From Aquitalea aquatilis (GTDB lineage Bacteria; Pseudomonadota; Gammaproteobacteria; Burkholderiales; Chromobacteriaceae): a DNA stretch of 64,000 bases. Below, in pieces: positions 1 to 64,000 of this stretch; position 1 is the first letter of the stretch; each line of letters starts with the position of its first letter. Both the position numbers and the translations under genes were made by a program. Location of the stretch: contig NZ_CP039731.1 of the NCBI RefSeq assembly GCF_005155025.1, forward strand, positions 930,001 to 994,000, given 5' to 3'. The notes beneath the pieces are model-generated. The model did not search any database. It was not told the origin of the DNA and saw nothing but the letters and a program-made list of their open reading frames with translations.

Positions 1-584
1 GGGAAGAAATGCAGTTCGCCCACCAGGAAACTGACCATGCCTATTTGGCACTAAGCCAGGCACGCGAACGACTGCTGCGCTTTCAGAACCAGCATCGGGT
101 CATCAACCCGGTAGAGGAAGGCCAGGCGGCCAGCCGCATGATCGCAGAAATGGAAACCCGCCAGGCACAACAAGAAGCAGAACTGGACAATCTGCAGCGC
201 TATCTGCAGGCAGATGCTCCCCAGATCGAAGCCGCACGACATGCCCTGGGCGCATTGAAACAGCAAATCGAAAAGGAAAAGTCCAAGCTCAGCGCCCCCT
301 CCGGCAATCGCCTCAACCGCACCGCTGCCGAATATGCCGAACTCAAAGGACGGCTCGACTTTGCCGCCGATCTCTACAAGCTAGCACTGAACAGTCTGGA
401 AAAAGCCCGGGTCGATAGTGGCCGCAACATCAAAAGCCTAGCTGTTATTGCCACACCCAGCCTCGCAGAAGAGGCCGAATACCCGCAGCGCGCATGGTGG
501 CTGATCAGCGCCGCACTGGTACTGCTGCTGCTGTGCGGCACACTAAAACTGGCCAGCGCCATCATTGAAGACCATTACACCTAG
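1..584 (+). CDS. Capsule polysaccharide export inner-membrane protein, KpsE/CtrB-type (5' end missing)
   Basis: This is the C-terminal part of a polysaccharide co-polymerase-like protein that couples the capsule ABC transporter in the inner membrane to the outer-membrane export protein. The frame is open to the window edge (in-frame codons before the first Met at 9), so the true start lies outside. What is visible is a long charged coiled coil (roughly the first 130 residues, rich in Gln, Glu, Ala and Leu), then a family-typical PSLAEEAEYPQR stretch and one C-terminal membrane helix (AWWLISAALVLLLL). That order of periplasmic coiled coil followed by a second transmembrane helix is what KpsE/CtrB/BexC proteins show at their C-terminus. 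The gene ends 11 bases before the KpsD-like gene and is probably co-transcribed with it. The family call is firm from layout and context; the exact subfamily is not. Confidence 0.85.
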   Translation, partial: EEMQFAHQETDHAYLALSQARERLLRFQNQHRVINPVEEGQAASRMIAEMETRQAQQEAELDNLQRYLQADAPQIEAARHALGALKQQIEKEKSKLSAPSGNRLNRTAAEYAELKGRLDFAADLYKLALNSLEKARVDSGRNIKSLAVIATPSLAEEAEYPQRAWWLISAALVLLLLCGTLKLASAIIEDHYT

Positions 585-595
585 GCAACACACTC

Positions 596-2236
596 ATGCG
601 CACCTCATCCCAACACGCACGGACTACTGCGCTGCCCACCAGCCTCGCGCTACTGCTCGGTCTGGCATGGCTGGCTTCTGGAACAGCCGCCTTGGCCGCG
701 ACCAGTATTGAAAACGCTGCCACTACTCAAGCAGCCGCGGCTTATCCGGGGAAAGCAACTTCCAACATGTTTGGAGCGCAATTATTCGATGGTCATTTTA
801 GCCAGATACCAAGCAGCGGCTTCAATCCAGACTACCGGATCAGCCTGGGTGACCGTATCAATCTGCGCCTGTGGGGGGCATTTCCCTACGAAGGCCAATT
901 GCCAGTCGATCCGCAAGGCAATATTTTCATTCCCAATGTCGGCCCGGTTGCAGTGGCTGGCGTGCGTAATGCCGAACTGAACCCACACATCAGCCAACAG
1001 CTCGGCAAGGTATACAAATCCAATGTCCGCATGTACGCCAGCCTGGAGACGGCCCAGCCGGTCAAGGTCTTCGTCACCGGCTACGTCAAACAGCCAGGCC
1101 TCTATGGCGGCCTGGCGGCCGACAGCCCGCTCAGCTATCTGGACAAGGCTGGCGGCGTGGACAATGCCAGAGGCAGTTATGTGGATATTCGCATCTTGCG
1201 CGCCGGGCAATTGCGACTGCAGATCGATCTCTACCGTTTCCTACTGAACGGACAGCTGGATGTCACCCAGTTTGCCGATGGCGACGTGATCGTCGTCGGG
1301 CCGCGCCAGCATACCTTCTCCATGCGCGGCGAGGTGTACAACGCCTATGACTTCGAATTTCCCCACCCCAGCATCACGCTGCAGCAGGCCCTGGCCATGG
1401 CCAGGCCAAAACCTGGCGCCACCCACGTCAGCATTGTGCGTGGCCAGGGCAGCGCGCGCCGCAGCGAATACCACGCACTGGCTGCCATCGAGGGGCTGCA
1501 GCTGGAAGACGGCGACCAGCTAACCGTCACCGCCGACCGCTATGCCGGCACCATCCAGATCCGCGTGGAAGGAGCCCACTCCGGCGAACATGCCATCGTA
1601 CTGCCCTATGGGGCCAGCATGGCCGACATCCTTGCCCAACTGCGCGGCAACAGCATGTCACAAACTAATGCTCTGCAACTGTTTCGCCAATCCGTCGCCC
1701 AGCGACAGCAGGAAATGCTGGATGTCGCGCTCAACAAGCTGCAGGAAAGCGCACTTTCCGCCCGCTCAGCGACCAAGGAAGAGGCTGACTTGCGCAGCAA
1801 AGAAGCCGAACTGATTAGCAAATTCGTCGAACAAGCACGCAAAGTCACCCCTAAAGGGCAGGTGATTCTGAATGAAGAAAATCTGAGCAGCACTCTGCTG
1901 GAAGACGGCGACATTATTCGCATCCCGGAAAAAAGCAGCGTGGTGCAGGTACACGGCGAGGTGCTATTTCCCAATGCACTTGGCTGGCAACGCGGTCTGA
2001 GCGCAACAGACTATATCAAACGTGCAGGTGGCTTCATGCAAGAGCCGGACGATTCTCGCATTGTCATTATTCGGCAAAACGGAGCCGTCATTACCGACCG
2101 TAATCCCTCCATCCAGGCAGGCGATGAAATAATGGTATTACCAAAAATAGAAGCAAAAAATATTGAAATCACACGCAGCATAACTCAAATTTTGTATCAA
2201 ATTGCCGTCTCTGCCAAAGTAATATTCTCATTTTAA
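596..2236 (+). CDS. kpsD: KpsD-type outer-membrane capsule polysaccharide export protein
   Basis: This 546-residue protein has the size of E. coli KpsD (about 560). It would form the periplasmic/outer-membrane conduit for capsule export. The N-terminus is a signal peptide (hydrophobic core LALLLGLAWLASG, cleavage near ALA-AT) without a lipobox Cys, as in KpsD and unlike the lipoprotein Wza. Residues about 78-150 form the polysaccharide export domain (YRISLGDRINLRLWG, then QGNIFIPNVG). SLBB-type beta-grasp repeats follow near 165-210 (VTGYVKQPGLY, DKAGGV), near 250, and near 450-500 (VHGEVLFPNALGW, IKRAGGF). A Gln/Lys/Glu-rich helical stretch lies at about 360-410. ATG at 596 follows the preceding stop closely. 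Base composition turns AT-rich in the last 120 bases, leading into the AT-rich segment downstream. Confidence 0.88.
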   Translation: MRTSSQHARTTALPTSLALLLGLAWLASGTAALAATSIENAATTQAAAAYPGKATSNMFGAQLFDGHFSQIPSSGFNPDYRISLGDRINLRLWGAFPYEGQLPVDPQGNIFIPNVGPVAVAGVRNAELNPHISQQLGKVYKSNVRMYASLETAQPVKVFVTGYVKQPGLYGGLAADSPLSYLDKAGGVDNARGSYVDIRILRAGQLRLQIDLYRFLLNGQLDVTQFADGDVIVVGPRQHTFSMRGEVYNAYDFEFPHPSITLQQALAMARPKPGATHVSIVRGQGSARRSEYHALAAIEGLQLEDGDQLTVTADRYAGTIQIRVEGAHSGEHAIVLPYGASMADILAQLRGNSMSQTNALQLFRQSVAQRQQEMLDVALNKLQESALSARSATKEEADLRSKEAELISKFVEQARKVTPKGQVILNEENLSSTLLEDGDIIRIPEKSSVVQVHGEVLFPNALGWQRGLSATDYIKRAGGFMQEPDDSRIVIIRQNGAVITDRNPSIQAGDEIMVLPKIEAKNIEITRSITQILYQIAVSAKVIFSF

Positions 2237-2266
2237 AACTATATATTTCTATTATTGGAAATAAAC

Positions 2267-4489
2267 ATGAAACCATTTCAACTCAAAACAAATCACTCCC
2301 CTACCCTGCTTGAGGTGATTATCCCATTCCGTTGGACTGACAAACGCCCCGATCTACTTGATCGTTTAAACTATCCGCTGATGGATACACAGCGTCCTCA
2401 CTCTGTTCATTTCACCATCGCAGACGATGGCTCACCTCGTCACATCAGCAGAGAGCTGGAAAAAATATGCCAAAACCACGGATATAATTATCTGCATATT
2501 GAAAGCGAACTTGAACCAGTCTGCATGAGCAGAGCTCGCAATATTGGGGTGTGCGCCGTTCCATCTGAATTCATTATGTTTCAAGATGTTGACCTAATGC
2601 CCTACGATGGATTTTATAGCGATGTTCTCAATGAGATACAAATACAAAATTTAACCAACAATGCTTCCCTTTTCTTAATGTTCGGTGTTATTTACCTTAC
2701 ACAATCTGCCACCGAACTTTATTACACCACTCCCAGTCATCTGCGTAAAAATCTGTTTATCCAACATCTTCTTAACGAAAATACTCATTACATAGAAAAA
2801 TTTTCCACCGGAACATCCGTCACCGTATTCAACCGGAATTACTATCTATCACGAGGTGGCTACGATGAAGATTTCATTGAGTGGGGCTATGAGGATATTG
2901 AGTTCAATACGCGTTGCATTCGGGCATCACGCTACTTCCCTCTCCCGGAAAATTTTCTCACCGATAATCAGTCATTCCGTCACATAAACCGCTACCAGGG
3001 GTGGAAAAGCATTTATAGACTTTTTGGCGATATTACTTTTCAAAAAGGAATTGTTTTATTTCATTCCTGGCATGCCATTGATGGCCATTCCGGTTACATG
3101 AAACGAAAAGCTATAAACAAGCAACTATTTGAAGAAAAAGTAAAAAAATTCAGCTCGCGGGGAGAAGAACCACCCCCTCTTGCCGCACTAGACAAGGGAA
3201 AGACATTATGTTTTTCCTTGACAAATCCTTTTATCTACAACAAAAAAACCGCACCTCTCCTTGGCGAAATATTTTACGAAGATGAAAATAATTTCACCCC
3301 AGAAATATTGATTTCGTATATTAAAAAACACGATATAACTCGAATACTATTTCATAATCCATATGCAAACGAACACCGCCAAAAATTATTTAATACCATA
3401 AAAAATAACAATATTAAATTTATAATCGCCGAGCGAGGTGCATTACGCAATTCGGTATTTTTTGATGACACCGGCTTCAATGCAGATAGCAAAAAATTCG
3501 ACGAAGATATTTGGAACGTACCGATCACAAAAAATGAACAGGATTATATTCGTAATTATATTATTGAAGAAAAAACACTGGATGAATCACTGGAAAAGCA
3601 AGCTGCGTTACTCGGCATAGAGGCAACAAGAAAAAAATTAATGCTGCCGCGACATAAAAAAATCATCTTCATCCCACTACAAAGACCAAGTGACACGGTC
3701 ATTCTCCATTTCTGTAAAAAAATAGGGGGATATGAAGGATTTATTGAACTCATCAGAAATGCGATATCTCAGCTCAATGATGAATATGTCTTTGTTATCA
3801 AAAAACATCCTCTGGAAGATGAAACCCCCGACCTGCCTGGTGCAATATTTGCGAATAACATCAACATCAAGGACTTGCTTGCCATTAGTTCAGCAGTGCT
3901 TCTCATCAACTCGGGGGTTGGGATACTGGGCATGCTCTATGAAAAACCTGTTTTATTAGCCGGTGATGCATTTTATGGATCTCCGCTACTCACCCATCAG
4001 GTCAGAACTGTTAGTGATATTGAAGATGGATTGAAAAATTTTCAGCCACACCAAGAAACCATTTTACGGTTTTTGAAATATCTAATCATGGACTATTACT
4101 CATTTGGTCACTTTCAAACCCGTGAAATACCGTGGAAAGACACTGGCCGTATGACTATTACAACATCGATTGATTTTTACCAAATAAGAATACCTGGGCA
4201 ACCGGGAATAAATTATTACCCACAAGAAAAAACCGTTCCACAAAGCTCAATTTTATTTGATCGATACCGCACGCCAAAGCTAGCTCCCCCACACCCGCAG
4301 CCTATCATAGCGGAAAAGCCCAGCATTAGTATACAACCCAAAAAAATTACGCACGAAATAGAAAAATCAATGATTAAACCCTTACCTTCCACTCGTGCGC
4401 GTAAAATAAAAAAATTGCGAGAAGATCCTAGATCATTCCTCTTAGATTCTCGTTATCGGCTACTGAATTTACTTGGAAAAATACTCTGA
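2267..4489 (+). CDS. Bifunctional capsule glycosyltransferase: GT-A domain fused to a KpsS/KpsC-like domain
   Basis: This is a 740-residue protein with two apparent catalytic halves. Residues about 12-290 look like a family 2/galactosyltransferase-type GT-A domain: VIIPFRW start, SRARNIGV, a DVD metal motif (107-109), and GGYDEDF followed by WGYEDIEF (about 197-213), typical of capsule-polymerising enzymes. Residues about 310-640 resemble the capsule Kdo-transferase domain of KpsS and KpsC. AERGALR and GFNADS match EEGYLR and GVNARS of the KpsS in this window, KKHP matches KHHP, and INSGVG...KPV...AFYGSPLLT matches its INSTVG...KPV...ALYDMPGLT. A basic Pro-rich linker leads to a C-terminal KIKKLREDPRSFLLDS tail. 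ATG at 2267 has GGAA six bases upstream; an upstream in-frame TTG at 2255 has no such site. The stop overlaps the next ATG by one base. The gene is far more AT-rich than its flanks. The sugars transferred are unknown. Confidence 0.8.
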   Translation: MKPFQLKTNHSPTLLEVIIPFRWTDKRPDLLDRLNYPLMDTQRPHSVHFTIADDGSPRHISRELEKICQNHGYNYLHIESELEPVCMSRARNIGVCAVPSEFIMFQDVDLMPYDGFYSDVLNEIQIQNLTNNASLFLMFGVIYLTQSATELYYTTPSHLRKNLFIQHLLNENTHYIEKFSTGTSVTVFNRNYYLSRGGYDEDFIEWGYEDIEFNTRCIRASRYFPLPENFLTDNQSFRHINRYQGWKSIYRLFGDITFQKGIVLFHSWHAIDGHSGYMKRKAINKQLFEEKVKKFSSRGEEPPPLAALDKGKTLCFSLTNPFIYNKKTAPLLGEIFYEDENNFTPEILISYIKKHDITRILFHNPYANEHRQKLFNTIKNNNIKFIIAERGALRNSVFFDDTGFNADSKKFDEDIWNVPITKNEQDYIRNYIIEEKTLDESLEKQAALLGIEATRKKLMLPRHKKIIFIPLQRPSDTVILHFCKKIGGYEGFIELIRNAISQLNDEYVFVIKKHPLEDETPDLPGAIFANNINIKDLLAISSAVLLINSGVGILGMLYEKPVLLAGDAFYGSPLLTHQVRTVSDIEDGLKNFQPHQETILRFLKYLIMDYYSFGHFQTREIPWKDTGRMTITTSIDFYQIRIPGQPGINYYPQEKTVPQSSILFDRYRTPKLAPPHPQPIIAEKPSISIQPKKITHEIEKSMIKPLPSTRARKIKKLREDPRSFLLDSRYRLLNLLGKIL

Positions 4490-5094
4490 TGGCAAACATC
4501 TCAATGCTTGGGCTTGGCAATGAAATTAACAGTTCAACGGTGCTAGACAATCAACAAAATCTCAATATCAAGATAAAAGGAGATAACAATAAAATTCTCA
4601 TTGGTAGCAAATGTGAATTAAACGGGTTAAATATACAAATTGAAAGCAATGAAAATGTATTGCACATTGGAAACTCATGCCGACTAAAAGGCTGCTTCAT
4701 CATGAAACTGGCCAATGGCAATCAAATAAATATTGGCCAAAGTTGCACCATGGGTGGTGCCAATTTAATCTGCGGGGAAGGAAGTAGCATTTTTATTGGC
4801 GCAGACTGCATGCTGTCCTGGGGAATTGAAATACGTTCCACCGACTCACATGCCATTTTTCAATCCAGTGACGGAAAGCGAATTAATCCAGCAGCGGATA
4901 TCCGCGTGGAAAGCCATGTATGGATTGGTGCACACTGCACCATACTCAAGGGCAGCCATATCGGAAGTAATTGCGTTGTGGGGATTCATTCTCTGGTATG
5001 TGACACCTTTCCCGACAGTGGCCAGATTATAGCGGGCATTCCTGCACGCCCGATTCGACAAGGCATCAACTGGGACAGACGCTTGCTGGGATGA
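4489..5094 (+). CDS. Left-handed beta-helix (hexapeptide) acyltransferase of the capsule locus
   Basis: This 201-residue protein is built almost entirely from hexapeptide-type repeats: recurring [IV]G or IxIG steps such as NKILIGSKCEL, NVLHIGNSCRL, NQINIGQSCTM and SSIFIGADCML. It ends in the usual VWIGAHCTILKGSHIGSNCVVG coil and the IIAGIPARPIR exit typical of the WbbJ/maltose O-acetyltransferase group. The STDSH near residue 118 is a good candidate for the active-site His loop. By family it should acetylate a capsule sugar using acetyl-CoA; neither substrate nor acyl donor can be read from sequence. It overlaps the upstream glycosyltransferase by one base (TGATG) and kpsC by four (ATGA), so the three are translationally coupled. 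It shares the AT-rich composition of the upstream gene, which suggests the pair arrived together. Confidence 0.85.
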   Translation: MANISMLGLGNEINSSTVLDNQQNLNIKIKGDNNKILIGSKCELNGLNIQIESNENVLHIGNSCRLKGCFIMKLANGNQINIGQSCTMGGANLICGEGSSIFIGADCMLSWGIEIRSTDSHAIFQSSDGKRINPAADIRVESHVWIGAHCTILKGSHIGSNCVVGIHSLVCDTFPDSGQIIAGIPARPIRQGINWDRRLLG

Positions 5095-7244
5095 CTCGGA
5101 AAACATATCCATGCAGCGCCGGTATCGCCATCCGCTCGTGGCGGCTGTTCAACTTGCCCAGGCTGGAAATACTGCTGCAACAGCCCTGTTACTGGTGCCC
5201 TCTTGGCACACAAGATGGGCAGCCCCACCGTACCTGGGCAGCTTGGGGGCATAGACCGGCTACCAAACAGCTACGTTTGCATGCCAAGCGCCGTAGCGGG
5301 AGCTATCTGGCACTGGAAGATGGTTTCATCCGTTCGCTGGGGCTAGGTGCACAAGGTTATCCACCTTGGTCCATCGTGGCAGATGATCTGGGGATTTACT
5401 ATGACGCCAGCCAACCGTCACGGCTGGAGATATTGGTCAGACAATTGGCAGCTGACTGCCAGAACACCGCAGAGCCGGAACGACAGGCAGCAGCCCATGT
5501 GCTATTGCACAATGCGCAGCACGGCATGGCCTTGTTGCTAGCTTACCGCTTGTCCAAATACAACCATGCGCCTGACTTCTTGCCACCGGTGGGCTGGCAG
5601 CACGACGCGGTACTGGTAGTCGACCAGACCGTAGGGGATAGGTCTGTACGTTACGGCAATGCAGATGCTGACACTTTCCGACAAATGTTGCGCACCGCCG
5701 TGCAAGAAAACCCGACGAAACAGATCTGGATAAAAACGCATCCAGATGTACTATGTGGCAAGAAACAGGGCTATCTCACCCGGCTAGCCGGAATGGAAGA
5801 ACGTGTGCAGCTGCTTGGCGTTGATGCCAATCCACTCACGCTACTGCCGCATATAGCGCAGGTTTACACCGTCTGTTCGCAGCTCGGCTTCGAGGCCTTG
5901 CTCTGCAACAAACCCGTGGTGACCTTCGGCCAGCCTTGGTACGCCGGCTGGGGCCTGAGCGATGATCGCCATCCTTTGGCCGCCGATCTGGCCAAACGGC
6001 GGGGAGCGGCAACACTGCAGCAATTATTTGCCGCCTCCTATCTGCAGTATTGCCGCTATGTGAATCCAAGCACGGGTGGCCTAGGCACACTATTTGATGT
6101 CATCCATCATTTGCAGCGCCAAAAAGCAATCAATGATCGCCTACGCGGGGAATTGGTCTGTATCGGCATGAGCTGGTGGAAGCGGGCAGTGCTCGCCCCT
6201 TTCCTACGGCAGCCCTCCTGCACAGTGCGTTTTGTCCGATCGGCCAAAGCGCTACAGTATTTACCCATGCAGCCAATGCGCAAGATCGCGGTATGGGGCA
6301 GCGGCCAGGCTGACATTCTGCATCTGGCGCAAGAGCGAAACTGGCCGCTGCTGCGGATAGAAGATGGGTTCATCCGTTCGGTGGGTTTAGGTTCAAACCT
6401 CACTCCACCGTTATCGCTGGCACTGGATGATGAGGGCATATATTTCGACCCACGCCAGCCATCTCGCCTGGAAACGCTGCTGGCCACGCAGCAGTTTGCA
6501 GACATGGATCTAGCAGAGGCAGAAGCACTACGGGCACAACTGCTCCGTGCCGGGCTTGGCAAATACAATGTTGGTCAGGATGCATTACAGCTACCCCTGC
6601 CCAGGCCCGCTGTCGTCATTCTGGTGGTGGGGCAAGTGGAAGACGATGCCTCGATTTGCAACGGATCGCCATGGATACAGACCAATCTTGCTCTGCTCAA
6701 GTCGGTACGGCTGACATACCCAACAGCGTTCATCGTTTACAAACCACATCCCGATGTCGTCAGTGGCAATCGCATTGGCAGCATCACAGCTAAAGACAGT
6801 GACAGCCTGGCTGACATGGTCACGACGCAGTGCGATATGCATCTCTGTTTACAGCAGGTGGACCAAGTTCACACCATGACCTCGCTCGCGGGTTTTGAAG
6901 CATTGCTGCGTGGTAAGCGCGTGGTTTGCTATGGTCTACCCTTTTATGCTGGCTGGGGCCTGACCCAGGATGTATTCGCCAATGTCCCGCTGGCGAGTGG
7001 CACGCCTCATCCGGCCTGGAAACGTCGTGCCAGACGCCTGGCACTGAGCGAGCTGATTGCAGCTAGCCTGTTGCTCTATCCCTGTTATATCGATCCCGTC
7101 AGCGGCGATGCCATCTCGCCCAGCCAGGCCGCCACTCTGCTTGCCCACCAAAAGACTGACAAAACAGCGACACGCCTACATGGCAACTGGCTTTCCAAGC
7201 AGCTTGGCAAACTGCGCATGCTATGGCGCAGTGTCATGCGCTGA
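5091..7244 (+). CDS. kpsC: KpsC-type capsule beta-Kdo transferase (tandem GT domains)
   Basis: KpsC/LipA proteins build the poly-Kdo linker on the phosphatidylglycerol anchor of ABC-exported capsules. The 717-residue product has the internal duplication expected of the family. EDGFIRS occurs at about 76 and again at about 424. KTHPDV (about 215) is matched by KPHPDV (about 550). GFEALLCNKPVVTFG...YAGWGLS is mirrored by GFEALLRGKRVVCYG...YAGWGLT. Length is slightly above E. coli KpsC (about 675). The ATG overlaps the stop of the acyltransferase (ATGA). GC content returns to the high level of the chromosome here, marking the right edge of the AT-rich segment. Confidence in the family is high; enzymatic specificity is taken from the family. 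Confidence 0.93.
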   Translation: MTRKTYPCSAGIAIRSWRLFNLPRLEILLQQPCYWCPLGTQDGQPHRTWAAWGHRPATKQLRLHAKRRSGSYLALEDGFIRSLGLGAQGYPPWSIVADDLGIYYDASQPSRLEILVRQLAADCQNTAEPERQAAAHVLLHNAQHGMALLLAYRLSKYNHAPDFLPPVGWQHDAVLVVDQTVGDRSVRYGNADADTFRQMLRTAVQENPTKQIWIKTHPDVLCGKKQGYLTRLAGMEERVQLLGVDANPLTLLPHIAQVYTVCSQLGFEALLCNKPVVTFGQPWYAGWGLSDDRHPLAADLAKRRGAATLQQLFAASYLQYCRYVNPSTGGLGTLFDVIHHLQRQKAINDRLRGELVCIGMSWWKRAVLAPFLRQPSCTVRFVRSAKALQYLPMQPMRKIAVWGSGQADILHLAQERNWPLLRIEDGFIRSVGLGSNLTPPLSLALDDEGIYFDPRQPSRLETLLATQQFADMDLAEAEALRAQLLRAGLGKYNVGQDALQLPLPRPAVVILVVGQVEDDASICNGSPWIQTNLALLKSVRLTYPTAFIVYKPHPDVVSGNRIGSITAKDSDSLADMVTTQCDMHLCLQQVDQVHTMTSLAGFEALLRGKRVVCYGLPFYAGWGLTQDVFANVPLASGTPHPAWKRRARRLALSELIAASLLLYPCYIDPVSGDAISPSQAATLLAHQKTDKTATRLHGNWLSKQLGKLRMLWRSVMR

Positions 7245-7382
7245 CCACGACCGGCATATCCAGCAGCTGCTTGATGAATATCGTCGCATATCCAGGAGTT
7301 TTCCTGCTCTCCAACCAGTATCCGGTAACAGATTCGCTCTGCATTTTCGGTTGTACTTAAGCTACCTGAGGCACCAAGACGC

Positions 7383-8807
7383 ATGCCTCGGGGCAAGGTA
7401 TTCGAAACCGTGCAGGAGCCGCGCTTGCCGCCCAACGATTTATCCCCACCCAGCCCGACACCACCTCCCGACCCTATCACCACGGTAAGGGGTACTTCTT
7501 CTTCACAGCCAGTGGCGACGACGCATGTTCCTGCACTACAGGCCCTGCTCAGACACAGGAGAATCCTGTTGCTGCAAGGGCCAATGGGCTTTTTCTTTTA
7601 CCAGTTTGCTTACTGGCTGCAACAACACAAGTGCATGGTTTACCGCGTGTTGTTCAATGGTGGTGACTGGCTGTTTTATGGCAACCAGCAGGCGGAACAT
7701 TACTGCGGTAAACCCGAAGAATTTGCCATCTGGTTGCACGCCTATCTGGCAGAACGGGGCATTGAGGCCATCGTCTGCTTCGGAGACTGTCGCCAATACC
7801 ACCAGACTGCCGCAGCCATCGCCAGACAGTGCCATCTGGCATTCTATGTGTTTGAGGAAGGGTATCTGCGGCCAGACTACATCACTCTGGAAAAAGACGG
7901 CGTCAATGCACGCTCATCGCTGGCCGGGTATTCCGCTGCGCTCACGACTCCAGCTCTGGGCGAACATCATCCGGCCAAACCGGTTAACGCGTCTTATCCG
8001 CGCATGGCCATGTCGGCGATGGCGTATTACGGTGCCTGCTGGCTGCTGCATTGGCGCTATCCGCATTATGAGCACCACAAACCACTCCTGCCCGTGCCGG
8101 AAGCATGGCGATGGATGCGCTCAGGCCTGCGTAAAATGCTCTACCTCCTTACCGAATACCGGCTGCGCCGCGACATGCTGGGTCTGCGGCAGAATCGATT
8201 CTTTCTGGTCGCCCTGCAAGTATTCAATGACAGCCAGGTGCGACATCACAGCAGCTACGGCGATGTGCAGGAATTCATTCGCGAGGTCATCACCTCGTTT
8301 GCTCGCCATGCAGCGCATGATCACCACCTGCTGCTGAAGCACCACCCGATGGACCGGGGGCATCGGCAGTATCGGCAGCAGATACGCCAGATCGCGCTAC
8401 AGCTGGGCGTCTGCCAGCGTGTGCATTATCTGCATGATGCCCATCTACCCTCGTTGCTCAAGGCCAGTCGAGGGGTGATTACCATCAACAGTACAGTCGG
8501 ACTGTCCGCTCTATATCACGGTAAACCCGTCATCACCCTGGGTAGCGCGCTGTATGACATGCCGGGGCTAACTGCGCAGTGCCCGCTAGCTGAATTCTGG
8601 CAACGGGCACCGGTACCAGACCCGCAACGCTACCGACAGCTACGTCGGTCATTGCTGCACCATACCCAATTGAATGGCTCTTTTTATGGTGCCTGCCACT
8701 GGATGGCTTCTCCGGCAGGCTCAGCTCCGGCATCACCTCGTCATCGCGTCAGATTCATTCTGACCATGCTGGCTGTGCTGGCCTGTCAGTTGCTGTGGCC
8801 GACCTGA
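7383..8807 (+). CDS. kpsS: KpsS-type capsule beta-Kdo transferase
   Basis: KpsS/LipB adds the first Kdo residue of the capsule linker to lyso-phosphatidylglycerol in E. coli. Motifs seen: ILLLQGPMGFFFYQFAYWL near the start of the conserved part, EEGYLRPDYITLE with GVNARSS, KHHPMDRG, and NSTVGLSALYHGKPVITLG with ALYDMPGLT. These are the family signatures. The frame allows 474 residues from ATG 7383 (GAGG 11 bases upstream), but the first 50 residues are Pro/Ser/Thr-rich and not family-like. GTG at 7512 would give a product closer to the usual length of about 390-430, so the start is uncertain. A 138-base gap separates it from kpsC. A short hydrophobic helix (FILTMLAVLACQLLW) lies at the very C-terminus, which is not typical. 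Confidence 0.9.
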   Translation: MPRGKVFETVQEPRLPPNDLSPPSPTPPPDPITTVRGTSSSQPVATTHVPALQALLRHRRILLLQGPMGFFFYQFAYWLQQHKCMVYRVLFNGGDWLFYGNQQAEHYCGKPEEFAIWLHAYLAERGIEAIVCFGDCRQYHQTAAAIARQCHLAFYVFEEGYLRPDYITLEKDGVNARSSLAGYSAALTTPALGEHHPAKPVNASYPRMAMSAMAYYGACWLLHWRYPHYEHHKPLLPVPEAWRWMRSGLRKMLYLLTEYRLRRDMLGLRQNRFFLVALQVFNDSQVRHHSSYGDVQEFIREVITSFARHAAHDHHLLLKHHPMDRGHRQYRQQIRQIALQLGVCQRVHYLHDAHLPSLLKASRGVITINSTVGLSALYHGKPVITLGSALYDMPGLTAQCPLAEFWQRAPVPDPQRYRQLRRSLLHHTQLNGSFYGACHWMASPAGSAPASPRHRVRFILTMLAVLACQLLWPT

Positions 8808-9133
8808 AACCTGCGCATGCCAGGCACCGCAGCGCATGGCCGGGGTTTCACTGCTGAACCGGGCCAGCCAGTAGCCAACGCGCCGCCAGCAGCGGCGCTC
8901 GTGTCGAATGAAACGCAGCAGGGCATGGCCCCAACTGTCGGACTCCGGGGGTGTGGTGTTTACATGGTGCCGACAGAACATTTCTCTCTCCCGAAAACAG
9001 GCTGCGCGGATGAGAAAAATATAGCGCCGGGCGGGTGAATATCCTGTCAAGAGAGGACTGGCCCACATAAAAAACACGCAAAAAAACGGCAGCCTTGCGG
9101 ATGCCGTTCGGTTTTCTCGCGGATAGCTAGCGC
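8808..9133 (+). other. Non-coding gap between kpsS and purD
   Basis: This 326-base stretch separates the convergent capsule genes and purD. Short open frames exist on both strands (up to about 110 codons on the minus strand, running into kpsS), but none has a good ribosome site or recognisable protein features. The only clear element is the purD terminator at 9079-9108, listed separately. No terminator for the capsule operon was recognised on the plus strand. Confidence 0.5.
9079..9108 (-). terminator. Rho-independent terminator of the purH-purD operon
   Basis: On the minus strand a 7-bp stem (AACGGCA with TGCCGTT, extended by partial pairing inward) encloses a GC-rich loop and is followed at once by a run of seven T. 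It lies 26 bases after the purD stop. Confidence 0.85.
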
Positions 9134-10411
9134 TTATTTGGGCCGGTTGATCGCCTTGCTGCCAATGTCACGACGCAGCTGGCAACCATCGAAATGGATG
9201 GCATCGGCCACGGTATAGGCCTTGGCCTGTGCCATCTTGACGCTGTCACCCAGACCGACTGCACACAGCACACGGCCACCATGGCTGACCACCTGCTTGC
9301 TGTCGTTAAAAGTGGTACCGGCATGGAACACCATGCTGTCGGCGGTTTCAGCCGGCAGGCCGCTGATAACGTCGCCCTTGCGCGGGGCCTCGGGGTAGCC
9401 GGCGGCAGCCAGTACCACGCCCAGCGCCACGCGGCGGTCCCATTCGGCTTCGACCTGATCGAGCTTGCCATTGACGCCTGCCTCCAGCAGCACGGTGAAG
9501 TCGGACTTCAGGCGCGCCATGATGGGCTGGGTTTCCGGGTCGCCAAAGCGGCAGTTGAATTCGATGGTAAACGGGTTACCGTCCTTGTCTATCATCAGGC
9601 CGGCATAGAGAAAGCCGGTATAGCTGTGGCCATCCTTTTTCATGCCTTGCACCGTCGGCAGGATGATTTCGCGCATCACGCGGTTGTGCACTTGCGGGGT
9701 GACCACCGGTGCCGGGCTATACGCGCCCATGCCGCCGGTATTGGGGCCGAGGTCGTCGTCCAGCAGGCGCTTGTGGTCCTGGCTGGTGGCCATCGGCAGC
9801 ACGTGATCACCATCCACCATGACGATGAAGCTGGCTTCTTCGCCCTGCAGAAAGTCTTCGATCACCACGCGTGCACCGGCACTGCCCATCTTGTTACCCA
9901 CCAGCATGTCGTCGATGGCGGCATGCGCTTCTTCCAGCGTCAGTGCCACCACCACGCCCTTGCCAGCGGCCAGGCCGTCGGCCTTGATCACGATGGGCGC
10001 ACCCTTGGCATCGACATAGGCATGCGCCTCGCCAGCATCGCTGAAGGTCTGGTAGCCCGCAGTGGGAATGCCATGACGCTGCATGAAGGCCTTGGCGAAG
10101 TCCTTGGAGCTTTCCAGCTGGGCGCAGTACTGGGTGGGGCCGAAGATTTTCAGGCCAGCAGCACGGAAGGCATCCACCACGCCGGCAGCCAGCGGGGCTT
10201 CCGGGCCAACCACGGTCAGCTGGATGTCTTCGCTGCGGGCAAAGGCGACCAGTTCTTCATTACTGGCCAGCGCAATATTGGTGAGATTGGGGTCGAGCGC
10301 GGTGCCGGCATTGCCCGGTGCCACAAACACCTTGGAGACGCGGCTGGACTTGGCAATACGCCAGGCCAGCGCGTGTTCGCGGCCACCAGAGCCGATTACC
10401 AACACTTTCAT
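9134..10411 (-). CDS. purD: Phosphoribosylamine-glycine ligase (GAR synthetase)
   Basis: PurD catalyses the ATP-dependent joining of glycine to phosphoribosylamine, step 2 of purine synthesis. The 425-residue product starts MKVLVIGSGGREHAL, the diagnostic N-terminus, and carries GPEAPLAAGVVDAF, an ATP-grasp core (IVIKADGLAAGKGVVVA), and FNCRFGDPETQPI near residue 285. An in-frame extension of 17 codons upstream was rejected because it precedes the family start. ATG at 10411 has GGA about 9 bases upstream. It is the last gene of a minus-strand group with purH and an unknown protein, and a strong terminator follows. Confidence 0.97.
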   Translation of the reverse strand: MKVLVIGSGGREHALAWRIAKSSRVSKVFVAPGNAGTALDPNLTNIALASNEELVAFARSEDIQLTVVGPEAPLAAGVVDAFRAAGLKIFGPTQYCAQLESSKDFAKAFMQRHGIPTAGYQTFSDAGEAHAYVDAKGAPIVIKADGLAAGKGVVVALTLEEAHAAIDDMLVGNKMGSAGARVVIEDFLQGEEASFIVMVDGDHVLPMATSQDHKRLLDDDLGPNTGGMGAYSPAPVVTPQVHNRVMREIILPTVQGMKKDGHSYTGFLYAGLMIDKDGNPFTIEFNCRFGDPETQPIMARLKSDFTVLLEAGVNGKLDQVEAEWDRRVALGVVLAAAGYPEAPRKGDVISGLPAETADSMVFHAGTTFNDSKQVVSHGGRVLCAVGLGDSVKMAQAKAYTVADAIHFDGCQLRRDIGSKAINRPK

Positions 10412-10489
10412 CTTGCGAGATCCTTCATCGTTGGGCGACAGGCATGTTGCCGTCGCCAGCATTGTGCCGCAGCCATGGTGGGACTACGG

Positions 10490-11341
10490 TCAGAATTGTA
10501 CATTCAAGCTGGGGGGAAACGGGTAGTTTCCACTGTTTGCATCCGGCAGCAATTGGCGTCGACCACTGACCGGCTTGCCGTCGATCCGGCCCTGCCAGCT
10601 GATATCCAGCGGGTAAAAACGGCCGACCGGCTGGCCCGCTTGCTGCAGCCACTGCCAGCGTACCTGCAGATCGGTCACTGCCGGGCAGCCGGCACCAGCG
10701 GCATCGGCACACACGCCATTATTGTCAGCCTGTTCAGTCAGGCGGCCCATGCTGCGGATGTCGCTGGCCACGGCATGGAAAAATTCCACCGTACTGGCGC
10801 TGTAGCCTTGCTGGGTGTAAGCGCTCTGCATGACCCAGCCCCACTCCTGCGGGCCCAGTTGCACCACCCGGGCCGCAGCGGCCATGCCGTTGGTCCCCAT
10901 TTCCAGCTGTTTTTCGGTTTGCAGCACAAACTGGCCATCTTGCAAGACAAAGCACAACAGGCGGCTGATGCCGGAGGCGGCAAAGCTGTCCATGCCTTCG
11001 CCGGCCGAATCTGCCGTATCTGCCACAAAAGTGCTCAGCAACAACTGGCGGCCCTGGCCATCACGCGCCAGTTGCAAGGGGCCGAACGCACCGACAAACG
11101 GCCCCGGACTATTGCTGGCCTGCGCCTGCAGCTTCCATTGGCCCGGTTTCGGCCCGGCCTGCATGTCCTGCTGGCTGCGGTAAACCGCCACGGCCTGTTC
11201 GGCCAGACGCTTCAGGTCAGGCGCATGGGCCACGGCCGGCACTGCCGCGGGTGGCGTGGCAGGCTGTTCCAGCCAGTACACGCCGGCGGCCAGGCCGAGT
11301 ATCAGCACAATCAGCAGCATGGTCCTGTTGGTCTTGTTCAC
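10490..11341 (-). CDS. Membrane-anchored protein of unknown function between purH and purD
   Basis: I do not recognise this 283-residue protein. It starts with a single hydrophobic helix (TMLLIVLILGLAAGVYWL) that could be an anchor or uncleaved signal. A Pro/Ala spacer follows, then a soluble domain of about 230 residues that would face the periplasm. Features seen: many Gln residues, a CADAAGAGCP segment with two Cys that could form a disulfide, and a C-terminus with two aromatic/Pro motifs (RFYPLDISW, NYPFPPSLNV). GTG at 11341 is chosen because GGAG sits five bases upstream; the ATG-less extension to 11398 has no support. It lies 75 bases after purH and 78 before purD on the same strand, so it is probably co-transcribed, but nothing in it suggests a role in purine synthesis. 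Confidence 0.75.
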   Translation of the reverse strand: MNKTNRTMLLIVLILGLAAGVYWLEQPATPPAAVPAVAHAPDLKRLAEQAVAVYRSQQDMQAGPKPGQWKLQAQASNSPGPFVGAFGPLQLARDGQGRQLLLSTFVADTADSAGEGMDSFAASGISRLLCFVLQDGQFVLQTEKQLEMGTNGMAAAARVVQLGPQEWGWVMQSAYTQQGYSASTVEFFHAVASDIRSMGRLTEQADNNGVCADAAGAGCPAVTDLQVRWQWLQQAGQPVGRFYPLDISWQGRIDGKPVSGRRQLLPDANSGNYPFPPSLNVQF

Positions 11342-11416
11342 GGTTTCTCCGCCAGGCACTGGCGCGACCTGGCACGGTGCTCCCCGCTGCAAGTGCAACG
11401 GGGAGGCTGGCGCTGC

Positions 11417-12994
11417 TTAGTGGCGGAAATGACGTACGCCGGTCAGCACCATGGCAATGCCATGCTCGTCGGCAGCGGCGAACACTTCTTCGTCACGCAT
11501 GGAGCCACCCGGCTGGATGATGGCCTTGATGCCCTGTTCCGCGATCACGTCGATACCGTCACGGAAGGGGAAGAAGGCATCGCTGGAGGCCACGGCACCT
11601 TGCAGGCTCAAACCGGCATCCTGCGCCTTGCGGGCGGCGATGCGGGTGGAGTCCACGCGGCTCATCTGGCCGGCACCGATGCCGACGGTCTGGCCGTTAT
11701 TGCAGAACACGATGGCGTTGGACTTGACGAACTTGGCCACGCGCCAGGCGAACAGCAGGTCGGACAGCTCTTGCGGGGTCGGTTGACGCTTGGTCACCAC
11801 GCGCAGTTCGTCCAGCGCCACATTGCGAATGTCCGGGGTCTGTACCAGTACACCACCGCCTACACGCTTCAGTTCGAAGCGGTTGGCACCGGTTTCCAGC
11901 GGGATTTCCAGCACGCGCACGTTCTTCTTCGCGGCGATGATGGCCTTGGCTTCTTCGGTGAAGGACGGGGCAATCAACACTTCCAGGAACTGGCCGGTCA
12001 CCGCTTCCACGGTTTCGGCATCCACCGGACGGTTGAAGGCGATGATGCCGCCAAAGGCGCTGGTGGTATCGGTGGCAAAGGCCAGACGATAGGCGCTCAG
12101 CGTGTCGCCAGCCACGGCCACGCCGCAGGGGTTGGCGTGCTTGACGATGACGCAGGCAGTCGCATCGAACGTCTTGACCGCTTCCCAGGCGGCATCGGCA
12201 TCAGCGATGTTGTTGTAGGACAACTCCTTGCCCTGCAGCTGGCGGTAGCCGGAGATGGTGCCGGCAGCCGGGTCCAGATCGCGATAGAAGGCGGCCGACT
12301 GGTGCGGGTTTTCACCGTAGCGCATGTCCTGCACCTTGACGAACTGTGCGTTCAGACGGTTCGGGAAAGCCACGCGTTCCGGCTTGCCGCTCACCACGCC
12401 ATCGGCCAGGCTGGTTAGGTAGTTGGAAATGGCACCATCGTAAGCGGCGGTGTGGGTGAAGGCTTTCTTGGCCAGTTCGAAGCGGGTGGTCTTGGCCAGC
12501 TTGCCGTCATTGGCTTGCAGCTCGGCAGTCAGTGCGGCGTAGTCGGCGGCATCGGTAACGATGGCGACATGGGCCCAGTTTTTGGCGGCAGAGCGCACCA
12601 TGGTCGGGCCGCCGATGTCAATGTTCTCGATGGCGTCTTCCAGCACACAGTCCGGATTGGCGATGGTGGCTTCAAACGGGTAGAGGTTTACACACACCAG
12701 ATCGATATTGCCGATATCGTATTCGGCCATCTTGGCCACGTGTTCCGGCAGGTCGCGACGACCCAGGATGCCGCCGTGCACCTTGGGGTGCAGGGTCTTG
12801 ACGCGGCCATCCAGCATTTCCGGGAAGCCGGTGTAGTCGGATACTTCGGTCACCGGCACGCCGTTATCGGCCAGCAGTTTGGCGGTGCCGCCGGTAGACA
12901 GGATGTGCACGCCCAGTTTGGCCAGTTCCCGTGCGAATTCCAGAACACCGGTCTTGTCGGAGACGCTGATCAGCGCGCGTTCGATTTTGGTCAT
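11417..12994 (-). CDS. purH: Bifunctional AICAR formyltransferase / IMP cyclohydrolase
   Basis: PurH performs the last two steps of IMP synthesis. At 525 residues it matches the family. The N-terminal MGS-like cyclohydrolase domain (about 1-150) shows [59 protein letters not shown] (in pieces) and NLYPF. The C-terminal transformylase domain includes the catalytic KHANPCG and the [10 protein letters not shown]...FFPFRDG segments. The protein ends in GVRHFRH as usual. It is separated from fis by the fis terminator and a 100-base leader that holds a perfect 10-bp inverted repeat (13043-13064), so it probably has its own promoter or is controlled in the leader. Confidence 0.98.
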
Positions 12995-13022
12995 GTTTCT
13001 CTACCACCTTGGCTAATGAATG

Positions 13023-13064
13023 AAAAAAACTGGTCAAGCTTGGACCTGATGCCCGCATCAGGTC
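13023..13064 (-). promoter_or_regulatory. Paired hairpins and T-run in the purH leader (attenuator-like)
   Basis: Between the fis terminator and purH the minus strand holds a perfect 10-bp inverted repeat (arms 13043-13052 and 13055-13064, 2-base loop, GACCTGATGC arm). The 3' GGTC of that repeat can instead pair with a GACC 7 bases further on (13032-13035). That second, weak hairpin is followed within two bases by seven T (13023-13029). The overlap of a strong and a weak terminator-like stem resembles an attenuator, but the second stem has only 4 bp. A protein operator is the simpler alternative. Confidence 0.35.
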
Positions 13065-13097
13065 TGGTTCGGTATGCCTTGCGCTGCTGGCAGGCAC

Positions 13098-13135
13098 AAA
13101 AAAACCGGCCATCCTGTGTGGGGTATGGCCGGTTT
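13098..13135 (-). terminator. Rho-independent terminator after fis
   Basis: On the minus strand an 11-bp perfect stem (AAACCGGCCAT with ATGGCCGGTTT; plus-strand arms 13102-13112 and 13125-13135) is followed by a run of seven T. It starts four bases after the fis stop and separates dusB-fis from purH. Confidence 0.9.
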
Positions 13136-13139
13136 ATCT

Positions 13140-13376
13140 TCATATCAAATCATACGACTTCATTTTTTTACGCAGGGTATTGCGATTGAGCCCCAGCAAC
13201 TCGGCAGCCCGAGTCTGGTTGCCCTGGGTGTGTGTCAGCACCACCTCTATCAGTGGCTTTTCCACGCAGGCCAGCACCATGTCGTAGATGGAGGCAGGTA
13301 TCTCGCCGTCCAGATCACGGAAATATTGTTCCATCGCCAGCCGTACCGACTGGGAAATATGTTCGTTGTTTTGCAT
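13140..13376 (-). CDS. fis: Nucleoid-associated DNA-binding protein Fis
   Basis: This is a 78-residue Fis, a global DNA-bending and regulatory protein. The C-terminal helix-turn-helix is clear: GNQTRAAELLGLNRNTLRKKMKSYDL matches the Fis/NtrC consensus nearly exactly. The N-terminal part (SVRLAMEQYFRDLDG) is the dimerisation region. ATG at 13376 gives the length usual in betaproteobacteria. An upstream in-frame GTG at 13412 would add 12 residues, and neither start has a strong ribosome site. It follows dusB by about 90 bases, the arrangement also known from enterobacteria, and ends at a strong terminator. Confidence 0.95.
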   Translation of the reverse strand: MQNNEHISQSVRLAMEQYFRDLDGEIPASIYDMVLACVEKPLIEVVLTHTQGNQTRAAELLGLNRNTLRKKMKSYDLI

Positions 13377-13469
13377 GTTTATTGTTCTGTCTTCAGCATT
13401 TCGTGTGAACACTGCTGCTTCGCCCCGATGTCGGCCCCGGGCACCTTTAGCACCGTACTCCCCTGCCGG

Positions 13470-14489
13470 CTAGACCGGCAGCGACTCCTCCGGCAGGGAG
13501 TCATATTCCAGCCGCTCCGATTGCGCGGCCAACTGATCAAAGTAGCCGGCCACGGCCTGTCGTTGCGTCGTGGTGTCTTCCAGCTGATACATCGCCTGGC
13601 GAAACTCGTTGGAGCCCCTCAGCCCCCTGGTGTACCAGGCAATATGCTTGCGCGCGATCCGGCAGCCAGAGTATTCGCCATAAAACCCGTACAGATCATC
13701 CAGATGTTCCAGCATGATCTGGCTGATTTCACTGACCTGCGGCGGCGGCAACAGCGCGCCGGTGTCGAGGAAATGCTGTATTTCGCGAAAAATCCACGGT
13801 CGGCCCTGCGCTGCCCGGCCTATCATCACCGCGTCGGCCCCGGTGTACTGCAATACCTGCTGCGCCTTGTGCGGCGTATCGATATCCCCGTTGGCAATCA
13901 GCGGAATACCGATGCTGGCCTTGACCGCGCGGATGGTGTCGTACTCGGCATCGCCGCGATACATGTCTTCACGGGTACGGCCATGCAGCGCCAGCGCGGC
14001 AATGCCGCAGTCTTCTGCCAGTTTGGCCACGCGCAGGGCATTGCGGTGTTCGGGACTCCAGCCGGTGCGGGTTTTCAGCGTGACCGGTACATCCACCGCC
14101 CTGACCACTGCGTCCAGAATGCGTCCAACCAGCGCCTCGTCACGCAGCAGGGCGGAACCGGCTGCCACATTGCACACTTTCTTGGCCGGGCATCCCATAT
14201 TGATGTCGATGATCTGCGCACCCTGCTCGACATTGATGCGCGCGGCCTCGGCCATCTGGGCGGGGTCGGAGCCGGCGATCTGCACCGAAATCGGCTCCAC
14301 CTCGCCGGCATGATCAGCCCGGCGCAAGGTCTTGGCCGTGGCCCACAGCGATTTGTTGGAGGTGATCATCTCCGACACCGCCATGGCTGCGCCCATTTTC
14401 TTGCACAGCATGCGAAACGGCCTGTCCGTCACACCGGCCATGGGTGCCACGATCAGCCGGTTTTTCAGGGTATAAGGACCAATGCGCAT
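13470..14489 (-). CDS. dusB: tRNA-dihydrouridine synthase B
   Basis: DusB is an FMN enzyme that reduces uridine in the tRNA D-loop. The 339-residue product begins IGPYTLKNRLIVAPMAGVTDRPFR, and has the catalytic-loop NMGCPAKKV with its Cys near residue 100, KTRTGW near 140, ALHGRTREDMYRG, IANGDIDT, and DAVMIGRAAQGRPWIF. All are diagnostic of the Dus family, and genomic linkage to fis points to DusB. ATG at 14489 is the family start. A good promoter match (14527-14555) lies about 40 bases upstream. Confidence 0.96.
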   Translation of the reverse strand: MRIGPYTLKNRLIVAPMAGVTDRPFRMLCKKMGAAMAVSEMITSNKSLWATAKTLRRADHAGEVEPISVQIAGSDPAQMAEAARINVEQGAQIIDINMGCPAKKVCNVAAGSALLRDEALVGRILDAVVRAVDVPVTLKTRTGWSPEHRNALRVAKLAEDCGIAALALHGRTREDMYRGDAEYDTIRAVKASIGIPLIANGDIDTPHKAQQVLQYTGADAVMIGRAAQGRPWIFREIQHFLDTGALLPPPQVSEISQIMLEHLDDLYGFYGEYSGCRIARKHIAWYTRGLRGSNEFRQAMYQLEDTTTQRQAVAGYFDQLAAQSERLEYDSLPEESLPV

Positions 14490-14526
14490 CAGGGTTTTCT
14501 GCGGTCAAACAAGCAAAAGGGCGGCC

Positions 14527-14555
14527 ATTGTAATGCTTTTTTTTTAAGCAGTAAA
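14527..14555 (-). promoter_or_regulatory. Candidate sigma70 promoter of dusB-fis
   Basis: On the minus strand TTTACT (14555-14550) and TACAAT (14532-14527) are separated by exactly 17 bases. The -10 box matches consensus at 5 of 6 and the -35 at 4 of 6. Predicted transcription would begin near 14520, about 30 bases before the dusB ATG. The A/T tracts in the spacer are typical of strong promoters. Confidence 0.5.
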
Positions 14556-14635
14556 AACCTTTTTGCTTATTTTTTGAGCAAGATCGATAGCGAGAAGAAA
14601 TGGTACAGCCGGGTACTGCAGAAGGGGTGGGGATT

Positions 14636-14996
14636 GGAAGTCAGCCGATAAGCCGGGTTCTGTCGTTGGACAGTCATTCCTCTAGTACTGCCGTTACCGA
14701 CAGTCTCAAGCAACCTACCCGGGGACAACGCGAGCCACGTTAACGCCCCCCTATTTGGTCTTGCTCCTGATGGGGTTTAGCCTGCCGTCCGTGTCGCCAC
14801 GTCCGCGGTGCGCTCTTACCGCACCTTTTCACCCTTACCTGTGCTGACAAGTCAGCCATCGGCGGTTCAGCTCTCTGTTCCACTTTCCGTCGCCTCACGG
14901 CGCCCGGCCGTTAGCCGGCATCATGCTCTATGGAGCCCGGACTTTCCTCCCCGCCCCTGCTTGCGCAGCGGCGCGGCGACTGTCTGTCTGACTTCC
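14636..14996 (-). ncRNA. rnpB: RNase P RNA (class A)
   Basis: The minus strand shows the hallmarks of bacterial type A RNase P RNA in order. A 5' helix begins GGAAGTCAGACAGACAGTCGCC. GGAGGAAAGTCCGGGCTCCA (P4 region) follows, with ATAGAGCA and ACAGAGAG. AAGGGTGAAAAGGTGCGGTA comes next, then AATAGGGGGG and GGGTAGGTTGCTTGAG. The molecule ends with GACAGAACCCGGCTTATCGG and the closing GCTGACTTCC, which pairs with the 5' end. Length (about 361 nt) fits. Ends are placed on the closing helix and may be off by several bases. Any open frame drawn across this interval is spurious. Confidence 0.96.
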
Positions 14997-15100
14997 AGCC
15001 GACAGTTTACCCGAAGCAGATCAAACACGCGGCATTTTTTCCTGCAGCGAAATAGCATTCATTTATACTAGCGGGTCATTTCTGCGGGGTTCGTTTAAGA

Positions 15101-18100
15101 ATGGAGCTGAATCAGGCCAGGCTGTCGCGCTTGCAGCTGCTTGGCACGCTGGTCATCATTTTCTTGCTGGCATTGACGCTGGCAGGCTATTTCCTGCTGA
15201 CCAGCTGGACAGATTTCCATTCGCGTCAGCAACAGATCGAAGGCGATGCCTACCAGCATGCGCGCGACTACCTGCAATCCTCTGGCGATCACACCGCGCT
15301 GACCCTGCTGGCCCTGCGCGACCACTCCACCGACCTGCTCAAGCAACAACTGAAAGAACAAGTCGACCAGGCCTACCATGTGGCCGATGGCATCTGGCAG
15401 CGCGAACACCAGCGTTTGCCGGAAGCGCGGGTCAAGGCACTGATTGTCGAGGCGCTGCGCCCGCTGCGCTTTTTCGAAGGTCGCGGCTATTTCTTCATCG
15501 ACACCATGGACGGGCGCTGCGTCTTGCTGCCCACCGCGCCGGAGCGCGAAGGCAGCTCGTTGCTGGATAATCGCGACGACCATGGCCGCTACATCATGCA
15601 ATCGCTGATCGAATCGGTCAGCAACCCGGAGCAGCAAGGCTTTACCGCCTATCGCTGGTATTTGCCGGGCAGCCACAGCATGTCGGACAAAGTGGCCTAT
15701 TCGCGCCAGTTCAAACCCTATCGCTGGGTTATCGGCAGCGGCGAATACATTGCCAATGTCGAAGCCAGCCTGCAGCAACGGGCCATCACCCTGCTCTCGC
15801 GCATGCACATGGGCCGTGATGGTGACGATTTCATGGTGGTGGACAATCAGGGGGTATTACTGTTTTACCCCGCTGAACCGGCCTTGCAGGGCAAGCATTA
15901 TCTGGCGCTGCAACCCGAACTGCGCAAGCGGGTGCTGGAAGTGCTGCAACTGGGCAATCGCGGTGGTTTCATGGAGTACGCCGTGCGCGAAGCCGGCAAT
16001 GCCAATCCGGTCGCCCATCTGGCCTATGTCCGCCACTTGCCGGGCTGGGAGTGGACGCTGGTGACGGCCATGCATATCCAGTCCATTCGCGACGGCAGCG
16101 TACAGGCCCGCCAGCAGCTGGACCAGCAATTGCTGCGCCGTATCGATACCACCCTGCTGATGACGCTGCTGGCCATGGCCAGTGCAGCGCTGTTTTCCTG
16201 GTTCTTCGTGCGCTGGATGAATGCGCTGGTGGCCCGCTACCAGCAGGACTTGCGCCAAAGCCATGCCGAGCTGGAAGCCAGTACCCGCGAGCTGAAGCTC
16301 AGTCATTTCATGATCGACCACGCTACCGATCTGGTCGCGCTGCGCGCTGCCGACGGCAGGCTGGTCTATGCCAACCGCGCCGCACTGGATTGCCTGGGGG
16401 CCGAAGCGGAAGGACTGCAGCAACTGGAGCGACAGCTGTTTGCCCCGACCGACGTCAGCCTGCCGCATACCTTCGAAACCCGGCTGCAATGCTGCCAGGG
16501 ACATCTGCATCTGGAAGTCACGCTAACCGGCATCGACTACCACGGTGACAGTTATCTGTGTGCCACCGCCCGCGATATCACCCCGCGCCACCATGCCGAC
16601 CGGCAGCAGCGGCTGGCAGCCAAGGTATTCGAATCCAGCAATGAAGCCATCCTGATCACCGATGCCGACAACCGCATCCTGGCAGTCAACCGTGCCTTCA
16701 GCCTGATTACCGGCTTTGGCGAACAGGAGGTACTGGGGCTGACCCCGGCGCTGCTGGCTTCTGGCCAGCACGATGCCGATTTCTACACCCGCATGTGGGA
16801 CAGCCTGGACAAGCGCGGCCAGTGGTCAGGAGAAATCTGGAACCGGCGCAAGAACGGCGAAGCCTTCCCCGAGTGGCTGAACATCAGTGTGTTGACCGAT
16901 GAACAGGGCCAGATCACCCACCACGTGGCACTGTTTACCGATATTTCGGAACGCAAGGAGCACGAGGCACGCATCCAGCATCTGGCGGAATATGATGCCC
17001 TGACCGACCTGCCCAACCGCATCCTGGTCAACGACCGCCTGCAGCAAGCCATCCGCCTGGCAGAACGCCACGGCGGCCAGCTGGCCGTGCTGTTTGTCGA
17101 TCTGGATCATTTCAAGAACATCAACGACACCCTGGGCCACAATAGTGGCGACGAACTGCTCAAGCAGGTAGCCAGCCGCCTGTGCGGCGCGGTGCGCGAG
17201 CTGGACACCGTGGGTCGTACCGGCGGCGACGAGTTTGTGCTCATCCTGCCGGCCATCGCCCAGCCAGACGAGGCAGCCCAGGTCGCCGAGCGCATCCTGC
17301 GCGCCATGCAGGCACCGTTTGATATCGATGGCAATGTGCTGGTGGTGGGATGCAGCATCGGCATCAGCCTGTTGCCAGGTGATGGCAATGATATTCAGAC
17401 CCTGCTGATGAATGCCGACCTGGCCATGTACCATGCCAAGGCACATGGCCGGAACACCTTCCGCTTCTATACCCGCGAGATGAATACCCAGGTGGCGGAC
17501 CGGCTGCAACTGGAAAACCGGCTGCGCCGGGCGCTGGAGCAGGATGAGCTGTTCTTGTTATTCCAGCCGCAACACGACATCAACAGTCAGACATTGATCG
17601 GCTGCGAGGTATTGCTGCGCTGGCAGGACCCGGAAGAGGGACTGATCATGCCTAATCGCTTTATCCCCATCGCGGAAGACAGCGGCCTGATTGTGCCGCT
17701 GGGGCGCTGGGTCATGCGTGAGGCCTGCCTGCAGATGGCACGCTGGCGGGCACAGGGCCTGCAACTACCCAAGATCGCTGTCAATGTGTCGGCCCGCCAG
17801 CTGACACGGCTGGACTTCATCGACGAAGTCCGGGATGCCCTGCAAGAGAGCGGCCTGCCCGGCCATTGCCTGGAAATCGAGGTCACCGAAAGCACACTGA
17901 TGGAAGACGCCGACCTGGCCTCGCGCCAGCTGGCCATCCTCAAGGCCATGGGGGTGCGGCTATCAGTCGATGACTTTGGCACCGGCTACTCCAGCCTGGC
18001 CTACCTCAAGCGCTTTGCCCCGGACACCATCAAGATCGACCGCTCCTTTGTCTGCGACCTGCCCGGTGACAGCGAAGACGCCGCCATCGTGTCCGCCATC

Positions 18101-18271
18101 ATTCACCTGGCACGTGCCCTTGGCATGAGCACGCTGGCCGAAGGCGTGGAAACCGTGGAACAGTGCGACTTTCTGCGCCAGCTGGGTTGCGGCGGCATCC
18201 AGGGTTATCTGCTGGGCAAGCCACAGGACGCCACCGCCATTGCCCGCCAACTAGGCGAGCTGGTCAGCTGA
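15101..18271 (+). CDS. Membrane c-di-GMP signalling protein: tandem Cache sensor, PAS-PAS, GGDEF, EAL
   Basis: This 1056-residue hybrid would synthesise and/or degrade cyclic di-GMP in response to an extracytoplasmic ligand. Layout: TM1 (about 13-35), a periplasmic region with two Cache-like modules (GRGYFFIDTMDGRCVLL; DDFMVVDNQGVLLFYP), TM2 (about 350-375), two PAS domains (about 400-510 and 515-640, the second closing with TDISERKEHE), a GGDEF domain, and an EAL domain. GGDEF is intact (708-712) with an RELD inhibitory I-site five residues before it. The EAL signature reads EVL (836-838) but keeps the metal-binding Glu, and DDFGTGYSSL and EGVET are present, so the phosphodiesterase may be active. 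The 3' end overlaps the convergent MFS gene by 21 bases. A TATACT -10-like box lies about 35 bases before the ATG. The ligand cannot be read from sequence. Confidence 0.93.
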   Translation: MELNQARLSRLQLLGTLVIIFLLALTLAGYFLLTSWTDFHSRQQQIEGDAYQHARDYLQSSGDHTALTLLALRDHSTDLLKQQLKEQVDQAYHVADGIWQREHQRLPEARVKALIVEALRPLRFFEGRGYFFIDTMDGRCVLLPTAPEREGSSLLDNRDDHGRYIMQSLIESVSNPEQQGFTAYRWYLPGSHSMSDKVAYSRQFKPYRWVIGSGEYIANVEASLQQRAITLLSRMHMGRDGDDFMVVDNQGVLLFYPAEPALQGKHYLALQPELRKRVLEVLQLGNRGGFMEYAVREAGNANPVAHLAYVRHLPGWEWTLVTAMHIQSIRDGSVQARQQLDQQLLRRIDTTLLMTLLAMASAALFSWFFVRWMNALVARYQQDLRQSHAELEASTRELKLSHFMIDHATDLVALRAADGRLVYANRAALDCLGAEAEGLQQLERQLFAPTDVSLPHTFETRLQCCQGHLHLEVTLTGIDYHGDSYLCATARDITPRHHADRQQRLAAKVFESSNEAILITDADNRILAVNRAFSLITGFGEQEVLGLTPALLASGQHDADFYTRMWDSLDKRGQWSGEIWNRRKNGEAFPEWLNISVLTDEQGQITHHVALFTDISERKEHEARIQHLAEYDALTDLPNRILVNDRLQQAIRLAERHGGQLAVLFVDLDHFKNINDTLGHNSGDELLKQVASRLCGAVRELDTVGRTGGDEFVLILPAIAQPDEAAQVAERILRAMQAPFDIDGNVLVVGCSIGISLLPGDGNDIQTLLMNADLAMYHAKAHGRNTFRFYTREMNTQVADRLQLENRLRRALEQDELFLLFQPQHDINSQTLIGCEVLLRWQDPEEGLIMPNRFIPIAEDSGLIVPLGRWVMREACLQMARWRAQGLQLPKIAVNVSARQLTRLDFIDEVRDALQESGLPGHCLEIEVTESTLMEDADLASRQLAILKAMGVRLSVDDFGTGYSSLAYLKRFAPDTIKIDRSFVCDLPGDSEDAAIVSAIIHLARALGMSTLAEGVETVEQCDFLRQLGCGGIQGYLLGKPQDATAIARQLGELVS

Positions 18272-19666
18272 CACCCGCCCAGCAGCCGTGGCCAGCTCGG
18301 CCGCTTGCGGGCGCGGTATCAGCAATGAAGTCAGCCAGGCCAGGCCCACGATGCACAAACCAAGCAGCATGCCACTGGCTGCGGCGGGAACGCCCGGCTG
18401 CCAGGCCGGCAGCGCTGGCAGCACGGCGAAGCTGAGCCCGGCCCCCAGATTGAAGGCACCGGCATTCAGGCCGGGCAACAGCCCCGGATACTGTGGTGGC
18501 GACAGCACCACACCCAGGCCATTCAGCATGATATTGGCGGTACCGGCATAGGCCACGCCGGCCAGCACGCAGGCAGCCACCATCCACCACAGGCTGTACA
18601 AGCCCCAAACCAGCATCAGCACGATGGCCAGCATGCTGCCCAGCAATCCCCATCGCAATACCCGGCCATATCCCCATTGCGGTGCCAGCCGCCCGGCCCA
18701 CGGCCCCACCAGCCAGCCCACCAGCGCATAGGGCGTCAGCAACAACCACGAGGCGTGATCGGCAGCCAGGCCAAAGCCACTGCCCGCTTGCTGGGCATGG
18801 GACATCACCAGGCCATTGATGATGGCGAACACGCCACTCATGGTCAGTATCGTTGTCAGCAACAGTGCCCAGGTGCTGCGCCGGCACAGAATGTCCAGAG
18901 CCACCAGCGGCTGTGGGCTACGTTGCTCCCGACGCAGGAATAAGACAAATGCCAATAGCGCCAGCAAGACCATGCCGCCGATGCCGCTCCAGTGCGTAGG
19001 CCCGGGAGCCGCCGCCAGATTCAGCGCCCACAGCAGGCTGGCCAGCGTCAGCACCAGCCACCCCACTCCGGGCCAGTCCATGACGGCACCAGCCGACGGG
19101 CGCGACTCCGGCGCGCACCTGGCTACCAGCACACAGGCCAGAGCAGCCACCATGGCAATACACCAGAATACCGCCCGGAAGCCGAAGTGGGTCGCCAGCA
19201 CCCCACCGGCAATGGCATCGATGCCGGCAATGCCGCCATTGACTGCCGTGATCACCCCCATCAGCAGGCCATAGCGCCGGGGATCTTTCACCTCGTGGTA
19301 CAGCATCAGCAGACAGATCGGCACCACCGGGCCGGATACGCCCTGGATCAGCCGTGCCAGTTGCAGTACCGCGATGGACGGAGCCACAGCCGCCAGCACA
19401 CTGCCAGCCAGCATGATCAACAACATGCCCAGCAGCACCCGCCGCCGGCCCAGCATGTCGCCCAGCCGGGGCAGAAACAGCGAAAACAGAGCGGCTGCAG
19501 TGAAAAAGGCTGTCTGCGACATGCCCACCGCCGCATCACTGGCCTGCAATTCGCGGGCGATGGTCACCAGCACCGGGCTGAGCATGCTGGCGTTGAGTTG
19601 GAAGGCGACACAGGCCGCCAGCAACGCTGTCATCAGGCTGGCGGTGGAAGGGGCGGACTGGCTCAT
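18251..19666 (-). CDS. Major facilitator superfamily transporter next to a nucleoside hydrolase
   Basis: This 471-residue polytopic protein has about 12-14 predicted membrane helices. The MFS motif A loop is visible as LGDMLGRRRVLLG (about residue 67). The helix 4 region (LARLIQGVSGPVVPICL) and ESRP after helix 6 resemble the DHA2-like drug/H+ antiporter branch. The ATG overlaps the stop of the nucleoside hydrolase gene by four bases (ATGA on the minus strand), so the two are translationally coupled. By context it may carry a nucleoside, base or analogue, but family motifs alone would equally allow drug efflux. Its end overlaps the convergent GGDEF/EAL gene by 21 bases. Confidence 0.85.
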   Translation of the reverse strand: MSQSAPSTASLMTALLAACVAFQLNASMLSPVLVTIARELQASDAAVGMSQTAFFTAAALFSLFLPRLGDMLGRRRVLLGMLLIMLAGSVLAAVAPSIAVLQLARLIQGVSGPVVPICLLMLYHEVKDPRRYGLLMGVITAVNGGIAGIDAIAGGVLATHFGFRAVFWCIAMVAALACVLVARCAPESRPSAGAVMDWPGVGWLVLTLASLLWALNLAAAPGPTHWSGIGGMVLLALLAFVLFLRREQRSPQPLVALDILCRRSTWALLLTTILTMSGVFAIINGLVMSHAQQAGSGFGLAADHASWLLLTPYALVGWLVGPWAGRLAPQWGYGRVLRWGLLGSMLAIVLMLVWGLYSLWWMVAACVLAGVAYAGTANIMLNGLGVVLSPPQYPGLLPGLNAGAFNLGAGLSFAVLPALPAWQPGVPAAASGMLLGLCIVGLAWLTSLLIPRPQAAELATAAGRVSADQLA

Positions 19667-20607
19667 GGCTGCCCCGCGCCGATACGTTGCAAGGCGTCAA
19701 CGACCATGTCCCAGAAGTAGGCATGATCCAGCTGTACCGCCACCTGGGTATGGCAGTCTGACGGCGGCGGCGCACGGAAATCGGCCACGGTCATGCCCAG
19801 TGTCAGCGCACCGCGCAACTCGACATCCAGCGGTGCCTTGCATACCGTCATCACCTGCGGGTCGATGACATAGGCGACGGCGCAGGGATCGTGCACGGGC
19901 GGAGCCGCGAAGCCCTGCTCACGGCGATAGGTCTCACCAAAGAACAGCAGCAGTTCCTGCACAAAACGGGCCGGGGCCGTCCCCAGTGCAGCAATGCGCG
20001 CCTGCACCTCCGGTGTGGCAAGCGCCTGGTGGGTGAGGTCCAGCCCCACCATGGTGAGCGGCCATGGGGCGTGGAACACGATATGGGCAGCCTCGGGATC
20101 GATCTTGATATTGAACTCGGCCACCGCACTCCAGTTGCCGGTGTGATAGCCGCCACCCATCAGCACCACCTCGCGCACCCGGCTGGCAATGCGTGGCTCC
20201 TTGCGTACCGCCAGCGCGATATTGGTCAGCGCGCCGGTTGGCACCAGCGTGATCTCGCCCGGCGGGTGCTGCATGATCAGCTCGATGATCAGGTCCACCG
20301 CGTGGCGAGGATCAAGCTGGCGTCGTGGTGGTGGCAACTGCGGGCCATCCATGCCGCTGTCGCCGTGGATGGAAGGAGCCACTTCGACTTCCCGCACCAG
20401 CGGACGTGGGCAGCCAGCGGCAATGGGCACCTGGATACCGGCCACTTCCGCCACGGCCAGGGCATTGCGCGTCACTTTGTCCAGCGTCTGGTTGCCGGCT
20501 ACCGTGGTGACCGCCAACAGTTCGATGGCCGGGCTGCCATGTGCCAGCAGCATGGCGATGGCATCGTCGTGGCCGGGGTCGCAGTCGAGGATGATCTTGC
20601 GGGGCAT
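19663..20607 (-). CDS. Inosine-uridine-preferring nucleoside hydrolase family protein
   Basis: Nucleoside hydrolases cleave the N-glycosidic bond of ribonucleosides to base and ribose. The 314-residue protein carries the calcium-binding signature IILDCDPGHDDAIAML (residues 5-20), the VTTVAGNQTLDK loop, GALTNIALA, EFNIKIDPEAAHIVF with the conserved Asn and Asp, and HDPCAVAYVIDP, the C-terminal Ca-ligand/active-site His-Asp. All catalytic positions I know appear to be present. Substrate preference (pyrimidine, purine or mixed) cannot be assigned. It is followed by an overlapping MFS gene, which suggests a scavenging pair. Confidence 0.93.
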   Translation of the reverse strand: MPRKIILDCDPGHDDAIAMLLAHGSPAIELLAVTTVAGNQTLDKVTRNALAVAEVAGIQVPIAAGCPRPLVREVEVAPSIHGDSGMDGPQLPPPRRQLDPRHAVDLIIELIMQHPPGEITLVPTGALTNIALAVRKEPRIASRVREVVLMGGGYHTGNWSAVAEFNIKIDPEAAHIVFHAPWPLTMVGLDLTHQALATPEVQARIAALGTAPARFVQELLLFFGETYRREQGFAAPPVHDPCAVAYVIDPQVMTVCKAPLDVELRGALTLGMTVADFRAPPPSDCHTQVAVQLDHAYFWDMVVDALQRIGAGQP

Positions 20608-20698
20608 GGGGTGTCCTTATGCGGGCTGTTGAAACAGGGCTGCCATTGTGAACCGGTGGCAAGCAGGGTGATGCTGGCGCAAACGCCAATTTCCGCGC

Positions 20699-21895
20699 TC
20701 AGTCCGCCGTGGCGGCAATGGCCGGCCCCAGCCAGTGCTCCACCAGCCGCACCCAGAAACTGGCAGCCAGCGGCAAAGCCTGGTCGTTGAAGTCATAGCC
20801 GGGGTTGTGCACCATGCAGCCGCCATCACCATCACCGTTGCCAACAATGAAGTAGCAGCCGGGTACCTGCTCCAGCCAGTAAGCAAAGTCCTCACTGCCG
20901 GTCAATGGTTCCAGATCGGCGATGACGTTGTTGGCACCCAGCCACTCGCTCGCCAGCAACATGGCCTGCTGGGTAATCACGTCATCGTTGACCAAGACCG
21001 GATAGCCATGCTGAAACAGCACCTCCGCCTGTGCGCCGAAACCGGCGGCATGTTGCTCGGCCAGTTGGCGGATGCGCTGGTGCAGCAAATCACGCACAGC
21101 CGGATTCAGCGCGCGTACAGTGAGGCGCAATTCGGCACTGGCCGGAATCACATTGGCGGCATCGCCGGCCAGAATGGCCCCCACGGTAAGCACCGCCGTT
21201 TCCAGCGGTGGCACATTGCGCGAAACAATGGTCTGCAATGCCAGCACCAGCGACGCCGCCACCACCACCGGGTCGACTGCGCGTTGTGGCATGGCGCCAT
21301 GACCACCAGTGCCATGGATCAGAATGGTGATGGTGTCGGTGGAGGCCATGAAGGGGCCGGCACGAAAACCCAGCTTGCCCAGCGGGATGCCCGGCATATT
21401 GTGCAAGGCGAAGATGGCATCACAGGGAAAGCGCTGAAACAGCCCGTCATCCAGCATGCGCTGGGCACCGGAGCCGCCATGCCCCTCCTCTGCCGGCTGG
21501 AAAATCAGGTGCAGGGTGCCGGCAAAACGCCGGCTGCGTGCCAGCTCGCAGGCGGCGGCCAGCAGGATGGCGGTGTGGCCATCATGACCGCAGGCATGCA
21601 TCTTGCCGTCGATGCGACTGGCCCAGGGCAGGCCGGTTTCCTCCTGAATGGGCAGGGCATCCATGTCGGCACGCAGGCCAATGGTTGGCCCGCGACCGCA
21701 ATGCAGACTCGCCACCACCCCGGTGCCGCCGATACCTTCGGTGAGCTGGTAGCCCCAGCCCTGCAGCTTTTCCATCACCAGCCGCCGGGTATTGAACTCC
21801 TCGAAACCCAGTTCGGGATGAGCATGCAACTGGCGGCGCAGGGCCACCATTTCATCGTTGATACGCAGGATGCCGGGCAGAATGGCGCTGTGCAT
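20699..21895 (-). CDS. M20-family amidohydrolase (hippurate hydrolase/HipO-like)
   Basis: This metal-dependent amidase acts on N-acyl amino acids. Motifs over 398 residues: RRQLHAHPELGFEEFNT near the N-terminus, RADMDALPIQEETGLPW with a metal-ligand Asp, MHACGHDGHTAILL, FQPAEEGHGGSGAQ with the catalytic Glu pair, and GSEDFAYWLEQVPGCYF near the C-terminus. The final metal-ligand His is expected in MVHNPGYDFND, which is present. ATG at 21895 is used because GGAG lies nine bases upstream and the family begins here; the open frame extends 52 codons further without support. Substrate is not determined. It stands alone between tamB and the nucleoside hydrolase operon. Confidence 0.92.
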   Translation of the reverse strand: MHSAILPGILRINDEMVALRRQLHAHPELGFEEFNTRRLVMEKLQGWGYQLTEGIGGTGVVASLHCGRGPTIGLRADMDALPIQEETGLPWASRIDGKMHACGHDGHTAILLAAACELARSRRFAGTLHLIFQPAEEGHGGSGAQRMLDDGLFQRFPCDAIFALHNMPGIPLGKLGFRAGPFMASTDTITILIHGTGGHGAMPQRAVDPVVVAASLVLALQTIVSRNVPPLETAVLTVGAILAGDAANVIPASAELRLTVRALNPAVRDLLHQRIRQLAEQHAAGFGAQAEVLFQHGYPVLVNDDVITQQAMLLASEWLGANNVIADLEPLTGSEDFAYWLEQVPGCYFIVGNGDGDGGCMVHNPGYDFNDQALPLAASFWVRLVEHWLGPAIAATAD

Positions 21896-21998
21896 GGGAA
21901 CAGTCTCCGCAATCAGGTACAGGACTGCAAAGACTGGGAGAAAAACCCTGGCGGGCGATACCGGGACAAAGTGCAGGGCGGCCCGCCAGGCGTTGGCG

Positions 21999-24900
21999 CT
22001 AATCGAAGCGCAGGGTGTAGCGAGACTCCACCGAGGTATTGGTGCCGGCACGCAATACCATGGACCAGCCCTTGCTCAGCTGGTAGGCCAGCTTGACTGC
22101 CTGATCGGCGCTGGTCACGCCATATTCGTAGCCCAGGTACAGTTCACGGGTGAGCTGACGCCCCACCGTCACCACCTGCTCGGCCGGGCTTACCGTACCA
22201 TTGGCCAGGGTTCTTTCCTTGCGACTGGCTAGCCCCAACTCGTCGAACAGACCCACCTGATCATTGATGGAACCGGCCAGCATCATGCCGGCGGAGGCAG
22301 CCAGCGCAGCATCGTCGCGATCGCCACTGGCAGCATGACCCAACACCAGCCAGGACAGCTTGTCCTTTTCCGACATCGATTCATCAGCTACCAGCCGGAT
22401 GCGTGGCGCAGCCACGCTGCCAGTCACCTCCACACCAGCCCCCACCGGGGACAGATGGCGCTTGGCCACGACATTCAGCACCGGATTGTCCAGTGGGCCG
22501 ACAAAACTGATGATGCCCTGCTCGATATCCAGGTCCTGGCCATAAGCCTTGTAGCGCCCCTTGACCACCCTCACCTGTCCGCGCGCGCCTGGTGGCATGC
22601 CCGGATTGGCCGTGACCTTGACCACGCCGGTCAGCTCCACGTCCAGCCCCTGACCAACCAGACGGAAACGCTCGCCCAGATCGAGATCCAGCGCCACGGT
22701 CAGCGGCAGGCTGGCAAAGGCCGACGGCTCGGCAGTCTCGCGCCCCTTGATCACCACATCGTCACTCAGGCTGGGCGCACCGGTCTTGGGCAGATCGATA
22801 CGGCCCTGATCGGCACGAATACGACCGGTCAGCGAAATTTTCTTATCCACCATGCTCAGTTCGGTACTGCCGGATACCACCAGCTTGCGGCTGGGCTTAT
22901 CGAACACGCTGAACTTGTTCAGCGTGACCCTCACCGTGGCATCCGGTCCGGCTTCTTTCAGGTCCAGACTGCCGCTGGCGCTCACTTCACCCTGGCCGCC
23001 GGCAAAGCGCAGCTTGTCCAGGATCAGGCTGCGGCCACTCATTCTGGCCTGCAACACGCCATCGCCCAGCCGGATACCGGTTTTGTGGTCGGCCAGCAGC
23101 AGCTTGCTGCCCTGGATGGAGCCCTGGGCCTGCAACTGTCCCAGAGGCCCGGTCAGCGACAGATTGGCCGACAGCTGGCCGGCCAGTTCGAGCGAGGGCG
23201 AAGACAGCTGCGCCAGGTTGGCCAATGAAGGCAGCGATACCGAGGCGGTGGCCGACAGCGGGGTGCGGCTGTCGATGACCCCGCCATTCCATGGCAGGCT
23301 GCCCTTGCCTGTCAGCTGGGCATAGCGGCTGTCGATGTCGGTGTCGAACAACAGGCTGCCACCGTCAAAGCGCAGCCTGAGCTGGGCAGATTTCAGTCCG
23401 AGTGCGGCAGGACGTCCGGCCTCGGCCGGCAGGCTGATGTCGCCGGCCGCGCGTTTCAGCCAGAGCTGACCTTGCGGCCGATTACCGTTCAGCTTCAAGT
23501 CCCAGCCGCTATCCAGCACCAGATTCTGCTCGACCGGCAAATGAAGCAGCGGGGCCAAGTCGGTCAGCCGCAAGCCCTCGGCATGGCCTTGCGTGCTCAG
23601 GGCTCCATCGCTGGTACGGGTCAGCTCGCTCAGGCTCAGGCTGCCGCCCAGCAGCGCCAGCCGGGCACTGCCCAGTTTGATGCGTGCCGCACCGGCTTCC
23701 AGCGCCAGCGGTGACAGCAGGCTCAGTCCGGGCTTGCCCGTCAGTTCCAAGCGTTCCAGCACGCCTTGCCACTGACCGCTATTGACCGGCAGACCACCAC
23801 TGGCGGCCAGCTGCAAGCCATAGGGGCGGCCGTCCAGCCGCAGTCGTCCATCCAGTTGCAGCCGGTGGCGGGTGCGGGTGCCACTGCTCTGTGCCCGCAG
23901 TTGCTCGGCACTGAAGCTGCCGGCCTGCAGCTTGTCGGCTACCAGTTGCAGGCGGAAAGGACTGCTGGGGTCAGCCTTGATGTCACCGTCCAGACTCAGG
24001 CTCTGCACCGCCAGATTACCCGGCAGGCGCAGCCGCTCCGCGCGCAGGCTGGCGCTGAGCAGCGGTGCCTTGGGGGTGCCGGCCAGTTCGGCCTGGCCCT
24101 TGATCACACCGGAGAAATCCCGTCCCAGCAGCGACAGATTGGGGGCATCGATCAACAGCTTGAGTTTGTCGCCGGCCGCGCCATAGGCACCGCTGGCCTG
24201 CAGCCGGTTACTGGCCAGCCGGAGGTCGGCCCCCAGCTGGCGCAAACGCTGTCCCTGCCAATCGGCGCTGAACTGGCCGGACAACGCGGCACCCGACAGC
24301 CGACTGGGTGCGAACTGCAGTGCCACCTTGCCACTGAGCGGCGCGGCCAGCTGACCGCTGGCCTTGATGGCGGCATTCAGTTCGCCAGCCGGCAAACCCG
24401 CTTGCAAGCGCGAGGGATCAGCCTTGAGCAACTTGCCTTCCAGCAGGTATTCCTGCCGTCCTTCCAGCCCCAGCTGGCCGCTCAGCGCCACTTTGCCGGC
24501 ACCTGCAGTCAGATCCAGCTGGCGCAGCAGCAGCACCTTGCCGGCAGCCGCCTGCTGAAAGCCCAGTGCCGTCTGCAATTGCAGGGTCTTGCCATACAGG
24601 CTGGCCTTGATATCGGGTCCGCTCAGTGCTCCGGCCACCCGCGCCGTGCCCTTGATGACATCATCCGGCGCGGCCTCATGCAGGGTACGCAGGCCGATAT
24701 TGTCCAGCAGCGCCACGATGTCCAGCGAGTTGTGTTCGACCTTGCCGGTGAGGTTGAGCTGACCACCGCCCAGCTGGGCCATCAACTTGTCCAGATGCAG
24801 TGCTTTTTCGTCGGCACGGAATTCCCCCACCAACAACGACAGGGGGAGCTGGCTGGCTGACAGCGGGCCGGGCTGGCTGTTGAGCAGGGATAGCCCGCCC

Positions 24901-25826
24901 TTGATGCGCGGGCCGCCGTCCGGTTCGGCATGCACGGCAAAACCCAGCCGGGCCTTGGGCCAGGCCGGCATGATGGCCTGCGGGTTGATGCCGCCCACGC
25001 GCACATCCAGCCGGCTGAAACGGTTGTAGGGATTGAAAGCAAAAGGGTGCAGCAAGCCATGAGCCTCAGCCAGCATGCCCTTGCCGCTGGCGGTGCCATC
25101 CACTTGCAGCTGCAGCAGATTACCGCCTAGTTTCAGTCCGGCCAGTAGTGCAATCTGTTCCAGTTCGCCCTGGGCCTGCAGTTGGCCACGGATGGCGAAG
25201 GGACTGCTATCTCCCAATTGCAGCGCGGCACTGGTGCTGCCCCAGGGGGTTTGCAGACTGTGCAGCTGCACACTGTGCTGCTGGCGGTCATAGCGATAAG
25301 CCGCCTGCAGGCCGTACAAGCGCACATCGCCCGGCAATACGGTAAGGCTGGCCAGACTCAGCTTGTCCACTTGTACGGCTACCGGCAGCGACAGCGAGGC
25401 TGGCGCTCCAGCGGCCGGCGTGGGCGGGCTGGGGCGCGTGGTCAATCGTACATGGCCAATGCTGAGTGCCTGCACCTGCACCTGGCCTTGCCATAAGGCA
25501 GACGGCTGCCATTGCAGCTGCAGGCGGTCGATGTCGGCATCCTCGTACTGCGCGCGCCAGCGAATGTCATGCAGGGTAAAACCCGACCACAGCGTGCCCT
25601 CGCTGCGCGCGATGCTCAATTGCTGCCCGGTCAGCGCCGGCAGTTGCTGACACAACCAGGCAAAACCCTGCTCATTGCCAGTCAGCCAGCCCAGGGCGCT
25701 GAACAGGGCCAGCACCAGCAGCAAGCAGACATAGCGCCACCAGCGCCGGCGAGGACGGGTCGGTGGCGTCGCCGGCGGCGGGGTATCCGGCATGGCCGGT
25801 GCGACGGGAGGCAGGTTTTCGCTCAT
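21999..25826 (-). CDS. tamB: TamB, translocation and assembly module inner-membrane/periplasmic protein
   Basis: TamB is an AsmA-like bridge protein that works with TamA in outer-membrane protein insertion and phospholipid transport. This 1275-residue protein has a Pro-rich cytoplasmic start, one N-terminal membrane helix (YVCLLLVLALFSALGWL, about 30-47) and then over 1100 residues of repetitive short beta strands (LxLxG, LxGxL, VxAxG patterns). The C-terminal DUF490/TamB domain is clear: VVKGRYKAYGQDLDIEQGIISF, NPVLNVVAKR, DKLSWLVLGHA, the TREL-YLGYEYG motif, and an aromatic C-terminus (YTLRFD). The start overlaps the tamA stop by one base. It is similar in length to E. coli TamB (about 1260). 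Confidence 0.94.
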   Translation of the reverse strand: MSENLPPVAPAMPDTPPPATPPTRPRRRWWRYVCLLLVLALFSALGWLTGNEQGFAWLCQQLPALTGQQLSIARSEGTLWSGFTLHDIRWRAQYEDADIDRLQLQWQPSALWQGQVQVQALSIGHVRLTTRPSPPTPAAGAPASLSLPVAVQVDKLSLASLTVLPGDVRLYGLQAAYRYDRQQHSVQLHSLQTPWGSTSAALQLGDSSPFAIRGQLQAQGELEQIALLAGLKLGGNLLQLQVDGTASGKGMLAEAHGLLHPFAFNPYNRFSRLDVRVGGINPQAIMPAWPKARLGFAVHAEPDGGPRIKGGLSLLNSQPGPLSASQLPLSLLVGEFRADEKALHLDKLMAQLGGGQLNLTGKVEHNSLDIVALLDNIGLRTLHEAAPDDVIKGTARVAGALSGPDIKASLYGKTLQLQTALGFQQAAAGKVLLLRQLDLTAGAGKVALSGQLGLEGRQEYLLEGKLLKADPSRLQAGLPAGELNAAIKASGQLAAPLSGKVALQFAPSRLSGAALSGQFSADWQGQRLRQLGADLRLASNRLQASGAYGAAGDKLKLLIDAPNLSLLGRDFSGVIKGQAELAGTPKAPLLSASLRAERLRLPGNLAVQSLSLDGDIKADPSSPFRLQLVADKLQAGSFSAEQLRAQSSGTRTRHRLQLDGRLRLDGRPYGLQLAASGGLPVNSGQWQGVLERLELTGKPGLSLLSPLALEAGAARIKLGSARLALLGGSLSLSELTRTSDGALSTQGHAEGLRLTDLAPLLHLPVEQNLVLDSGWDLKLNGNRPQGQLWLKRAAGDISLPAEAGRPAALGLKSAQLRLRFDGGSLLFDTDIDSRYAQLTGKGSLPWNGGVIDSRTPLSATASVSLPSLANLAQLSSPSLELAGQLSANLSLTGPLGQLQAQGSIQGSKLLLADHKTGIRLGDGVLQARMSGRSLILDKLRFAGGQGEVSASGSLDLKEAGPDATVRVTLNKFSVFDKPSRKLVVSGSTELSMVDKKISLTGRIRADQGRIDLPKTGAPSLSDDVVIKGRETAEPSAFASLPLTVALDLDLGERFRLVGQGLDVELTGVVKVTANPGMPPGARGQVRVVKGRYKAYGQDLDIEQGIISFVGPLDNPVLNVVAKRHLSPVGAGVEVTGSVAAPRIRLVADESMSEKDKLSWLVLGHAASGDRDDAALAASAGMMLAGSINDQVGLFDELGLASRKERTLANGTVSPAEQVVTVGRQLTRELYLGYEYGVTSADQAVKLAYQLSKGWSMVLRAGTNTSVESRYTLRFD

Positions 25827-27586
25827 CAGAATGCCAGCCCCAGGCTCATATTCCAGCGCAATTTGCCGTCTTTCTCGGCCTTGGCGATATCCATCGACAA
25901 GGGCGCTACCGGGCTCAGCCAGCGCAGACCGACACCATTGGCATGCTCAAGTCTGAAGCTTTGCCAGCTTTGGGCAGCATTACCGGCATCGTGGAACAGG
26001 GCAACGGCCCAGTCCTTGGCCACCGGAATCTGATATTCCAGCGTAGCCGTCGCCACCACCCGTCCGCCCACCACCGCACCATCCGGGCCAGGCAGGCCCA
26101 GGCTCTGGTAGTCGTAACCACGCACGCTATTGGAACCACCGGCACGGAATAGCTGGGAAGACGGCACTTCATCGCTGTCCTTGGCCCACACCTGCCCCAG
26201 CTCCAGCCTGGTCAGCAAGGTGCCGTATTTGGGCCAGGGGCTCCAGTAACTCACGCCGCGCACATAACCGCGCACAAAGCTGGTGGTCGACAACAAGGAA
26301 CCCAGCGTGCTGGACAGCGAAACATCCAGCAGCGTGCCGGAACGCGGGCGCAGCGGGTCGTCCACATCGCGCCGGGTCCAGCCGAATGCCCCCAGCAGCG
26401 CCCGGGTATTGTTACTGGGCGTGTTGCCGATGGTTTCCTTTTCCTGGATGAACTCCACCCCGAAGCGGGCATTGATCTTGTCATGCGAGCGGATGCGCCA
26501 GGCACCGGCGTCCACCGTGGTGGTTTTCACGCCCTGGATATCGGTTTGCTTGAACGAGGAAGTAATGGAGTGCGAGTAGCCATTGGCCTGGCGCGGGAAG
26601 CCCAGACCAAAGCTGAGATTGCGGTCGCTGTTTTTCCAGTCCAGCAATACCGAACCGGTCCAGCCCTTGCCGAACAGATTGTAGTAGTCATAACCGATAC
26701 GGGTACCCGGACCGTCTTCCGAGTCGTAAGTCAGACCCAGCTCCAGCTTCTGCTTGGGAAATTCGGTCAGGCTGACTTCCACCGGCACCTGATCCTGCTC
26801 GATACGCGCCATGTCGGCACTGACCACCACGCCGGAGTAATGCGGAGACTGTTCCAGCGCCGACTGATAATCCAGCAGCTTCTTCTGCTGATAGGGGTCA
26901 CCCTGGCGGAAATCGGCCAGTCCGGTGGCCACATTCAGCGGATAGCGCCGGTTGCCGCTGATATGGGTGGGGCCGAAGCTAATCTGTGGCCCGCTGTCCA
27001 CCTGTACCAGCAACTGGCCACGATGGGTTTGTGGGTCGATATCGGCCTGGCTTTTGACGATGCGGGCCAGCGGGAAACGGTCGATGGTGAGCAAGCGCAA
27101 GATAGCACGCTTGCTGCTGCTCCAGTCGTCCTGGCGGTAAGGCGCGCCCATCGGCAGCGCCCAGGCTTCCAGCACCGTAGCCAGCCTTTGCTGATAATCG
27201 GCCTGCTGGCGAATCGGCCCATTCAGCTGCAGCGTGACATCGTCGATGATGACCGGCTCGCCGGCCTCCACCTTCAGCACATAGTGCTGTGCCCCCTGCT
27301 CTTCCACGTGGATGCGGGCAGAAAAATAACCTTCGGTTTCCAGCAGTGCCTGCGCGGCGGAGGGGGTTTCCTTGATGATGGCTTGCAGCTGGAAATCATC
27401 CAGATCCGCATCGTTGCGGGCGGAGATCAACTCCAGGTGCTCATTTAGCAGAGTGGCGAGCGCCGCCGGTGCTTCCACACTGACGGTGTAATCCACCTTG
27501 GCCCATGCCGGTGCAGCGCACAGCGCGAGGGCGAAAGCGGATGACAAGGCAAGGGGATGGGTTCGTGGCAGCATGTCGACATTCAT
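25826..27586 (-). CDS. tamA: TamA, Omp85-family outer-membrane assembly protein
   Basis: The product is 586 residues from ATG 27586 (a second ATG lies 12 bases further in at 27574; neither has a strong ribosome site). The signal peptide (LALSSAFALALCAAPAWA) is followed by three POTRA-type regions, the first starting VDYTVSVEAPAALATLL and the others around VIIDDVTLQLNG and ISFGPTHISGNRRYP. A 16-strand Omp85 barrel follows, with the lid-loop motif FRAGGSNSVRGYDYQSLG (VRGY), DAGNA on the penultimate strands, and a terminal LGLAF. It forms the TAM complex with TamB encoded downstream. The frame extends further upstream, but those residues overlap the lpdA terminator and are not signal-like. Confidence 0.93.
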   Translation of the reverse strand: MNVDMLPRTHPLALSSAFALALCAAPAWAKVDYTVSVEAPAALATLLNEHLELISARNDADLDDFQLQAIIKETPSAAQALLETEGYFSARIHVEEQGAQHYVLKVEAGEPVIIDDVTLQLNGPIRQQADYQQRLATVLEAWALPMGAPYRQDDWSSSKRAILRLLTIDRFPLARIVKSQADIDPQTHRGQLLVQVDSGPQISFGPTHISGNRRYPLNVATGLADFRQGDPYQQKKLLDYQSALEQSPHYSGVVVSADMARIEQDQVPVEVSLTEFPKQKLELGLTYDSEDGPGTRIGYDYYNLFGKGWTGSVLLDWKNSDRNLSFGLGFPRQANGYSHSITSSFKQTDIQGVKTTTVDAGAWRIRSHDKINARFGVEFIQEKETIGNTPSNNTRALLGAFGWTRRDVDDPLRPRSGTLLDVSLSSTLGSLLSTTSFVRGYVRGVSYWSPWPKYGTLLTRLELGQVWAKDSDEVPSSQLFRAGGSNSVRGYDYQSLGLPGPDGAVVGGRVVATATLEYQIPVAKDWAVALFHDAGNAAQSWQSFRLEHANGVGLRWLSPVAPLSMDIAKAEKDGKLRWNMSLGLAF

Positions 27587-27684
27587 CAGGAATCCGACTG
27601 ATGGTAGCGAAACTGGTTCAGTCTGGCGAGGAATGTCGGTAGCAGCCGCGCAGGCAGGAGACCATGCGCCTGGCGCACCGGCAT

Positions 27685-27708
27685 AAAAAAAAGGCGGAAA
27701 GTTCCGCC
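27685..27708 (-). terminator. Rho-independent terminator after lpdA
   Basis: On the minus strand a 7-bp perfect stem (GGCGGAA with TTCCGCC, 2-base loop) is followed by eight T. It lies about 90 bases after the lpdA stop and about 100 before tamA, closing the pyruvate dehydrogenase operon. A second GC-rich hairpin (GCCCGC/GCGGGC at 27734-27749) lies just before it. Confidence 0.85.
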
Positions 27709-27795
27709 ACAAGACTGAGAGAGATACGACACAGCCCGCCGGAGCGGGCCGTCACTGCAGTACACCAGCCCGGCAAGACTGCCGGGGCCGGTCAC

Positions 27796-29595
27796 TTACT
27801 TCTTGCGCTGCGGCGGCAGGTCGGTGCAGCTGCCTTCGAACACTTCGGCAGCCATGCCGATGGATTCGCCCATGGTCGGGTGCGGGTGAATGGTCTTGGC
27901 GATGTCTTCTGCATCGCAGCCCATTTCAATCGCCAGGCAGATTTCGCCAATCATGTCGCCGGCGTGCGGGCCGACAATGCCGCCACCGATCACCTGGTGG
28001 GTCGCCGGGTCGAAAATCAGCTTGGTAAAGCCTTCGTCACGACCGTTGGCAATGGCGCGACCGGAAGCCGCCCACGGGAAGACGGATTTCTCCACCTTGA
28101 TACCCTGCTTCTTGGCTTCGTCTTCGGTCATGCCTACCCAAGCCACTTCCGGATCGGTATAGGCCACACCCGGAATCACGCGCGCATCGAAGAAGGCCTT
28201 GTGCCCGGCGCAGTTTTCCGCCGCCACGTGGCCTTCATGCACGCCCTTGTGCGCCAGCATCGGCTGACCGACGATGTCACCAATGGCGTAGATGTGCGGC
28301 ACGTTGGTGCGCTGCTGCTTGTCCACCGGGATAAAGCCACGGTCGGTCACGGCCACGCCGGCGTTTTCTGCTGCCAGCAGCTTGCCATTCGGTGCACGGC
28401 CAGTCGCATACAGCACCAGGTCGTAGCGCTGCGGTTCTTTCGGGGCCTGTTCGCCCTCGAAGGTGACGTACACGCCGTCTTCCTTAGGCTCCACCGCCAC
28501 GGTTTTGGTGTTCAGCATGATGTTGTCGAAGCGATGGGCATTCCACTTCTGCCATACCTTGACCAGATCGCGGTCAGCCCCCTGCATCAGGCCGTCCAGC
28601 ATTTCCACCACGTCCAGGCGCGCGCCCAGCGTGGAATACACCGTACCCATTTCCAGACCGATAATGCCGCCACCGATGATCAGCATTTTTTCCGGTACGG
28701 CTTTCAGTTCCAGTGCGCCGGTGGAGTCCACCACACGCGGATCGTCCGGAATGAAGGGCAGCTTCACTACGCGCGAACCCGCGGCGATGATGGCGTTGCT
28801 GAACTTGATGATGGTTTTCTCACCGGACTCTTCGCGGCCATTGCCGGAAGTCACCGACACTTCCAGGTGATGCGGATCGATGAAGCGGCCATTGCCGCGC
28901 ACGATCTGCACCTTGCGGGCCTTGGCCATGCCAGCCAGGCCACCGGTCAGCTTGCTGATGACCTTTTCCTTGTAGCCGCGCAACAGGTCGATATCCACTT
29001 CCGGCTTGCCGAACTTGATGCCGTTGGCCGCCAGATGGCTGACTTCGTCGATCACCGCGGCATTGTGCAGCAGTGCCTTGGACGGAATGCAACCCACGTT
29101 CAGGCACACGCCACCCAGGGTGGAGTAACGCTCGACGATGACCACTTTCTGGCCCAGGTCGGCGGCACGGAAGGCGGCGGAATAACCACCAGGGCCACCG
29201 CCCAGTACCATCACGTCGCATTCGATATCGGCACCACCACCATGGCTGGCGGCCATTGGCGCTGCCGGCGGGGCAAAACCGGCCTGGGTGTGGGCGGATG
29301 CCACACCGGTGGTTTCCAGCGGTTTGGCTTCAGCCGGGGCGGCGCTGGCTGCGGCAGCGGCTTCCACGATGACGATCACATCGCCCTCGCTCACCTTGCT
29401 GCCTACGGCCACTTTGACTTCCTTCACCACGCCAGCGGTTTCCGCCGGTACTTCCATGGTGGCCTTGTCGGTTTCCAGGGTGATGAGACTGTCGTCCTTG
29501 CTCACCACATCGCCCGGTTTCACAAAGACTTCGATCACGTCCACATTGCTGTGGCCGCCGATATCCGGGACTTTCAGTTCAATCAGATTGCTCAT
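27796..29595 (-). CDS. lpdA: Dihydrolipoyl dehydrogenase (E3) with N-terminal lipoyl domain
   Basis: E3 re-oxidises lipoamide in the pyruvate dehydrogenase complex using FAD and NAD+. This form is 599 residues, about 120 longer than a plain E3, because residues 1-75 are a biotinyl/lipoyl domain with the lipoylation lysine in [10 protein letters not shown]. An Ala/Pro linker follows, as in Neisseria p64k. The E3 part begins at [20 protein letters not shown], with the redox pair in [17 protein letters not shown], the NAD-binding [16 protein letters not shown] and the interface motif IHPHPTMGE with the catalytic His-Glu. ATG at 29595 begins [14 protein letters not shown] as in aceF; the nine-codon upstream extension was dropped. 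It is the last gene of aceE-aceF-lpdA. Confidence 0.97.
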
Positions 29596-31276
29596 GGCTT
29601 TTGGGAGTGGCGCACGGCGCATCGGGGCTTGCCCCGTCTGCCATCCACCACCCGCATTCCTTTATCAGTTCGTTTTCCCGATGGGGAAGCGCGGCCTGAC
29701 GGCACACGCAGCTCCCCACACCCTACTCACGATTTCAGAGGATCAGGCGACGCACGTCGGACAGCAGCTTGCCCAGATACACGGTGAAGCGTGCAGCGGC
29801 GGCACCGTCGATCACGCGATGATCGAAGGACAGCGACAGCGGGCACATCAGGCGCGGGGTGAATTCCTTGCCATTCCAGATCGGCTTGATCTGCGACTTG
29901 CACACACCCAGGATGGCCACTTCCGGCGCATTCACGATGGGGGTGAAGCTGCTGCCGCCAATGCCACCCAGACTGGAGATGGTGAAGGTGGCACCCTGCA
30001 TGTCGGTCGGCTTGAGCTTGCCGTCACGCGCCAGCGCGGACAGATTGGTCAGTTCCTGGGCGATCTGCTTCAGGCCCTTCTTGTCGGCGTCCTTGATCAC
30101 CGGCACGACCAGGCCATTTGGCGTGTCTGCGGCAAAGCCAATGTGGTAGTACTGCTTGAGTACCAGATTGTCGCCGTCCAGCGAGCTGTTGAAGTTGGGG
30201 AAAGCCTTGAGCGCTTCAGCAGCGGCCTTGATGATGAAGGCCAGCGGCGAAATCTTCAGCCCGGACTTTTCCCATTCCTTGCCAATGCTCTTGCGGAAGT
30301 CTTCCAGCTCGGTGATGTCGCACTCGTCGTTGAACGTCACGTGCGGGATCATCACCCAGTTGCGGCTGAGGTTGGCACCGGAAATCTTCTGGATGCGCGA
30401 CAGCGGCTTGGTTTCGATCGGGCCGAACTTGGCGAAATCCACCTTCGGCCACGGCAGCAGGTCCAGACCCACGCCGGAACCGGCAGCAGCAGCCGGCGCA
30501 GCAGCCACCGGGTTCTGCAGCACGCCCTTCACAAAGGCCTTCACGTCGGCATCAATGATGCGCCCCTTGCGGCCCGAGCCCTTGACGCGGCCCAGATCCA
30601 CACCCAGCTCACGCGCCAGACGGCGTACCGACGGGCCGGCATGGGCTTTGGAGAAGCTGGCTTCGTTGATGGCCGGCAGGCTGGTGCTGGCCGCAGCCGG
30701 CGCTACCACAGCAGGCGCAGCAGCCACCGGGGCCGGCGCAGCAACGGGAGCGGGGGCAGCAACAGCGGCAGCAACCGGCGCAGCGGCGGCGGCAACAGCG
30801 CCTTCCACCACCACGATCAGGTCACCCTGGCTGACTTTACCGCCGACAGCGACTTTGACTTCGACCACCTTGCCGGCAGCAGTAGACGGCACTTCCATGG
30901 TGGCCTTGTCGGTTTCCAGGGTGATCAGCGAATCATCCACACTGATGACATCGCCGACCTTGACCGACACTTCAATCACGTCCACACCGTTGTGGCCGCC
31001 GATATCCGGCACCACGATGTCGATGCGGCCGCTGGCAGCCGGTGCAGCAGGCGTCGCGGCCGCTGCGGCAGCAACGGCTACCGGGGCAGCGGCTGGGGCT
31101 ACCGGAGCGGCAACGGCGGCAGCCGGTGCCGGCGCAGCTGCAGTGGCTGCCACTTCGATGATGGCAATCACATCGCCTTCGGAAATCTTGCCGCCAAGCA
31201 CGGCTTTCACTTCCTTGACCACGCCGGCGGCTTCGGCCGGTACTTCCATGGTGGCCTTGTCGGTTTCCAGGGTGAT
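29450..31276 (-). repeat. Three copies of an identical 35-base segment in lipoyl-domain coding sequence
   Basis: The segments 29450-29484 (lpdA), 30891-30925 and 31242-31276 (both aceF) are identical at all 35 positions as read by eye, inside a longer region of strong similarity. They encode the lipoylation site ([13 protein letters not shown]). The span given covers all three copies. Protein conservation explains part of this, but complete identity at third codon positions suggests recent duplication or gene conversion. Confidence 0.75.
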
Positions 31277-31387
31277 CAGCGAATCGTCCACCGCCACGGT
31301 CTGACCCACGGTGATGAACACTTCGATAATGTCTACATTGCTGTGCCCACCGATGTCGGGCACTTTCAGTTCGATCAGATTGCTCAT
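29735..31387 (-). CDS. aceF: Dihydrolipoyllysine-residue acetyltransferase (pyruvate dehydrogenase E2)
   Basis: E2 is the core of the complex and moves the acetyl group to CoA. The 550-residue protein has two lipoyl domains (about 1-75 and 117-190), each with [10 protein letters not shown]. They are joined by long Ala/Pro/Val linkers that form low-complexity DNA. An E3-binding domain follows at about 255-292 (PSVRRLARELGVDLGRVKGSGRKGRI in pieces). The catalytic domain of about 230 residues ends with SLSFDHRVIDGAAAARF, holding the active-site His and Asp. ATG at 31387 gives the [14 protein letters not shown] start shared with lpdA. It sits 132 bases after aceE and 139 before lpdA. Confidence 0.97.
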   Translation of the reverse strand: MSNLIELKVPDIGGHSNVDIIEVFITVGQTVAVDDSLITLETDKATMEVPAEAAGVVKEVKAVLGGKISEGDVIAIIEVAATAAAPAPAAAVAAPVAPAAAPVAVAAAAAATPAAPAASGRIDIVVPDIGGHNGVDVIEVSVKVGDVISVDDSLITLETDKATMEVPSTAAGKVVEVKVAVGGKVSQGDLIVVVEGAVAAAAAPVAAAVAAPAPVAAPAPVAAAPAVVAPAAASTSLPAINEASFSKAHAGPSVRRLARELGVDLGRVKGSGRKGRIIDADVKAFVKGVLQNPVAAAPAAAAGSGVGLDLLPWPKVDFAKFGPIETKPLSRIQKISGANLSRNWVMIPHVTFNDECDITELEDFRKSIGKEWEKSGLKISPLAFIIKAAAEALKAFPNFNSSLDGDNLVLKQYYHIGFAADTPNGLVVPVIKDADKKGLKQIAQELTNLSALARDGKLKPTDMQGATFTISSLGGIGGSSFTPIVNAPEVAILGVCKSQIKPIWNGKEFTPRLMCPLSLSFDHRVIDGAAAARFTVYLGKLLSDVRRLIL

Positions 31388-31519
31388 GATTATTTGGGGG
31401 TGTGCCGCTGGCGACGGCTAATCAGCCCGCCACGCAACGGTCCATCCGCTTCCCTCTGTTCGTTGGCTGCATGAGCGAAGAAGGTGTCATCCACCAGTCC
31501 CCGCTCCCTACTCACGACC

Positions 31520-34183
31520 TTAGGCCTTCCAGGAAGGCAGCTTGTCAGCCTTGATGCCGTACTTGGCAATCGCTTCGGCCACCTTGGCCGCTTCGATCTT
31601 GCCTTCACGGGCCAGGGCGGACAGGGCAGCCACGGCGACGTAGTGACGATCCACTTCGAAGAACTCGCGCAGCTTGGCGCGGCTGTCGGAGCGGCCGAAA
31701 CCGTCGGTGCCCAGTACCACGTAGCGACCCGGTACGTATTCGCGGATCTGGTCAGCGTAGTTGCGGATGTAGTCGGTAGCGGCAATCACCGGACCGCTGC
31801 GGCCTTCCAGCTGTTGCTCGACAAAGGACTTGCGGGCCGCTTCGGTCGGGTGCAGCAGGTTGAAGCGGGAAGCTTCCATGCCGTCGCGACGCAGTTCGTT
31901 GAAGGAAGTCACGCTCCAGATGTCGGAGGCGATGCCGAAATCGTTGCGCAGCAGGTCGGCAGCGGCCATCACTTCACGCAGGATGGTGCCGGAACCCATC
32001 AGCTGTACCTTCACCTTGGCGTCGCCGCCGTCCTTCAGCAGGTACATGCCCTTGATGATGCCCTGCTCGGCGCCTTGCGGCATGGCCGGGTGGGTGTAGT
32101 TCTCGTTCATCAGGGTGATGTAATAGAACACGTCTTCCTGTTCGCCATACATGCGGCGCAGACCGTCCTGCAGGATGACTGCCAGCTCGTAGGCGAAGGT
32201 CGGGTCATAGGACACGCAGTTGGGGATCAGGCCAGCCTGGATGTGGCTGTGGCCGTCTTCGTGCTGCAGGCCTTCACCGTTCAGGGTGGTACGGCCGGCA
32301 GTGCCGCCCAGCATGAAGCCACGGGCGCGCATGTCGCCAGCTGCCCAGGCCAGGTCACCGATACGCTGGAAACCGAACATCGAGTAGTAGATGTAGAACG
32401 GAATCATCGGGATGCCGTGGTTGGCGTAGCTGGTGGCTGCGGCAATCCACGAGGACATCGCGCCCGGCTCGTTGATGCCTTCCTGCAGCATCTGGCCGTC
32501 TTTGGACTCCTTGTAGAACATCAGCTGGTCGGCATCTTGCGGTACGTAGTTCTGACCCTGGGTGGACCAGATGCCGTACTGGCGGAACATGCCTTCCATG
32601 CCGAAGGTGCGGGATTCATCCGGCACGATCGGTACGATCTGCTTGCTGATGTTCTTGTCTTTCAGCAGGGTGCCCAGCATGCGCACGAAGGCCATGGTGG
32701 TGGAGAACTCGCGTTCGCCCGAATCACCCAGCTGGCTGTCGAACACGTGCAGGCCCGGGATGGCCAGCGGAGCCTTCACCGGCTTGCGGGCCGGCAGGTA
32801 GCCACCCAGCGCGGCGCGGCGTTCGCGCATGTACTTCATTTCCGGGCTGTCTTCGGCCGGCTTGTAGTACGGTACGTTCGGCAGGTCGGCATCGGATACC
32901 GGGATACCAAAGCGGTCGCGGAATTTGCGCAGGCTGTCGATATCCATCTTCTTGGCCTGGTGCGCAATGTTCTGCGCTTCGCCCGACGAACCCATGCCAT
33001 AGCCCTTGATGGTCTTGGCCAGGATCACGGTCGGACGACCGTTGGCGTTGTGGGTGGCCTCGTGGTAGGCGGCGTATACCTTGTGCGGATCGTGACCGCC
33101 ACGGTTCAATGCCCAGATTTCATCATCGGACATATTGGCCACCATTTCGCGCAGCTCCGGGTATTTGCCGAAGAAGTGTTCGCGAACGTAGGCACCGTCC
33201 TTGGATTTGAAGGTCTGGTAGTCGCCATCCACGCATTCGTTCATGCGCTTCTTGAGCAGGCCCTTGGTGTCCATGGCCAGCAGCGGATCCCAGCGGCTGC
33301 CCCAGATCACTTTCAGCACGTTCCAGCCGGAACCACGGAAGTCGCCTTCCAGTTCCTGGATGATCTTGCCATTGCCGCGTACCGGGCCGTCCAGGCGCTG
33401 CAGGTTGCAGTTGATGACGAAAATCAGGTTGTCCAGGCCTTCGCGGGCAGCCATGGAGATGGCACCCAGGGATTCCGGTTCGTCCATCTCACCGTCACCG
33501 CAGAAGCACCATACCTTGCGACCCGGCGTGCGGGCCAGGCCACGGCTTTCCAGATACTTGAGGAAACGTGCCTGATAGATGGCCATCAGCGGGCCAAGAC
33601 CCATGGATACGGTGGGGAACTGCCAGAAGTCATCCATCAGCCACGGGTGCGGGTAGGAAGACAGGCCATCGCCGTCCACTTCCTGGCGGAAGCTGTCCAG
33701 TTGCGCTTCGGACAGGCGGCCTTCCAGGAAGGCACGGGAATACACGCCCGGGGCAATGTGGCCCTGGAAGTAGATCAGGTCACCGTCCTGCTCGTCATTG
33801 GGAGCGCGCCAGAAGTGGTTGAAACCCACGTCGTACAGGGTGGCGGAGGATTGGAAGCTGGCGATATGGCCGCCCAGTTCCAGGTTTTTCTTGCCAGCGC
33901 GCAGTACCAGTGCGGCGGCGTTCCAGCGGTTGATGGAGCGGATGCGGTGCTCCATCTCGTGATTACCGGGGGATTTCTGTTCTTTACCTACCGGGATGGT
34001 GTTCTGGTACGCGGTGGTCGCGTCGAAGGGCAGGTAAGCGCCGCGGCGGCGGGTACGCTCAACCAGGTTTTCCAGCAGGAAATGCGCACGCTCGGAACCT
34101 TCGGTATCCAGAACCGACTCCAGCGCTTCAGTCCACTCCTGGGTTTCCAGGGGATCGATATCGTCAGGGAAGGTTGCAGCCAT
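31520..34183 (-). CDS. aceE: Pyruvate dehydrogenase E1 component (homodimeric type)
   Basis: E1 is a thiamine diphosphate enzyme that decarboxylates pyruvate and acetylates the E2 lipoyl group. At 887 residues it matches the E. coli AceE length. Motifs: ETQEWTEALESVL start, GHIASFQSSATLYDVGFNHFWR, GDGEMDEPESLGAI (the ThDP/Mg GDG motif; the NN half lies in FVINCNLQRLDGPVRGN), KTIKGYGMG, and GTDGFGRSDSRAKLREFFEVDRHYV near the C-terminus. ATG at 34183 is preceded by GAGGAT. It is the first gene of the operon, with a long AT-rich leader and a TATAAT box about 110 bases upstream. Confidence 0.98.
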   Translation of the reverse strand: MAATFPDDIDPLETQEWTEALESVLDTEGSERAHFLLENLVERTRRRGAYLPFDATTAYQNTIPVGKEQKSPGNHEMEHRIRSINRWNAAALVLRAGKKNLELGGHIASFQSSATLYDVGFNHFWRAPNDEQDGDLIYFQGHIAPGVYSRAFLEGRLSEAQLDSFRQEVDGDGLSSYPHPWLMDDFWQFPTVSMGLGPLMAIYQARFLKYLESRGLARTPGRKVWCFCGDGEMDEPESLGAISMAAREGLDNLIFVINCNLQRLDGPVRGNGKIIQELEGDFRGSGWNVLKVIWGSRWDPLLAMDTKGLLKKRMNECVDGDYQTFKSKDGAYVREHFFGKYPELREMVANMSDDEIWALNRGGHDPHKVYAAYHEATHNANGRPTVILAKTIKGYGMGSSGEAQNIAHQAKKMDIDSLRKFRDRFGIPVSDADLPNVPYYKPAEDSPEMKYMRERRAALGGYLPARKPVKAPLAIPGLHVFDSQLGDSGEREFSTTMAFVRMLGTLLKDKNISKQIVPIVPDESRTFGMEGMFRQYGIWSTQGQNYVPQDADQLMFYKESKDGQMLQEGINEPGAMSSWIAAATSYANHGIPMIPFYIYYSMFGFQRIGDLAWAAGDMRARGFMLGGTAGRTTLNGEGLQHEDGHSHIQAGLIPNCVSYDPTFAYELAVILQDGLRRMYGEQEDVFYYITLMNENYTHPAMPQGAEQGIIKGMYLLKDGGDAKVKVQLMGSGTILREVMAAADLLRNDFGIASDIWSVTSFNELRRDGMEASRFNLLHPTEAARKSFVEQQLEGRSGPVIAATDYIRNYADQIREYVPGRYVVLGTDGFGRSDSRAKLREFFEVDRHYVAVAALSALAREGKIEAAKVAEAIAKYGIKADKLPSWKA

Positions 34184-34487
34184 ATCTCATCCTCACATCG
34201 GGGGTGACCGGGACAGGGATCAAGTCCATGCCCACTTTATTGTGTTACCGGATCGAAAACGAAAAAACGAACCGGACTCGTTGGAGACAGATTATAAACG
34301 ATCACTTTCGCAATAAAAATGTTCATTTATGAAAAGCTCTTCTGGTGTTGCGGAGTGTATAGTTTCAGGAGGCGACAACGGAATAGGCAATTAGGGTTAT
34401 CACTCAATATTTGCTCCGTTTATCAGTATATTGCGCTGCATCATGTTGTTTTTTTGCGATACGGCGTCATGCAGTCGCCACTCCTGT
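34184..34487 (-). promoter_or_regulatory. AT-rich promoter/leader region upstream of aceE
   Basis: This 304-base gap holds no supportable gene. On the minus strand a consensus TATAAT lies at 34296-34291 with only a weak -35 (TTTTTA, 17-base spacing), giving a leader of about 100 nt before aceE. No PdhR-type operator was recognised. The distal part (34320-34487) is AT-rich, also borders the 3' end of the protease gene, and shows no convincing terminator for it. Confidence 0.45.
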
Positions 34488-35939
34488 TTACTTCCCCGAG
34501 TCCTTCTTTTCTTCTTTCAGCATTTTTTCAACTTCGCGCATGCGCGCTTCGATGGAAGAACGCAGATAGAAGTCATCGCCCTTGGCTTGCGCGGCAAACT
34601 GGAACTGCTCCAGAGCGGCCTCGTAGCGCCGCTCGAAGTAGAAGGCATTGCCCAGGGCCGCGTGATAGCGCTGGGCATCCTTGTCGGCAAACAGCTTGGC
34701 CTCGCTGCGATACAACGCGGCCAAGCGCGGATAGCGGCTTTGCAGCTGGCGCAGCAAAGCCAGTGCTCCCGTGCGGTTGCCGCTATCTATAAGGACATCC
34801 AGCTCGGCCAATTGCAAGGGCTGGCTGTCTTTGAACTGCGCCTGTCCACGGCGCAGGCTGGCCAGGGCAGCACTCCAGTCTCCGCCCTCGCGGGCGATGG
34901 CCGCATCCTGCCCGAATAGCATGGGATCAGCCGGCAAGCGGCTTTCCGCCTTGGCCAGTGCGCTGCGTGCGGCTGGCAACTGATGACTGGCCAGTTGCGC
35001 GCGCGACATCCCGTACCACGCGGCTCCCTCATTGAGATACTGGCCTTTTTCCAGCATGGTCTGGTAATAGCGCACCGCCTCGTCCGGCGACATGGTCATG
35101 ACACGCAGTTTTTCCCGCACCAGCAGGTAGGCGGTGCTGTCCGCCTTCATTTTCACCGAGTATTCCAGTGCGCGATTCTGCGCCTCGCTGATGCGCTGCG
35201 AAGTCACCGGATGGGTGCGCAGAAAAGCATAGGCGTTGTTGTCGCTATAGCGGTTGGCCGCATCCAGCCGCTGGAAGAAGGCCGGCATGGCACGCACGTC
35301 GAAACCGCCCTGGGCCAGGTATTGCATGCCGACACGGTCGGCTTCGCGTTCGAAATCGCGCGAGAATGACAGCTGATTGGATATCTGCAAGCCCAATCCG
35401 GCCGACAAGGTGCCAATGGAGGCCTGGCTACCGCCGGCACGCGACGCGAGTACCGCAGCCAGCACCGTCCCCAACAGCAGCAAGGGGCTGGTGGCGTCGC
35501 TGGCGGCCTTCATGCGCGCGATATGGCGCTGGGTAACGTGGGCGGTTTCATGCCCCACCACCGAAGCCAGCTCGCCCTCGCTTTGGGTGCCGACCAGCAG
35601 GCCGCTATTGATGCCGACATAGCCGCCGGGCATGGCAAAGGCGTTGATCTGCTTGTCGTTGACGACAAAATAAGTGAGCTGCAGGCCCGGCATGCGTACT
35701 GTGGCTGACAGCCGGTGTCCCAGGACATTGATGTAGTCGTTGACCTCGGCATCCTCCACCACATCGCCGGCATCGCGCATGGCACGCATGAAATCGCGCC
35801 CGATACGGGCTTCGTCGGCCATCGACAAGGACGCATCGGATATCTCGCCCAGATCAGGCAGGGAAGGCAGATCGGCATAGACAGCCAGCGGTTGCAACAG
35901 GGTCATGGCCAGCAGGCTGGCCAGCAAGGTTTTTTTCAT
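34488..35939 (-). CDS. BepA/YfgC-like periplasmic M48 metalloprotease with TPR tail
   Basis: This 483-residue envelope protease is of the kind that handles stalled outer-membrane proteins such as LptD. The signal peptide (MKKTLLASLLAMTLLQPLAVYA) supports ATG 35939 over an upstream extension. The peptidase M48 domain follows, with HETAH at about 130-134 (zinc ligands and catalytic Glu) and the third ligand Glu in FEREADRVGMQYL. AFAMPGGYVGINSGLL precedes the active site. The C-terminal 200 residues are helical TPR-like repeats (RYYQTMLEKGQYLNEGAAWYG; ALGNAFYFERRYEAALEQFQFA). The gene stands alone between sulP and the aceE leader. The precise orthologue (BepA versus LoiP type) is inferred from the TPR region. 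Confidence 0.9.
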   Translation of the reverse strand: MKKTLLASLLAMTLLQPLAVYADLPSLPDLGEISDASLSMADEARIGRDFMRAMRDAGDVVEDAEVNDYINVLGHRLSATVRMPGLQLTYFVVNDKQINAFAMPGGYVGINSGLLVGTQSEGELASVVGHETAHVTQRHIARMKAASDATSPLLLLGTVLAAVLASRAGGSQASIGTLSAGLGLQISNQLSFSRDFEREADRVGMQYLAQGGFDVRAMPAFFQRLDAANRYSDNNAYAFLRTHPVTSQRISEAQNRALEYSVKMKADSTAYLLVREKLRVMTMSPDEAVRYYQTMLEKGQYLNEGAAWYGMSRAQLASHQLPAARSALAKAESRLPADPMLFGQDAAIAREGGDWSAALASLRRGQAQFKDSQPLQLAELDVLIDSGNRTGALALLRQLQSRYPRLAALYRSEAKLFADKDAQRYHAALGNAFYFERRYEAALEQFQFAAQAKGDDFYLRSSIEARMREVEKMLKEEKKDSGK

Positions 35940-36075
35940 CTTTGGTGTGAGCGGGCAGCGTCGATTTGGTTGCATGCCGGCCGATAAGGCGGCCAGCGCC
36001 GGAAACAGCCACAGCATAGCCCTCCCTCACCCAGCGGACTAGCGCCATGCGGCAGGATCATGCCAGGAGAATTGT

Positions 36076-37785
36076 TTAGATGTGATAATCCGGCAGGCCT
36101 GCCAGACTTTGCCAGGCCGCCTGTGCCGACAGATGCACCCGGCCGGCAAAGCGCTGCCCCAGTCCGCTGCGTTGCAGGATGTCCGCCACCGGCCCCTTGA
36201 TTTCAGCCAGATGCAGTACCACCCCGGCCTGCTGCAAGCGCTGGTCCAGATGCTCCAGCATCGACAAGGCCGTGGTATCCACCCGGTTGACCGCACTCAT
36301 CACCAGCACCAGCTGTCGCAAGTGGGGCGTCTGCCCTGCCCTGTGCAGCAAGACCGTGCCAACTTGGCGGGCATTGCCGAAATACAGGCTCTCATCCACC
36401 CGCAGCAGCAGTACGCCCGGCAGGGTTTCCACTGCGTAGCGCTGGCGGTTGCGAAAATGATGGGTGCCGGGCAGCCGCCCCAGCTCGGCAATATGCGGCC
36501 GGCTGCTGCGCCACAGCAGCGTAGCCAGCGACACCAGCACCCCGGCCATGATGCCGCTGTCCACACCCAGTAACAGCACCAGTGAAAAGGTCAGCAGCCA
36601 GGCCACGGCATCGGCACGCTCGGCCAGCCAGGCACGCCTCAGGCTGCCGACATCCAGCATGGCCAGCAGTGCAGCAATGATGGTGGCGGCCAGCACCGGC
36701 AAGGGCAGATTCTCCAGCGCGGAAGTTGCCAGACACATCACCAGCAGCATGCCGGCCGCTGTCAGCAAGGAGGCCAGCTGCGAATGGGCACCGGCATCGG
36801 CATTGACCACCGAACGGGTCAGCCCTCCCGTCACCGGGAAGCCGCCCACCAGCCCGGCTGCGATATTGCACAGACCCAGCGCCACCAGCTCACGGTCGGG
36901 GTCGACGCTGTCCTGGCTGCGCGCGGCCAGCAGTTGCGCCACCGACAGGCTCTGTACGTAATTGATGAGGGCGATGAAGAAGGCCGGCAAGGCCAGATCA
37001 GCCAGCTGTGCCAAGCCGATGGGGGGCAGAGCCAGCCGTGGCAGACCAGCCGGCACCGGGCCGACCACCGGCACATGTTGCGCTGCCGGTACCAGCAGAA
37101 TGCCGGCCAGCATGGCCAGTACCGGAGCGGTACGGACCAGCACTCGCGCAGTGTCGGCCGACAGGCCCAGCCCTTGCAGCAGAGTCGCCCCCCAACGGCG
37201 GGCCAGCAGCAGCCAGCCCAAGGCGAGCAGGCCCACCAGCAAGGCTGCCGGCTGCGCCCAGACTGGCTGATGCCACATGCCAAGCAGCCATTGCGGCAGG
37301 GAGTTGCCGGGATTGTGCAGGCCGGACAAGGGAGCCAGCTGCGACAAGATGATTAACAAGGCCGAAGCCGTGGTGAAGGCCGACAGTACCGGCTCGGACA
37401 ACAAGTCGGCAATAAAGCCCAGGCGGGCCAGCCCCATGGCCAGCAGCATCAGGCCGGACAATAGCGCCAGCCAGACCGCCAGCACCAGATAGTCGGTCGC
37501 TCCGGCATCGGCAAAGCGCGACAAGGTGGCCGCAGTCAGTAGCGAGGTCAGCGCCATCGGCCCAACCGACTGCGCCGAGCTTTTGCCACTGAAGGCATAC
37601 ACCAGCAAGGGGGCCACGCTGGCGTACAAGCCGGCCTCGACCGGCAGACCGGCGAGCAAGGCATAAGCCAGACTCTGCGGCACCAGCAGCAGGGTTACCA
37701 CTACGCCAGCGGTGATATCACCCGCCAGCCAGGCACGACGATAGCCGCTGAGCCAAGCCGGCAGCAGCTGGCTCAGGACAGGCAT
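36076..37785 (-). CDS. SulP-family anion transporter with C-terminal STAS domain
   Basis: This 569-residue inner-membrane protein has about 12-14 helices and the SulP signature region (AGVVVTLLLVPQSLAYALLAGLPVEAGLYASVAP) at the N-terminus. GGFPVTGGLTRSVVNADAGAHSQLAS sits mid-protein, and a cytoplasmic STAS domain of about 120 residues follows (VLLLRVDESLYFGNA; VMSAVNRVDTTAL). SulP proteins carry sulfate, bicarbonate or other anions. ATG at 37785 matches the family start and overlaps the upstream YeeE-like gene by 13 bases, so it belongs to the bigR operon. In this setting sulfate or sulfite movement during persulfide detoxification is a reasonable guess, not shown. Confidence 0.92.
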   Translation of the reverse strand: MPVLSQLLPAWLSGYRRAWLAGDITAGVVVTLLLVPQSLAYALLAGLPVEAGLYASVAPLLVYAFSGKSSAQSVGPMALTSLLTAATLSRFADAGATDYLVLAVWLALLSGLMLLAMGLARLGFIADLLSEPVLSAFTTASALLIILSQLAPLSGLHNPGNSLPQWLLGMWHQPVWAQPAALLVGLLALGWLLLARRWGATLLQGLGLSADTARVLVRTAPVLAMLAGILLVPAAQHVPVVGPVPAGLPRLALPPIGLAQLADLALPAFFIALINYVQSLSVAQLLAARSQDSVDPDRELVALGLCNIAAGLVGGFPVTGGLTRSVVNADAGAHSQLASLLTAAGMLLVMCLATSALENLPLPVLAATIIAALLAMLDVGSLRRAWLAERADAVAWLLTFSLVLLLGVDSGIMAGVLVSLATLLWRSSRPHIAELGRLPGTHHFRNRQRYAVETLPGVLLLRVDESLYFGNARQVGTVLLHRAGQTPHLRQLVLVMSAVNRVDTTALSMLEHLDQRLQQAGVVLHLAEIKGPVADILQRSGLGQRFAGRVHLSAQAAWQSLAGLPDYHI

Positions 37786-38192
37786 CGCGACAGCGGGCGG
37801 AACAACAGCATGCCCAGCAGCATGGCGGCGACAAACCACAAGCCATCCGGCAGCGCCATACCGGCCAGGACCAGGCCGGGACCGGGGCAGATGCCGGCCA
37901 GCCCCCAGCCAATGCCGAATAGCACGCTGCCCAGCACCAACCGCAGGGTCAGCCGGCTTTTGTCGGGCAACTGCATCGGCTCACCCAGCACAGAGTGGGT
38001 TTGGCCTTCGGCCCGGCGAAAGGCAAAAAACGCCACCGCAATGGCACCCGCCATCACCAGCGCCAGGCTGGGGTCCCAGCGGCCACTCACATCGAGAAAA
38101 CCCAGTACCTTGGCCGGGTTGCTCATGCCGGACAACAGCAAACCCAGCCCGAACAACAGGCCGGCAATCAGTGCAGACAGTAACTTGGCCAT
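37773..38192 (-). CDS. YeeE/YedE-type sulfur transport protein, second half
   Basis: This 139-residue membrane protein has four likely helices. LSALIAGLLFGLGLLLSGMSNPAKVLGFLDVSG and GIGWGLAGICPGPGLV are the signatures of the DUF6691/YeeE-YedE second subunit, with the conserved Cys in GICPGP. ATG at 38192 begins two bases after the stop of the first-half gene. Such split pairs (also called PmpA/PmpB) are thought to move sulfur compounds such as thiosulfate or persulfide sulfur. It overlaps sulP by 13 bases. Confidence 0.9.
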   Translation of the reverse strand: MAKLLSALIAGLLFGLGLLLSGMSNPAKVLGFLDVSGRWDPSLALVMAGAIAVAFFAFRRAEGQTHSVLGEPMQLPDKSRLTLRLVLGSVLFGIGWGLAGICPGPGLVLAGMALPDGLWFVAAMLLGMLLFRPLSRCLS

Positions 38193-38194
38193 GC

Positions 38195-38632
38195 TCAGCT
38201 CCACCCCAACAGATGACGCATCACAAATACGGTTAACCCGGCACTGCCCATGAAGCTGAGCGTCGCCAGCAAGGAGCGCGGCGACAGGCGCGACAGCCCG
38301 CACACACCGTGGCCACTGGTGCAACCGGCAGCCAGCCGTGTGCCAATACCCACCAGCACGCCGGCCAGCAATAGCAGCGGCAAGGGTGTGCTCAGCTGCG
38401 GCACCGGCAAGGGCCCGACCAAGCCGCGCCAGACCAGAGGAGCGGCCAGCAGGCCCAGCACGAAAGCCAGCCGCAGCGGCCAGTCGCCAGCCCGGTCCAC
38501 CAGGCCGGCCAGCATGCCGCTGATGCCGGCAATACGGCCGTTCATCAACACCAGCCAGCTGGCGGCCAGCCCAATCAACAGGCCTCCAGCCAGCGAGGCG
38601 AACGGGGTAAAACTATCCCAGGCTATCTGCAC
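38195..38632 (-). CDS. YeeE/YedE-type sulfur transport protein, first half
   Basis: This 145-residue membrane protein carries the family motif AAGCTSGHGVCGLSRLSPRSL with its two conserved Cys. Helices are visible at FASLAGGLLIGLAASWLVLMNG and LLLLAGVLVGIG. Together with the next gene it forms a split YeeE/YedE transporter. The full-length E. coli TsuA imports thiosulfate and uses Cys residues at equivalent positions. It starts 9 bases after the bigR stop, so it is co-transcribed with that repressor. Confidence 0.9.
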   Translation of the reverse strand: MQIAWDSFTPFASLAGGLLIGLAASWLVLMNGRIAGISGMLAGLVDRAGDWPLRLAFVLGLLAAPLVWRGLVGPLPVPQLSTPLPLLLLAGVLVGIGTRLAAGCTSGHGVCGLSRLSPRSLLATLSFMGSAGLTVFVMRHLLGWS

Positions 38633-38641
38633 GCTTTCTCC

Positions 38642-38968
38642 TCAATGTGGCGCGGAAGATTCATCACCCGCACCATCACCACAAAACACGCCATGCAGCG
38701 CCGATAGCATGATCATGGCCTCGGCGCTGGCGATGCTGTAATAAATCCATTTGCCTTCACGCCGCGTTGCCACCAGCCCCTCGTTGCGCAGCACACCCAG
38801 CTGCTGCGACAGGGTGGGTTGGCGGATGCCGGTGAGTTTTTCCAATTCGGAAACCGTCTTCTCGCCGTCCACCAGTTGGCATAGCAGCATCAGCCGGTCT
38901 TCGTTGGCCAGACTTTTCAGCAAGGCGGCAGCCCGGCTGGCGTTATCACGCAATATGCTCAAATCCAT
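38642..38968 (-). CDS. bigR: BigR/SqrR/YgaV-type persulfide-sensing ArsR-family repressor
   Basis: This 108-residue winged-helix regulator shows SLANEDRLMLLCQLVDGEKTVSELE, then the recognition helix RQPTLSQQLGVLRNEGLV and the wing RREGKWIYYSI. Two Cys, at 30 and 96, are 66 residues apart, the same spacing as Cys42 and Cys108 that form the sulfane-sulfur switch in BigR/SqrR as I recall them. ArsR metal-site motifs (CxC) are absent. ATG at 38968 is preferred; a second ATG at 38977 would add three residues. It leads an operon with the YeeE/YedE pair and sulP and is divergent to a persulfide dioxygenase, as in the known bigR operons. A palindrome in the intergenic region is its probable operator. 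Confidence 0.9.
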   Translation of the reverse strand: MDLSILRDNASRAAALLKSLANEDRLMLLCQLVDGEKTVSELEKLTGIRQPTLSQQLGVLRNEGLVATRREGKWIYYSIASAEAMIMLSALHGVFCGDGAGDESSAPH

Positions 38969-39036
38969 TGTCACCATCCCGACCACCGGCCCGGCCAGTG
39001 CGCACTGTGCCACCATGGCTGATACCGGCTTATTTT

Positions 39037-39060
39037 TATAATATACATTATAGTATAATG
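39037..39060. promoter_or_regulatory. Palindromic operator/promoter between bigR and the persulfide dioxygenase gene
   Basis: A perfect inverted repeat CATTATA-G-TATAATG occupies 39046-39060. It contains a consensus TATAAT on the plus strand (39054-39059) and another on the minus strand (39052-39047). A further TATAAT lies at 39037-39042. An AT-rich palindrome over the -10 boxes fits what is known for BigR-family sites, so repressor binding would block both divergent transcripts. The -35 boxes are weak on both strands. Confidence 0.7.
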
Positions 39061-39128
39061 TTTCGCAGTGTGCGATAGTGCCATCCATGCAGGCCCATCG
39101 CCCTTCCCATTCTGTTGCGGAGTTCACC

Positions 39129-39992
39129 ATGCTGCAGCCACAGCTCGCTTCCTTCTTCGACCCGGGGACCTCCACCATTTCCCACGTGGTGTACGACCAG
39201 CCGGGAGGCCACGCTGCCATCATCGACCCGGTGCTGGACTATGACGCCAAGTCCGGGCGCATCGCCAGCGATTCCGCCCGGCGTGTGCTGGATTTTATCC
39301 GGCAGCAGCGCCTGAGCGTGCAGTGGATTCTGGAAACCCACGCCCATGCCGATCATCTGTCGGCGGCTGCCTGGCTGCAACAGCAGGCCGGTGGCCGCAT
39401 GGCGATTGGCCAGGGCATTGCCCAGGTCCAACAGCTGTTCAAGGGCATCTTCAATCTGGGTGACGACTTCGCCTGCGACGGCAGCCAGTTCGATCATCTG
39501 TTCACCGCGGGCGAGGTCTTCCACATCGGCCAGCTCACGGCCAGGGCCTTGTTCGTACCCGGTCACACGCCGGCCGACATGGCCTACCAGATCGGCGACA
39601 TGGTATTTGTTGGCGACACCTTGTTCATGCCGGATGTCGGCAGTGCCCGTTGCGACTTTCCCGGCGGCGATGCCGCCATGCTCTATCAATCGGTGCAACA
39701 GCTGCTGGCGCTGCCGGATGACACCCGCCTGCTGATGTGTCACGACTATCCGCCACAGGCGCGGCCCATCGCCTGGCAAAGCACGGTGGCCGAGCAGAAA
39801 CAGCACAATATCCACCTGCATGCCGGCATCAGCCAAAGCGAATTCGTGGCCTTGCGTCAGGCACGCGATGCCACGCTGGAAATGCCGCAGCTGATCCTGC
39901 CGGCCATCCAGGTGAACATCCGCGCCGGGCAGTTGCCAGCAGCGGAAAACAATGGCGTACGCTACCTGAAAATACCGCTGGATATGCTGTAG
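39129..39992 (+). CDS. Persulfide dioxygenase-like metallo-beta-lactamase-fold protein (Blh/ETHE1 group)
   Basis: The 287-residue protein should oxidise glutathione persulfide to sulfite using mononuclear iron. Metal-site motifs: ETHAHADHLSAA (about residues 71-82), VPGHTPADMAY (about 150), GDTLFMPDVGSARCDFPGG with the metal-ligand Asp, and LMCHDYPP (about 210). The VGSARCDFPGGDAA stretch is characteristic of the persulfide dioxygenase/Blh branch rather than glyoxalase II. ATG at 39129 is chosen for GGAG six bases upstream; earlier in-frame starts at 39078 and 39087 lack ribosome sites. It is divergent from bigR with a shared palindromic promoter. No rhodanese domain is fused. Confidence 0.92.
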   Translation: MLQPQLASFFDPGTSTISHVVYDQPGGHAAIIDPVLDYDAKSGRIASDSARRVLDFIRQQRLSVQWILETHAHADHLSAAAWLQQQAGGRMAIGQGIAQVQQLFKGIFNLGDDFACDGSQFDHLFTAGEVFHIGQLTARALFVPGHTPADMAYQIGDMVFVGDTLFMPDVGSARCDFPGGDAAMLYQSVQQLLALPDDTRLLMCHDYPPQARPIAWQSTVAEQKQHNIHLHAGISQSEFVALRQARDATLEMPQLILPAIQVNIRAGQLPAAENNGVRYLKIPLDML

Positions 39993-40025
39993 ACTCAAAC
40001 AAGTGTTTAAGCCACGGTCATCCGC

Positions 40026-41018
40026 ATGAGTTGGTCTGCCCTTCCCGCCGCACCACATAGCCTGCTTGATAGCCAGGGCCAGCCACAGCATGGCCGCTAC
40101 CAGGGCTGCATCACCCAGCACGACTGGCAAGCCCTGCCGCTGAGCCGCTGGCAACGGCTGCTGCGCCCGCTGCGTCACAAGCGCTGGCAATACCTGGCGC
40201 TGGCGCATGCCGATTACGTCATCGGGCTGGCCGTGGTGGATGTGGGCTGGACCGCCGCCGCTTTTGCCTATCTGTTTGACCGTCGCCAGGGAAAGATACT
40301 GGCTGATGTTGCCGCCGACAGTTTTCCCCTGCATGGCGCGCAGCTGGCTGATCAGCCGTTTGCCGACGCCAGCTTTGCCGGCAGGGGACTGACCGTGCGC
40401 TTCGAGCGTCAAGGCAGCCGCCTGGCGGTGGAAGTCAGCTCACCACAGTTGCGGCTGGCCGCCCACGTCGGCCTCGATCCGATGCCACCGGTGCTGGCGG
40501 CCATCGGCCCGGCCAACTGGCTGGCCCATTCCACCCACAAATCCACCGCACTGGCGGTCAGCGGCTTTGCCGATTGCCAGGGACAGCGCTTTTCGCTGGA
40601 TGGTGCCGTCGCCAGCCTGGATTACTCCAATGGCCTGCTGGCGCGCCGCACCGACTGGCGCTGGGCCAGCGCCCACAACAGCGCGCTGGGCTTCAATCTG
40701 CAGCAGGGTTATATGGGGGAAGCAGAAAATGCCTGCTGGCTGCAGGGCAAGTTGTATCCGCTGTCGGCAGTGGAGTTCACATTCAATCCGCAACAGCCGC
40801 TACAAGCCTGGCAACTGCGCAGCAGCGACGGTTTGCTGGAGCTGCAGTTCACCCCGGAAGGCATGCGGGCAAAAAATCAGAACCTTCTGATCGCCAGTAG
40901 CCGTTATATTCAAGCTATAGGCCGTTTCGACGGCTATCTGACCGATCCGCTCAGCGGTACGCGCCATGTGGTGCAGGCGCTGACAGGCGTCACCGAAGAC
41001 CATTACGCACGTTGGTAA
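40026..41018 (+). CDS. DUF2804 family protein
   Basis: This 330-residue protein has no signal peptide or membrane helix. Its overall pattern (an opening LLDSQGQPQHGRYQG, HKRWQYLALAHADYVIGLAVVDVGW, a SLDYSNGLLARRTDWRWASAHN core, and a terminal GTRHVVQALTGVTEDHYARW) fits DUF2804, a large beta-rich family related to lipocalin-like hydroxyneurosporene synthase folds. Function is not established. It starts 33 bases after the persulfide dioxygenase stop without an obvious terminator and so may be co-transcribed with it and with the GNAT gene that follows four bases after its stop. Confidence 0.8.
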   Translation: MSWSALPAAPHSLLDSQGQPQHGRYQGCITQHDWQALPLSRWQRLLRPLRHKRWQYLALAHADYVIGLAVVDVGWTAAAFAYLFDRRQGKILADVAADSFPLHGAQLADQPFADASFAGRGLTVRFERQGSRLAVEVSSPQLRLAAHVGLDPMPPVLAAIGPANWLAHSTHKSTALAVSGFADCQGQRFSLDGAVASLDYSNGLLARRTDWRWASAHNSALGFNLQQGYMGEAENACWLQGKLYPLSAVEFTFNPQQPLQAWQLRSSDGLLELQFTPEGMRAKNQNLLIASSRYIQAIGRFDGYLTDPLSGTRHVVQALTGVTEDHYARW

Positions 41019-41022
41019 CACC

Positions 41023-41469
41023 ATGACTATCATTATCCGGCCGGCGAACTACCAGGACGTACCGGCCCTGACCGCACTCACTGCCGAGATGGGCTACCCC
41101 TCCGGGGTGGAAGCCCTGGGCAACCGGCTGACCATGCTGCTGGGCAGCCCCGATCTGCACCAGCTGTGGGTAGCGGAAATCGAAGGCGAAGTGGCCGGCT
41201 GGCTGCATGCTTTCTGGCGGCCGCTGCTGGAAGCGCCGGCGGCAGTGGAAATCGGCGGGCTGGCCGTGGGGCTGCGCTGGCGACGCCGCGGAGCCGGCCG
41301 CGCCCTGGTGCATGTGGCCGAACGCTGGGCACTGACCAAGGGTGCCACCACCGTCACGCTGCGTTCCACCATCCACCGCGAAGAAGCACCGGACTTCTAC
41401 CAGAATCAGGGCTACCAGCTGAGCAATGTCCAGAAAACCTTCCGCAAGCAACTGGACGACAACAGCTAA
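41023..41469 (+). CDS. GNAT-family N-acetyltransferase
   Basis: This 148-residue acetyltransferase has the GNAT fold signature: IIIRPANYQDVPALTAL start, VAEIEGEVAGWLHAF, the beta4 strand VEIGGLAVGLRWRRRGAGRALV (the Arg/Gly acetyl-CoA-binding loop, RRRGAGRAL), and RSTIHREEAPDFYQNQGYQLSNVQKTF with the usual FYxxxGY ending. The substrate is unknown. It follows the DUF2804 gene by four bases and is probably translationally linked to it. Confidence 0.9.
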   Translation: MTIIIRPANYQDVPALTALTAEMGYPSGVEALGNRLTMLLGSPDLHQLWVAEIEGEVAGWLHAFWRPLLEAPAAVEIGGLAVGLRWRRRGAGRALVHVAERWALTKGATTVTLRSTIHREEAPDFYQNQGYQLSNVQKTFRKQLDDNS

Positions 41470-41735
41470 TACACCACCTGCGCACACCCCACCTTGCCGG
41501 CTGTTTCCTGACGCCTTTTCCCCTGCACTAGCGGGAAAAACCCTTTGCGAATCAGGACAAGCCGGCCGGATGCCGCAGGGCAACAAAGTTGGCTTTCCCA
41601 CCTGAATCTGGTCTACCATAGCCCCGCTGTCGAGCCGGGTGCCATGGCGAAATACCCCCTCTTCGTCACTGACTAGTGTTAGCATGGCGCCCCGATTAGA
41701 GCACTCAATCTAACCTCAGCCAGGAGATTACGCGC

Positions 41736-42317
41736 ATGGGTGTGCTGAATACCATTCTCGAGCACAATCGGAGCTTCGTCGAAAACCGCGAGTACGAACA
41801 ATTCAAAACCGACAAGTTTCCCGATAAAGGCCTGGCCGTCCTCGCCTGCATGGATGCCCGTCTGGTAGAGCTGTTGCCCAAGGCCATGGGTCTGAAAAAC
41901 GGTGATGCCAAGCTGATCAAGAACGCCGGCGCGCTGATCACCCACCCCTGGGGTTCGGTCATGCGCTCGCTGATTGTGGCGGTCTACGAACTGCGCGCTG
42001 AGGAAATCTGCGTGGTGGCCCACCGCGATTGCGGCATGCGCGCCATTGATCCCAACAAGATCCTGACCCACGCCACCGAACGCGGCATCAGCGAAGACAC
42101 CATCCACACCCTGCGCAATGCCGGCATTGATCTGGACAACTGGCTCAAGGGCTTTGACAACGTGTCCGACAGCGTGCGCCACAGCGTGCAGACCGTCCGC
42201 AATCACCCGCTGATGCCCAAGGATATTCCCATCCACGGCATGGTGATTCATCCGTCCACCGGCCGGCTGGAACTGATCATCGACGGTTACACCGGCAAGC
42301 CACCCGTACAGGAATGA
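41736..42317 (+). CDS. Beta-class carbonic anhydrase
   Basis: This 193-residue zinc enzyme interconverts CO2 and bicarbonate. Zinc ligands are Cys38 and Asp40-Arg42 in LACMDAR, and His96 with Cys99 in VAHRDCGM, the pattern of the short beta-CA group found in many bacteria. AGALITHPWGSVMRSL follows, and VIHPSTGRLELI closes the domain. ATG at 41736 has AGGAG eight bases upstream. The gene overlaps nadD by four bases. A 266-base gap upstream holds a 5-bp inverted repeat (TTAGA/TCTAA, 41696-41713) just before the ribosome site. Confidence 0.93.
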   Translation: MGVLNTILEHNRSFVENREYEQFKTDKFPDKGLAVLACMDARLVELLPKAMGLKNGDAKLIKNAGALITHPWGSVMRSLIVAVYELRAEEICVVAHRDCGMRAIDPNKILTHATERGISEDTIHTLRNAGIDLDNWLKGFDNVSDSVRHSVQTVRNHPLMPKDIPIHGMVIHPSTGRLELIIDGYTGKPPVQE

Positions 42318-42958
42318 CGCAAGCGGCTGCGCTGGGACTGTTTGGCGGCACTTTCGATCCCATCCACGCCGCCCACCTGCGCATGGCGCAGGCTTTTCGT
42401 CATGAACTGCAATTGGCCGAGGTGCGGCTGATCCCCGCCGGCCAGCCCTACCACCGCCAGCACGGTCCCCATGCCAGCCCGCAACAAAGGCTGGAGATGG
42501 CACGGTTGGCCATTGCCGGCCTGCCCGGCCTCACGGTCGATCCGCGAGAAGTGCTGCGCGACAAGCCCGCCTATACCATCGACACCCTGCAGGAAATCCG
42601 CGCCGAAATCGGCCCCGCACCAGCGCTGTGGTGGCTGATCGGTGGCGACTCGCTGGCCACCCTGCATACCTGGCGGCGCTGGGAGCAATTGTTCGAGCTG
42701 GCCAACATCGCCGTGGCACTGCGCCCCGGCTTCGATGCCGCCCACCTTCCTGCCGTGGTGCGCACACAATGGCAGGCGCGCCAAGTCACTGATTTTTCAA
42801 ATGGCGCGCCTTCCGGTACAATGCGCCCCCTGGCCCTGCCACCGCTGGATGTCTCGGCCACCGAGATACGCCACCGCCTGCAGACCGGAGCCAGCGTCGA
42901 GCCTCTGCTCTGCGCGCCGGTACTGGATTATATTCGCCAGCACCGGCTATATCTCTGA
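42314..42958 (+). CDS. nadD: Nicotinate-nucleotide adenylyltransferase
   Basis: NadD makes nicotinate adenine dinucleotide from NaMN and ATP. The 214-residue protein has the nucleotidyltransferase signature GLFGGTFDPIHAAHLRMA at residues 8-25, IPAGQPYHRQ, RLEMARLAIAG, WWLIGGDSLATLHTWRRW, and the C-terminal DVSATEIRHRL motif equivalent to ISSTxIR. It overlaps the carbonic anhydrase stop by four bases. nadD-rsfS-rlmH is a common bacterial order, followed here too. Confidence 0.96.
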   Translation: MTQAAALGLFGGTFDPIHAAHLRMAQAFRHELQLAEVRLIPAGQPYHRQHGPHASPQQRLEMARLAIAGLPGLTVDPREVLRDKPAYTIDTLQEIRAEIGPAPALWWLIGGDSLATLHTWRRWEQLFELANIAVALRPGFDAAHLPAVVRTQWQARQVTDFSNGAPSGTMRPLALPPLDVSATEIRHRLQTGASVEPLLCAPVLDYIRQHRLYL

Positions 42959-43162
42959 AGCAAGAAGCCGTTCCACGCCTGCCCGCTGCGCCGGCAGCGC
43001 AGAACGGTTTTCCAGTGCCGGCGCTTGTATTGCCGGCCGGGCCGCCCGCCCCTGCTTGCGGCCCCTGCCCGTTTTTGCCGCACGTTGCGGTAAACGATCT
43101 TTACCAGATACCTCTGGCCGCCATGCTGCCGCCACGTATCGCCACCGACATCAAAGGACATC

Positions 43163-43534
43163 ATGGAAGTTCAAGACATTGCCAAACTGGCACTGACCGC
43201 TCTGGAAGACATCAAGGGCAAAGACATCATCGAAATGGACACTTCCGCGCTGACATCGCTGTTTCAGCGCATGATCGTGGCCACCGGCGACTCCAATCGC
43301 CAGGTCAAGGCTCTGGCCAACAACGTGGCCGTGACCCTGAAGGAAGCCGGCGTTGATCTGGTTGGCACCGAAGGCCACGAAAGCGGCGAATGGGTACTGG
43401 TCGACGCCGGTGACGTGGTCGTCCACGTCATGCTGCCGGCCGTACGCGACTACTACGACCTGGAACAACTGTGGGGCGGCCAGAAGCCGAGCTTTACCCC
43501 GGTTGGCGGTCGTCCGTGGCAAGCCAATACCTGA
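43163..43534 (+). CDS. rsfS: Ribosomal silencing factor RsfS
   Basis: RsfS binds ribosomal protein uL14 and blocks subunit joining when nutrients are low. The 123-residue protein carries IKGKDIIEMDTSALTSLFQRMIVATGDSNRQVKALANN and EGHESGEWVLVDAGDVVVHVMLPAVRDYYDLEQLWG (in pieces), the DUF143/Iojap signature. ATG at 43163 follows AAAGGACATC. A GC-rich hairpin (about 43070-43094) lies in the 204-base gap after nadD and may attenuate read-through. Confidence 0.96.
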   Translation: MEVQDIAKLALTALEDIKGKDIIEMDTSALTSLFQRMIVATGDSNRQVKALANNVAVTLKEAGVDLVGTEGHESGEWVLVDAGDVVVHVMLPAVRDYYDLEQLWGGQKPSFTPVGGRPWQANT

Positions 43535-43661
43535 TACGCCATCCAGGCCGCATCAGGCGCGGCAGACGCGCGGCACCCGCCCCGTCTGCCGCCCTCCTCC
43601 CGCTTTTCCCATCGCTGGCGCCAGCATGCGCCTGCGCCGTACTCCGCGCTGAAGCATTGCC

Positions 43662-44132
43662 ATGAAAATCACCATTCTTGCCGTCGGCACCAAGATGCCG
43701 CGCTGGGTCGACGAAGCCTATAACGACTACGCCAAACGCTTTGGCCGCGACATCAGTCTGGAACTCAAAGAGATCAAACCGGAAAAACGCGGCGGTGGCG
43801 TCACGGCAGAAAAAGGCATTGCCGCCGAACACGACAGGCTGATGACCGCCATTCCAGCCCGCTGCAAGCTGGTGGTGATGGATGAACGTGGCCAGAACTG
43901 GACTTCGGTGCGCCTGGCCGCCGGCTTGAAAGAATGGATGGCCGGTGGCGATGATGTGTGCTTCATCATTGGCGGGGCCGACGGCCTGTCTGCCGAACTC
44001 AAGCAGCGCGCCGACGTGCTGTTGCAATTATCCGCCATGACCCTGCCACACGGCATGGTGCGGGTGATGCTGGGCGAGCAGATCTACCGCGCCTACTCCA
44101 TCCTCAACAACCACCCCTACCACCGCGAATAA
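43662..44132 (+). CDS. rlmH: 23S rRNA pseudouridine-1915 N3-methyltransferase
   Basis: RlmH is a SPOUT methyltransferase acting on assembled 70S ribosomes. The 156-residue length is exact for the family. Motifs: KITILAVGTKMPRWVDEAYNDYAKRF at the start, LVVMDERGQNWTSVRLA, FIIGGADGLSAELK (SAM-binding knot) and MTLPHGMVRVMLGEQIYRAYSILNNHPYHRE (in pieces) at the C-terminus, ending in the conserved YHRE. It lies 127 bases after rsfS. Confidence 0.97.
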   Translation: MKITILAVGTKMPRWVDEAYNDYAKRFGRDISLELKEIKPEKRGGGVTAEKGIAAEHDRLMTAIPARCKLVVMDERGQNWTSVRLAAGLKEWMAGGDDVCFIIGGADGLSAELKQRADVLLQLSAMTLPHGMVRVMLGEQIYRAYSILNNHPYHRE

Positions 44133-44229
44133 GACCCGATAACAAAACCCCCGCTCCGGCGTTGCACCACCCTGGCCCGGGTTCTCTACGAGGTTCTGTT
44201 AGCGGTTCCAAGTCCCTTATCTGCTGCAC

Positions 44230-44679
44230 TCAGCTAAGCGGCAACACCACAAACTCCCCCTCCAGCCGACCAGCCTGCTGCCCGGCACACTCCACGTTCA
44301 CCACCAGCGTCAGCCGTGCCATGCGCCCTTTTGACAAGGCTGCCGCCATGCGCTGCCAGGCTGCCTCATTCACCGGCAGGGTGCGGGCGGTAAATGCCCC
44401 GTGCATGGTTTTCTGGTAATCCATCTGGCTGCGCCGCACCATCACCTGGCCGCGCAGCCCCAGCGCCTGCAATGTGCGGTACACCAGCAACCAGCCGGCC
44501 AGCGTCGCCACGGCCGCCGCACTGCCACCAAACACCGTGGCGCAATGATTGATATTCGGTTCCAGCGGCGCTTCCAGCTCCACCCGACCCTCTTCGGCCG
44601 CCACCACCCTGACCGCCATCGCCTGCGCCAGCGGGATGGCCTGATACAGATACTGCTCGATTTGCTGCTTGTCCTTCAC
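44230..44679 (-). CDS. YiiD C-terminal-like hotdog thioesterase domain protein
   Basis: This 149-residue protein is of the putative thioesterase type. IEQYLYQAIPLAQAMAVRVV, LEAPLEPNINHCATVFGGSAAAVATLAGWLL and RRSQMDYQKTMHG are the features of the YiiD_C/DUF4442 hotdog-fold group, with the conserved Asn-His and Gly-Gly. GTG at 44679 is used because AAGGAATT lies just upstream; the frame runs 31 codons further into the promoter region. It is convergent with rlmH and divergent from the YcnI-like gene. Substrate unknown. Confidence 0.8.
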   Translation of the reverse strand: MKDKQQIEQYLYQAIPLAQAMAVRVVAAEEGRVELEAPLEPNINHCATVFGGSAAAVATLAGWLLVYRTLQALGLRGQVMVRRSQMDYQKTMHGAFTARTLPVNEAAWQRMAAALSKGRMARLTLVVNVECAGQQAGRLEGEFVVLPLS

Positions 44680-44825
44680 GGCAATTCCTTTCCTGCAAAC
44701 AAGCCCCAGCATGCCACAGCCAGCCAGCGACGGCAGTAGTGGCTGCGACAAGATGTCGCAGGGCCCGCGCATGGATTTCCCTTACAATCCGCCGCACACT
44801 ATCTTTCTCAGCCATGCCAGACATC

Positions 44826-45335
44826 ATGAAAACACTCGCTGCCCTCACCCTGCTGTTGTCCACCGCGGCCCAAGCTCACGTCACCCTGGAAACCCCCACA
44901 GCCGCCAGCGGCAGCTATTACAAGGCTGTGCTGAAAGTAGGCCATGGCTGCGATGGCAGCCCCACCACCGGGATCAGCGTGGAGCTGCCGGCAGGCGCGC
45001 AGCTGGCCCGCCCCATGCCCAAGGCCGGCTGGCAGGTTCAAGTCAGCAAGAGCGCGGTAAAGCCCTTTGACAACTACGGCACCCTGGTCAAGGAAGATGT
45101 CAGCCGCATCAGCTGGAGTGGCGGCAGCCTGCCGGCGGACTTTTACGACGAGTTCACCTTCCAGACCCGCATTGCCGCCAAGCCGGGCAAGCTGTTTTTC
45201 AAGGTGACACAGCAATGCGCCCAGGGCAGCACCAGCTGGGTAGAGATTCCGGCTGATGGCCAGGATGCACACAGTCTGAAATCCCCCGCCGCCGTGTTGC
45301 AGGTGACCGAACCGGGCGAAGCACACCACCACTAA
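44826..45335 (+). CDS. YcnI-like (DUF1775) secreted copper-binding protein
   Basis: The product is 169 residues. The signal peptide MKTLAALTLLLSTAAQA is followed directly by HVTLE, so the mature protein would begin with His, the ligand that forms the mono-histidine copper site described for B. subtilis YcnI. KVGHGCDGSPTTGISVELP and GSLPADFYDEFTFQTRI, plus TSWVEIP with the conserved Trp, are family features. The C-terminus ends EAHHH, a possible extra metal site. The full frame could begin at 44739 or 44814, but only 44826 gives a clean signal peptide. No copD/ycnJ neighbour is present. It ends at a strong bidirectional terminator. Confidence 0.88.
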   Translation: MKTLAALTLLLSTAAQAHVTLETPTAASGSYYKAVLKVGHGCDGSPTTGISVELPAGAQLARPMPKAGWQVQVSKSAVKPFDNYGTLVKEDVSRISWSGGSLPADFYDEFTFQTRIAAKPGKLFFKVTQQCAQGSTSWVEIPADGQDAHSLKSPAAVLQVTEPGEAHHH

Positions 45336-45365
45336 GCCCCGGCTTTCCGCAGGCCACAAAATGAA

Positions 45366-45398
45366 AACCCCCTTGCAGCATGCTGTTGCAAGGGGGTT
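45366..45398. terminator. Bidirectional terminator between the ycnI-like gene and ahpF
   Basis: A perfect 12-bp stem (AACCCCCTTGCA with TGCAAGGGGGTT) has a 9-base loop and lies between two convergent genes. T-rich sequence follows on the minus strand (TTTTCATTTT), so it should stop ahpF transcripts best. On the plus strand the T-run is short. Confidence 0.85.
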
Positions 45399-45471
45399 GT
45401 GCTGTCTGATCCGCGCAGGCTCTGGAGCCACGAACAAAAGCGCGTAGCAGCGGCAGTGTGGTGAGCCGGTC

Positions 45472-47022
45472 TTACTGACGGATCAGGTAGTCAAACGCCG
45501 ACAGGCTGGCTTTGGCACCCTCGCCCATGGCGATGATGATCTGCTTGTACGGTGCGGTGGTGGCATCGCCAGCGGCAAACACACCCTCGGCCGAAGTCTG
45601 GCCCTTGGCATCCACCTCGATTTCACCACGCGGCGACAGGGCGATGCTGCCTTGCAGCCAGTCGGTATTCGGCAGCAGGCCGATCTGCACAAAAATGCCT
45701 TCCAGCGCCACATGGTGGTTTTCACCGGTGATCCGCTCCTGATAGCGCAGGCCATTTACCTTTTGGCCATCGCCGGTCACCTCGGTGGTCTGGGCATTGG
45801 TGATGACGCGCACATTGGGCAGGCTGTGCAGCTTCTTCTGCAATACCGCATCGGCACGCAGGCTGTCACCAAACTCCAGCAGGGTAACGTGGCTAACAAT
45901 GCCGGCCAGGTCAATGGCGGCTTCCACGCCGGAATTACCGCCGCCAATCACCGCCACGCGCTTGCCCTTGAACAGCGGGCCATCGCAATGCGGGCAGTAG
46001 GCCACGCCCTTGGCGCGGTATTCGGCTTCACCCGGCACATTCATTTCGCGCCAGCGCGCCCCGGTGGCGATGATCACCGCCTTGCTTTTCAGTACCGCGC
46101 CGCTTGCCAGCGTCAGCTCGGCCAGCTGGCCGTTTTGTGCCGGCTTGAGGGCAGCAGCGCGTTGCAGGTTCATCACGTCCACATCATAGGATTTGACGTG
46201 TTGTTCCAGCGCCATCGCCAGCTTCGGCCCTTCGGTTTCCTGCACCGAGATGAAGTTTTCAATCGCCAGCGTATCCAGCACCTGACCGCCGAAGCGTTCG
46301 GCCACCACACCGGTACGAATGCCTTTGCGAGCGGCATAAATGGCGGCAGCAGCACCAGCGGGACCACCGCCGACGATCAGCACGTCGAATGCTTCCTTGG
46401 CAGCAATCTTTTCGGCTTCATGCGCCACGGCACCGGTATCCAGTTTGGCAATGATTTCTTCCAGGCCCATGCGGCCGCTGCCAAACTGTTCGCCATTCAG
46501 ATAAATAGCCGGTACGCCCATGATCTGACGGTCGGTGACTTCCTGCTGGAACACGCCGCCATCGATCATCACGCTACGTACATTGGGATTGAGCACCGCC
46601 ATCAGGTTGACGGCTTGTACCACGTCCGGGCAGTTGTGGCAGCTGAGCGAGACAAACACTTCAAACTGGTAGCTGCCTTGCAGGCCGCGAATCTGCGCGA
46701 TGGTGTCTTCGTCTACCTTGGGCGGATGGCCGCCGGTTTGCAACAAAGCCAGCACCAGCGAGGTGAATTCGTGGCCCATGGGAATGCCGGCAAATTCGAT
46801 ACGGCCAGCCTCGCCGGGGCGGGCAATGGCAAAGGACGGGCGGCGCGCGGCCTGGCCATCGCTGCGCAGTGTCACCTTGGGCGACAGGCTGGCGATGTCC
46901 TGCAACAGGCCAAACATTTCCTGCGCCTTGGCGCTGTCATCCAGGCTGGCGACCAGTTCGATGGGCTGCTGCAGTTTTTCCAGGTAAGCGGTCAGTTGGG
47001 TCTTGATGGTGGTGTCGAGCAT
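45472..47022 (-). CDS. ahpF: Alkyl hydroperoxide reductase subunit F
   Basis: AhpF is an FAD disulfide reductase that passes electrons from NADH to AhpC. At 516 residues it is the standard size. The N-terminal tandem thioredoxin-like domain carries [12 protein letters not shown] (CxxC, near residue 130). The FAD domain starts [21 protein letters not shown] near 215, and the thioredoxin-reductase redox pair is CPHCDG (about 343-348) with [14 protein letters not shown] behind it. [16 protein letters not shown] closes the FAD site. It is 146 bases downstream of ahpC on the same strand and ends at a strong terminator. Confidence 0.97.
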
Positions 47023-47168
47023 GGGAAGTCCTCAGGCAATTGCACTGGCAAGCTTGTGGCTGCCAACAGCTTGCCGCTGCAATCGGGTGATGGGGAGAAG
47101 AGGCGGCCAGGGAGTGGCCGCCCCATTGGGCCGCAGCGCAGGCCTGCGCTGCAGCACCAGGGTGTGGC

Positions 47169-47738
47169 TTAGATCTTGCCAACCAGATCCAGCGAAGGCG
47201 CCAGCGTAGCTTCGCCTTCTTTCCACTTGGCCGGGCACACTTCACCCGGGTGGCTGGCTACGTACTGGGCAGCCTTCACCTTGCGCAGCAGTTCGCTGGC
47301 GTCACGGCCGATACCACCGGCGTTGATTTCGATGATCTGGATCTTGCCTTGCGGGTCGATCACGAAGGTGCCGCGCTCGGCGAGGCCAGCTTCTTCGATC
47401 ATCACGCCGAAGTTGCGGCTGATGATGCCGGTCGGGTCGCCAATCATCGGGTAGTTGATCTTGCCGATGGTTTCCGAGCTGTCGTGCCAGGCTTTGTGGG
47501 TGAAGTGGGTGTCGGTAGATACCGAGTAGATTTCCACGCCCAGCTTGGAGAATTCGGCGTAGTTGTCAGCCAGGTCACCCAGTTCGGTCGGGCAGACAAA
47601 GGTGAAGTCAGCCGGGTAGAAGAACACAACCGACCACTTGCCTTTCAGGTCGGCGTCGCTGACGTCGATGAATTTGCCATTGTGAAAAGCGCTAGCCTTG
47701 AACGGTTTTACTTCGGTATTGATCAGCGATACGGACAT
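47169..47738 (-). CDS. ahpC: Alkyl hydroperoxide reductase subunit C (peroxiredoxin)
   Basis: AhpC is a typical 2-Cys peroxiredoxin. The peroxidatic Cys is in [19 protein letters not shown] and the resolving Cys in [17 protein letters not shown], near the C-terminus. The 189-residue length ([13 protein letters not shown] start) fits. ATG at 47738 has GGAG eight bases upstream; the frame extends further but into the promoter. It precedes ahpF. An ATAG-N7-CTAT motif lies about 116 bases upstream of the ATG, suggesting OxyR control. Confidence 0.97.
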
Positions 47739-47853
47739 GTTTTTCTCCAGTCGGTGAAATAAGAAAATGCAGTGTTTGGCTGCGTTTGCATTCGATGTAC
47801 GCATCTTAGGCAGTCCGTATCAATTGATCCACTTGATTGTTTAAATGTTAAAA

Positions 47854-47868
47854 ATAGAATTTTCCTAT
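47854..47868 (-). promoter_or_regulatory. Candidate OxyR half-site upstream of ahpC
   Basis: ATAG and CTAT are separated by exactly seven bases, matching the core of one OxyR tetranucleotide pair. The inner T and A of the full consensus are not matched, and the second pair expected seven bases downstream is degenerate. Position (about 116 bases before the ahpC ATG) and the target gene fit. AT-rich sequence follows. Confidence 0.45.
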
Positions 47869-47971
47869 CATGATTCGGAATGCAGCTAGCCAGCCATCAG
47901 GGAGGGCTGGCACGGCCCCTTCGGCTAACGCCAGCACAGCACTGTGGTCTGCTTGCCACAGTAAAATAAGA

Positions 47972-47995
47972 AAAGCCGCCAAAAAAGGCGGCTTT
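47972..47995. terminator. Rho-independent terminator after yidB-like gene (bidirectional)
   Basis: A perfect 9-bp stem (AAAGCCGCC with GGCGGCTTT) and a 6-base loop carry T-runs on both strands. It lies 24 bases after the stop of the minus-strand yidB-like gene. The plus-strand side has no gene to terminate, so it mainly serves yidB. Confidence 0.85.
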
Positions 47996-48018
47996 TTCCA
48001 TCGCTCAACTCAGTTTAT

Positions 48019-48411
48019 TCAGCTTTTGTTAAAAAAGCCCTGCAGCATGCCCAGACCCTGCGACAGCAAATCCCCACCCTGCGGCAACTGGCCATCCGGC
48101 GTCAGCTTGTCCACCGCCTGTGGCAGGTAATCAGCCAGCCCCTGACTGAGCTGTTGCGGGTCCAGCCCGAACTTGCCCGCCAGCACCGTCACCTGCTCAT
48201 TGCCCAGTACCTGCTGGATCTGCTCGGCCGACACCGGCAGGTTGCCACCAGTCCCCACCCAGGACGACACCAGCTCGCTCATGCCGCCACTATTGAACTT
48301 CTCCACCAGGCCAGACAGGCCGCCCTGCTGCTGCATCAGTTCGGTGACCGCACCAGCCACGCCACCACCTTCGCCGCCCAGCAAACCACCCAGTTGATCA
48401 AACAGGCTCAT
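48019..48411 (-). CDS. YidB-family (DUF937) protein
   Basis: This 130-residue soluble protein is rich in Gly and Gln. MSLFDQLGGLLGG start, LSGLVEKFNSGGMSELVSSWVGTGGNLPVSAEQIQQVLG and KFGLDPQQLSQGLADYLPQAVDKLTPDGQLP (in pieces) are the signature of the DUF937/YidB family. Function is not established; the fold is a helical homeodomain-like protein by family. It is divergent from the lytic transglycosylase gene with a 114-base shared promoter region, and it ends at a strong terminator. Confidence 0.9.
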   Translation of the reverse strand: MSLFDQLGGLLGGEGGGVAGAVTELMQQQGGLSGLVEKFNSGGMSELVSSWVGTGGNLPVSAEQIQQVLGNEQVTVLAGKFGLDPQQLSQGLADYLPQAVDKLTPDGQLPQGGDLLSQGLGMLQGFFNKS

Positions 48412-48525
48412 GCTTAGTCCTTTCGCTTTAAAATGTCTTCAGAAAACTTTACTTGCAAAATAGCATAGAAAAATCAGTACAATAGCGCATTAAACCGAAA
48501 CCCATGCGGGCTGCTCTTCATCAAA

Positions 48526-49320
48526 ATGCGATTCATCACCGTTTTCCTGGCCTGGCTGGCCTGCTTTGCAAGCAGCAGCGTACACGCCGATCTTTATGGT
48601 TTTGTGGACGAACAGGGTCAGGTTCACCTTGCCAACCGCCAACTGGACGAGCGCTATCAGCTCTACCAGAAAAGCCTGCAGCCCGGCGTCAGCAGCAATG
48701 CGGCACTGGATGACGCCACCACCCCCGGCCTGGGTGCCACCCTGAGCAGCGACAACCGCTTGCCTGCTCCAGCAGCAGCACGTGCGGATGGGATCAAAAG
48801 CGTGAATGCCCCGGCGTACAACACCAAGCTGGCATCCCAGTACAAGCATCTGATCGACCAGACTGCGCGTGAATTCAAGCTGGATGCCAATCTGCTGCAT
48901 TCCATCGTCACCGTCGAATCCGGCTACAACCCGCAAGCACTGTCACCCAAGGGGGCCGTGGGCCTGATGCAGGTGATTCCGGCTACTGGCGAGCGCTTTG
49001 GCGTGACCGAATTGAGCGACCCCAGGCAAAACCTGCGAGCCGGGGCGCGTTATCTGCGTTTTTTATTAGCCCAGTTCAACAACGATCTGCCGCTGGCCAT
49101 CGCCGCCTACAATGCGGGCGAAGGGGCAGTGCAGAAGTACCGCAACACCATTCCGCCGTATGAAGAAACCCGCGACTATGTCGCCAAGGTGCTGGCTTCT
49201 TACGAGAAACGCGGCGGCCTTGCCTATCAGAGCAGTCTGCGCAACAGCGCCGGCAAGACCCGTGTCCGGGCCGTCATCCTGCCTGCGGCCCTGTCTGGTA
49301 CAACAGCCTCTGCATTGTAA
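48526..49320 (+). CDS. Periplasmic lytic transglycosylase (SLT domain, family 1-like)
   Basis: This 264-residue protein would cleave peptidoglycan between MurNAc and GlcNAc. The signal peptide ends near SSSVHA. An N-terminal DUF4124-like segment (DLYGFVDEQGQVHLANRQLDE) follows, then a linker. The SLT domain starts at about residue 108: ANLLHSIVTVESGYNPQALSPKGAVGLMQVIPATGERFG in pieces, with the catalytic Glu in TVESGYN, and IAAYNAGEGAVQKY, YVAKVL. ATG at 48526 begins MRFITVFLAWLACF. A TACAAT box lies at 48478. A strong terminator follows. Confidence 0.93.
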   Translation: MRFITVFLAWLACFASSSVHADLYGFVDEQGQVHLANRQLDERYQLYQKSLQPGVSSNAALDDATTPGLGATLSSDNRLPAPAAARADGIKSVNAPAYNTKLASQYKHLIDQTAREFKLDANLLHSIVTVESGYNPQALSPKGAVGLMQVIPATGERFGVTELSDPRQNLRAGARYLRFLLAQFNNDLPLAIAAYNAGEGAVQKYRNTIPPYEETRDYVAKVLASYEKRGGLAYQSSLRNSAGKTRVRAVILPAALSGTTASAL

Positions 49321-49342
49321 AAGTACAGCTTCATGGCATGAC

Positions 49343-49368
49343 AAAGGCCTTCCAGTGAAGGCCTTTTT
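49343..49368 (+). terminator. Rho-independent terminator after the lytic transglycosylase gene
   Basis: A perfect 10-bp stem (AAAGGCCTTC with GAAGGCCTTT, loop CAGT) continues into a T-run. It lies 23 bases after the stop codon. Confidence 0.92.
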
Positions 49369-49404
49369 GCATGGTTTGAATTGATCAGCGCCGCAACTGC
49401 GCCA

Positions 49405-49701
49405 TCACAGCTGGATGCCCAGGATCTCGCCCAGCGGCTCGGCCAGATCGCGATAGTGTGCGCGATGGTCGAATACCCCCAGCAAGCCCGGATAGGCATC
49501 CGGCGCATGCAGAATCTGGTTGGCCTTGCGCGAGGACAGCTTGTGTATGCGCAAGATGCGGCCATCCCAATGCACCAGGCGTGCTTCTTCTGCCGTCAGT
49601 AACACCTCTAAGGCCTGGTGGATGATCTCCACCAACACGACTTTGCTGCGGGTTCTGCTTTCGCCCACAGGTGTAGCACTTCTGACTCCCTCGTCTTGCA
49701 T
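49405..49701 (-). CDS. Small hypothetical protein
   Basis: The 98-residue protein is not recognised. It is cytosolic by appearance, with a charged start (MQDEGVRSATPVGESRTRSK), a helical middle (VVLVEIIHQALEVLLTAEEARLVHWDGRILRIHKLSSRKA) and a conserved-looking end (HRAHYRDLAEPLGEILGIQL). Support for it being real: a clean ATG, codon use like its neighbours, an AT-rich 190-base region upstream that looks like promoter, and independent orientation. It has no terminator of its own; the plus-strand hairpin of the transglycosylase gene lies beyond its stop and could serve both strands. Confidence 0.6.
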   Translation of the reverse strand: MQDEGVRSATPVGESRTRSKVVLVEIIHQALEVLLTAEEARLVHWDGRILRIHKLSSRKANQILHAPDAYPGLLGVFDHRAHYRDLAEPLGEILGIQL

Positions 49702-49833
49702 AGCGTCTTTTTCTAAAACTATTATTGTTTAAAATGAATTAACTTCTCCTTAATCATAGGGCAGGTCTTTTGCAATCTCAATACTTGATTAAAAGAAATT
49801 TAAATAACAGCCACATAAATTCTGGTTCAATTT

Positions 49834-49866
49834 AAAAAAAAATGGCCAGCATAGGCTGACCATTTA
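49834..49866 (-). terminator. Rho-independent terminator after holA
   Basis: On the minus strand AAATGGTCAGC pairs with GCTGGCCATTT (one G-U pair) around a 4-base loop, followed by nine T. It lies 23 bases after the holA stop. Confidence 0.9.
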
Positions 49867-49888
49867 AAATTACTGTGTTTTTTCTGCA

Positions 49889-50893
49889 TCATGTCGCCAA
49901 CAGCAAGGCCAGGCCACGCAGGGAATGCCAGGGGTCGCCGGCCGCCACGCCTTTGATCTGCTGATCAATACGGGCGCACTCCGACAAGGCCGTCATCAAC
50001 TTGCGCGGGCCGATACGGCGCAGGGCCGGCTCGGCCAGCCGCTGTTTGTCACCCCACAGGCGCAATTCACGCGCCAGATCGCGCAACTGCCGTCCATCCT
50101 TCAGCCCCTGCCGCAAGCGCAGCAGCATGCGTACATCTTCGGTGAAAGACCACAACACCAGCACCGGCGATTCGCCTTCTGCCAACAGGCCTTCCAGCAT
50201 GCGTTGCACGCGGGCGGCATCGCCGGACAGCCAGGATTCGGACAGATGGAACACATCGAAGCGCGCCACATTGGCCACGGCCTCGCGCAACTGCTCCAGC
50301 GTCAACTCGCCGGCCGGGTAAAGCAAGGCCAGCTTGTCCACTTCCTGACGGGCCGCCAGCAGATTACCTTCCACCCGGTCGGCAAAAAAAGTCAGCGCCT
50401 CACCCGACAGTTGCTGGTGCTGGCGTTTCATGCGGCGGGCAATCCAGCCGCCCAGCTCGTGCCGTCCCACCGGTTTGGCTTCCACCACCACCGCGGCTTT
50501 TTCCAGCGCGAGATACCACTTGGATTGCAGCTGCGCTTTTTCCAGCCGTGGCAGGGTCAGCAGGGTGATGGTGTCTTGCGGCGGGTTGGCCGCCAGCTGT
50601 TGCAGGGCTTCCGCACCTTCATTGCCCGGCTTGCCGCCAGGGATGCGGAGCTCCAGCAGCTTGAGCGAGGCAAACAGCGAGACGCTGCTCATGGCATCGC
50701 GCAGTTGCGACCAGTCGAAACCCGCTTCCACCGTCAGCACTTCGCGCTCCTGATAGCCTTGCGCACGGGCATGCGTGCGCAGGCTGTCGGCCGCTTCCAG
50801 CGCCAGCAGCGCCTCTTCACCATGAATCAGGTAGAGCGGCGCCAGCCCCTTGGCCAGCACCGTCTCCAGCGCATCAGGGCTTAGGCTGGGCAT
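49889..50893 (-). CDS. holA: DNA polymerase III delta subunit (clamp loader)
   Basis: HolA opens the beta sliding clamp. The 334-residue protein shows LAPLYLIHGEEALLALEAADSLR at its start, SLFASLKLLELRIPGGKPG, and TFFADRVEGNLLAARQEVDKLALLYP, the delta-family hallmark; LLVLWSFTEDVRMLLRL-like text lies in the helical domain. The start overlaps the lptE stop region by 20 bases, and the leuS-lptE-holA order is typical of beta- and gammaproteobacteria. Confidence 0.95.
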   Translation of the reverse strand: MPSLSPDALETVLAKGLAPLYLIHGEEALLALEAADSLRTHARAQGYQEREVLTVEAGFDWSQLRDAMSSVSLFASLKLLELRIPGGKPGNEGAEALQQLAANPPQDTITLLTLPRLEKAQLQSKWYLALEKAAVVVEAKPVGRHELGGWIARRMKRQHQQLSGEALTFFADRVEGNLLAARQEVDKLALLYPAGELTLEQLREAVANVARFDVFHLSESWLSGDAARVQRMLEGLLAEGESPVLVLWSFTEDVRMLLRLRQGLKDGRQLRDLARELRLWGDKQRLAEPALRRIGPRKLMTALSECARIDQQIKGVAAGDPWHSLRGLALLLAT

Positions 50894-51434
50894 TGGCAGG
50901 CTTCAGGCTTTGCGGGCCAGTCGTGCCCATGGCGGTCGGGCGCTTGACATAGGCCAGCCGGCGGGCGATCTGCTCGGCCGCATCGCGGCGGATATCAGTC
51001 CACAGCAGATTTTCTTCCTGCTCCTTGCCCAGCACATCGCTATCCGAATAATTCATGTAACGGCGCACCGACACCTGCATGTCCGGCTCGATGGGCGAAC
51101 CACCAATCACCGTGCGGACCGTGGCGCTATAGCTCAGCAAGTACTCGTTGACCTTGCCGCCGCTATTGATGGTCGACACTTCCTTGGACTGGCGTTCACT
51201 CAGCACGCTGACCACGGCCTCGGCCTGTTTGGGCGAGGACAACATCACCACTTTGTCATTACGCAACAGGGTTTCCCGCAGCAAGGGGCCCAGTTGGCCA
51301 CTGCCCTCTTCCACATAAACGCTGCTGAAGGGCAGCGGGCGGCTGCTGCCACCCATGCCCTTGAGATGAAAACCGCAGGCGCTGAGCAAGAGTACGGCGC
51401 CAGTGAGCACCAGCCAGTGCAGGGTTCGGGTCAT
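50874..51434 (-). CDS. lptE: LPS-assembly lipoprotein LptE
   Basis: LptE plugs the LptD barrel and helps insert LPS in the outer leaflet. The 186-residue protein has a lipoprotein signal with lipobox LLSACGF, and GFHLKGMG directly after the Cys is the LptE hallmark. SSVYVEEGSG, VLSERQSKEVSTINSGGKVNEYLLSYSATV (in pieces) and LLWTDIRRDAAEQIARRL complete the family pattern. It overlaps holA by 20 bases and lies 114 bases after leuS. Confidence 0.95.
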   Translation of the reverse strand: MTRTLHWLVLTGAVLLLSACGFHLKGMGGSSRPLPFSSVYVEEGSGQLGPLLRETLLRNDKVVMLSSPKQAEAVVSVLSERQSKEVSTINSGGKVNEYLLSYSATVRTVIGGSPIEPDMQVSVRRYMNYSDSDVLGKEQEENLLWTDIRRDAAEQIARRLAYVKRPTAMGTTGPQSLKPANAQPKP

Positions 51435-51516
51435 TCCTGTTTCTCCGTAAGGAAAAGCCGGATCAGCCCATCCCCTGTTGTGGGGAATCTGGTCCGAGCC
51501 GGCCCGGGTTTGTTGG

Positions 51517-51540
51517 CGGCCCCGGCATGATCCGGGGCCG
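51517..51540. other. Perfect GC-rich hairpin between leuS and lptE
   Basis: CGGCCCCGG and CCGGGGCCG form a perfect 9-bp stem with a 6-base loop, nine bases after the leuS stop. There is no T-run on the minus strand (AACAAACC follows further down), so a classical terminator is unlikely. It may stabilise the leuS mRNA 3' end or reduce read-through into lptE. Confidence 0.6.
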
Positions 51541-51548
51541 GTTTGCCA

Positions 51549-54257
<2,709 letters not shown>

Positions 54258-54340
54258 TCAATCGGCCCATTATAGCGGCCAGAGGGCCCTGCCGATAAGA
54301 GCCGCACAAAAACAAACGCTTGCCATCAGCCGCCACGGCA

Positions 54341-54733
54341 TCAGGGGCAGGGACGGCGGGTCCAGCCTGACGCAGCCCGATAGCAGGAAAAATCTTCATG
54401 AATCGCGTCAATCTCCCAGCGGCCGTCGCGGTGGAGTAGCTGCAATTGCTGCCGTACCGCCTTGACACTGTCGTCTTGCAAACCATCGCGAATCAGGGTG
54501 ATGTCGGCCCGCTTGAAGTCTGGAGCCGGGCTGTGCTGTATCAGCCGGAAATGCGGATAGTCGATTTGCCCCTCCTGACCCAGCCGCTGCCGGACAAAAC
54601 GCAGGGCCAATTCAGCTGGCAATTCGCCCGGCTGGCCAACAAAGGGAAGCCGCCCTTCGTCGGTATAGGCCCATGCCACTGGAGTGATGAACAGGCTGCA
54701 CAACAGCAGCAACAAGCGCAAAGAGGTTTTCAT
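54341..54733 (-). CDS. Secreted hypothetical protein
   Basis: The 130-residue protein is not recognised. It has a clear signal peptide (MKTSLRLLLLLCSLFITPVAWA). A mature domain of about 108 residues follows with PFVGQPGELPAELALRFVRQRLG, a DITLIRDGLQDDSVKAVRQQLQLLHRDGRWEIDAIHEDFSCYR stretch (in pieces) and two Cys near the C-terminus (SCYR, RPCP) that may form a disulfide. The RDGRWEI segment recalls the NTF2-like/DUF lumenal-domain pattern in secreted proteins, but this is weak. It lies between leuS and pip on the same strand, 31 bases after pip. Confidence 0.75.
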   Translation of the reverse strand: MKTSLRLLLLLCSLFITPVAWAYTDEGRLPFVGQPGELPAELALRFVRQRLGQEGQIDYPHFRLIQHSPAPDFKRADITLIRDGLQDDSVKAVRQQLQLLHRDGRWEIDAIHEDFSCYRAASGWTRRPCP

Positions 54734-54764
54734 CTATTTACAGACTGCCACATGGACAGCCGGT

Positions 54765-55706
54765 TCAGCTCAGGCGCAGTTTGAAGGTTTCCAGCGCCTG
54801 CATCAGCAGCTGGAGAATGCCCCCCTCCCACAGCGAGTGGCCAGCCATTTCCACCAGGTGGAAATCAGCCTCTGGCCAGTGCTGTGCCAGTTCACTGGCG
54901 GTGACTGGCGGGCACACCACGTCGTAGCGGCCCTGCACGATGACCGCCGGGATATGGCGAATGCGCTCGATCTGCTGCAGCAACTGTGCCTCGGGCAGGA
55001 AAATGCGATGTACGAAGTAATGCGCTTCCAGCCGCGCCAGCGACAGCGCCACATATTCGCTGCTGGCGCGCTCGATGGCGTCGGCATTCTGGCGGAGGGC
55101 GACGCAGGCTCCTTCGTAACGACCCCAGGCACGGCAGGCCGGCAGGTGCACTTGCGGATCGGGGTCGGTCAGCCGGCGGTAATAGGCCTGCAGCAAATCG
55201 TCGCGCTCAGCCACGGGAATCGGCGCGACAAAGCGTTGCCATTCCTCGGGGTAGAACTGGCGCATGCCATGCATGAACCAGTCGATTTCGCTTTGTCTGC
55301 CCAGAAAAATACCACGCAGGACCAAGCCCTGTACCCGCTGCGGATGCGCCTGGGCATAGGCCAGTGCCAGCGTGCTACCCCAGGATCCGCCAAACACCAG
55401 CCAGCGCGCGATGCCCAGATGCTCGCGCAGGCGTTCGATGTCGGCGACCAGGTGCTGGGTGGTGTTGTCGCGCAGTTCGCCACGCGGCACCGAACGGCCA
55501 CTGCCGCGCTGATCAAACAAGACCGCGCGATAAAACCAGGGGTCGAACAGCTGCCGGCTCATCGGCGCACAACCATCGCCCGGCCCGCCATGCAGATACA
55601 GCACCGGCTGACCATCCTGCCGGCCACATTGTTCCCAGTACATCTGGTGCAGACCATCCAGCGGCAACATGCCGCTGGCGTAGGGCGTAATCGGGGGATA
55701 GAGCAT
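54765..55706 (-). CDS. pip: Proline iminopeptidase
   Basis: Pip is an alpha/beta-hydrolase that removes N-terminal proline from peptides. At 313 residues it fits the bacterial family (about 310-320). Motifs: LYLHGGPGDGCAP (oxyanion region HGGPG), the nucleophile elbow VFGGSWGSTLALAYAQAHP with the catalytic Ser, and FDQRGSGRS. The catalytic Asp is in VQGRYDVVCPP and the His in VEMAGHSLW. ATG at 55706 begins MLYPPITPYASG. It is convergent-independent, 52 bases after the EVE gene. Confidence 0.96.
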   Translation of the reverse strand: MLYPPITPYASGMLPLDGLHQMYWEQCGRQDGQPVLYLHGGPGDGCAPMSRQLFDPWFYRAVLFDQRGSGRSVPRGELRDNTTQHLVADIERLREHLGIARWLVFGGSWGSTLALAYAQAHPQRVQGLVLRGIFLGRQSEIDWFMHGMRQFYPEEWQRFVAPIPVAERDDLLQAYYRRLTDPDPQVHLPACRAWGRYEGACVALRQNADAIERASSEYVALSLARLEAHYFVHRIFLPEAQLLQQIERIRHIPAVIVQGRYDVVCPPVTASELAQHWPEADFHLVEMAGHSLWEGGILQLLMQALETFKLRLS

Positions 55707-55758
55707 CAGCGTCCTTGTCGGGTTGGCATGGGGACAGGCCCTGTTAGCAGGGCAGGAT

Positions 55759-56217
55759 TCAGCACAACTGGCTGGTGATGTAGTCCCACTCCAGCGGGCT
55801 GACCGGGGTAATCGACAGCCGATTGCCGCGCTTGAGTACCTGCATCTGCTCCAGCGGTGGATGCTGGCGCAACAAGGCAGGCGTCAGCAGCGGAGTCTTG
55901 CGCACAAAGCGCACATCCACACACTGCCAGCGCGCGGCATCCGGCACGGACTTGGCATCGAAATAGGGACTGGCCGGATCAAACTGGCTGGAGTCGGCAT
56001 GGGCAGTACTGGCCACCACAGCCAGGCCAGCGATACCTGGCTCGGCACAGCTGGAATGCCAGAACAGCACGCCATCACCCGGCTGCATGTCATCGCGCAT
56101 GAAATTGCGCGCCTGATAATTACGCACCCCGGTCCACTCGAAAGCCCGCTGCGGCGCAGCCATCAGGTCATCAATGGACGTTTCGTCCGGCTCGGATTTC
56201 ATCAGCCAATAGCGCAT
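55759..56217 (-). CDS. EVE-domain protein
   Basis: This 152-residue protein belongs to the EVE/PUA-like fold family that reads modified bases. The start MRYWLMKSEPDETSIDDL is the family hallmark, with WTGVRNYQARNFMRDDMQPGDGVLFWHSSC (in pieces) and PGIAGLAVV following. YPxFDAKSxPDAARWQCVDVRF and SITPVSPLEWDYI are also typical. Function in bacteria is not settled; the related human THYN1 and plasmid/defence EVE proteins bind modified nucleic acid. Upstream lies the divergent small lipoprotein gene. Confidence 0.93.
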   Translation of the reverse strand: MRYWLMKSEPDETSIDDLMAAPQRAFEWTGVRNYQARNFMRDDMQPGDGVLFWHSSCAEPGIAGLAVVASTAHADSSQFDPASPYFDAKSVPDAARWQCVDVRFVRKTPLLTPALLRQHPPLEQMQVLKRGNRLSITPVSPLEWDYITSQLC

Positions 56218-56346
56218 GGGAAATGTCTGTTAATCAATGGGAGGTTAACTTAACAATTTACGCCATCTTACAACTGTCGGGCTGGATTATGCTGAGTTCA
56301 GGATAAACATCAGGGCCAAGCAGCCCTTGCAACCAGGAGAAACATC

Positions 56347-56508
56347 ATGAAAAGCCTGCTGATCGGCGTCTTGCTCGCCAGCGCTCTGAGCGCCTGTGTC
56401 GTCGTCCCGCCACGCGTTGCCTACCGTGGACCTGAGTTCCGGCCAGTGGAGGTGGTTCCGGTCTACGTGCCGGCAGAGCGCCATCACCACTGGGACCGTC
56501 GAGACTAA
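56347..56508 (+). CDS. Small lipoprotein (53 residues)
   Basis: This short gene has AGGAG seven bases before its ATG. The product is MKSLLIGVLLASALSACVVV and then a short mature part: the lipobox LSAC puts lipidation on Cys17. The mature region is Pro/Val-rich (VVPPRVAYRGPEF, VEVVPVYVP) and ends HHHWDRRD with three His that could bind metal. It is too short for most gene finders. It is divergent from the EVE gene and converges on fau, with 15 bases between the two stops. Promoter sequence is not clear. Similar tiny lipoproteins of unknown role are common in this group. Confidence 0.8.
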   Translation: MKSLLIGVLLASALSACVVVPPRVAYRGPEFRPVEVVPVYVPAERHHHWDRRD

Positions 56509-56523
56509 CCCTCGCCCTGTGCG

Positions 56524-57138
56524 TTAAGTAGCACTGCGGTTTGGTGCAAAGCGGTGCAGACCCGACTCAGTCAGCAGATAGTCCAGCTGCACATCCCACG
56601 CTTCGCGCGGTACGGCAGCCACACGCTGGCAATCGTAGGCCACGCCGACCAGCAGGGGCTTGCCGTAGCGGGGGTGGCGGTGGCGAAAGGCCAGACTGCT
56701 GTCATAGAAGCCCCCGCCCTGCCCCATGCGATAGCCTTGCTCGTCGACAGCCAGCAAGGGCAGCAACAGCACATCCAGCCGCTCTGCCCGCAGGCAGGGG
56801 CCATCAAATTCCACGATGCCGTAGCGCGGATGGCGATACCAGCGGCCTGCCGCATTCAGCCGGGAGAACCACATGCGCCGGCCGCGCGCCGGAATCTGCG
56901 GCAACCAGACACTGGCCCCGCGTTGCAAGGCCGTGCTGAGCAGAATCTCGATATCCAGCTCGGAACCCGCCGCCAGATAGCCACCAATGCGCTTGCCCCG
57001 CCGCAACAAACGGCCGGCATGGCGCGCAACGGCGCGCATGGCCTGGGCGCGATAAGCCGGGCTCAATGCCATGCGCTGGCGACGGATGTTCTTGCGCAGG
57101 GTGATCTTGTCGGTAGCGGCAGAAGACGATGGCGTCAT
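56524..57138 (-). CDS. fau: 5-formyltetrahydrofolate cyclo-ligase
   Basis: The ligase converts 5-formyl-THF to 5,10-methenyl-THF with ATP. The 204-residue product has KITLRKNIRRQRMALSP at its start, GYLAAGSELDIEILL, and the PQGAGGGF-like motif MGQGGGFYDSSLAFR near 135-150 with PLLVGVAYDCQRV. ATG at 57138 matches the family start; the open frame running 55 codons further crosses the end of the 6S RNA and is rejected. fau directly downstream of 6S RNA is the classical arrangement in many proteobacteria. Confidence 0.95.
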   Translation of the reverse strand: MTPSSSAATDKITLRKNIRRQRMALSPAYRAQAMRAVARHAGRLLRRGKRIGGYLAAGSELDIEILLSTALQRGASVWLPQIPARGRRMWFSRLNAAGRWYRHPRYGIVEFDGPCLRAERLDVLLLPLLAVDEQGYRMGQGGGFYDSSLAFRHRHPRYGKPLLVGVAYDCQRVAAVPREAWDVQLDYLLTESGLHRFAPNRSAT

Positions 57139-57195
57139 GGCTGGCCCATGAGAGCAGAAATGAAAACGACCCGGAGCAAGATGCGCCGGGTCGTG

Positions 57196-57382
57196 AAGGG
57201 AGACCCCCGCGAGTGTCGTTTGGGCATAATTCGCTTGTACCCTGTTTCCAGGGAGGGTCACCTGCCAGCCACTTCGGGCGCGTCCGCAAGGGACCCGACA
57301 CACCCGTGACTCACGCTGGCAACCAGAAGCGAACGCATTGGTACAAAGGAATTGTTTGCCGTCACGAACACCGCAGGGGATA
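57196..57382 (-). ncRNA. ssrS: 6S RNA
   Basis: The minus strand has a closing helix in which GACCCCCGCGAGTGTCGT (57202-57219, plus strand) faces ACGAACACCGCAGGGGA (57364-57380). The strands pair as CCCCTGCG-GTGT-TCGT with ACGA-CAC-TCGC-GGGG, leaving small bulges. A 3'-side CCCTGGAAACAGGG hairpin follows the central region, resembling the equivalent hairpin beside the E. coli 6S central bubble. Length (about 187 nt) and location between zapA and fau match 6S RNA in other proteobacteria. 6S RNA binds sigma70 RNA polymerase and represses promoters in stationary phase. Exact ends are uncertain by a few bases. No gene is supportable here. Confidence 0.82.
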
Positions 57383-57414
57383 AGCTGATCTGTAGTGTCC
57401 GCCAGCCTGCCTGT

Positions 57415-57726
57415 TCAGAACAGGGCTTGCTGGCTTTCGCGAAGCGCCGTGTCGGCTGCCTCGCTCATATTGCGTATTTTACGCTGGAATGAGGCCATTT
57501 CCAAGCCCTCTCCCACTTTGGTGCGTAACAAATCGTGGGCAATGTTCAGCGCGGCCATGATGGCGATCTTGTCCGCATCCATCACCTTGCCATGCTGCTG
57601 GATCATGTCGATCTTGCCTTCCAGCAGTCTGACCGCTTCCAGCAGGGTTTCGCGCTCGTCGGCGGGTGAGCCTATGGTGAAGTGACGACCCAGCAATTCG
57701 ATGTCCACCTGCACGATATCGCTCAT
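57415..57726 (-). CDS. zapA: Cell division protein ZapA
   Basis: ZapA bundles FtsZ filaments at the division site. The 103-residue protein starts VQVDIELLGRHFTIGSPADERETLLEAVRLLEGKIDMIQ (in pieces) and continues into a coiled coil (DKIAIMAALNIAHDLLRTK, EMASFQRKIRNM), the family layout. It overlaps the upstream coiled-coil gene by four bases and precedes the 6S RNA by about 30. Confidence 0.95.
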   Translation of the reverse strand: MSDIVQVDIELLGRHFTIGSPADERETLLEAVRLLEGKIDMIQQHGKVMDADKIAIMAALNIAHDLLRTKVGEGLEMASFQRKIRNMSEAADTALRESQQALF

Positions 57727-57950
57727 TCTGCCTCTCCTGCGCCCTGCTCCGGTTCATCCGCCTTCGGCAGGCGCTCCACCAGCGCGGCCACGCGACTGCG
57801 GGTTTCGTTCACACGGAAATTCAGCTCGGCGTTTTCCTTCAGCGCTTCAGCCAGCGCCTGGGCAAAACGGCCGTTCTGGGTTTCCAGTTCCTTGATGCGG
57901 CCAATCAATGCCTGCACGCGGGATTCGAGATATTCCAGTTCCTTGTCCAT
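57723..57950 (-). CDS. Small coiled-coil protein upstream of zapA (TIGR02449-like)
   Basis: The 75-residue protein is almost entirely one coiled coil: MDKELEYLESRVQALIGRIKELETQNGRFAQALAEALKENAEL in pieces, then RVNETRSRVAALVERL, ending in an acidic tail. Proteins of this size and pattern (TIGR02449, resembling ZapB) commonly sit directly upstream of zapA. It overlaps zapA by four bases. A role in division with ZapA is inferred from this linkage only. Confidence 0.85.
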   Translation of the reverse strand: MDKELEYLESRVQALIGRIKELETQNGRFAQALAEALKENAELNFRVNETRSRVAALVERLPKADEPEQGAGEAE

Positions 57951-57971
57951 GGCGGCGAGGATAACGGTCGG

Positions 57972-58853
57972 CTAGTCCAGCGTCAAACCCAGACTACGCC
58001 GTGCTGTGTCCAGCGTGGCACACATGGCCACGGCCCCGTCCAGCAGCCGTGGGCCGGGAATGGTCAGCAAATCCTCATCCACCACATAGCGCGTCGCTTT
58101 GGCCACTGCCGGCAAGGCCGGCCAGCGGTCCCACATGCGCAGGATATCGGCGCGGCCAGCCAGTATGACTTGTGGCTGAGCCGCGACAACCGCTTCCATG
58201 CTGACCTGCGGCGCAGCCTGGGCAAGGCCACCAAAGACATTGCGCCCACCGCACAGCTGCATGACCGAACCCATGAAGCTGCGCTGGCTGACGGTAAAGA
58301 TGGGGGCACTGCTGATCTGGTAAAACACCGTCAGCGGCGGACGGCGGGCATAACGCTGGCGCAGTTGCAGCAGACGCTGGCGATAGCGGCTGGCCGCCGC
58401 ATCGGCTTGCGGCTGCGTGGCGGTCAACTGGCCCAGGCGGTGCATCTCGCTGGCGATGTCTTCCAGCTGCAAGGGATGGCTGATGAACACCGGCACGCCA
58501 AGCTGGCGCAAGCGCTCCAGTTCGCGTGGATTGCCGCCATCCTGCCAGGCCACTACCAGATCGGGCTGCTGACGCATGACCGCTTCCAGGCTGACCCCGC
58601 TATAGCCGCCCACCCGCGGTAGCTGGCGTGCTGCTGGCGGATAGTTGCTGTAATCCACCGTCGCCACCAGCCGTGAGCCGGCACCGATGGCGTAGAGCAT
58701 TTCGGTGGCATGCGGAGAGAGCGAAACAATGCGCCGGGCAGCACTTGGCAGTATCAGCCCTTGGCCGGCACCGTCGCGCACGACTATGGCCGCCTGGGCC
58801 GGGGCCAGCAGCAGTGCCAGCAACAACCAGCCGGCGCGTCCAAACCGGGCCAT
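57972..58853 (-). CDS. btuF: Cobalamin/corrinoid ABC transporter substrate-binding protein (BtuF-like)
   Basis: This periplasmic vitamin B12-binding protein has 293 residues. The signal peptide ends near APAQA. The periplasmic binding domain follows: RRIVSLSPHATEMLYAIGAGSRLVATVDYSNYPPAARQLPRVGGYSGVSLEAVMRQQPDLVVAWQDGGNPRE (in pieces), the long helix and PLQLEDI, ending RLLDGAVAMC. The start overlaps the cobU stop by one base. No btuC/btuD neighbour lies in the window, so the permease is elsewhere. Assignment to cobalamin rather than siderophores rests on motifs plus the neighbours. Confidence 0.93.
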   Translation of the reverse strand: MARFGRAGWLLLALLLAPAQAAIVVRDGAGQGLILPSAARRIVSLSPHATEMLYAIGAGSRLVATVDYSNYPPAARQLPRVGGYSGVSLEAVMRQQPDLVVAWQDGGNPRELERLRQLGVPVFISHPLQLEDIASEMHRLGQLTATQPQADAAASRYRQRLLQLRQRYARRPPLTVFYQISSAPIFTVSQRSFMGSVMQLCGGRNVFGGLAQAAPQVSMEAVVAAQPQVILAGRADILRMWDRWPALPAVAKATRYVVDEDLLTIPGPRLLDGAVAMCATLDTARRSLGLTLD

Positions 58854-59377
58854 CAGCCGCCCTTGAGCGCCAGCGGCAGGCCGCAGGCCACCAGGGTCAC
58901 GCGCTGGCAGCGGGCGGCGATGTCCTGATTGAGCCGGCCAAGCAGATCGCCATAGCGCCGTGCCACGCTGCTCATCGGCATCACGCCCCAGCCGATTTCA
59001 TTGCTGACCAGCAACAGCTGGCCTTGCACTGCCGCAATGGCTTCCAGCAGCCATTGCCTTTCCTGCACGAAGTCCATTTCGTCGAACTGGTCGTCGCTGC
59101 GGAAAAAGCGCATCAGCCACATGCCCAGGCAATCCACCAGCAACAGGCCGTCTTCCTGATCATGTCCCAGCACCAGTTCGGCCAGACCACGCTCGGCTTC
59201 CAGCACGTGCCAGTGCTGCGGCCGCTGCAAACGGTGCTGGCGCACCCGTTCGGCAAACTCATCATCGCGCACTTCGGCAGTGGCGATGTAAGTCACCGGG
59301 CCGCCATGCTGCACGGCCAGTTGTTCGGCGTAGCGGCTTTTACCGGAGCGGGAGCCGCCGCTGATCAGGTGGGTCAT
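58853..59377 (-). CDS. cobU: Adenosylcobinamide kinase / guanylyltransferase
   Basis: CobU (CobP) phosphorylates and then guanylates adenosylcobinamide in the salvage and late synthesis pathway. The 174-residue protein begins MTHLISGGSRSGKSRYAEQLA (P-loop GGSRSGKS at about 7-14), with YIATAEVRDDEFAERVRQH, the HW motif, LLVDCLGMWL, and NEIGWGVMP. Its stop overlaps the btuF start by one base. A terminator hairpin lies between it and btuB, so it may have its own promoter or rely on read-through. Confidence 0.96.
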   Translation of the reverse strand: MTHLISGGSRSGKSRYAEQLAVQHGGPVTYIATAEVRDDEFAERVRQHRLQRPQHWHVLEAERGLAELVLGHDQEDGLLLVDCLGMWLMRFFRSDDQFDEMDFVQERQWLLEAIAAVQGQLLLVSNEIGWGVMPMSSVARRYGDLLGRLNQDIAARCQRVTLVACGLPLALKGG

Positions 59378-59397
59378 GAACTTGATATCCCGAAAAA

Positions 59398-59422
59398 CCG
59401 GGCCTCCAGCAAGGAGGCCCGG
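59398..59422 (-). terminator. Terminator between btuB and cobU
   Basis: A perfect 10-bp stem (CCGGGCCTCC with GGAGGCCCGG, 5-base loop) is followed by TTTTT on the minus strand. It lies 46 bases after the btuB stop and 20 before the cobU start. Confidence 0.85.
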
Positions 59423-59468
59423 CTACAAACCAAGAAGGGGCTGCCACCTATAAGGTAGCAAGCAAGGT

Positions 59469-61313
59469 TTATTTCTGCTGATAGCTTACGCCGATATACC
59501 CGCCAAGGCCCGCCGTGTTGTAGCCATAGAGCGTAGTGTAATGACGGTCGAACACATTGCTGAGCTTGAGATTGGCAGTCCACTCGCGGGCAAAGCGGTA
59601 ATTGGCATAGAGATTGGTCAACGTATAGCCGCCCAGCCAGACATTGCTGCCGCTATCGGTCGTGTCACGCCGCTTGGCACTGACCTGCCACTCCAGCCCG
59701 GTAGTCACTCGCCCCCAGTCATAGGCGGCCGCCAGCTGCCCGTAGGCGCGGGCACGTCGCTGCAATTGCTGGTGGCCGGAATGGTCCAGCGGGTCCTGAT
59801 AGGTGGCAGAGCCAGACCAGTCCCAGTTGCCGACAGCCTTGGCCGCCGCCAACGTGGCACCACGGATGGTGGCATGGCTGATATTGGTCATGGTGCTGTA
59901 GTCGGAGGTAATGGCAATCATGTTGTCGATGCTGTTGTGAAACAGCGTCAGCGAGGCCGAACTGCCATTAGCCTTGTATTGCAAGGCCAGCTCGGCATTG
60001 CGCGATGTCTCCGGCTGCAGGTGGGGGTTGCCGGCGTAGCCATAGCTATCCAGCGGGTAGTACAGGTCATTGAAGGTGGGGGCCTTGAAGGCGGTGCCAT
60101 AGCTGGCGCGTGCAGTCAGCGCCTCGTTCAGGCGATAGCCGTAACCCAGCTGGCCGGTGGTTTTGCCGCCAAACTGCTCATCCTGATCATGACGGGCACT
60201 GGCTTGCAGCAAATGCTTGCCGAATTCGCCGCTGTAGCCGATGAACACCGCCTTGTTGCTGCGTTCGCTGACATCAAAAGCCGTGCTGCTGTCCACATGC
60301 TGCTGGGTATAGTCGAAGCCAGCCAGCCAATTTCCCAGCCCGGTGTGGATATCGTTCTGCCACAGCCATTCGTTCTGGGCGGTCTGATACAGGTCGGCAC
60401 GCTGGGCCATGTCGCCATTGGTCCAGTGCTCCTGTCTGTCAACGCTGTGGCTGAAACGCAGGGTGGAGGTCCAGTTGTCGGTGAGGCTGTTTTTGGATTC
60501 CAGGCTGGCACCGCTCTGGCGACTGCGTTGCAGATCTTCACCGTGGCTGTTGTAGCCGTCGTAATCCATTTTGCCGTTGGTCTGGAACAGGCGCAGCGAC
60601 AGCTCCTGGCCGGCAGCCAGCGTCTGGGTCAGGTTGGCCGAGTAGGACAGGTTGCGGTAGGGATCACGGTCGGGGTTATAGCTGCTGCTCTGCGCATTGG
60701 TGGCGGAGATGCCATTGGTTTGCTGCTGGCTGAACTGCAGGCTGAAGGCGGTATTGTCCAGCTTGCCAGCCACCCCAGCGGCTGACTGGAACAGACCATG
60801 GTCGCCCACGCCCAGCGCAGCATTGAAACGCGGGGCACCGCTACCCTGGCGAGTGAAAATCTGGATCACGCCGCCGATGGCATCGGCACCATACAGGCTG
60901 GAGCTGCTGCCACGCAGGATTTCGATGCGCTCGATATTGTCCAGCGGGATGTTTTCCAGCGCCGTGGTACCGGTGGTGGCCGAGACGATACGCACACCAT
61001 CCAGCAACACCACGGTCTGGTTGGCATTGCTGCCACGCAGGTAGATGCTGGCCTGGCTGCCGGCACCACCGGAACTGACCACTTCAACCCCGGGCTGGCG
61101 TGCCAGCAGTTGCGGCAAGCTGGTGACGGCAGATTGCTCGATGTCGTCGCGGGTAATCACACTGATGTCAGACAGGGTCTTGGTGATGGATTGCGGCTGG
61201 CGGCTGGCCGTTACCACCACTTCCTCGCCCTGGAATTGCGGCAGATTGTCGGCATGGGCCATGCCGGTGCCGATCAGCGACACCAGCAGCCCGATTTGTT
61301 GCGGCTTGAACAT
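59469..61313 (-). CDS. btuB: TonB-dependent vitamin B12 outer-membrane receptor BtuB
   Basis: BtuB is a 22-strand barrel importing cobalamin with TonB energy. The 614-residue protein has a signal peptide ending near GTGMAHA. The TonB box region is GEEVVVTASRQPQ, the plug domain runs to about 160 (SQASIYLRGSNANQTVVLLDGVRI, SSSLYGADAIGGVIQIFTR), and the barrel ends GVSYQQK. ATG at 61313 with AGGAG upstream is preferred to GTG at 61322. It lies downstream of a cobalamin riboswitch. The barrel and plug layout and length match BtuB; the corrinoid preference follows from the riboswitch. Confidence 0.95.
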   Translation of the reverse strand: MFKPQQIGLLVSLIGTGMAHADNLPQFQGEEVVVTASRQPQSITKTLSDISVITRDDIEQSAVTSLPQLLARQPGVEVVSSGGAGSQASIYLRGSNANQTVVLLDGVRIVSATTGTTALENIPLDNIERIEILRGSSSSLYGADAIGGVIQIFTRQGSGAPRFNAALGVGDHGLFQSAAGVAGKLDNTAFSLQFSQQQTNGISATNAQSSSYNPDRDPYRNLSYSANLTQTLAAGQELSLRLFQTNGKMDYDGYNSHGEDLQRSRQSGASLESKNSLTDNWTSTLRFSHSVDRQEHWTNGDMAQRADLYQTAQNEWLWQNDIHTGLGNWLAGFDYTQQHVDSSTAFDVSERSNKAVFIGYSGEFGKHLLQASARHDQDEQFGGKTTGQLGYGYRLNEALTARASYGTAFKAPTFNDLYYPLDSYGYAGNPHLQPETSRNAELALQYKANGSSASLTLFHNSIDNMIAITSDYSTMTNISHATIRGATLAAAKAVGNWDWSGSATYQDPLDHSGHQQLQRRARAYGQLAAAYDWGRVTTGLEWQVSAKRRDTTDSGSNVWLGGYTLTNLYANYRFAREWTANLKLSNVFDRHYTTLYGYNTAGLGGYIGVSYQQK

Positions 61314-61502
61314 GAAACACACACTCCTGAAATGAAAAACCGGCAGAGCTGACAGGCTGCTGCCGCGAGGAGTGCGAAGAGGACGGCTTTCGCCGCTTGA
61401 ACATCATGGCATGCGGAGCGGCGCAGCTGGCGCGCTCCGCTGTCTGCAAGATCGCCTCCCCGCGATACTCCAGCACCGGCAGCCGCACAGGCAGCCGCCG
61501 GC

Positions 61503-61683
61503 GACAGGCCGGTCTCCGGGCTTGGTCTTGCAGTCGTGCGCCTTCCCGTTCGATGTGAACAGTGGCGATGGCACAACCTTGGCCAGCAAAAGGCCAGACC
61601 TTACCGTTGCGGGGGCAGCGCCGGTCTTGCACCGGCTTCCCGTTTCATCCGGGCGGCAAAGCCCGGACACCTGTCTGGCGGGA
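61503..61683 (-). promoter_or_regulatory. Cobalamin riboswitch upstream of btuB
   Basis: On the minus strand the sequence AACGGGAAGCCGGTGCAAG leads into a CCGGCGCTGCCCCCGCAACGGTA segment (split here in words), which is the conserved cobalamin aptamer core (GGGAA...GGTG...CCGC.ACGG). It is followed by the B12-box-like GCCCGGAGACC and a closing CCTGTC, matching the 5' GACAGG. The aptamer starts just after the putative TATAAT of btuB. Between its 3' end and the btuB start lies about 190 bases for the expression platform. Boundaries are approximate. Confidence 0.93.
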
Positions 61684-61689
61684 ATTATA
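61684..61689 (-). promoter_or_regulatory. -10 box for the btuB riboswitch transcript
   Basis: TATAAT on the minus strand ends one base before the riboswitch region. A -35 box at 17 bases (TCTATT) is a poor match, so the promoter may need an activator or be weak. Placement immediately before the aptamer supports the call. Confidence 0.45.
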
Positions 61690-61730
61690 AAGCGAATTGT
61701 CGCGAAAATAGAGCGATCATCAGCGATTTG

Positions 61731-61750
61731 TTGCCATATGCAAATGGCAA
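61731..61750. promoter_or_regulatory. Inverted repeat in the btuB/cobT divergent region
   Basis: TTGCCAT (61731-61737) and ATGGCAA (61744-61750) form a perfect 7-bp inverted repeat with a 6-base spacer. It lies about 45 bases upstream of the btuB -10 box and about 90 bases before cobT, where a regulator of either gene could bind. No T-run follows on either strand, so a terminator is unlikely. Confidence 0.4.
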
Positions 61751-61841
61751 TGCCCATGCCATACCGGCATGCCGCTTGCCGCGCCGCCCCCCATGACTTA
61801 GAGTCCCGCTCTAGCCCATGCCAACCAGAGAACACCGCATC

Positions 61842-62876
61842 ATGACCCAGTCCATCGCCCTGCCCGCCCACGCTTCTTATCAGGCTGCCCTGCAGCGCCA
61901 GAACTCGCTGACCAAGCCGGCCGGCAGCCTGGGTGTACTGGAAACGGTGGCCTGCCGCTTTGCCGCCTGGCAAGGCCAGACCATTCCGGCCGCGCTGACG
62001 CCGGCCATTACCGTTTTTGCTGGTGACCACGGCGTGACTGCCGAAGGCGTATCGGCCTACCCGTCCATCGTGACCGGCGAAATGGTGAAGAACTTTGCCG
62101 CCGGCGGCGCGGCCATCTGCGTGCTGGCCCGCGCCATCTCCGCCCGGCTGGAAGTGGTGGATGTGGGTGTGCTGGGTCAGCTGCCGGAACTGCCCATTGT
62201 CTATGCCAAGGTCGCTGCCGGCACGGCCAATCTGGCGCTTGAGGCCGCCATGAGCACGACCGAGGTGGAGGCCGCGCTGGAAGTGGGCCGCGCCGCCGCC
62301 CGCCGCGCCATCGAACAGGGTGCCAATCTGCTGATCGCCGGCGATATGGGCATTGGCAATACCACGCCGTCGGCGGCGCTGATCTGCCGCCTGGCCAATC
62401 TTGAGGTCGATCTCATCGTCGGCCGCGGCACCGGCATCGACGACGCCGGCCTCGCCAACAAGCGCCGCGTGGTGGCACAGGCACTGCAGCGCCTGCAAGG
62501 GCAGCCGTTGAGCGGCACGCAAGTGCTGGCCGAACTGGGCGGGCTGGAAATCGCCGCCATGGCCGGCTTCTATCTGGAAGGTGCCCTACAGGGCGTGCCG
62601 TCTCTGGTGGATGGCTTCATCGCCAGCGCAGCCGCACTGGCTGCCCGCGCCATCAACCCTGCCGTGGCCGCCTGGCTGCTGGCCAGCCATCGCTCGGAAG
62701 AAACCGGCCACCGCCTGGCACTGGAGGCGCTGGGGCTGGAGCCGCTGGTGGAACTGGGCATGCGGCTGGGTGAAGGCTCCGGCGCGGCGACCTGCGTACC
62801 GCTGTTGCAACTGGCCATCAAGCTGCATGCCGAGATGGCCACTTTTGCCCAGGCCGGAGTGACGGAGAAGGATTGA
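61842..62876 (+). CDS. cobT: Nicotinate-nucleotide-dimethylbenzimidazole phosphoribosyltransferase
   Basis: CobT activates the lower ligand 5,6-dimethylbenzimidazole as alpha-ribazole phosphate. The 344-residue protein has QNSLTKPAGSLGVLETVACRFAAWQ, FAGDHGVTAEGVSAYPS, LLIAGDMGIGNTTPSAAL (the conserved GDMGIGNTTP), GLEIAAMAGFYLEGALQG, and FIASAAALAA near the C-terminus. ATG at 61842 is preferred over an ATG 24 bases upstream. It overlaps cobC by one base (TGATG). No riboswitch is visible directly upstream on the plus strand. Confidence 0.96.
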   Translation: MTQSIALPAHASYQAALQRQNSLTKPAGSLGVLETVACRFAAWQGQTIPAALTPAITVFAGDHGVTAEGVSAYPSIVTGEMVKNFAAGGAAICVLARAISARLEVVDVGVLGQLPELPIVYAKVAAGTANLALEAAMSTTEVEAALEVGRAAARRAIEQGANLLIAGDMGIGNTTPSAALICRLANLEVDLIVGRGTGIDDAGLANKRRVVAQALQRLQGQPLSGTQVLAELGGLEIAAMAGFYLEGALQGVPSLVDGFIASAAALAARAINPAVAAWLLASHRSEETGHRLALEALGLEPLVELGMRLGEGSGAATCVPLLQLAIKLHAEMATFAQAGVTEKD

Positions 62877-63478
62877 TGAACCCCTACACGCTGACCCTGC
62901 TGCGCCACGGCGAGATCGACCACGACGGCCGGCTGATCGGCCGTACCGATCTGCCGCTGAATGATCTGGGCTGTGAACAGATGGCCCGCAGCTGGCAGCG
63001 GCTGAACCAGCTGGCACCAGTGACCAGCATGGCCACCTCCCCCCTGCAGCGCTGCCGCGAATTTGCCGTACACCAGGCCCTGCATGGTTCGCTGCCATTG
63101 AAGGTGGACGAGCGCTTTGCCGAATTCGACTTTGGCGACTGGGACGGCATGTCGCGCGACATCCTGTCCGGCCAGCAACCGGACTGGGGCAGCCGGGTGG
63201 CCAGCGGAGAACTGACCCCGCCGGGCGGCGAGAGCTATGCCCTATTCCGCACCCGGGTGCTGTGTGGCTTCAGCGAGTGGATTCAAACCGCGCGCGGCAG
63301 CCATCGCGTGCTGGTCTGCCACGGCGGGGTGATTACCGCGCTGCTGGCCGAGCTGCTGGGCACCGAATTCGCCGTGGCCAAGCTGATGACGGTACAGCGT
63401 GGCGGCTTTGCCCAGCTGTCGATTCTGGAAGGCCATCCGGCCTATCTGATGCATCTGGAAAGCCCCGGCGAAGCATGA
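62876..63478 (+). CDS. cobC: Alpha-ribazole phosphatase-like histidine phosphatase
   Basis: This protein removes the phosphate from alpha-ribazole-5'-phosphate (or adenosylcobalamin phosphate) in cobalamin assembly. The 200-residue product carries LTLLRHGEIDHDGRLIGRTDLPLNDLG (in pieces), the RHG catalytic motif at about residue 10, STSPLQRC-type SPLQRCREFA, FAEFDFGDWDGM (conserved Glu and FGxWDG) and LVCHGGVITALLAELLG with the second catalytic His. ATG at 62876 overlaps the cobT stop by one base and has GGAGAAGG upstream; a TTG at 62873 was rejected. It overlaps cobS by four bases. Confidence 0.93.
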   Translation: MNPYTLTLLRHGEIDHDGRLIGRTDLPLNDLGCEQMARSWQRLNQLAPVTSMATSPLQRCREFAVHQALHGSLPLKVDERFAEFDFGDWDGMSRDILSGQQPDWGSRVASGELTPPGGESYALFRTRVLCGFSEWIQTARGSHRVLVCHGGVITALLAELLGTEFAVAKLMTVQRGGFAQLSILEGHPAYLMHLESPGEA

Positions 63479-64000
63479 GCCTGCCCCCCTCGTCCCCGGT
63501 GCCGCCAGCCCGCTGGTGGCAATCGCTGATTCTGGCCATCCAGTTTCTTACCCGTCTGCCCACACCGCAGTTGCGCACCTTCCACCCGGAATGGCTGGCC
63601 GCCAGTGCGCGCTGGTTTGCTCCGGTCGGCCTGTTGCTGGGCAGCCTGCTGTGGCTGGCCGTGTGGCTGGGGGGGCAGTACGACCCCTGGCTGGGCGCGC
63701 TGCTGGGCCTGCTGTGCTGGATAGGTGTCACCGGCGGCCTGCATCTGGACGGGCTGGCCGACCTGACCGATGCCATGGGGGCGGCACACCGCTCGCGCAA
63801 ACGATTTTTCGAGGTATTGAAAGACCCGCATGTCGGCAGCTTTGGCGTGATTGCCCTGATCAGCGCCATCGTCGGCAAACTGGTGTTGCTGATGCTGCTG
63901 GCCAGACAGCCCGCCCAGCTGGCCGGGCTGCTGTTGCTGCCGGCCTGGGCGCGGCTGTTCGCCCTGTTCTGGTCGGCCACCCTGCCAGCCCTGGCCCCCG
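63475..64000 (+). CDS. cobS: Adenosylcobinamide-GDP ribazoletransferase (CobS), 3' end outside window
   Basis: CobS joins GDP-cobinamide to alpha-ribazole phosphate to finish cobalamin. About 175 residues are present before the window ends. The frame, read from the sequence, starts ATG at 63475 (overlapping the cobC stop, ATGA) and shows ILAIQFLTRLPTP, the family hallmark, VTGGLHLDGLADLTDAMGA with the conserved Asp motif, and KDPHVGSFG. Several membrane helices are visible (WFAPVGLLLGSLLWLAVWL; LLGLLCWIGV; LVLLMLLA). The gene is truncated only by the window edge. Confidence 0.93.
   Translation, partial: MSLPPSSPVPPARWWQSLILAIQFLTRLPTPQLRTFHPEWLAASARWFAPVGLLLGSLLWLAVWLGGQYDPWLGALLGLLCWIGVTGGLHLDGLADLTDAMGAAHRSRKRFFEVLKDPHVGSFGVIALISAIVGKLVLLMLLARQPAQLAGLLLLPAWARLFALFWSATLPALAP

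Follow-up and report, generated by a model that had tools for sequence, protein, structure and literature searches.

The gene at 2267..4489 (+) in the 64,000-nt stretch of Aquitalea aquatilis DNA analyzed here (the window; NZ_CP039731.1, positions 930,001 to 994,000) encodes a 740-residue protein in which a GT-A glycosyltransferase is fused to a KpsS-like β-Kdo-transferase module. We consider it probable (roughly 0.78) that it serves as a bifunctional polymerase of group-2 type for a capsule of O-acetylated hexose(NAc)-Kdo, whose linker comes from KpsS and KpsC. The preliminary description of the locus had proposed a dual-action polymerase of Kdo-containing repeats working beside a KpsC/KpsS linker, and the domains, the conserved sites and the genes of the locus support that interpretation.

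The frame of the polymerase candidate runs uninterrupted from the ATG at 2267 to the stop at 4489, as read from the ORF list and the translation, and stops occur throughout 2267..4489 in the same register of the opposite strand. The start is backed by two orthologs (L021 and L022) whose translations start at the equivalent position. The next gene, whose first codon overlaps this stop, encodes a 201-residue hexapeptide (left-handed β-helix) acyltransferase (4489..5094, +), a probable capsule O-acetyltransferase by family matches; its top NCBIfam matches are acetyltransferases, every one below the cut-off, and Pfam PF00132 scores slightly below the gathering score. This gene in turn overlaps kpsC (5091..7244, +; Pfam and sequence comparison), which encodes the two-module β-Kdo transferase building the poly-Kdo linker, and kpsS (7383..8807, +; NF050054, 374 bits; start codon uncertain) follows, for the addition of the first β-Kdo onto phosphatidylglycerol. 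On the other side lie a gene for a KpsD/Wza-like polysaccharide export outer-membrane protein (596..2236, +; Pfam/NCBIfam) and kpsE, for the inner-membrane export protein (1..584, +; NCBIfam), whose start lies before the window; further upstream of kpsE (in L002) are kpsF, kpsM and kpsT. GC content is 0.39 in the polymerase-candidate gene and 0.44 in the acyltransferase gene, compared with 0.56–0.59 in six kps genes and 0.62 from base 9001 of the window onward, and the pair therefore looks like a serotype cassette open to exchange, flanked by conserved genes for export and for the linker. No other polymer-specific glycosyltransferase was recognized at the locus when six window proteins were scanned and the ORF lists for the remainder of the locus were inspected by eye. 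The C-terminal tail of the candidate with ARKIKKLREDPRSFLLDSRYRLL (residues 711–733; 4397..4465, +) is a short tag that also occurs in some other capsule-locus ORFs.

The N-terminal half (residues 1–300; 2267..3166, +) is assigned to GT-A (PF10111/PF02709) by Pfam, profile search and fold model, and is a predicted hexosyl or N-acetylhexosaminyl transferase. PF10111 matches residues 17–293 with a score above the gathering threshold (E = 1.2e-32). The GT-A motifs quoted earlier are all present: VIIPFRW at residues 17–23, SRARNIGV at 88–95, DVD at 107–109 and WGYEDIEF at 206–213. The half resembles K4CP and β4GalT7 in profile searches, and a K4CP chain is its best PDB sequence match. D107-V-D109, a D-x-D motif (2585..2593, +), aligns with DCD of K4CP, while WGYED (residues 206–210; 2882..2896, +), a motif of β4GalT/KfoC-like GT-A enzymes, aligns with WGGED of the same protein; both are presumably GT-A motifs, given the general roles of WGxED and DxD. 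Among 26 full-length sequences, D107, D109, G207 and D210 are invariant, E209 is kept in 25 (D in L023), and W206 is kept in 17, with H in the other 9. The structure model spans residues 11–305, with low confidence at residues 202–208 and 220–251.

The C-terminal half (residues 305–640; 3179..4186, +) is a retaining β-Kdo-transferase-like module (PF05159) by Pfam, profile-profile comparison, fold and tree. PF05159 (Capsule_synth) matches residues 452–580 (E = 3.6e-10), again with a score above the gathering threshold. In profile-profile comparisons this half matched KpsS with a probability of 99.4 (E = 4e-21) and the two KpsC modules with probabilities of 97.7 and 98.0; none of six unrelated families encoded at these loci exceeded 0.3, nor did the candidate's N-terminal half, so the likeness is far beyond chance. 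Closer to KpsS than to KpsC by profile, the C-terminal half has KpsC as its nearest solved fold, and its predicted structure has the modified GT-B fold of KpsC/WbbB-type retaining β-Kdo transferases; the relationship to the KpsC/KpsS fold suggested at the outset is thus a confident one. A phmmer search with the candidate alone matched no solved Kdo transferase, and the window's own KpsS likewise matches none.

The four KpsS signatures first noticed in this half are ERGALR (residues 389–394), GFNADS (403–408), KKHP (512–515) and NSGVG...KPV...AFYGSPLLT (548–576). The most telling motif of the C-terminal half is QRPSD (residues 472–476; 3680..3694, +), a QxxxD nucleophile signature that aligns with GQVESD of the solved KpsC 6mgd and with KpsS/KpsC; alignment and conservation (Q in 26/26 sequences, D in 25/26) point to Asp476 as the predicted catalytic nucleophile, equivalent to Asp160 of E. 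coli KpsC. The predicted general base is Glu389 (3431..3433, +), which aligns with the E of KpsS EEG and KpsC EDG, gaps coming after Glu389 in the alignments to KpsC, and which takes its role from Glu66 of E. coli KpsC (PMC10148158, in excerpt); E occupies this position in 21 of the 26 sequences, D in 3 and G in 2. KKHP (3800..3811, +) is conserved (H514 in 24/26, P515 in 26/26) and is the predicted CMP-binding HP motif, a role assigned from excerpts of PMC12887879. By alignment and conservation, then, the candidate keeps the predicted catalytic residues of the fold on which the original proposal turned.

The Kdo site is altered in two of the 26 homologs, L013, which lacks the base, the nucleophile and the His, and L016_a, which lacks the base and the His. 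Such proteins would fit an arrangement in which catalysis falls to one half alone and the other serves for docking or acceptor binding, but the remaining 24 keep the listed residues of both sites (three with Asp for the Glu base), and we find a single catalytic half scarcely credible for the candidate.

In the bifunctional polymerase that we favor, KpsS and KpsC would first make phosphatidylglycerol-(β-Kdo)n, as is established in other bacteria; both genes are at the locus. The GT-A half would use a nucleotide sugar to add hexose or N-acetylhexosamine and, judging from the aligned residues, the C-terminal half would add β-Kdo from CMP-Kdo by double displacement, with Asp476 of QRPSD attacking CMP-Kdo, the HP motif holding CMP and Glu389 activating the acceptor. 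A covalent Kdo adduct on the nucleophilic Asp has been demonstrated for KpsC and WbbB. Alternation of the two halves would give a -hexose(NAc)-Kdo- polymer, which the neighboring hexapeptide transferase would probably O-acetylate and KpsMTED would export, as their gene families suggest.

CMP-Kdo is the likely donor of the C-terminal half, since the genome has no NeuB-family synthase beyond the DAHP synthase and LPS and KpsC/KpsS already draw on a supply of CMP-Kdo. A NeuB-family synthase is required for sialic, pseudaminic and legionaminic acids. In the A. aquatilis genome (one contig) the sole NeuB-family match is the DAHP synthase (PRK08673, 437 bits), with PseI reaching 32 bits where the cut-off is 340; two other Aquitalea genomes have NeuB-family matches of similar size, and none was found in two Cupriavidus genomes and a Caldimonas genome that also host the gene, all of them shotgun assemblies. 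These results weigh against use of a CMP-ulosonate other than CMP-Kdo (of sialic, pseudaminic or legionaminic acid), which we judge highly improbable, although the KpsS homolog KpsS1 (GT118) transfers pseudaminic acid (PMC12887879, in excerpt), the C-terminal half is nearer KpsS than KpsC, and NeuB-family synthases are present in Skermanella and Pontiellaceae hosts. Neighboring genes were no guide to the sugars. kdsA was near the fusion in 4 of 28 stretches (L024, L145, L146 and L174) compared with 4 of 25 control kps stretches, and galE in 7 of 28 compared with 9 of 25 (partial piece L163 left out); as neither discriminates, the hexose is left unnamed. The 28 fusion stretches include L002, the upstream part of the candidate's own locus, and L147, with a reversed protein described below; the 25 controls are kps stretches of family f44 without the fusion, several of which ended at contig ends. 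Within f44, kdsA was found in 3 of 5 fusion stretches versus 4 of 25 controls, a weak difference in which L145 and L174 are near-identical.

The polymer could instead be a Kdo homopolymer, in this organism or in some of the relatives, with the GT-A half attaching to the KpsC product a single sugar that serves as primer or link. Sinorhizobium meliloti 1021, which carries the distant homolog L017 (24% identical), has a reported [→7)-β-Kdop-(2→]n capsule (PMC4881576, in excerpt), and a GT29-GT107 dual protein accompanies a putative poly-Kdo K6 capsule (excerpt of PMC13171606). However, the link between L017, at so low an identity, and the 1021 capsule is co-occurrence in the strain, and smb20804 and smb20805 affect that capsule (PMC5539429, in excerpt). 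The GT-A motif residues, moreover, are conserved as well as those of the Kdo site across the 26 sequences, and CsaA, the product of one gene with its domains in this order, is described as making GalNAc-Kdo. We regard a homopolymer as unlikely for the candidate; a hexose-Kdo product is nonetheless not to be assumed for every member, given the homopolymer reported for 1021. The Kdo-capsule study of that strain reportedly ties kdsB2, smb20804 and smb20805 to Kdo polymerization.

A second use for a Kdo-transferase module is chain termination. WbbB (Raoultella terrigena / Klebsiella O12) unites a polymerase and a β-Kdo terminator in one protein (PMC9587256 and PMC11231755, in excerpt), and by analogy the N-terminal half of the candidate would polymerize a hexose chain that the C-terminal half caps once with Kdo, stopping growth. 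WbbB is described with three modules and a helical spacer, its two polymerizing domains preceding the Kdo module, whereas the candidate has one glycosyltransferase module and about ten residues between its modelled modules. The KpsT of the locus, at 220 residues, is the size of a bare ATPase domain and leaves no room for a cap-reading carbohydrate-binding module. On these grounds a terminator is distinctly unlikely.

Alternating polymerization, the preferred reading, has a close parallel in CsaA, the Kingella kingae type a capsule synthase, which in excerpts of PMC5070880 and PMC9592894 is likewise one protein with an N-terminal GalNAc transferase and a middle/C-terminal β-Kdo transferase, its linker coming from separate β-Kdo transferases (the lipA/lipB products), as from KpsS/KpsC here. 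The likeness drawn here is one of described domain order and role. The candidate has the same architecture, with the sugar transferase N-terminal and the Kdo transferase C-terminal, is the sole polymer-specific glycosyltransferase seen at a locus with kpsS and kpsC, and is somewhat shorter (740 residues versus 811); as the same sources have it, the Kingella capsule genes are scattered in the genome, while those of the candidate lie together, with an acetyltransferase gene. Because CsaA already combines this domain order and role, the candidate is a fresh example and not a new kind. KrkA (GT140; E. coli K13/K20/K23) also builds a sugar-Kdo disaccharide capsule as a single protein, as proposed for the candidate, and like it has a QxxxD- and HP-containing retaining Kdo module and an acetyltransferase gene in its region (PMC12887879, in excerpt). 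Its Kdo module, however, is N-terminal, belongs to GT140 and is partnered by a ribosyltransferase-phosphatase instead of a PF10111 GT-A domain. According to the same excerpts it resembles none of WbbB, KpsC, KpsS and KpsS1 significantly in sequence; the candidate's module, by contrast, is recognizably KpsS-like. Sugar-transferase/Kdo-transferase fusions acting as capsule polymerases, to which the preliminary description alluded, are thus on record in the published excerpts as CsaA and, in reversed order, KrkA. The CsaA genetics predate the KrkA paper. KpsS and KpsC (GT107) have PF05159 and the QxxxD, HP and Glu motifs in common with the C-terminal half, but build a Kdo-only linker, and those of the window show no GT-A domain. 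The chondroitin polymerase K4CP/KfoC is a capsule polymerase with two active sites, as proposed for the candidate; it consists of two GT-A modules and is not known to form a Kdo linkage.

New here are the grouping of the Kdo modules apart from KpsS and KpsC, the wide occurrence of full-length relatives, and a reversed-order variant. In a tree that combined 27 fusion-type Kdo modules with 7 from KpsS and 12 from KpsC, all 27 fell into a single group (98% SH-aLRT) separate from KpsS (96) and KpsC (99); the tree was made by a quick method with SH-aLRT only, and long branches meet in it, with a warning given, so that this join may be false. The fusion scores 31 bits with NF050054 against a cut-off of 600, and the 7 KpsS sequences group without fusions; as the locus's own KpsS, at 374 bits, is also below 600, the tree and the 31-bit score together carry the point that the fusion is not a KpsS. 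It differs from KpsC in having a single PF05159 module, not two in tandem, and in its separate tree group. A plain KpsS or KpsC paralogue was rejected on the presence of the GT-A half and on this separation in the tree, made by the quick method and under the long-branch warning. With a Kdo-module profile built from 26 sequences, the fusions that were scored reached 328–480 bits and the reversed protein 311, compared with at most 72 for the KpsC and KpsS scored; f44 proteins outside those 26 sequences score 311–358 bits. A 487-residue ORF in genome G217 (L088) scored 80 bits with this profile and the same with a KpsS profile.

Distances among N-terminal and among C-terminal halves are correlated (Mantel r = 0.88, 26 sequences, 0 of 2000 permutations; r = 0.77 when restricted to pairs with C-terminal halves less than 60% identical), and the halves have therefore mostly travelled together. 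GT-A precedes the Kdo module in 26 sequences. In genome G501, a protein of reversed order has the Kdo module first (39% identical to residues 331–642 of the candidate), followed by a group-1 glycosyltransferase domain, PF13692, a GT-B family; it adjoins manC and a hexapeptide transferase, and the same genome holds a normal-order copy at a contig start. Tentatively, and with rather less than even confidence, we suggest that the Kdo modules are a family of their own, apart from KpsS/KpsC, that has recombined with various sugar transferases in either order as a plug-in route to hexose-Kdo capsules in Pseudomonadota and Kiritimatiellota, including the polymerases of rhizobial hexose-Kdo K-antigens. 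Such capsules are on record for USDA205 (Gal-Kdo) and USDA257 (Man-Kdo) (PMC4881576, in excerpt). In the open-access literature searched we found neither this protein group nor the reversed variant described, nor any rhizobial member presented as a polymerase, and the open-access passages gave no name for the polymerases of those K-antigens; the abstract of the 2026 KrkA paper states that the enzymes responsible for Kdo in variable capsule regions had not been studied until then (PMC12887879, in excerpt). If the family is real, the presence of Kdo in a capsule would often be predictable from sequence and the modules could be used for in vitro synthesis of Kdo-containing glycans. The polymerase gene itself is a compact, testable case, with a one-gene polymerase, one acetyltransferase, mutable residues and relatives in sequenced rhizobia.

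The two-domain order was sought elsewhere, as first suggested, and fusions were found in kps loci of two Cupriavidus, G348, Pontiellaceae, and a Citrobacter freundii IncX5 plasmid, in varying gene order; no further polymer glycosyltransferase was recognized among the open frames read at the five loci named. Within the genus, copies 87% and 84% identical, with gene order unchanged, were found in named Aquitalea genomes, and of 9 other Aquitalea genomes 2 have the gene. Beyond the genus, full-length relatives come from Cupriavidus, Skermanella, rhizobial rkp loci, the Citrobacter plasmid and Kiritimatiellota. A scan of 84,980 species genomes confirmed 60 loci, an undercount because the search used two short peptide patterns: 7 are full-length (2 in Aquitalea, 2 in Cupriavidus, and one each in Pontiellaceae, Skermanella and Sinorhizobium), 1 is incomplete (Caldimonas, L028) and 52 match the GT-A half only. 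Full-length matches were present in 3 of 399 genomes of the order (the genome itself, G002 and G348) and in at least 5 of the 83 surveyed from family f44. A search of the plasmid collection at E = 1e-3 yielded 43 matching records, of which 30 are from Sinorhizobium, with examples located in the rkp region of pSymB; in 32 of the 43 at least 80% of the protein is covered by one place. No match was found in 5,426 E. coli genomes by a DNA-level search, which is blind to distant relatives, or by tblastn in 50,697 phage records.

The surroundings of the fusion vary among these relatives. No kps genes were found adjoining it in the L010, L144 and L148 stretches, and in L011 and L016 a KpsC-like ORF is the only kps gene found beside it. 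The acyltransferase of the window type also occurs in L021, L022, L024, L025 (two frames), L026, L115 and L007, while L018 and L011 have an annotated CatB-type acyltransferase instead. The window type was not found in L023; a methyltransferase-like ORF is present there, as read by eye from the ORF start. A 'split' pair in S. medicae ml20 (L019) was rejected as a natural split, apparent IS21-type istA/istB genes lying between the pieces by eye. G486, one of four f44 genomes in which ORF starts were read by eye, encodes a relative of 802–810 residues adjoining an apparent truB.

Outside Aquitalea, the closest relative of the window protein in a tree of the Kdo module is a fusion encoded within a kps locus of Pontiellaceae (Kiritimatiellota; stretch L023, 9953-12175). 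The two proteins, 48% identical, come from different phyla, which suggests horizontal transfer. A KPS-type capsule locus comprising kpsM, T, S, C, D and E together with a fusion occupies L018:8697-20249, on the conjugative IncX5 plasmid pRHBSTW-00985_4 of Citrobacter freundii. The polymerase candidate encoded there is 24% identical to the window protein, an IS1 element adjoins the locus, and kpsF was not found in it. On pSymB of S. meliloti ml46, two fusion polymerase candidates that differ from each other lie in tandem in the rkp region (L007:14932-19806). On pSymB of S. medicae ml20, a fusion gene of the S. meliloti 1021 type (L019:2180-7300) is split, with shifted frames, by an element reading as IS21-type; other strains carry this gene intact.

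Fusions at L013:11887-14292 and L016:9017-11734 retain the GT-A motifs and have lost two or three catalytic residues of the Kdo active site; they are possible pseudo-enzymes. The order of modules is reversed in a protein of genome G501 (contig C24; L147:6815-9067, minus strand), in which the Kdo module is N-terminal and a group-1 glycosyltransferase (PF13692) is C-terminal. Its gene is adjoined by manC (GDP-mannose) and a hexapeptide transferase gene, an arrangement that suggests a candidate mannose-Kdo polymerase. A stand-alone GT-A relative of 356 aa in G022, a genome of the window's family (L114:12924-13994, minus strand), 27% identical to the window protein over residues 88-290, is encoded within a kps locus, where another ORF separates its gene from kpsC. 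In genome G473, one of the control loci has an additional 554-aa ORF adjacent to kpsC (L159:12012-13676, minus strand), which gives weak matches to KpsS, KpsC and the C-half (21-25 bits) and is perhaps a separate Kdo transferase.

The Kdo-8-phosphate synthase gene kdsA lies near fusions at L145:8268-9167, L146:10237-11091, L024:12857-13792 and L174:11812-12639. It is also present in 4 (L150, L155, L158 and L171) of the 25 control kps stretches, which have no fusion; these four may make Kdo capsules themselves.

A short tag, approximately KLxx[DN]PxxFFxD, is found close to the end of fusions and in a few other capsule-locus ORFs, with 16 distinct matches in 2,186 open frames of at least 200 residues (a raw count, made without a shuffled control). 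It is C-terminal in the fusions of the window (4397-4465), L018, L021, L022, L024, L025, L026, L115, L116, L117 and L120. Non-fusion ORFs carry it in L145 and L168, where it is N-terminal, and in L158 and L013; L051 has a single match. The tag is possibly a membrane or Kps-complex targeting signal common to its carriers.
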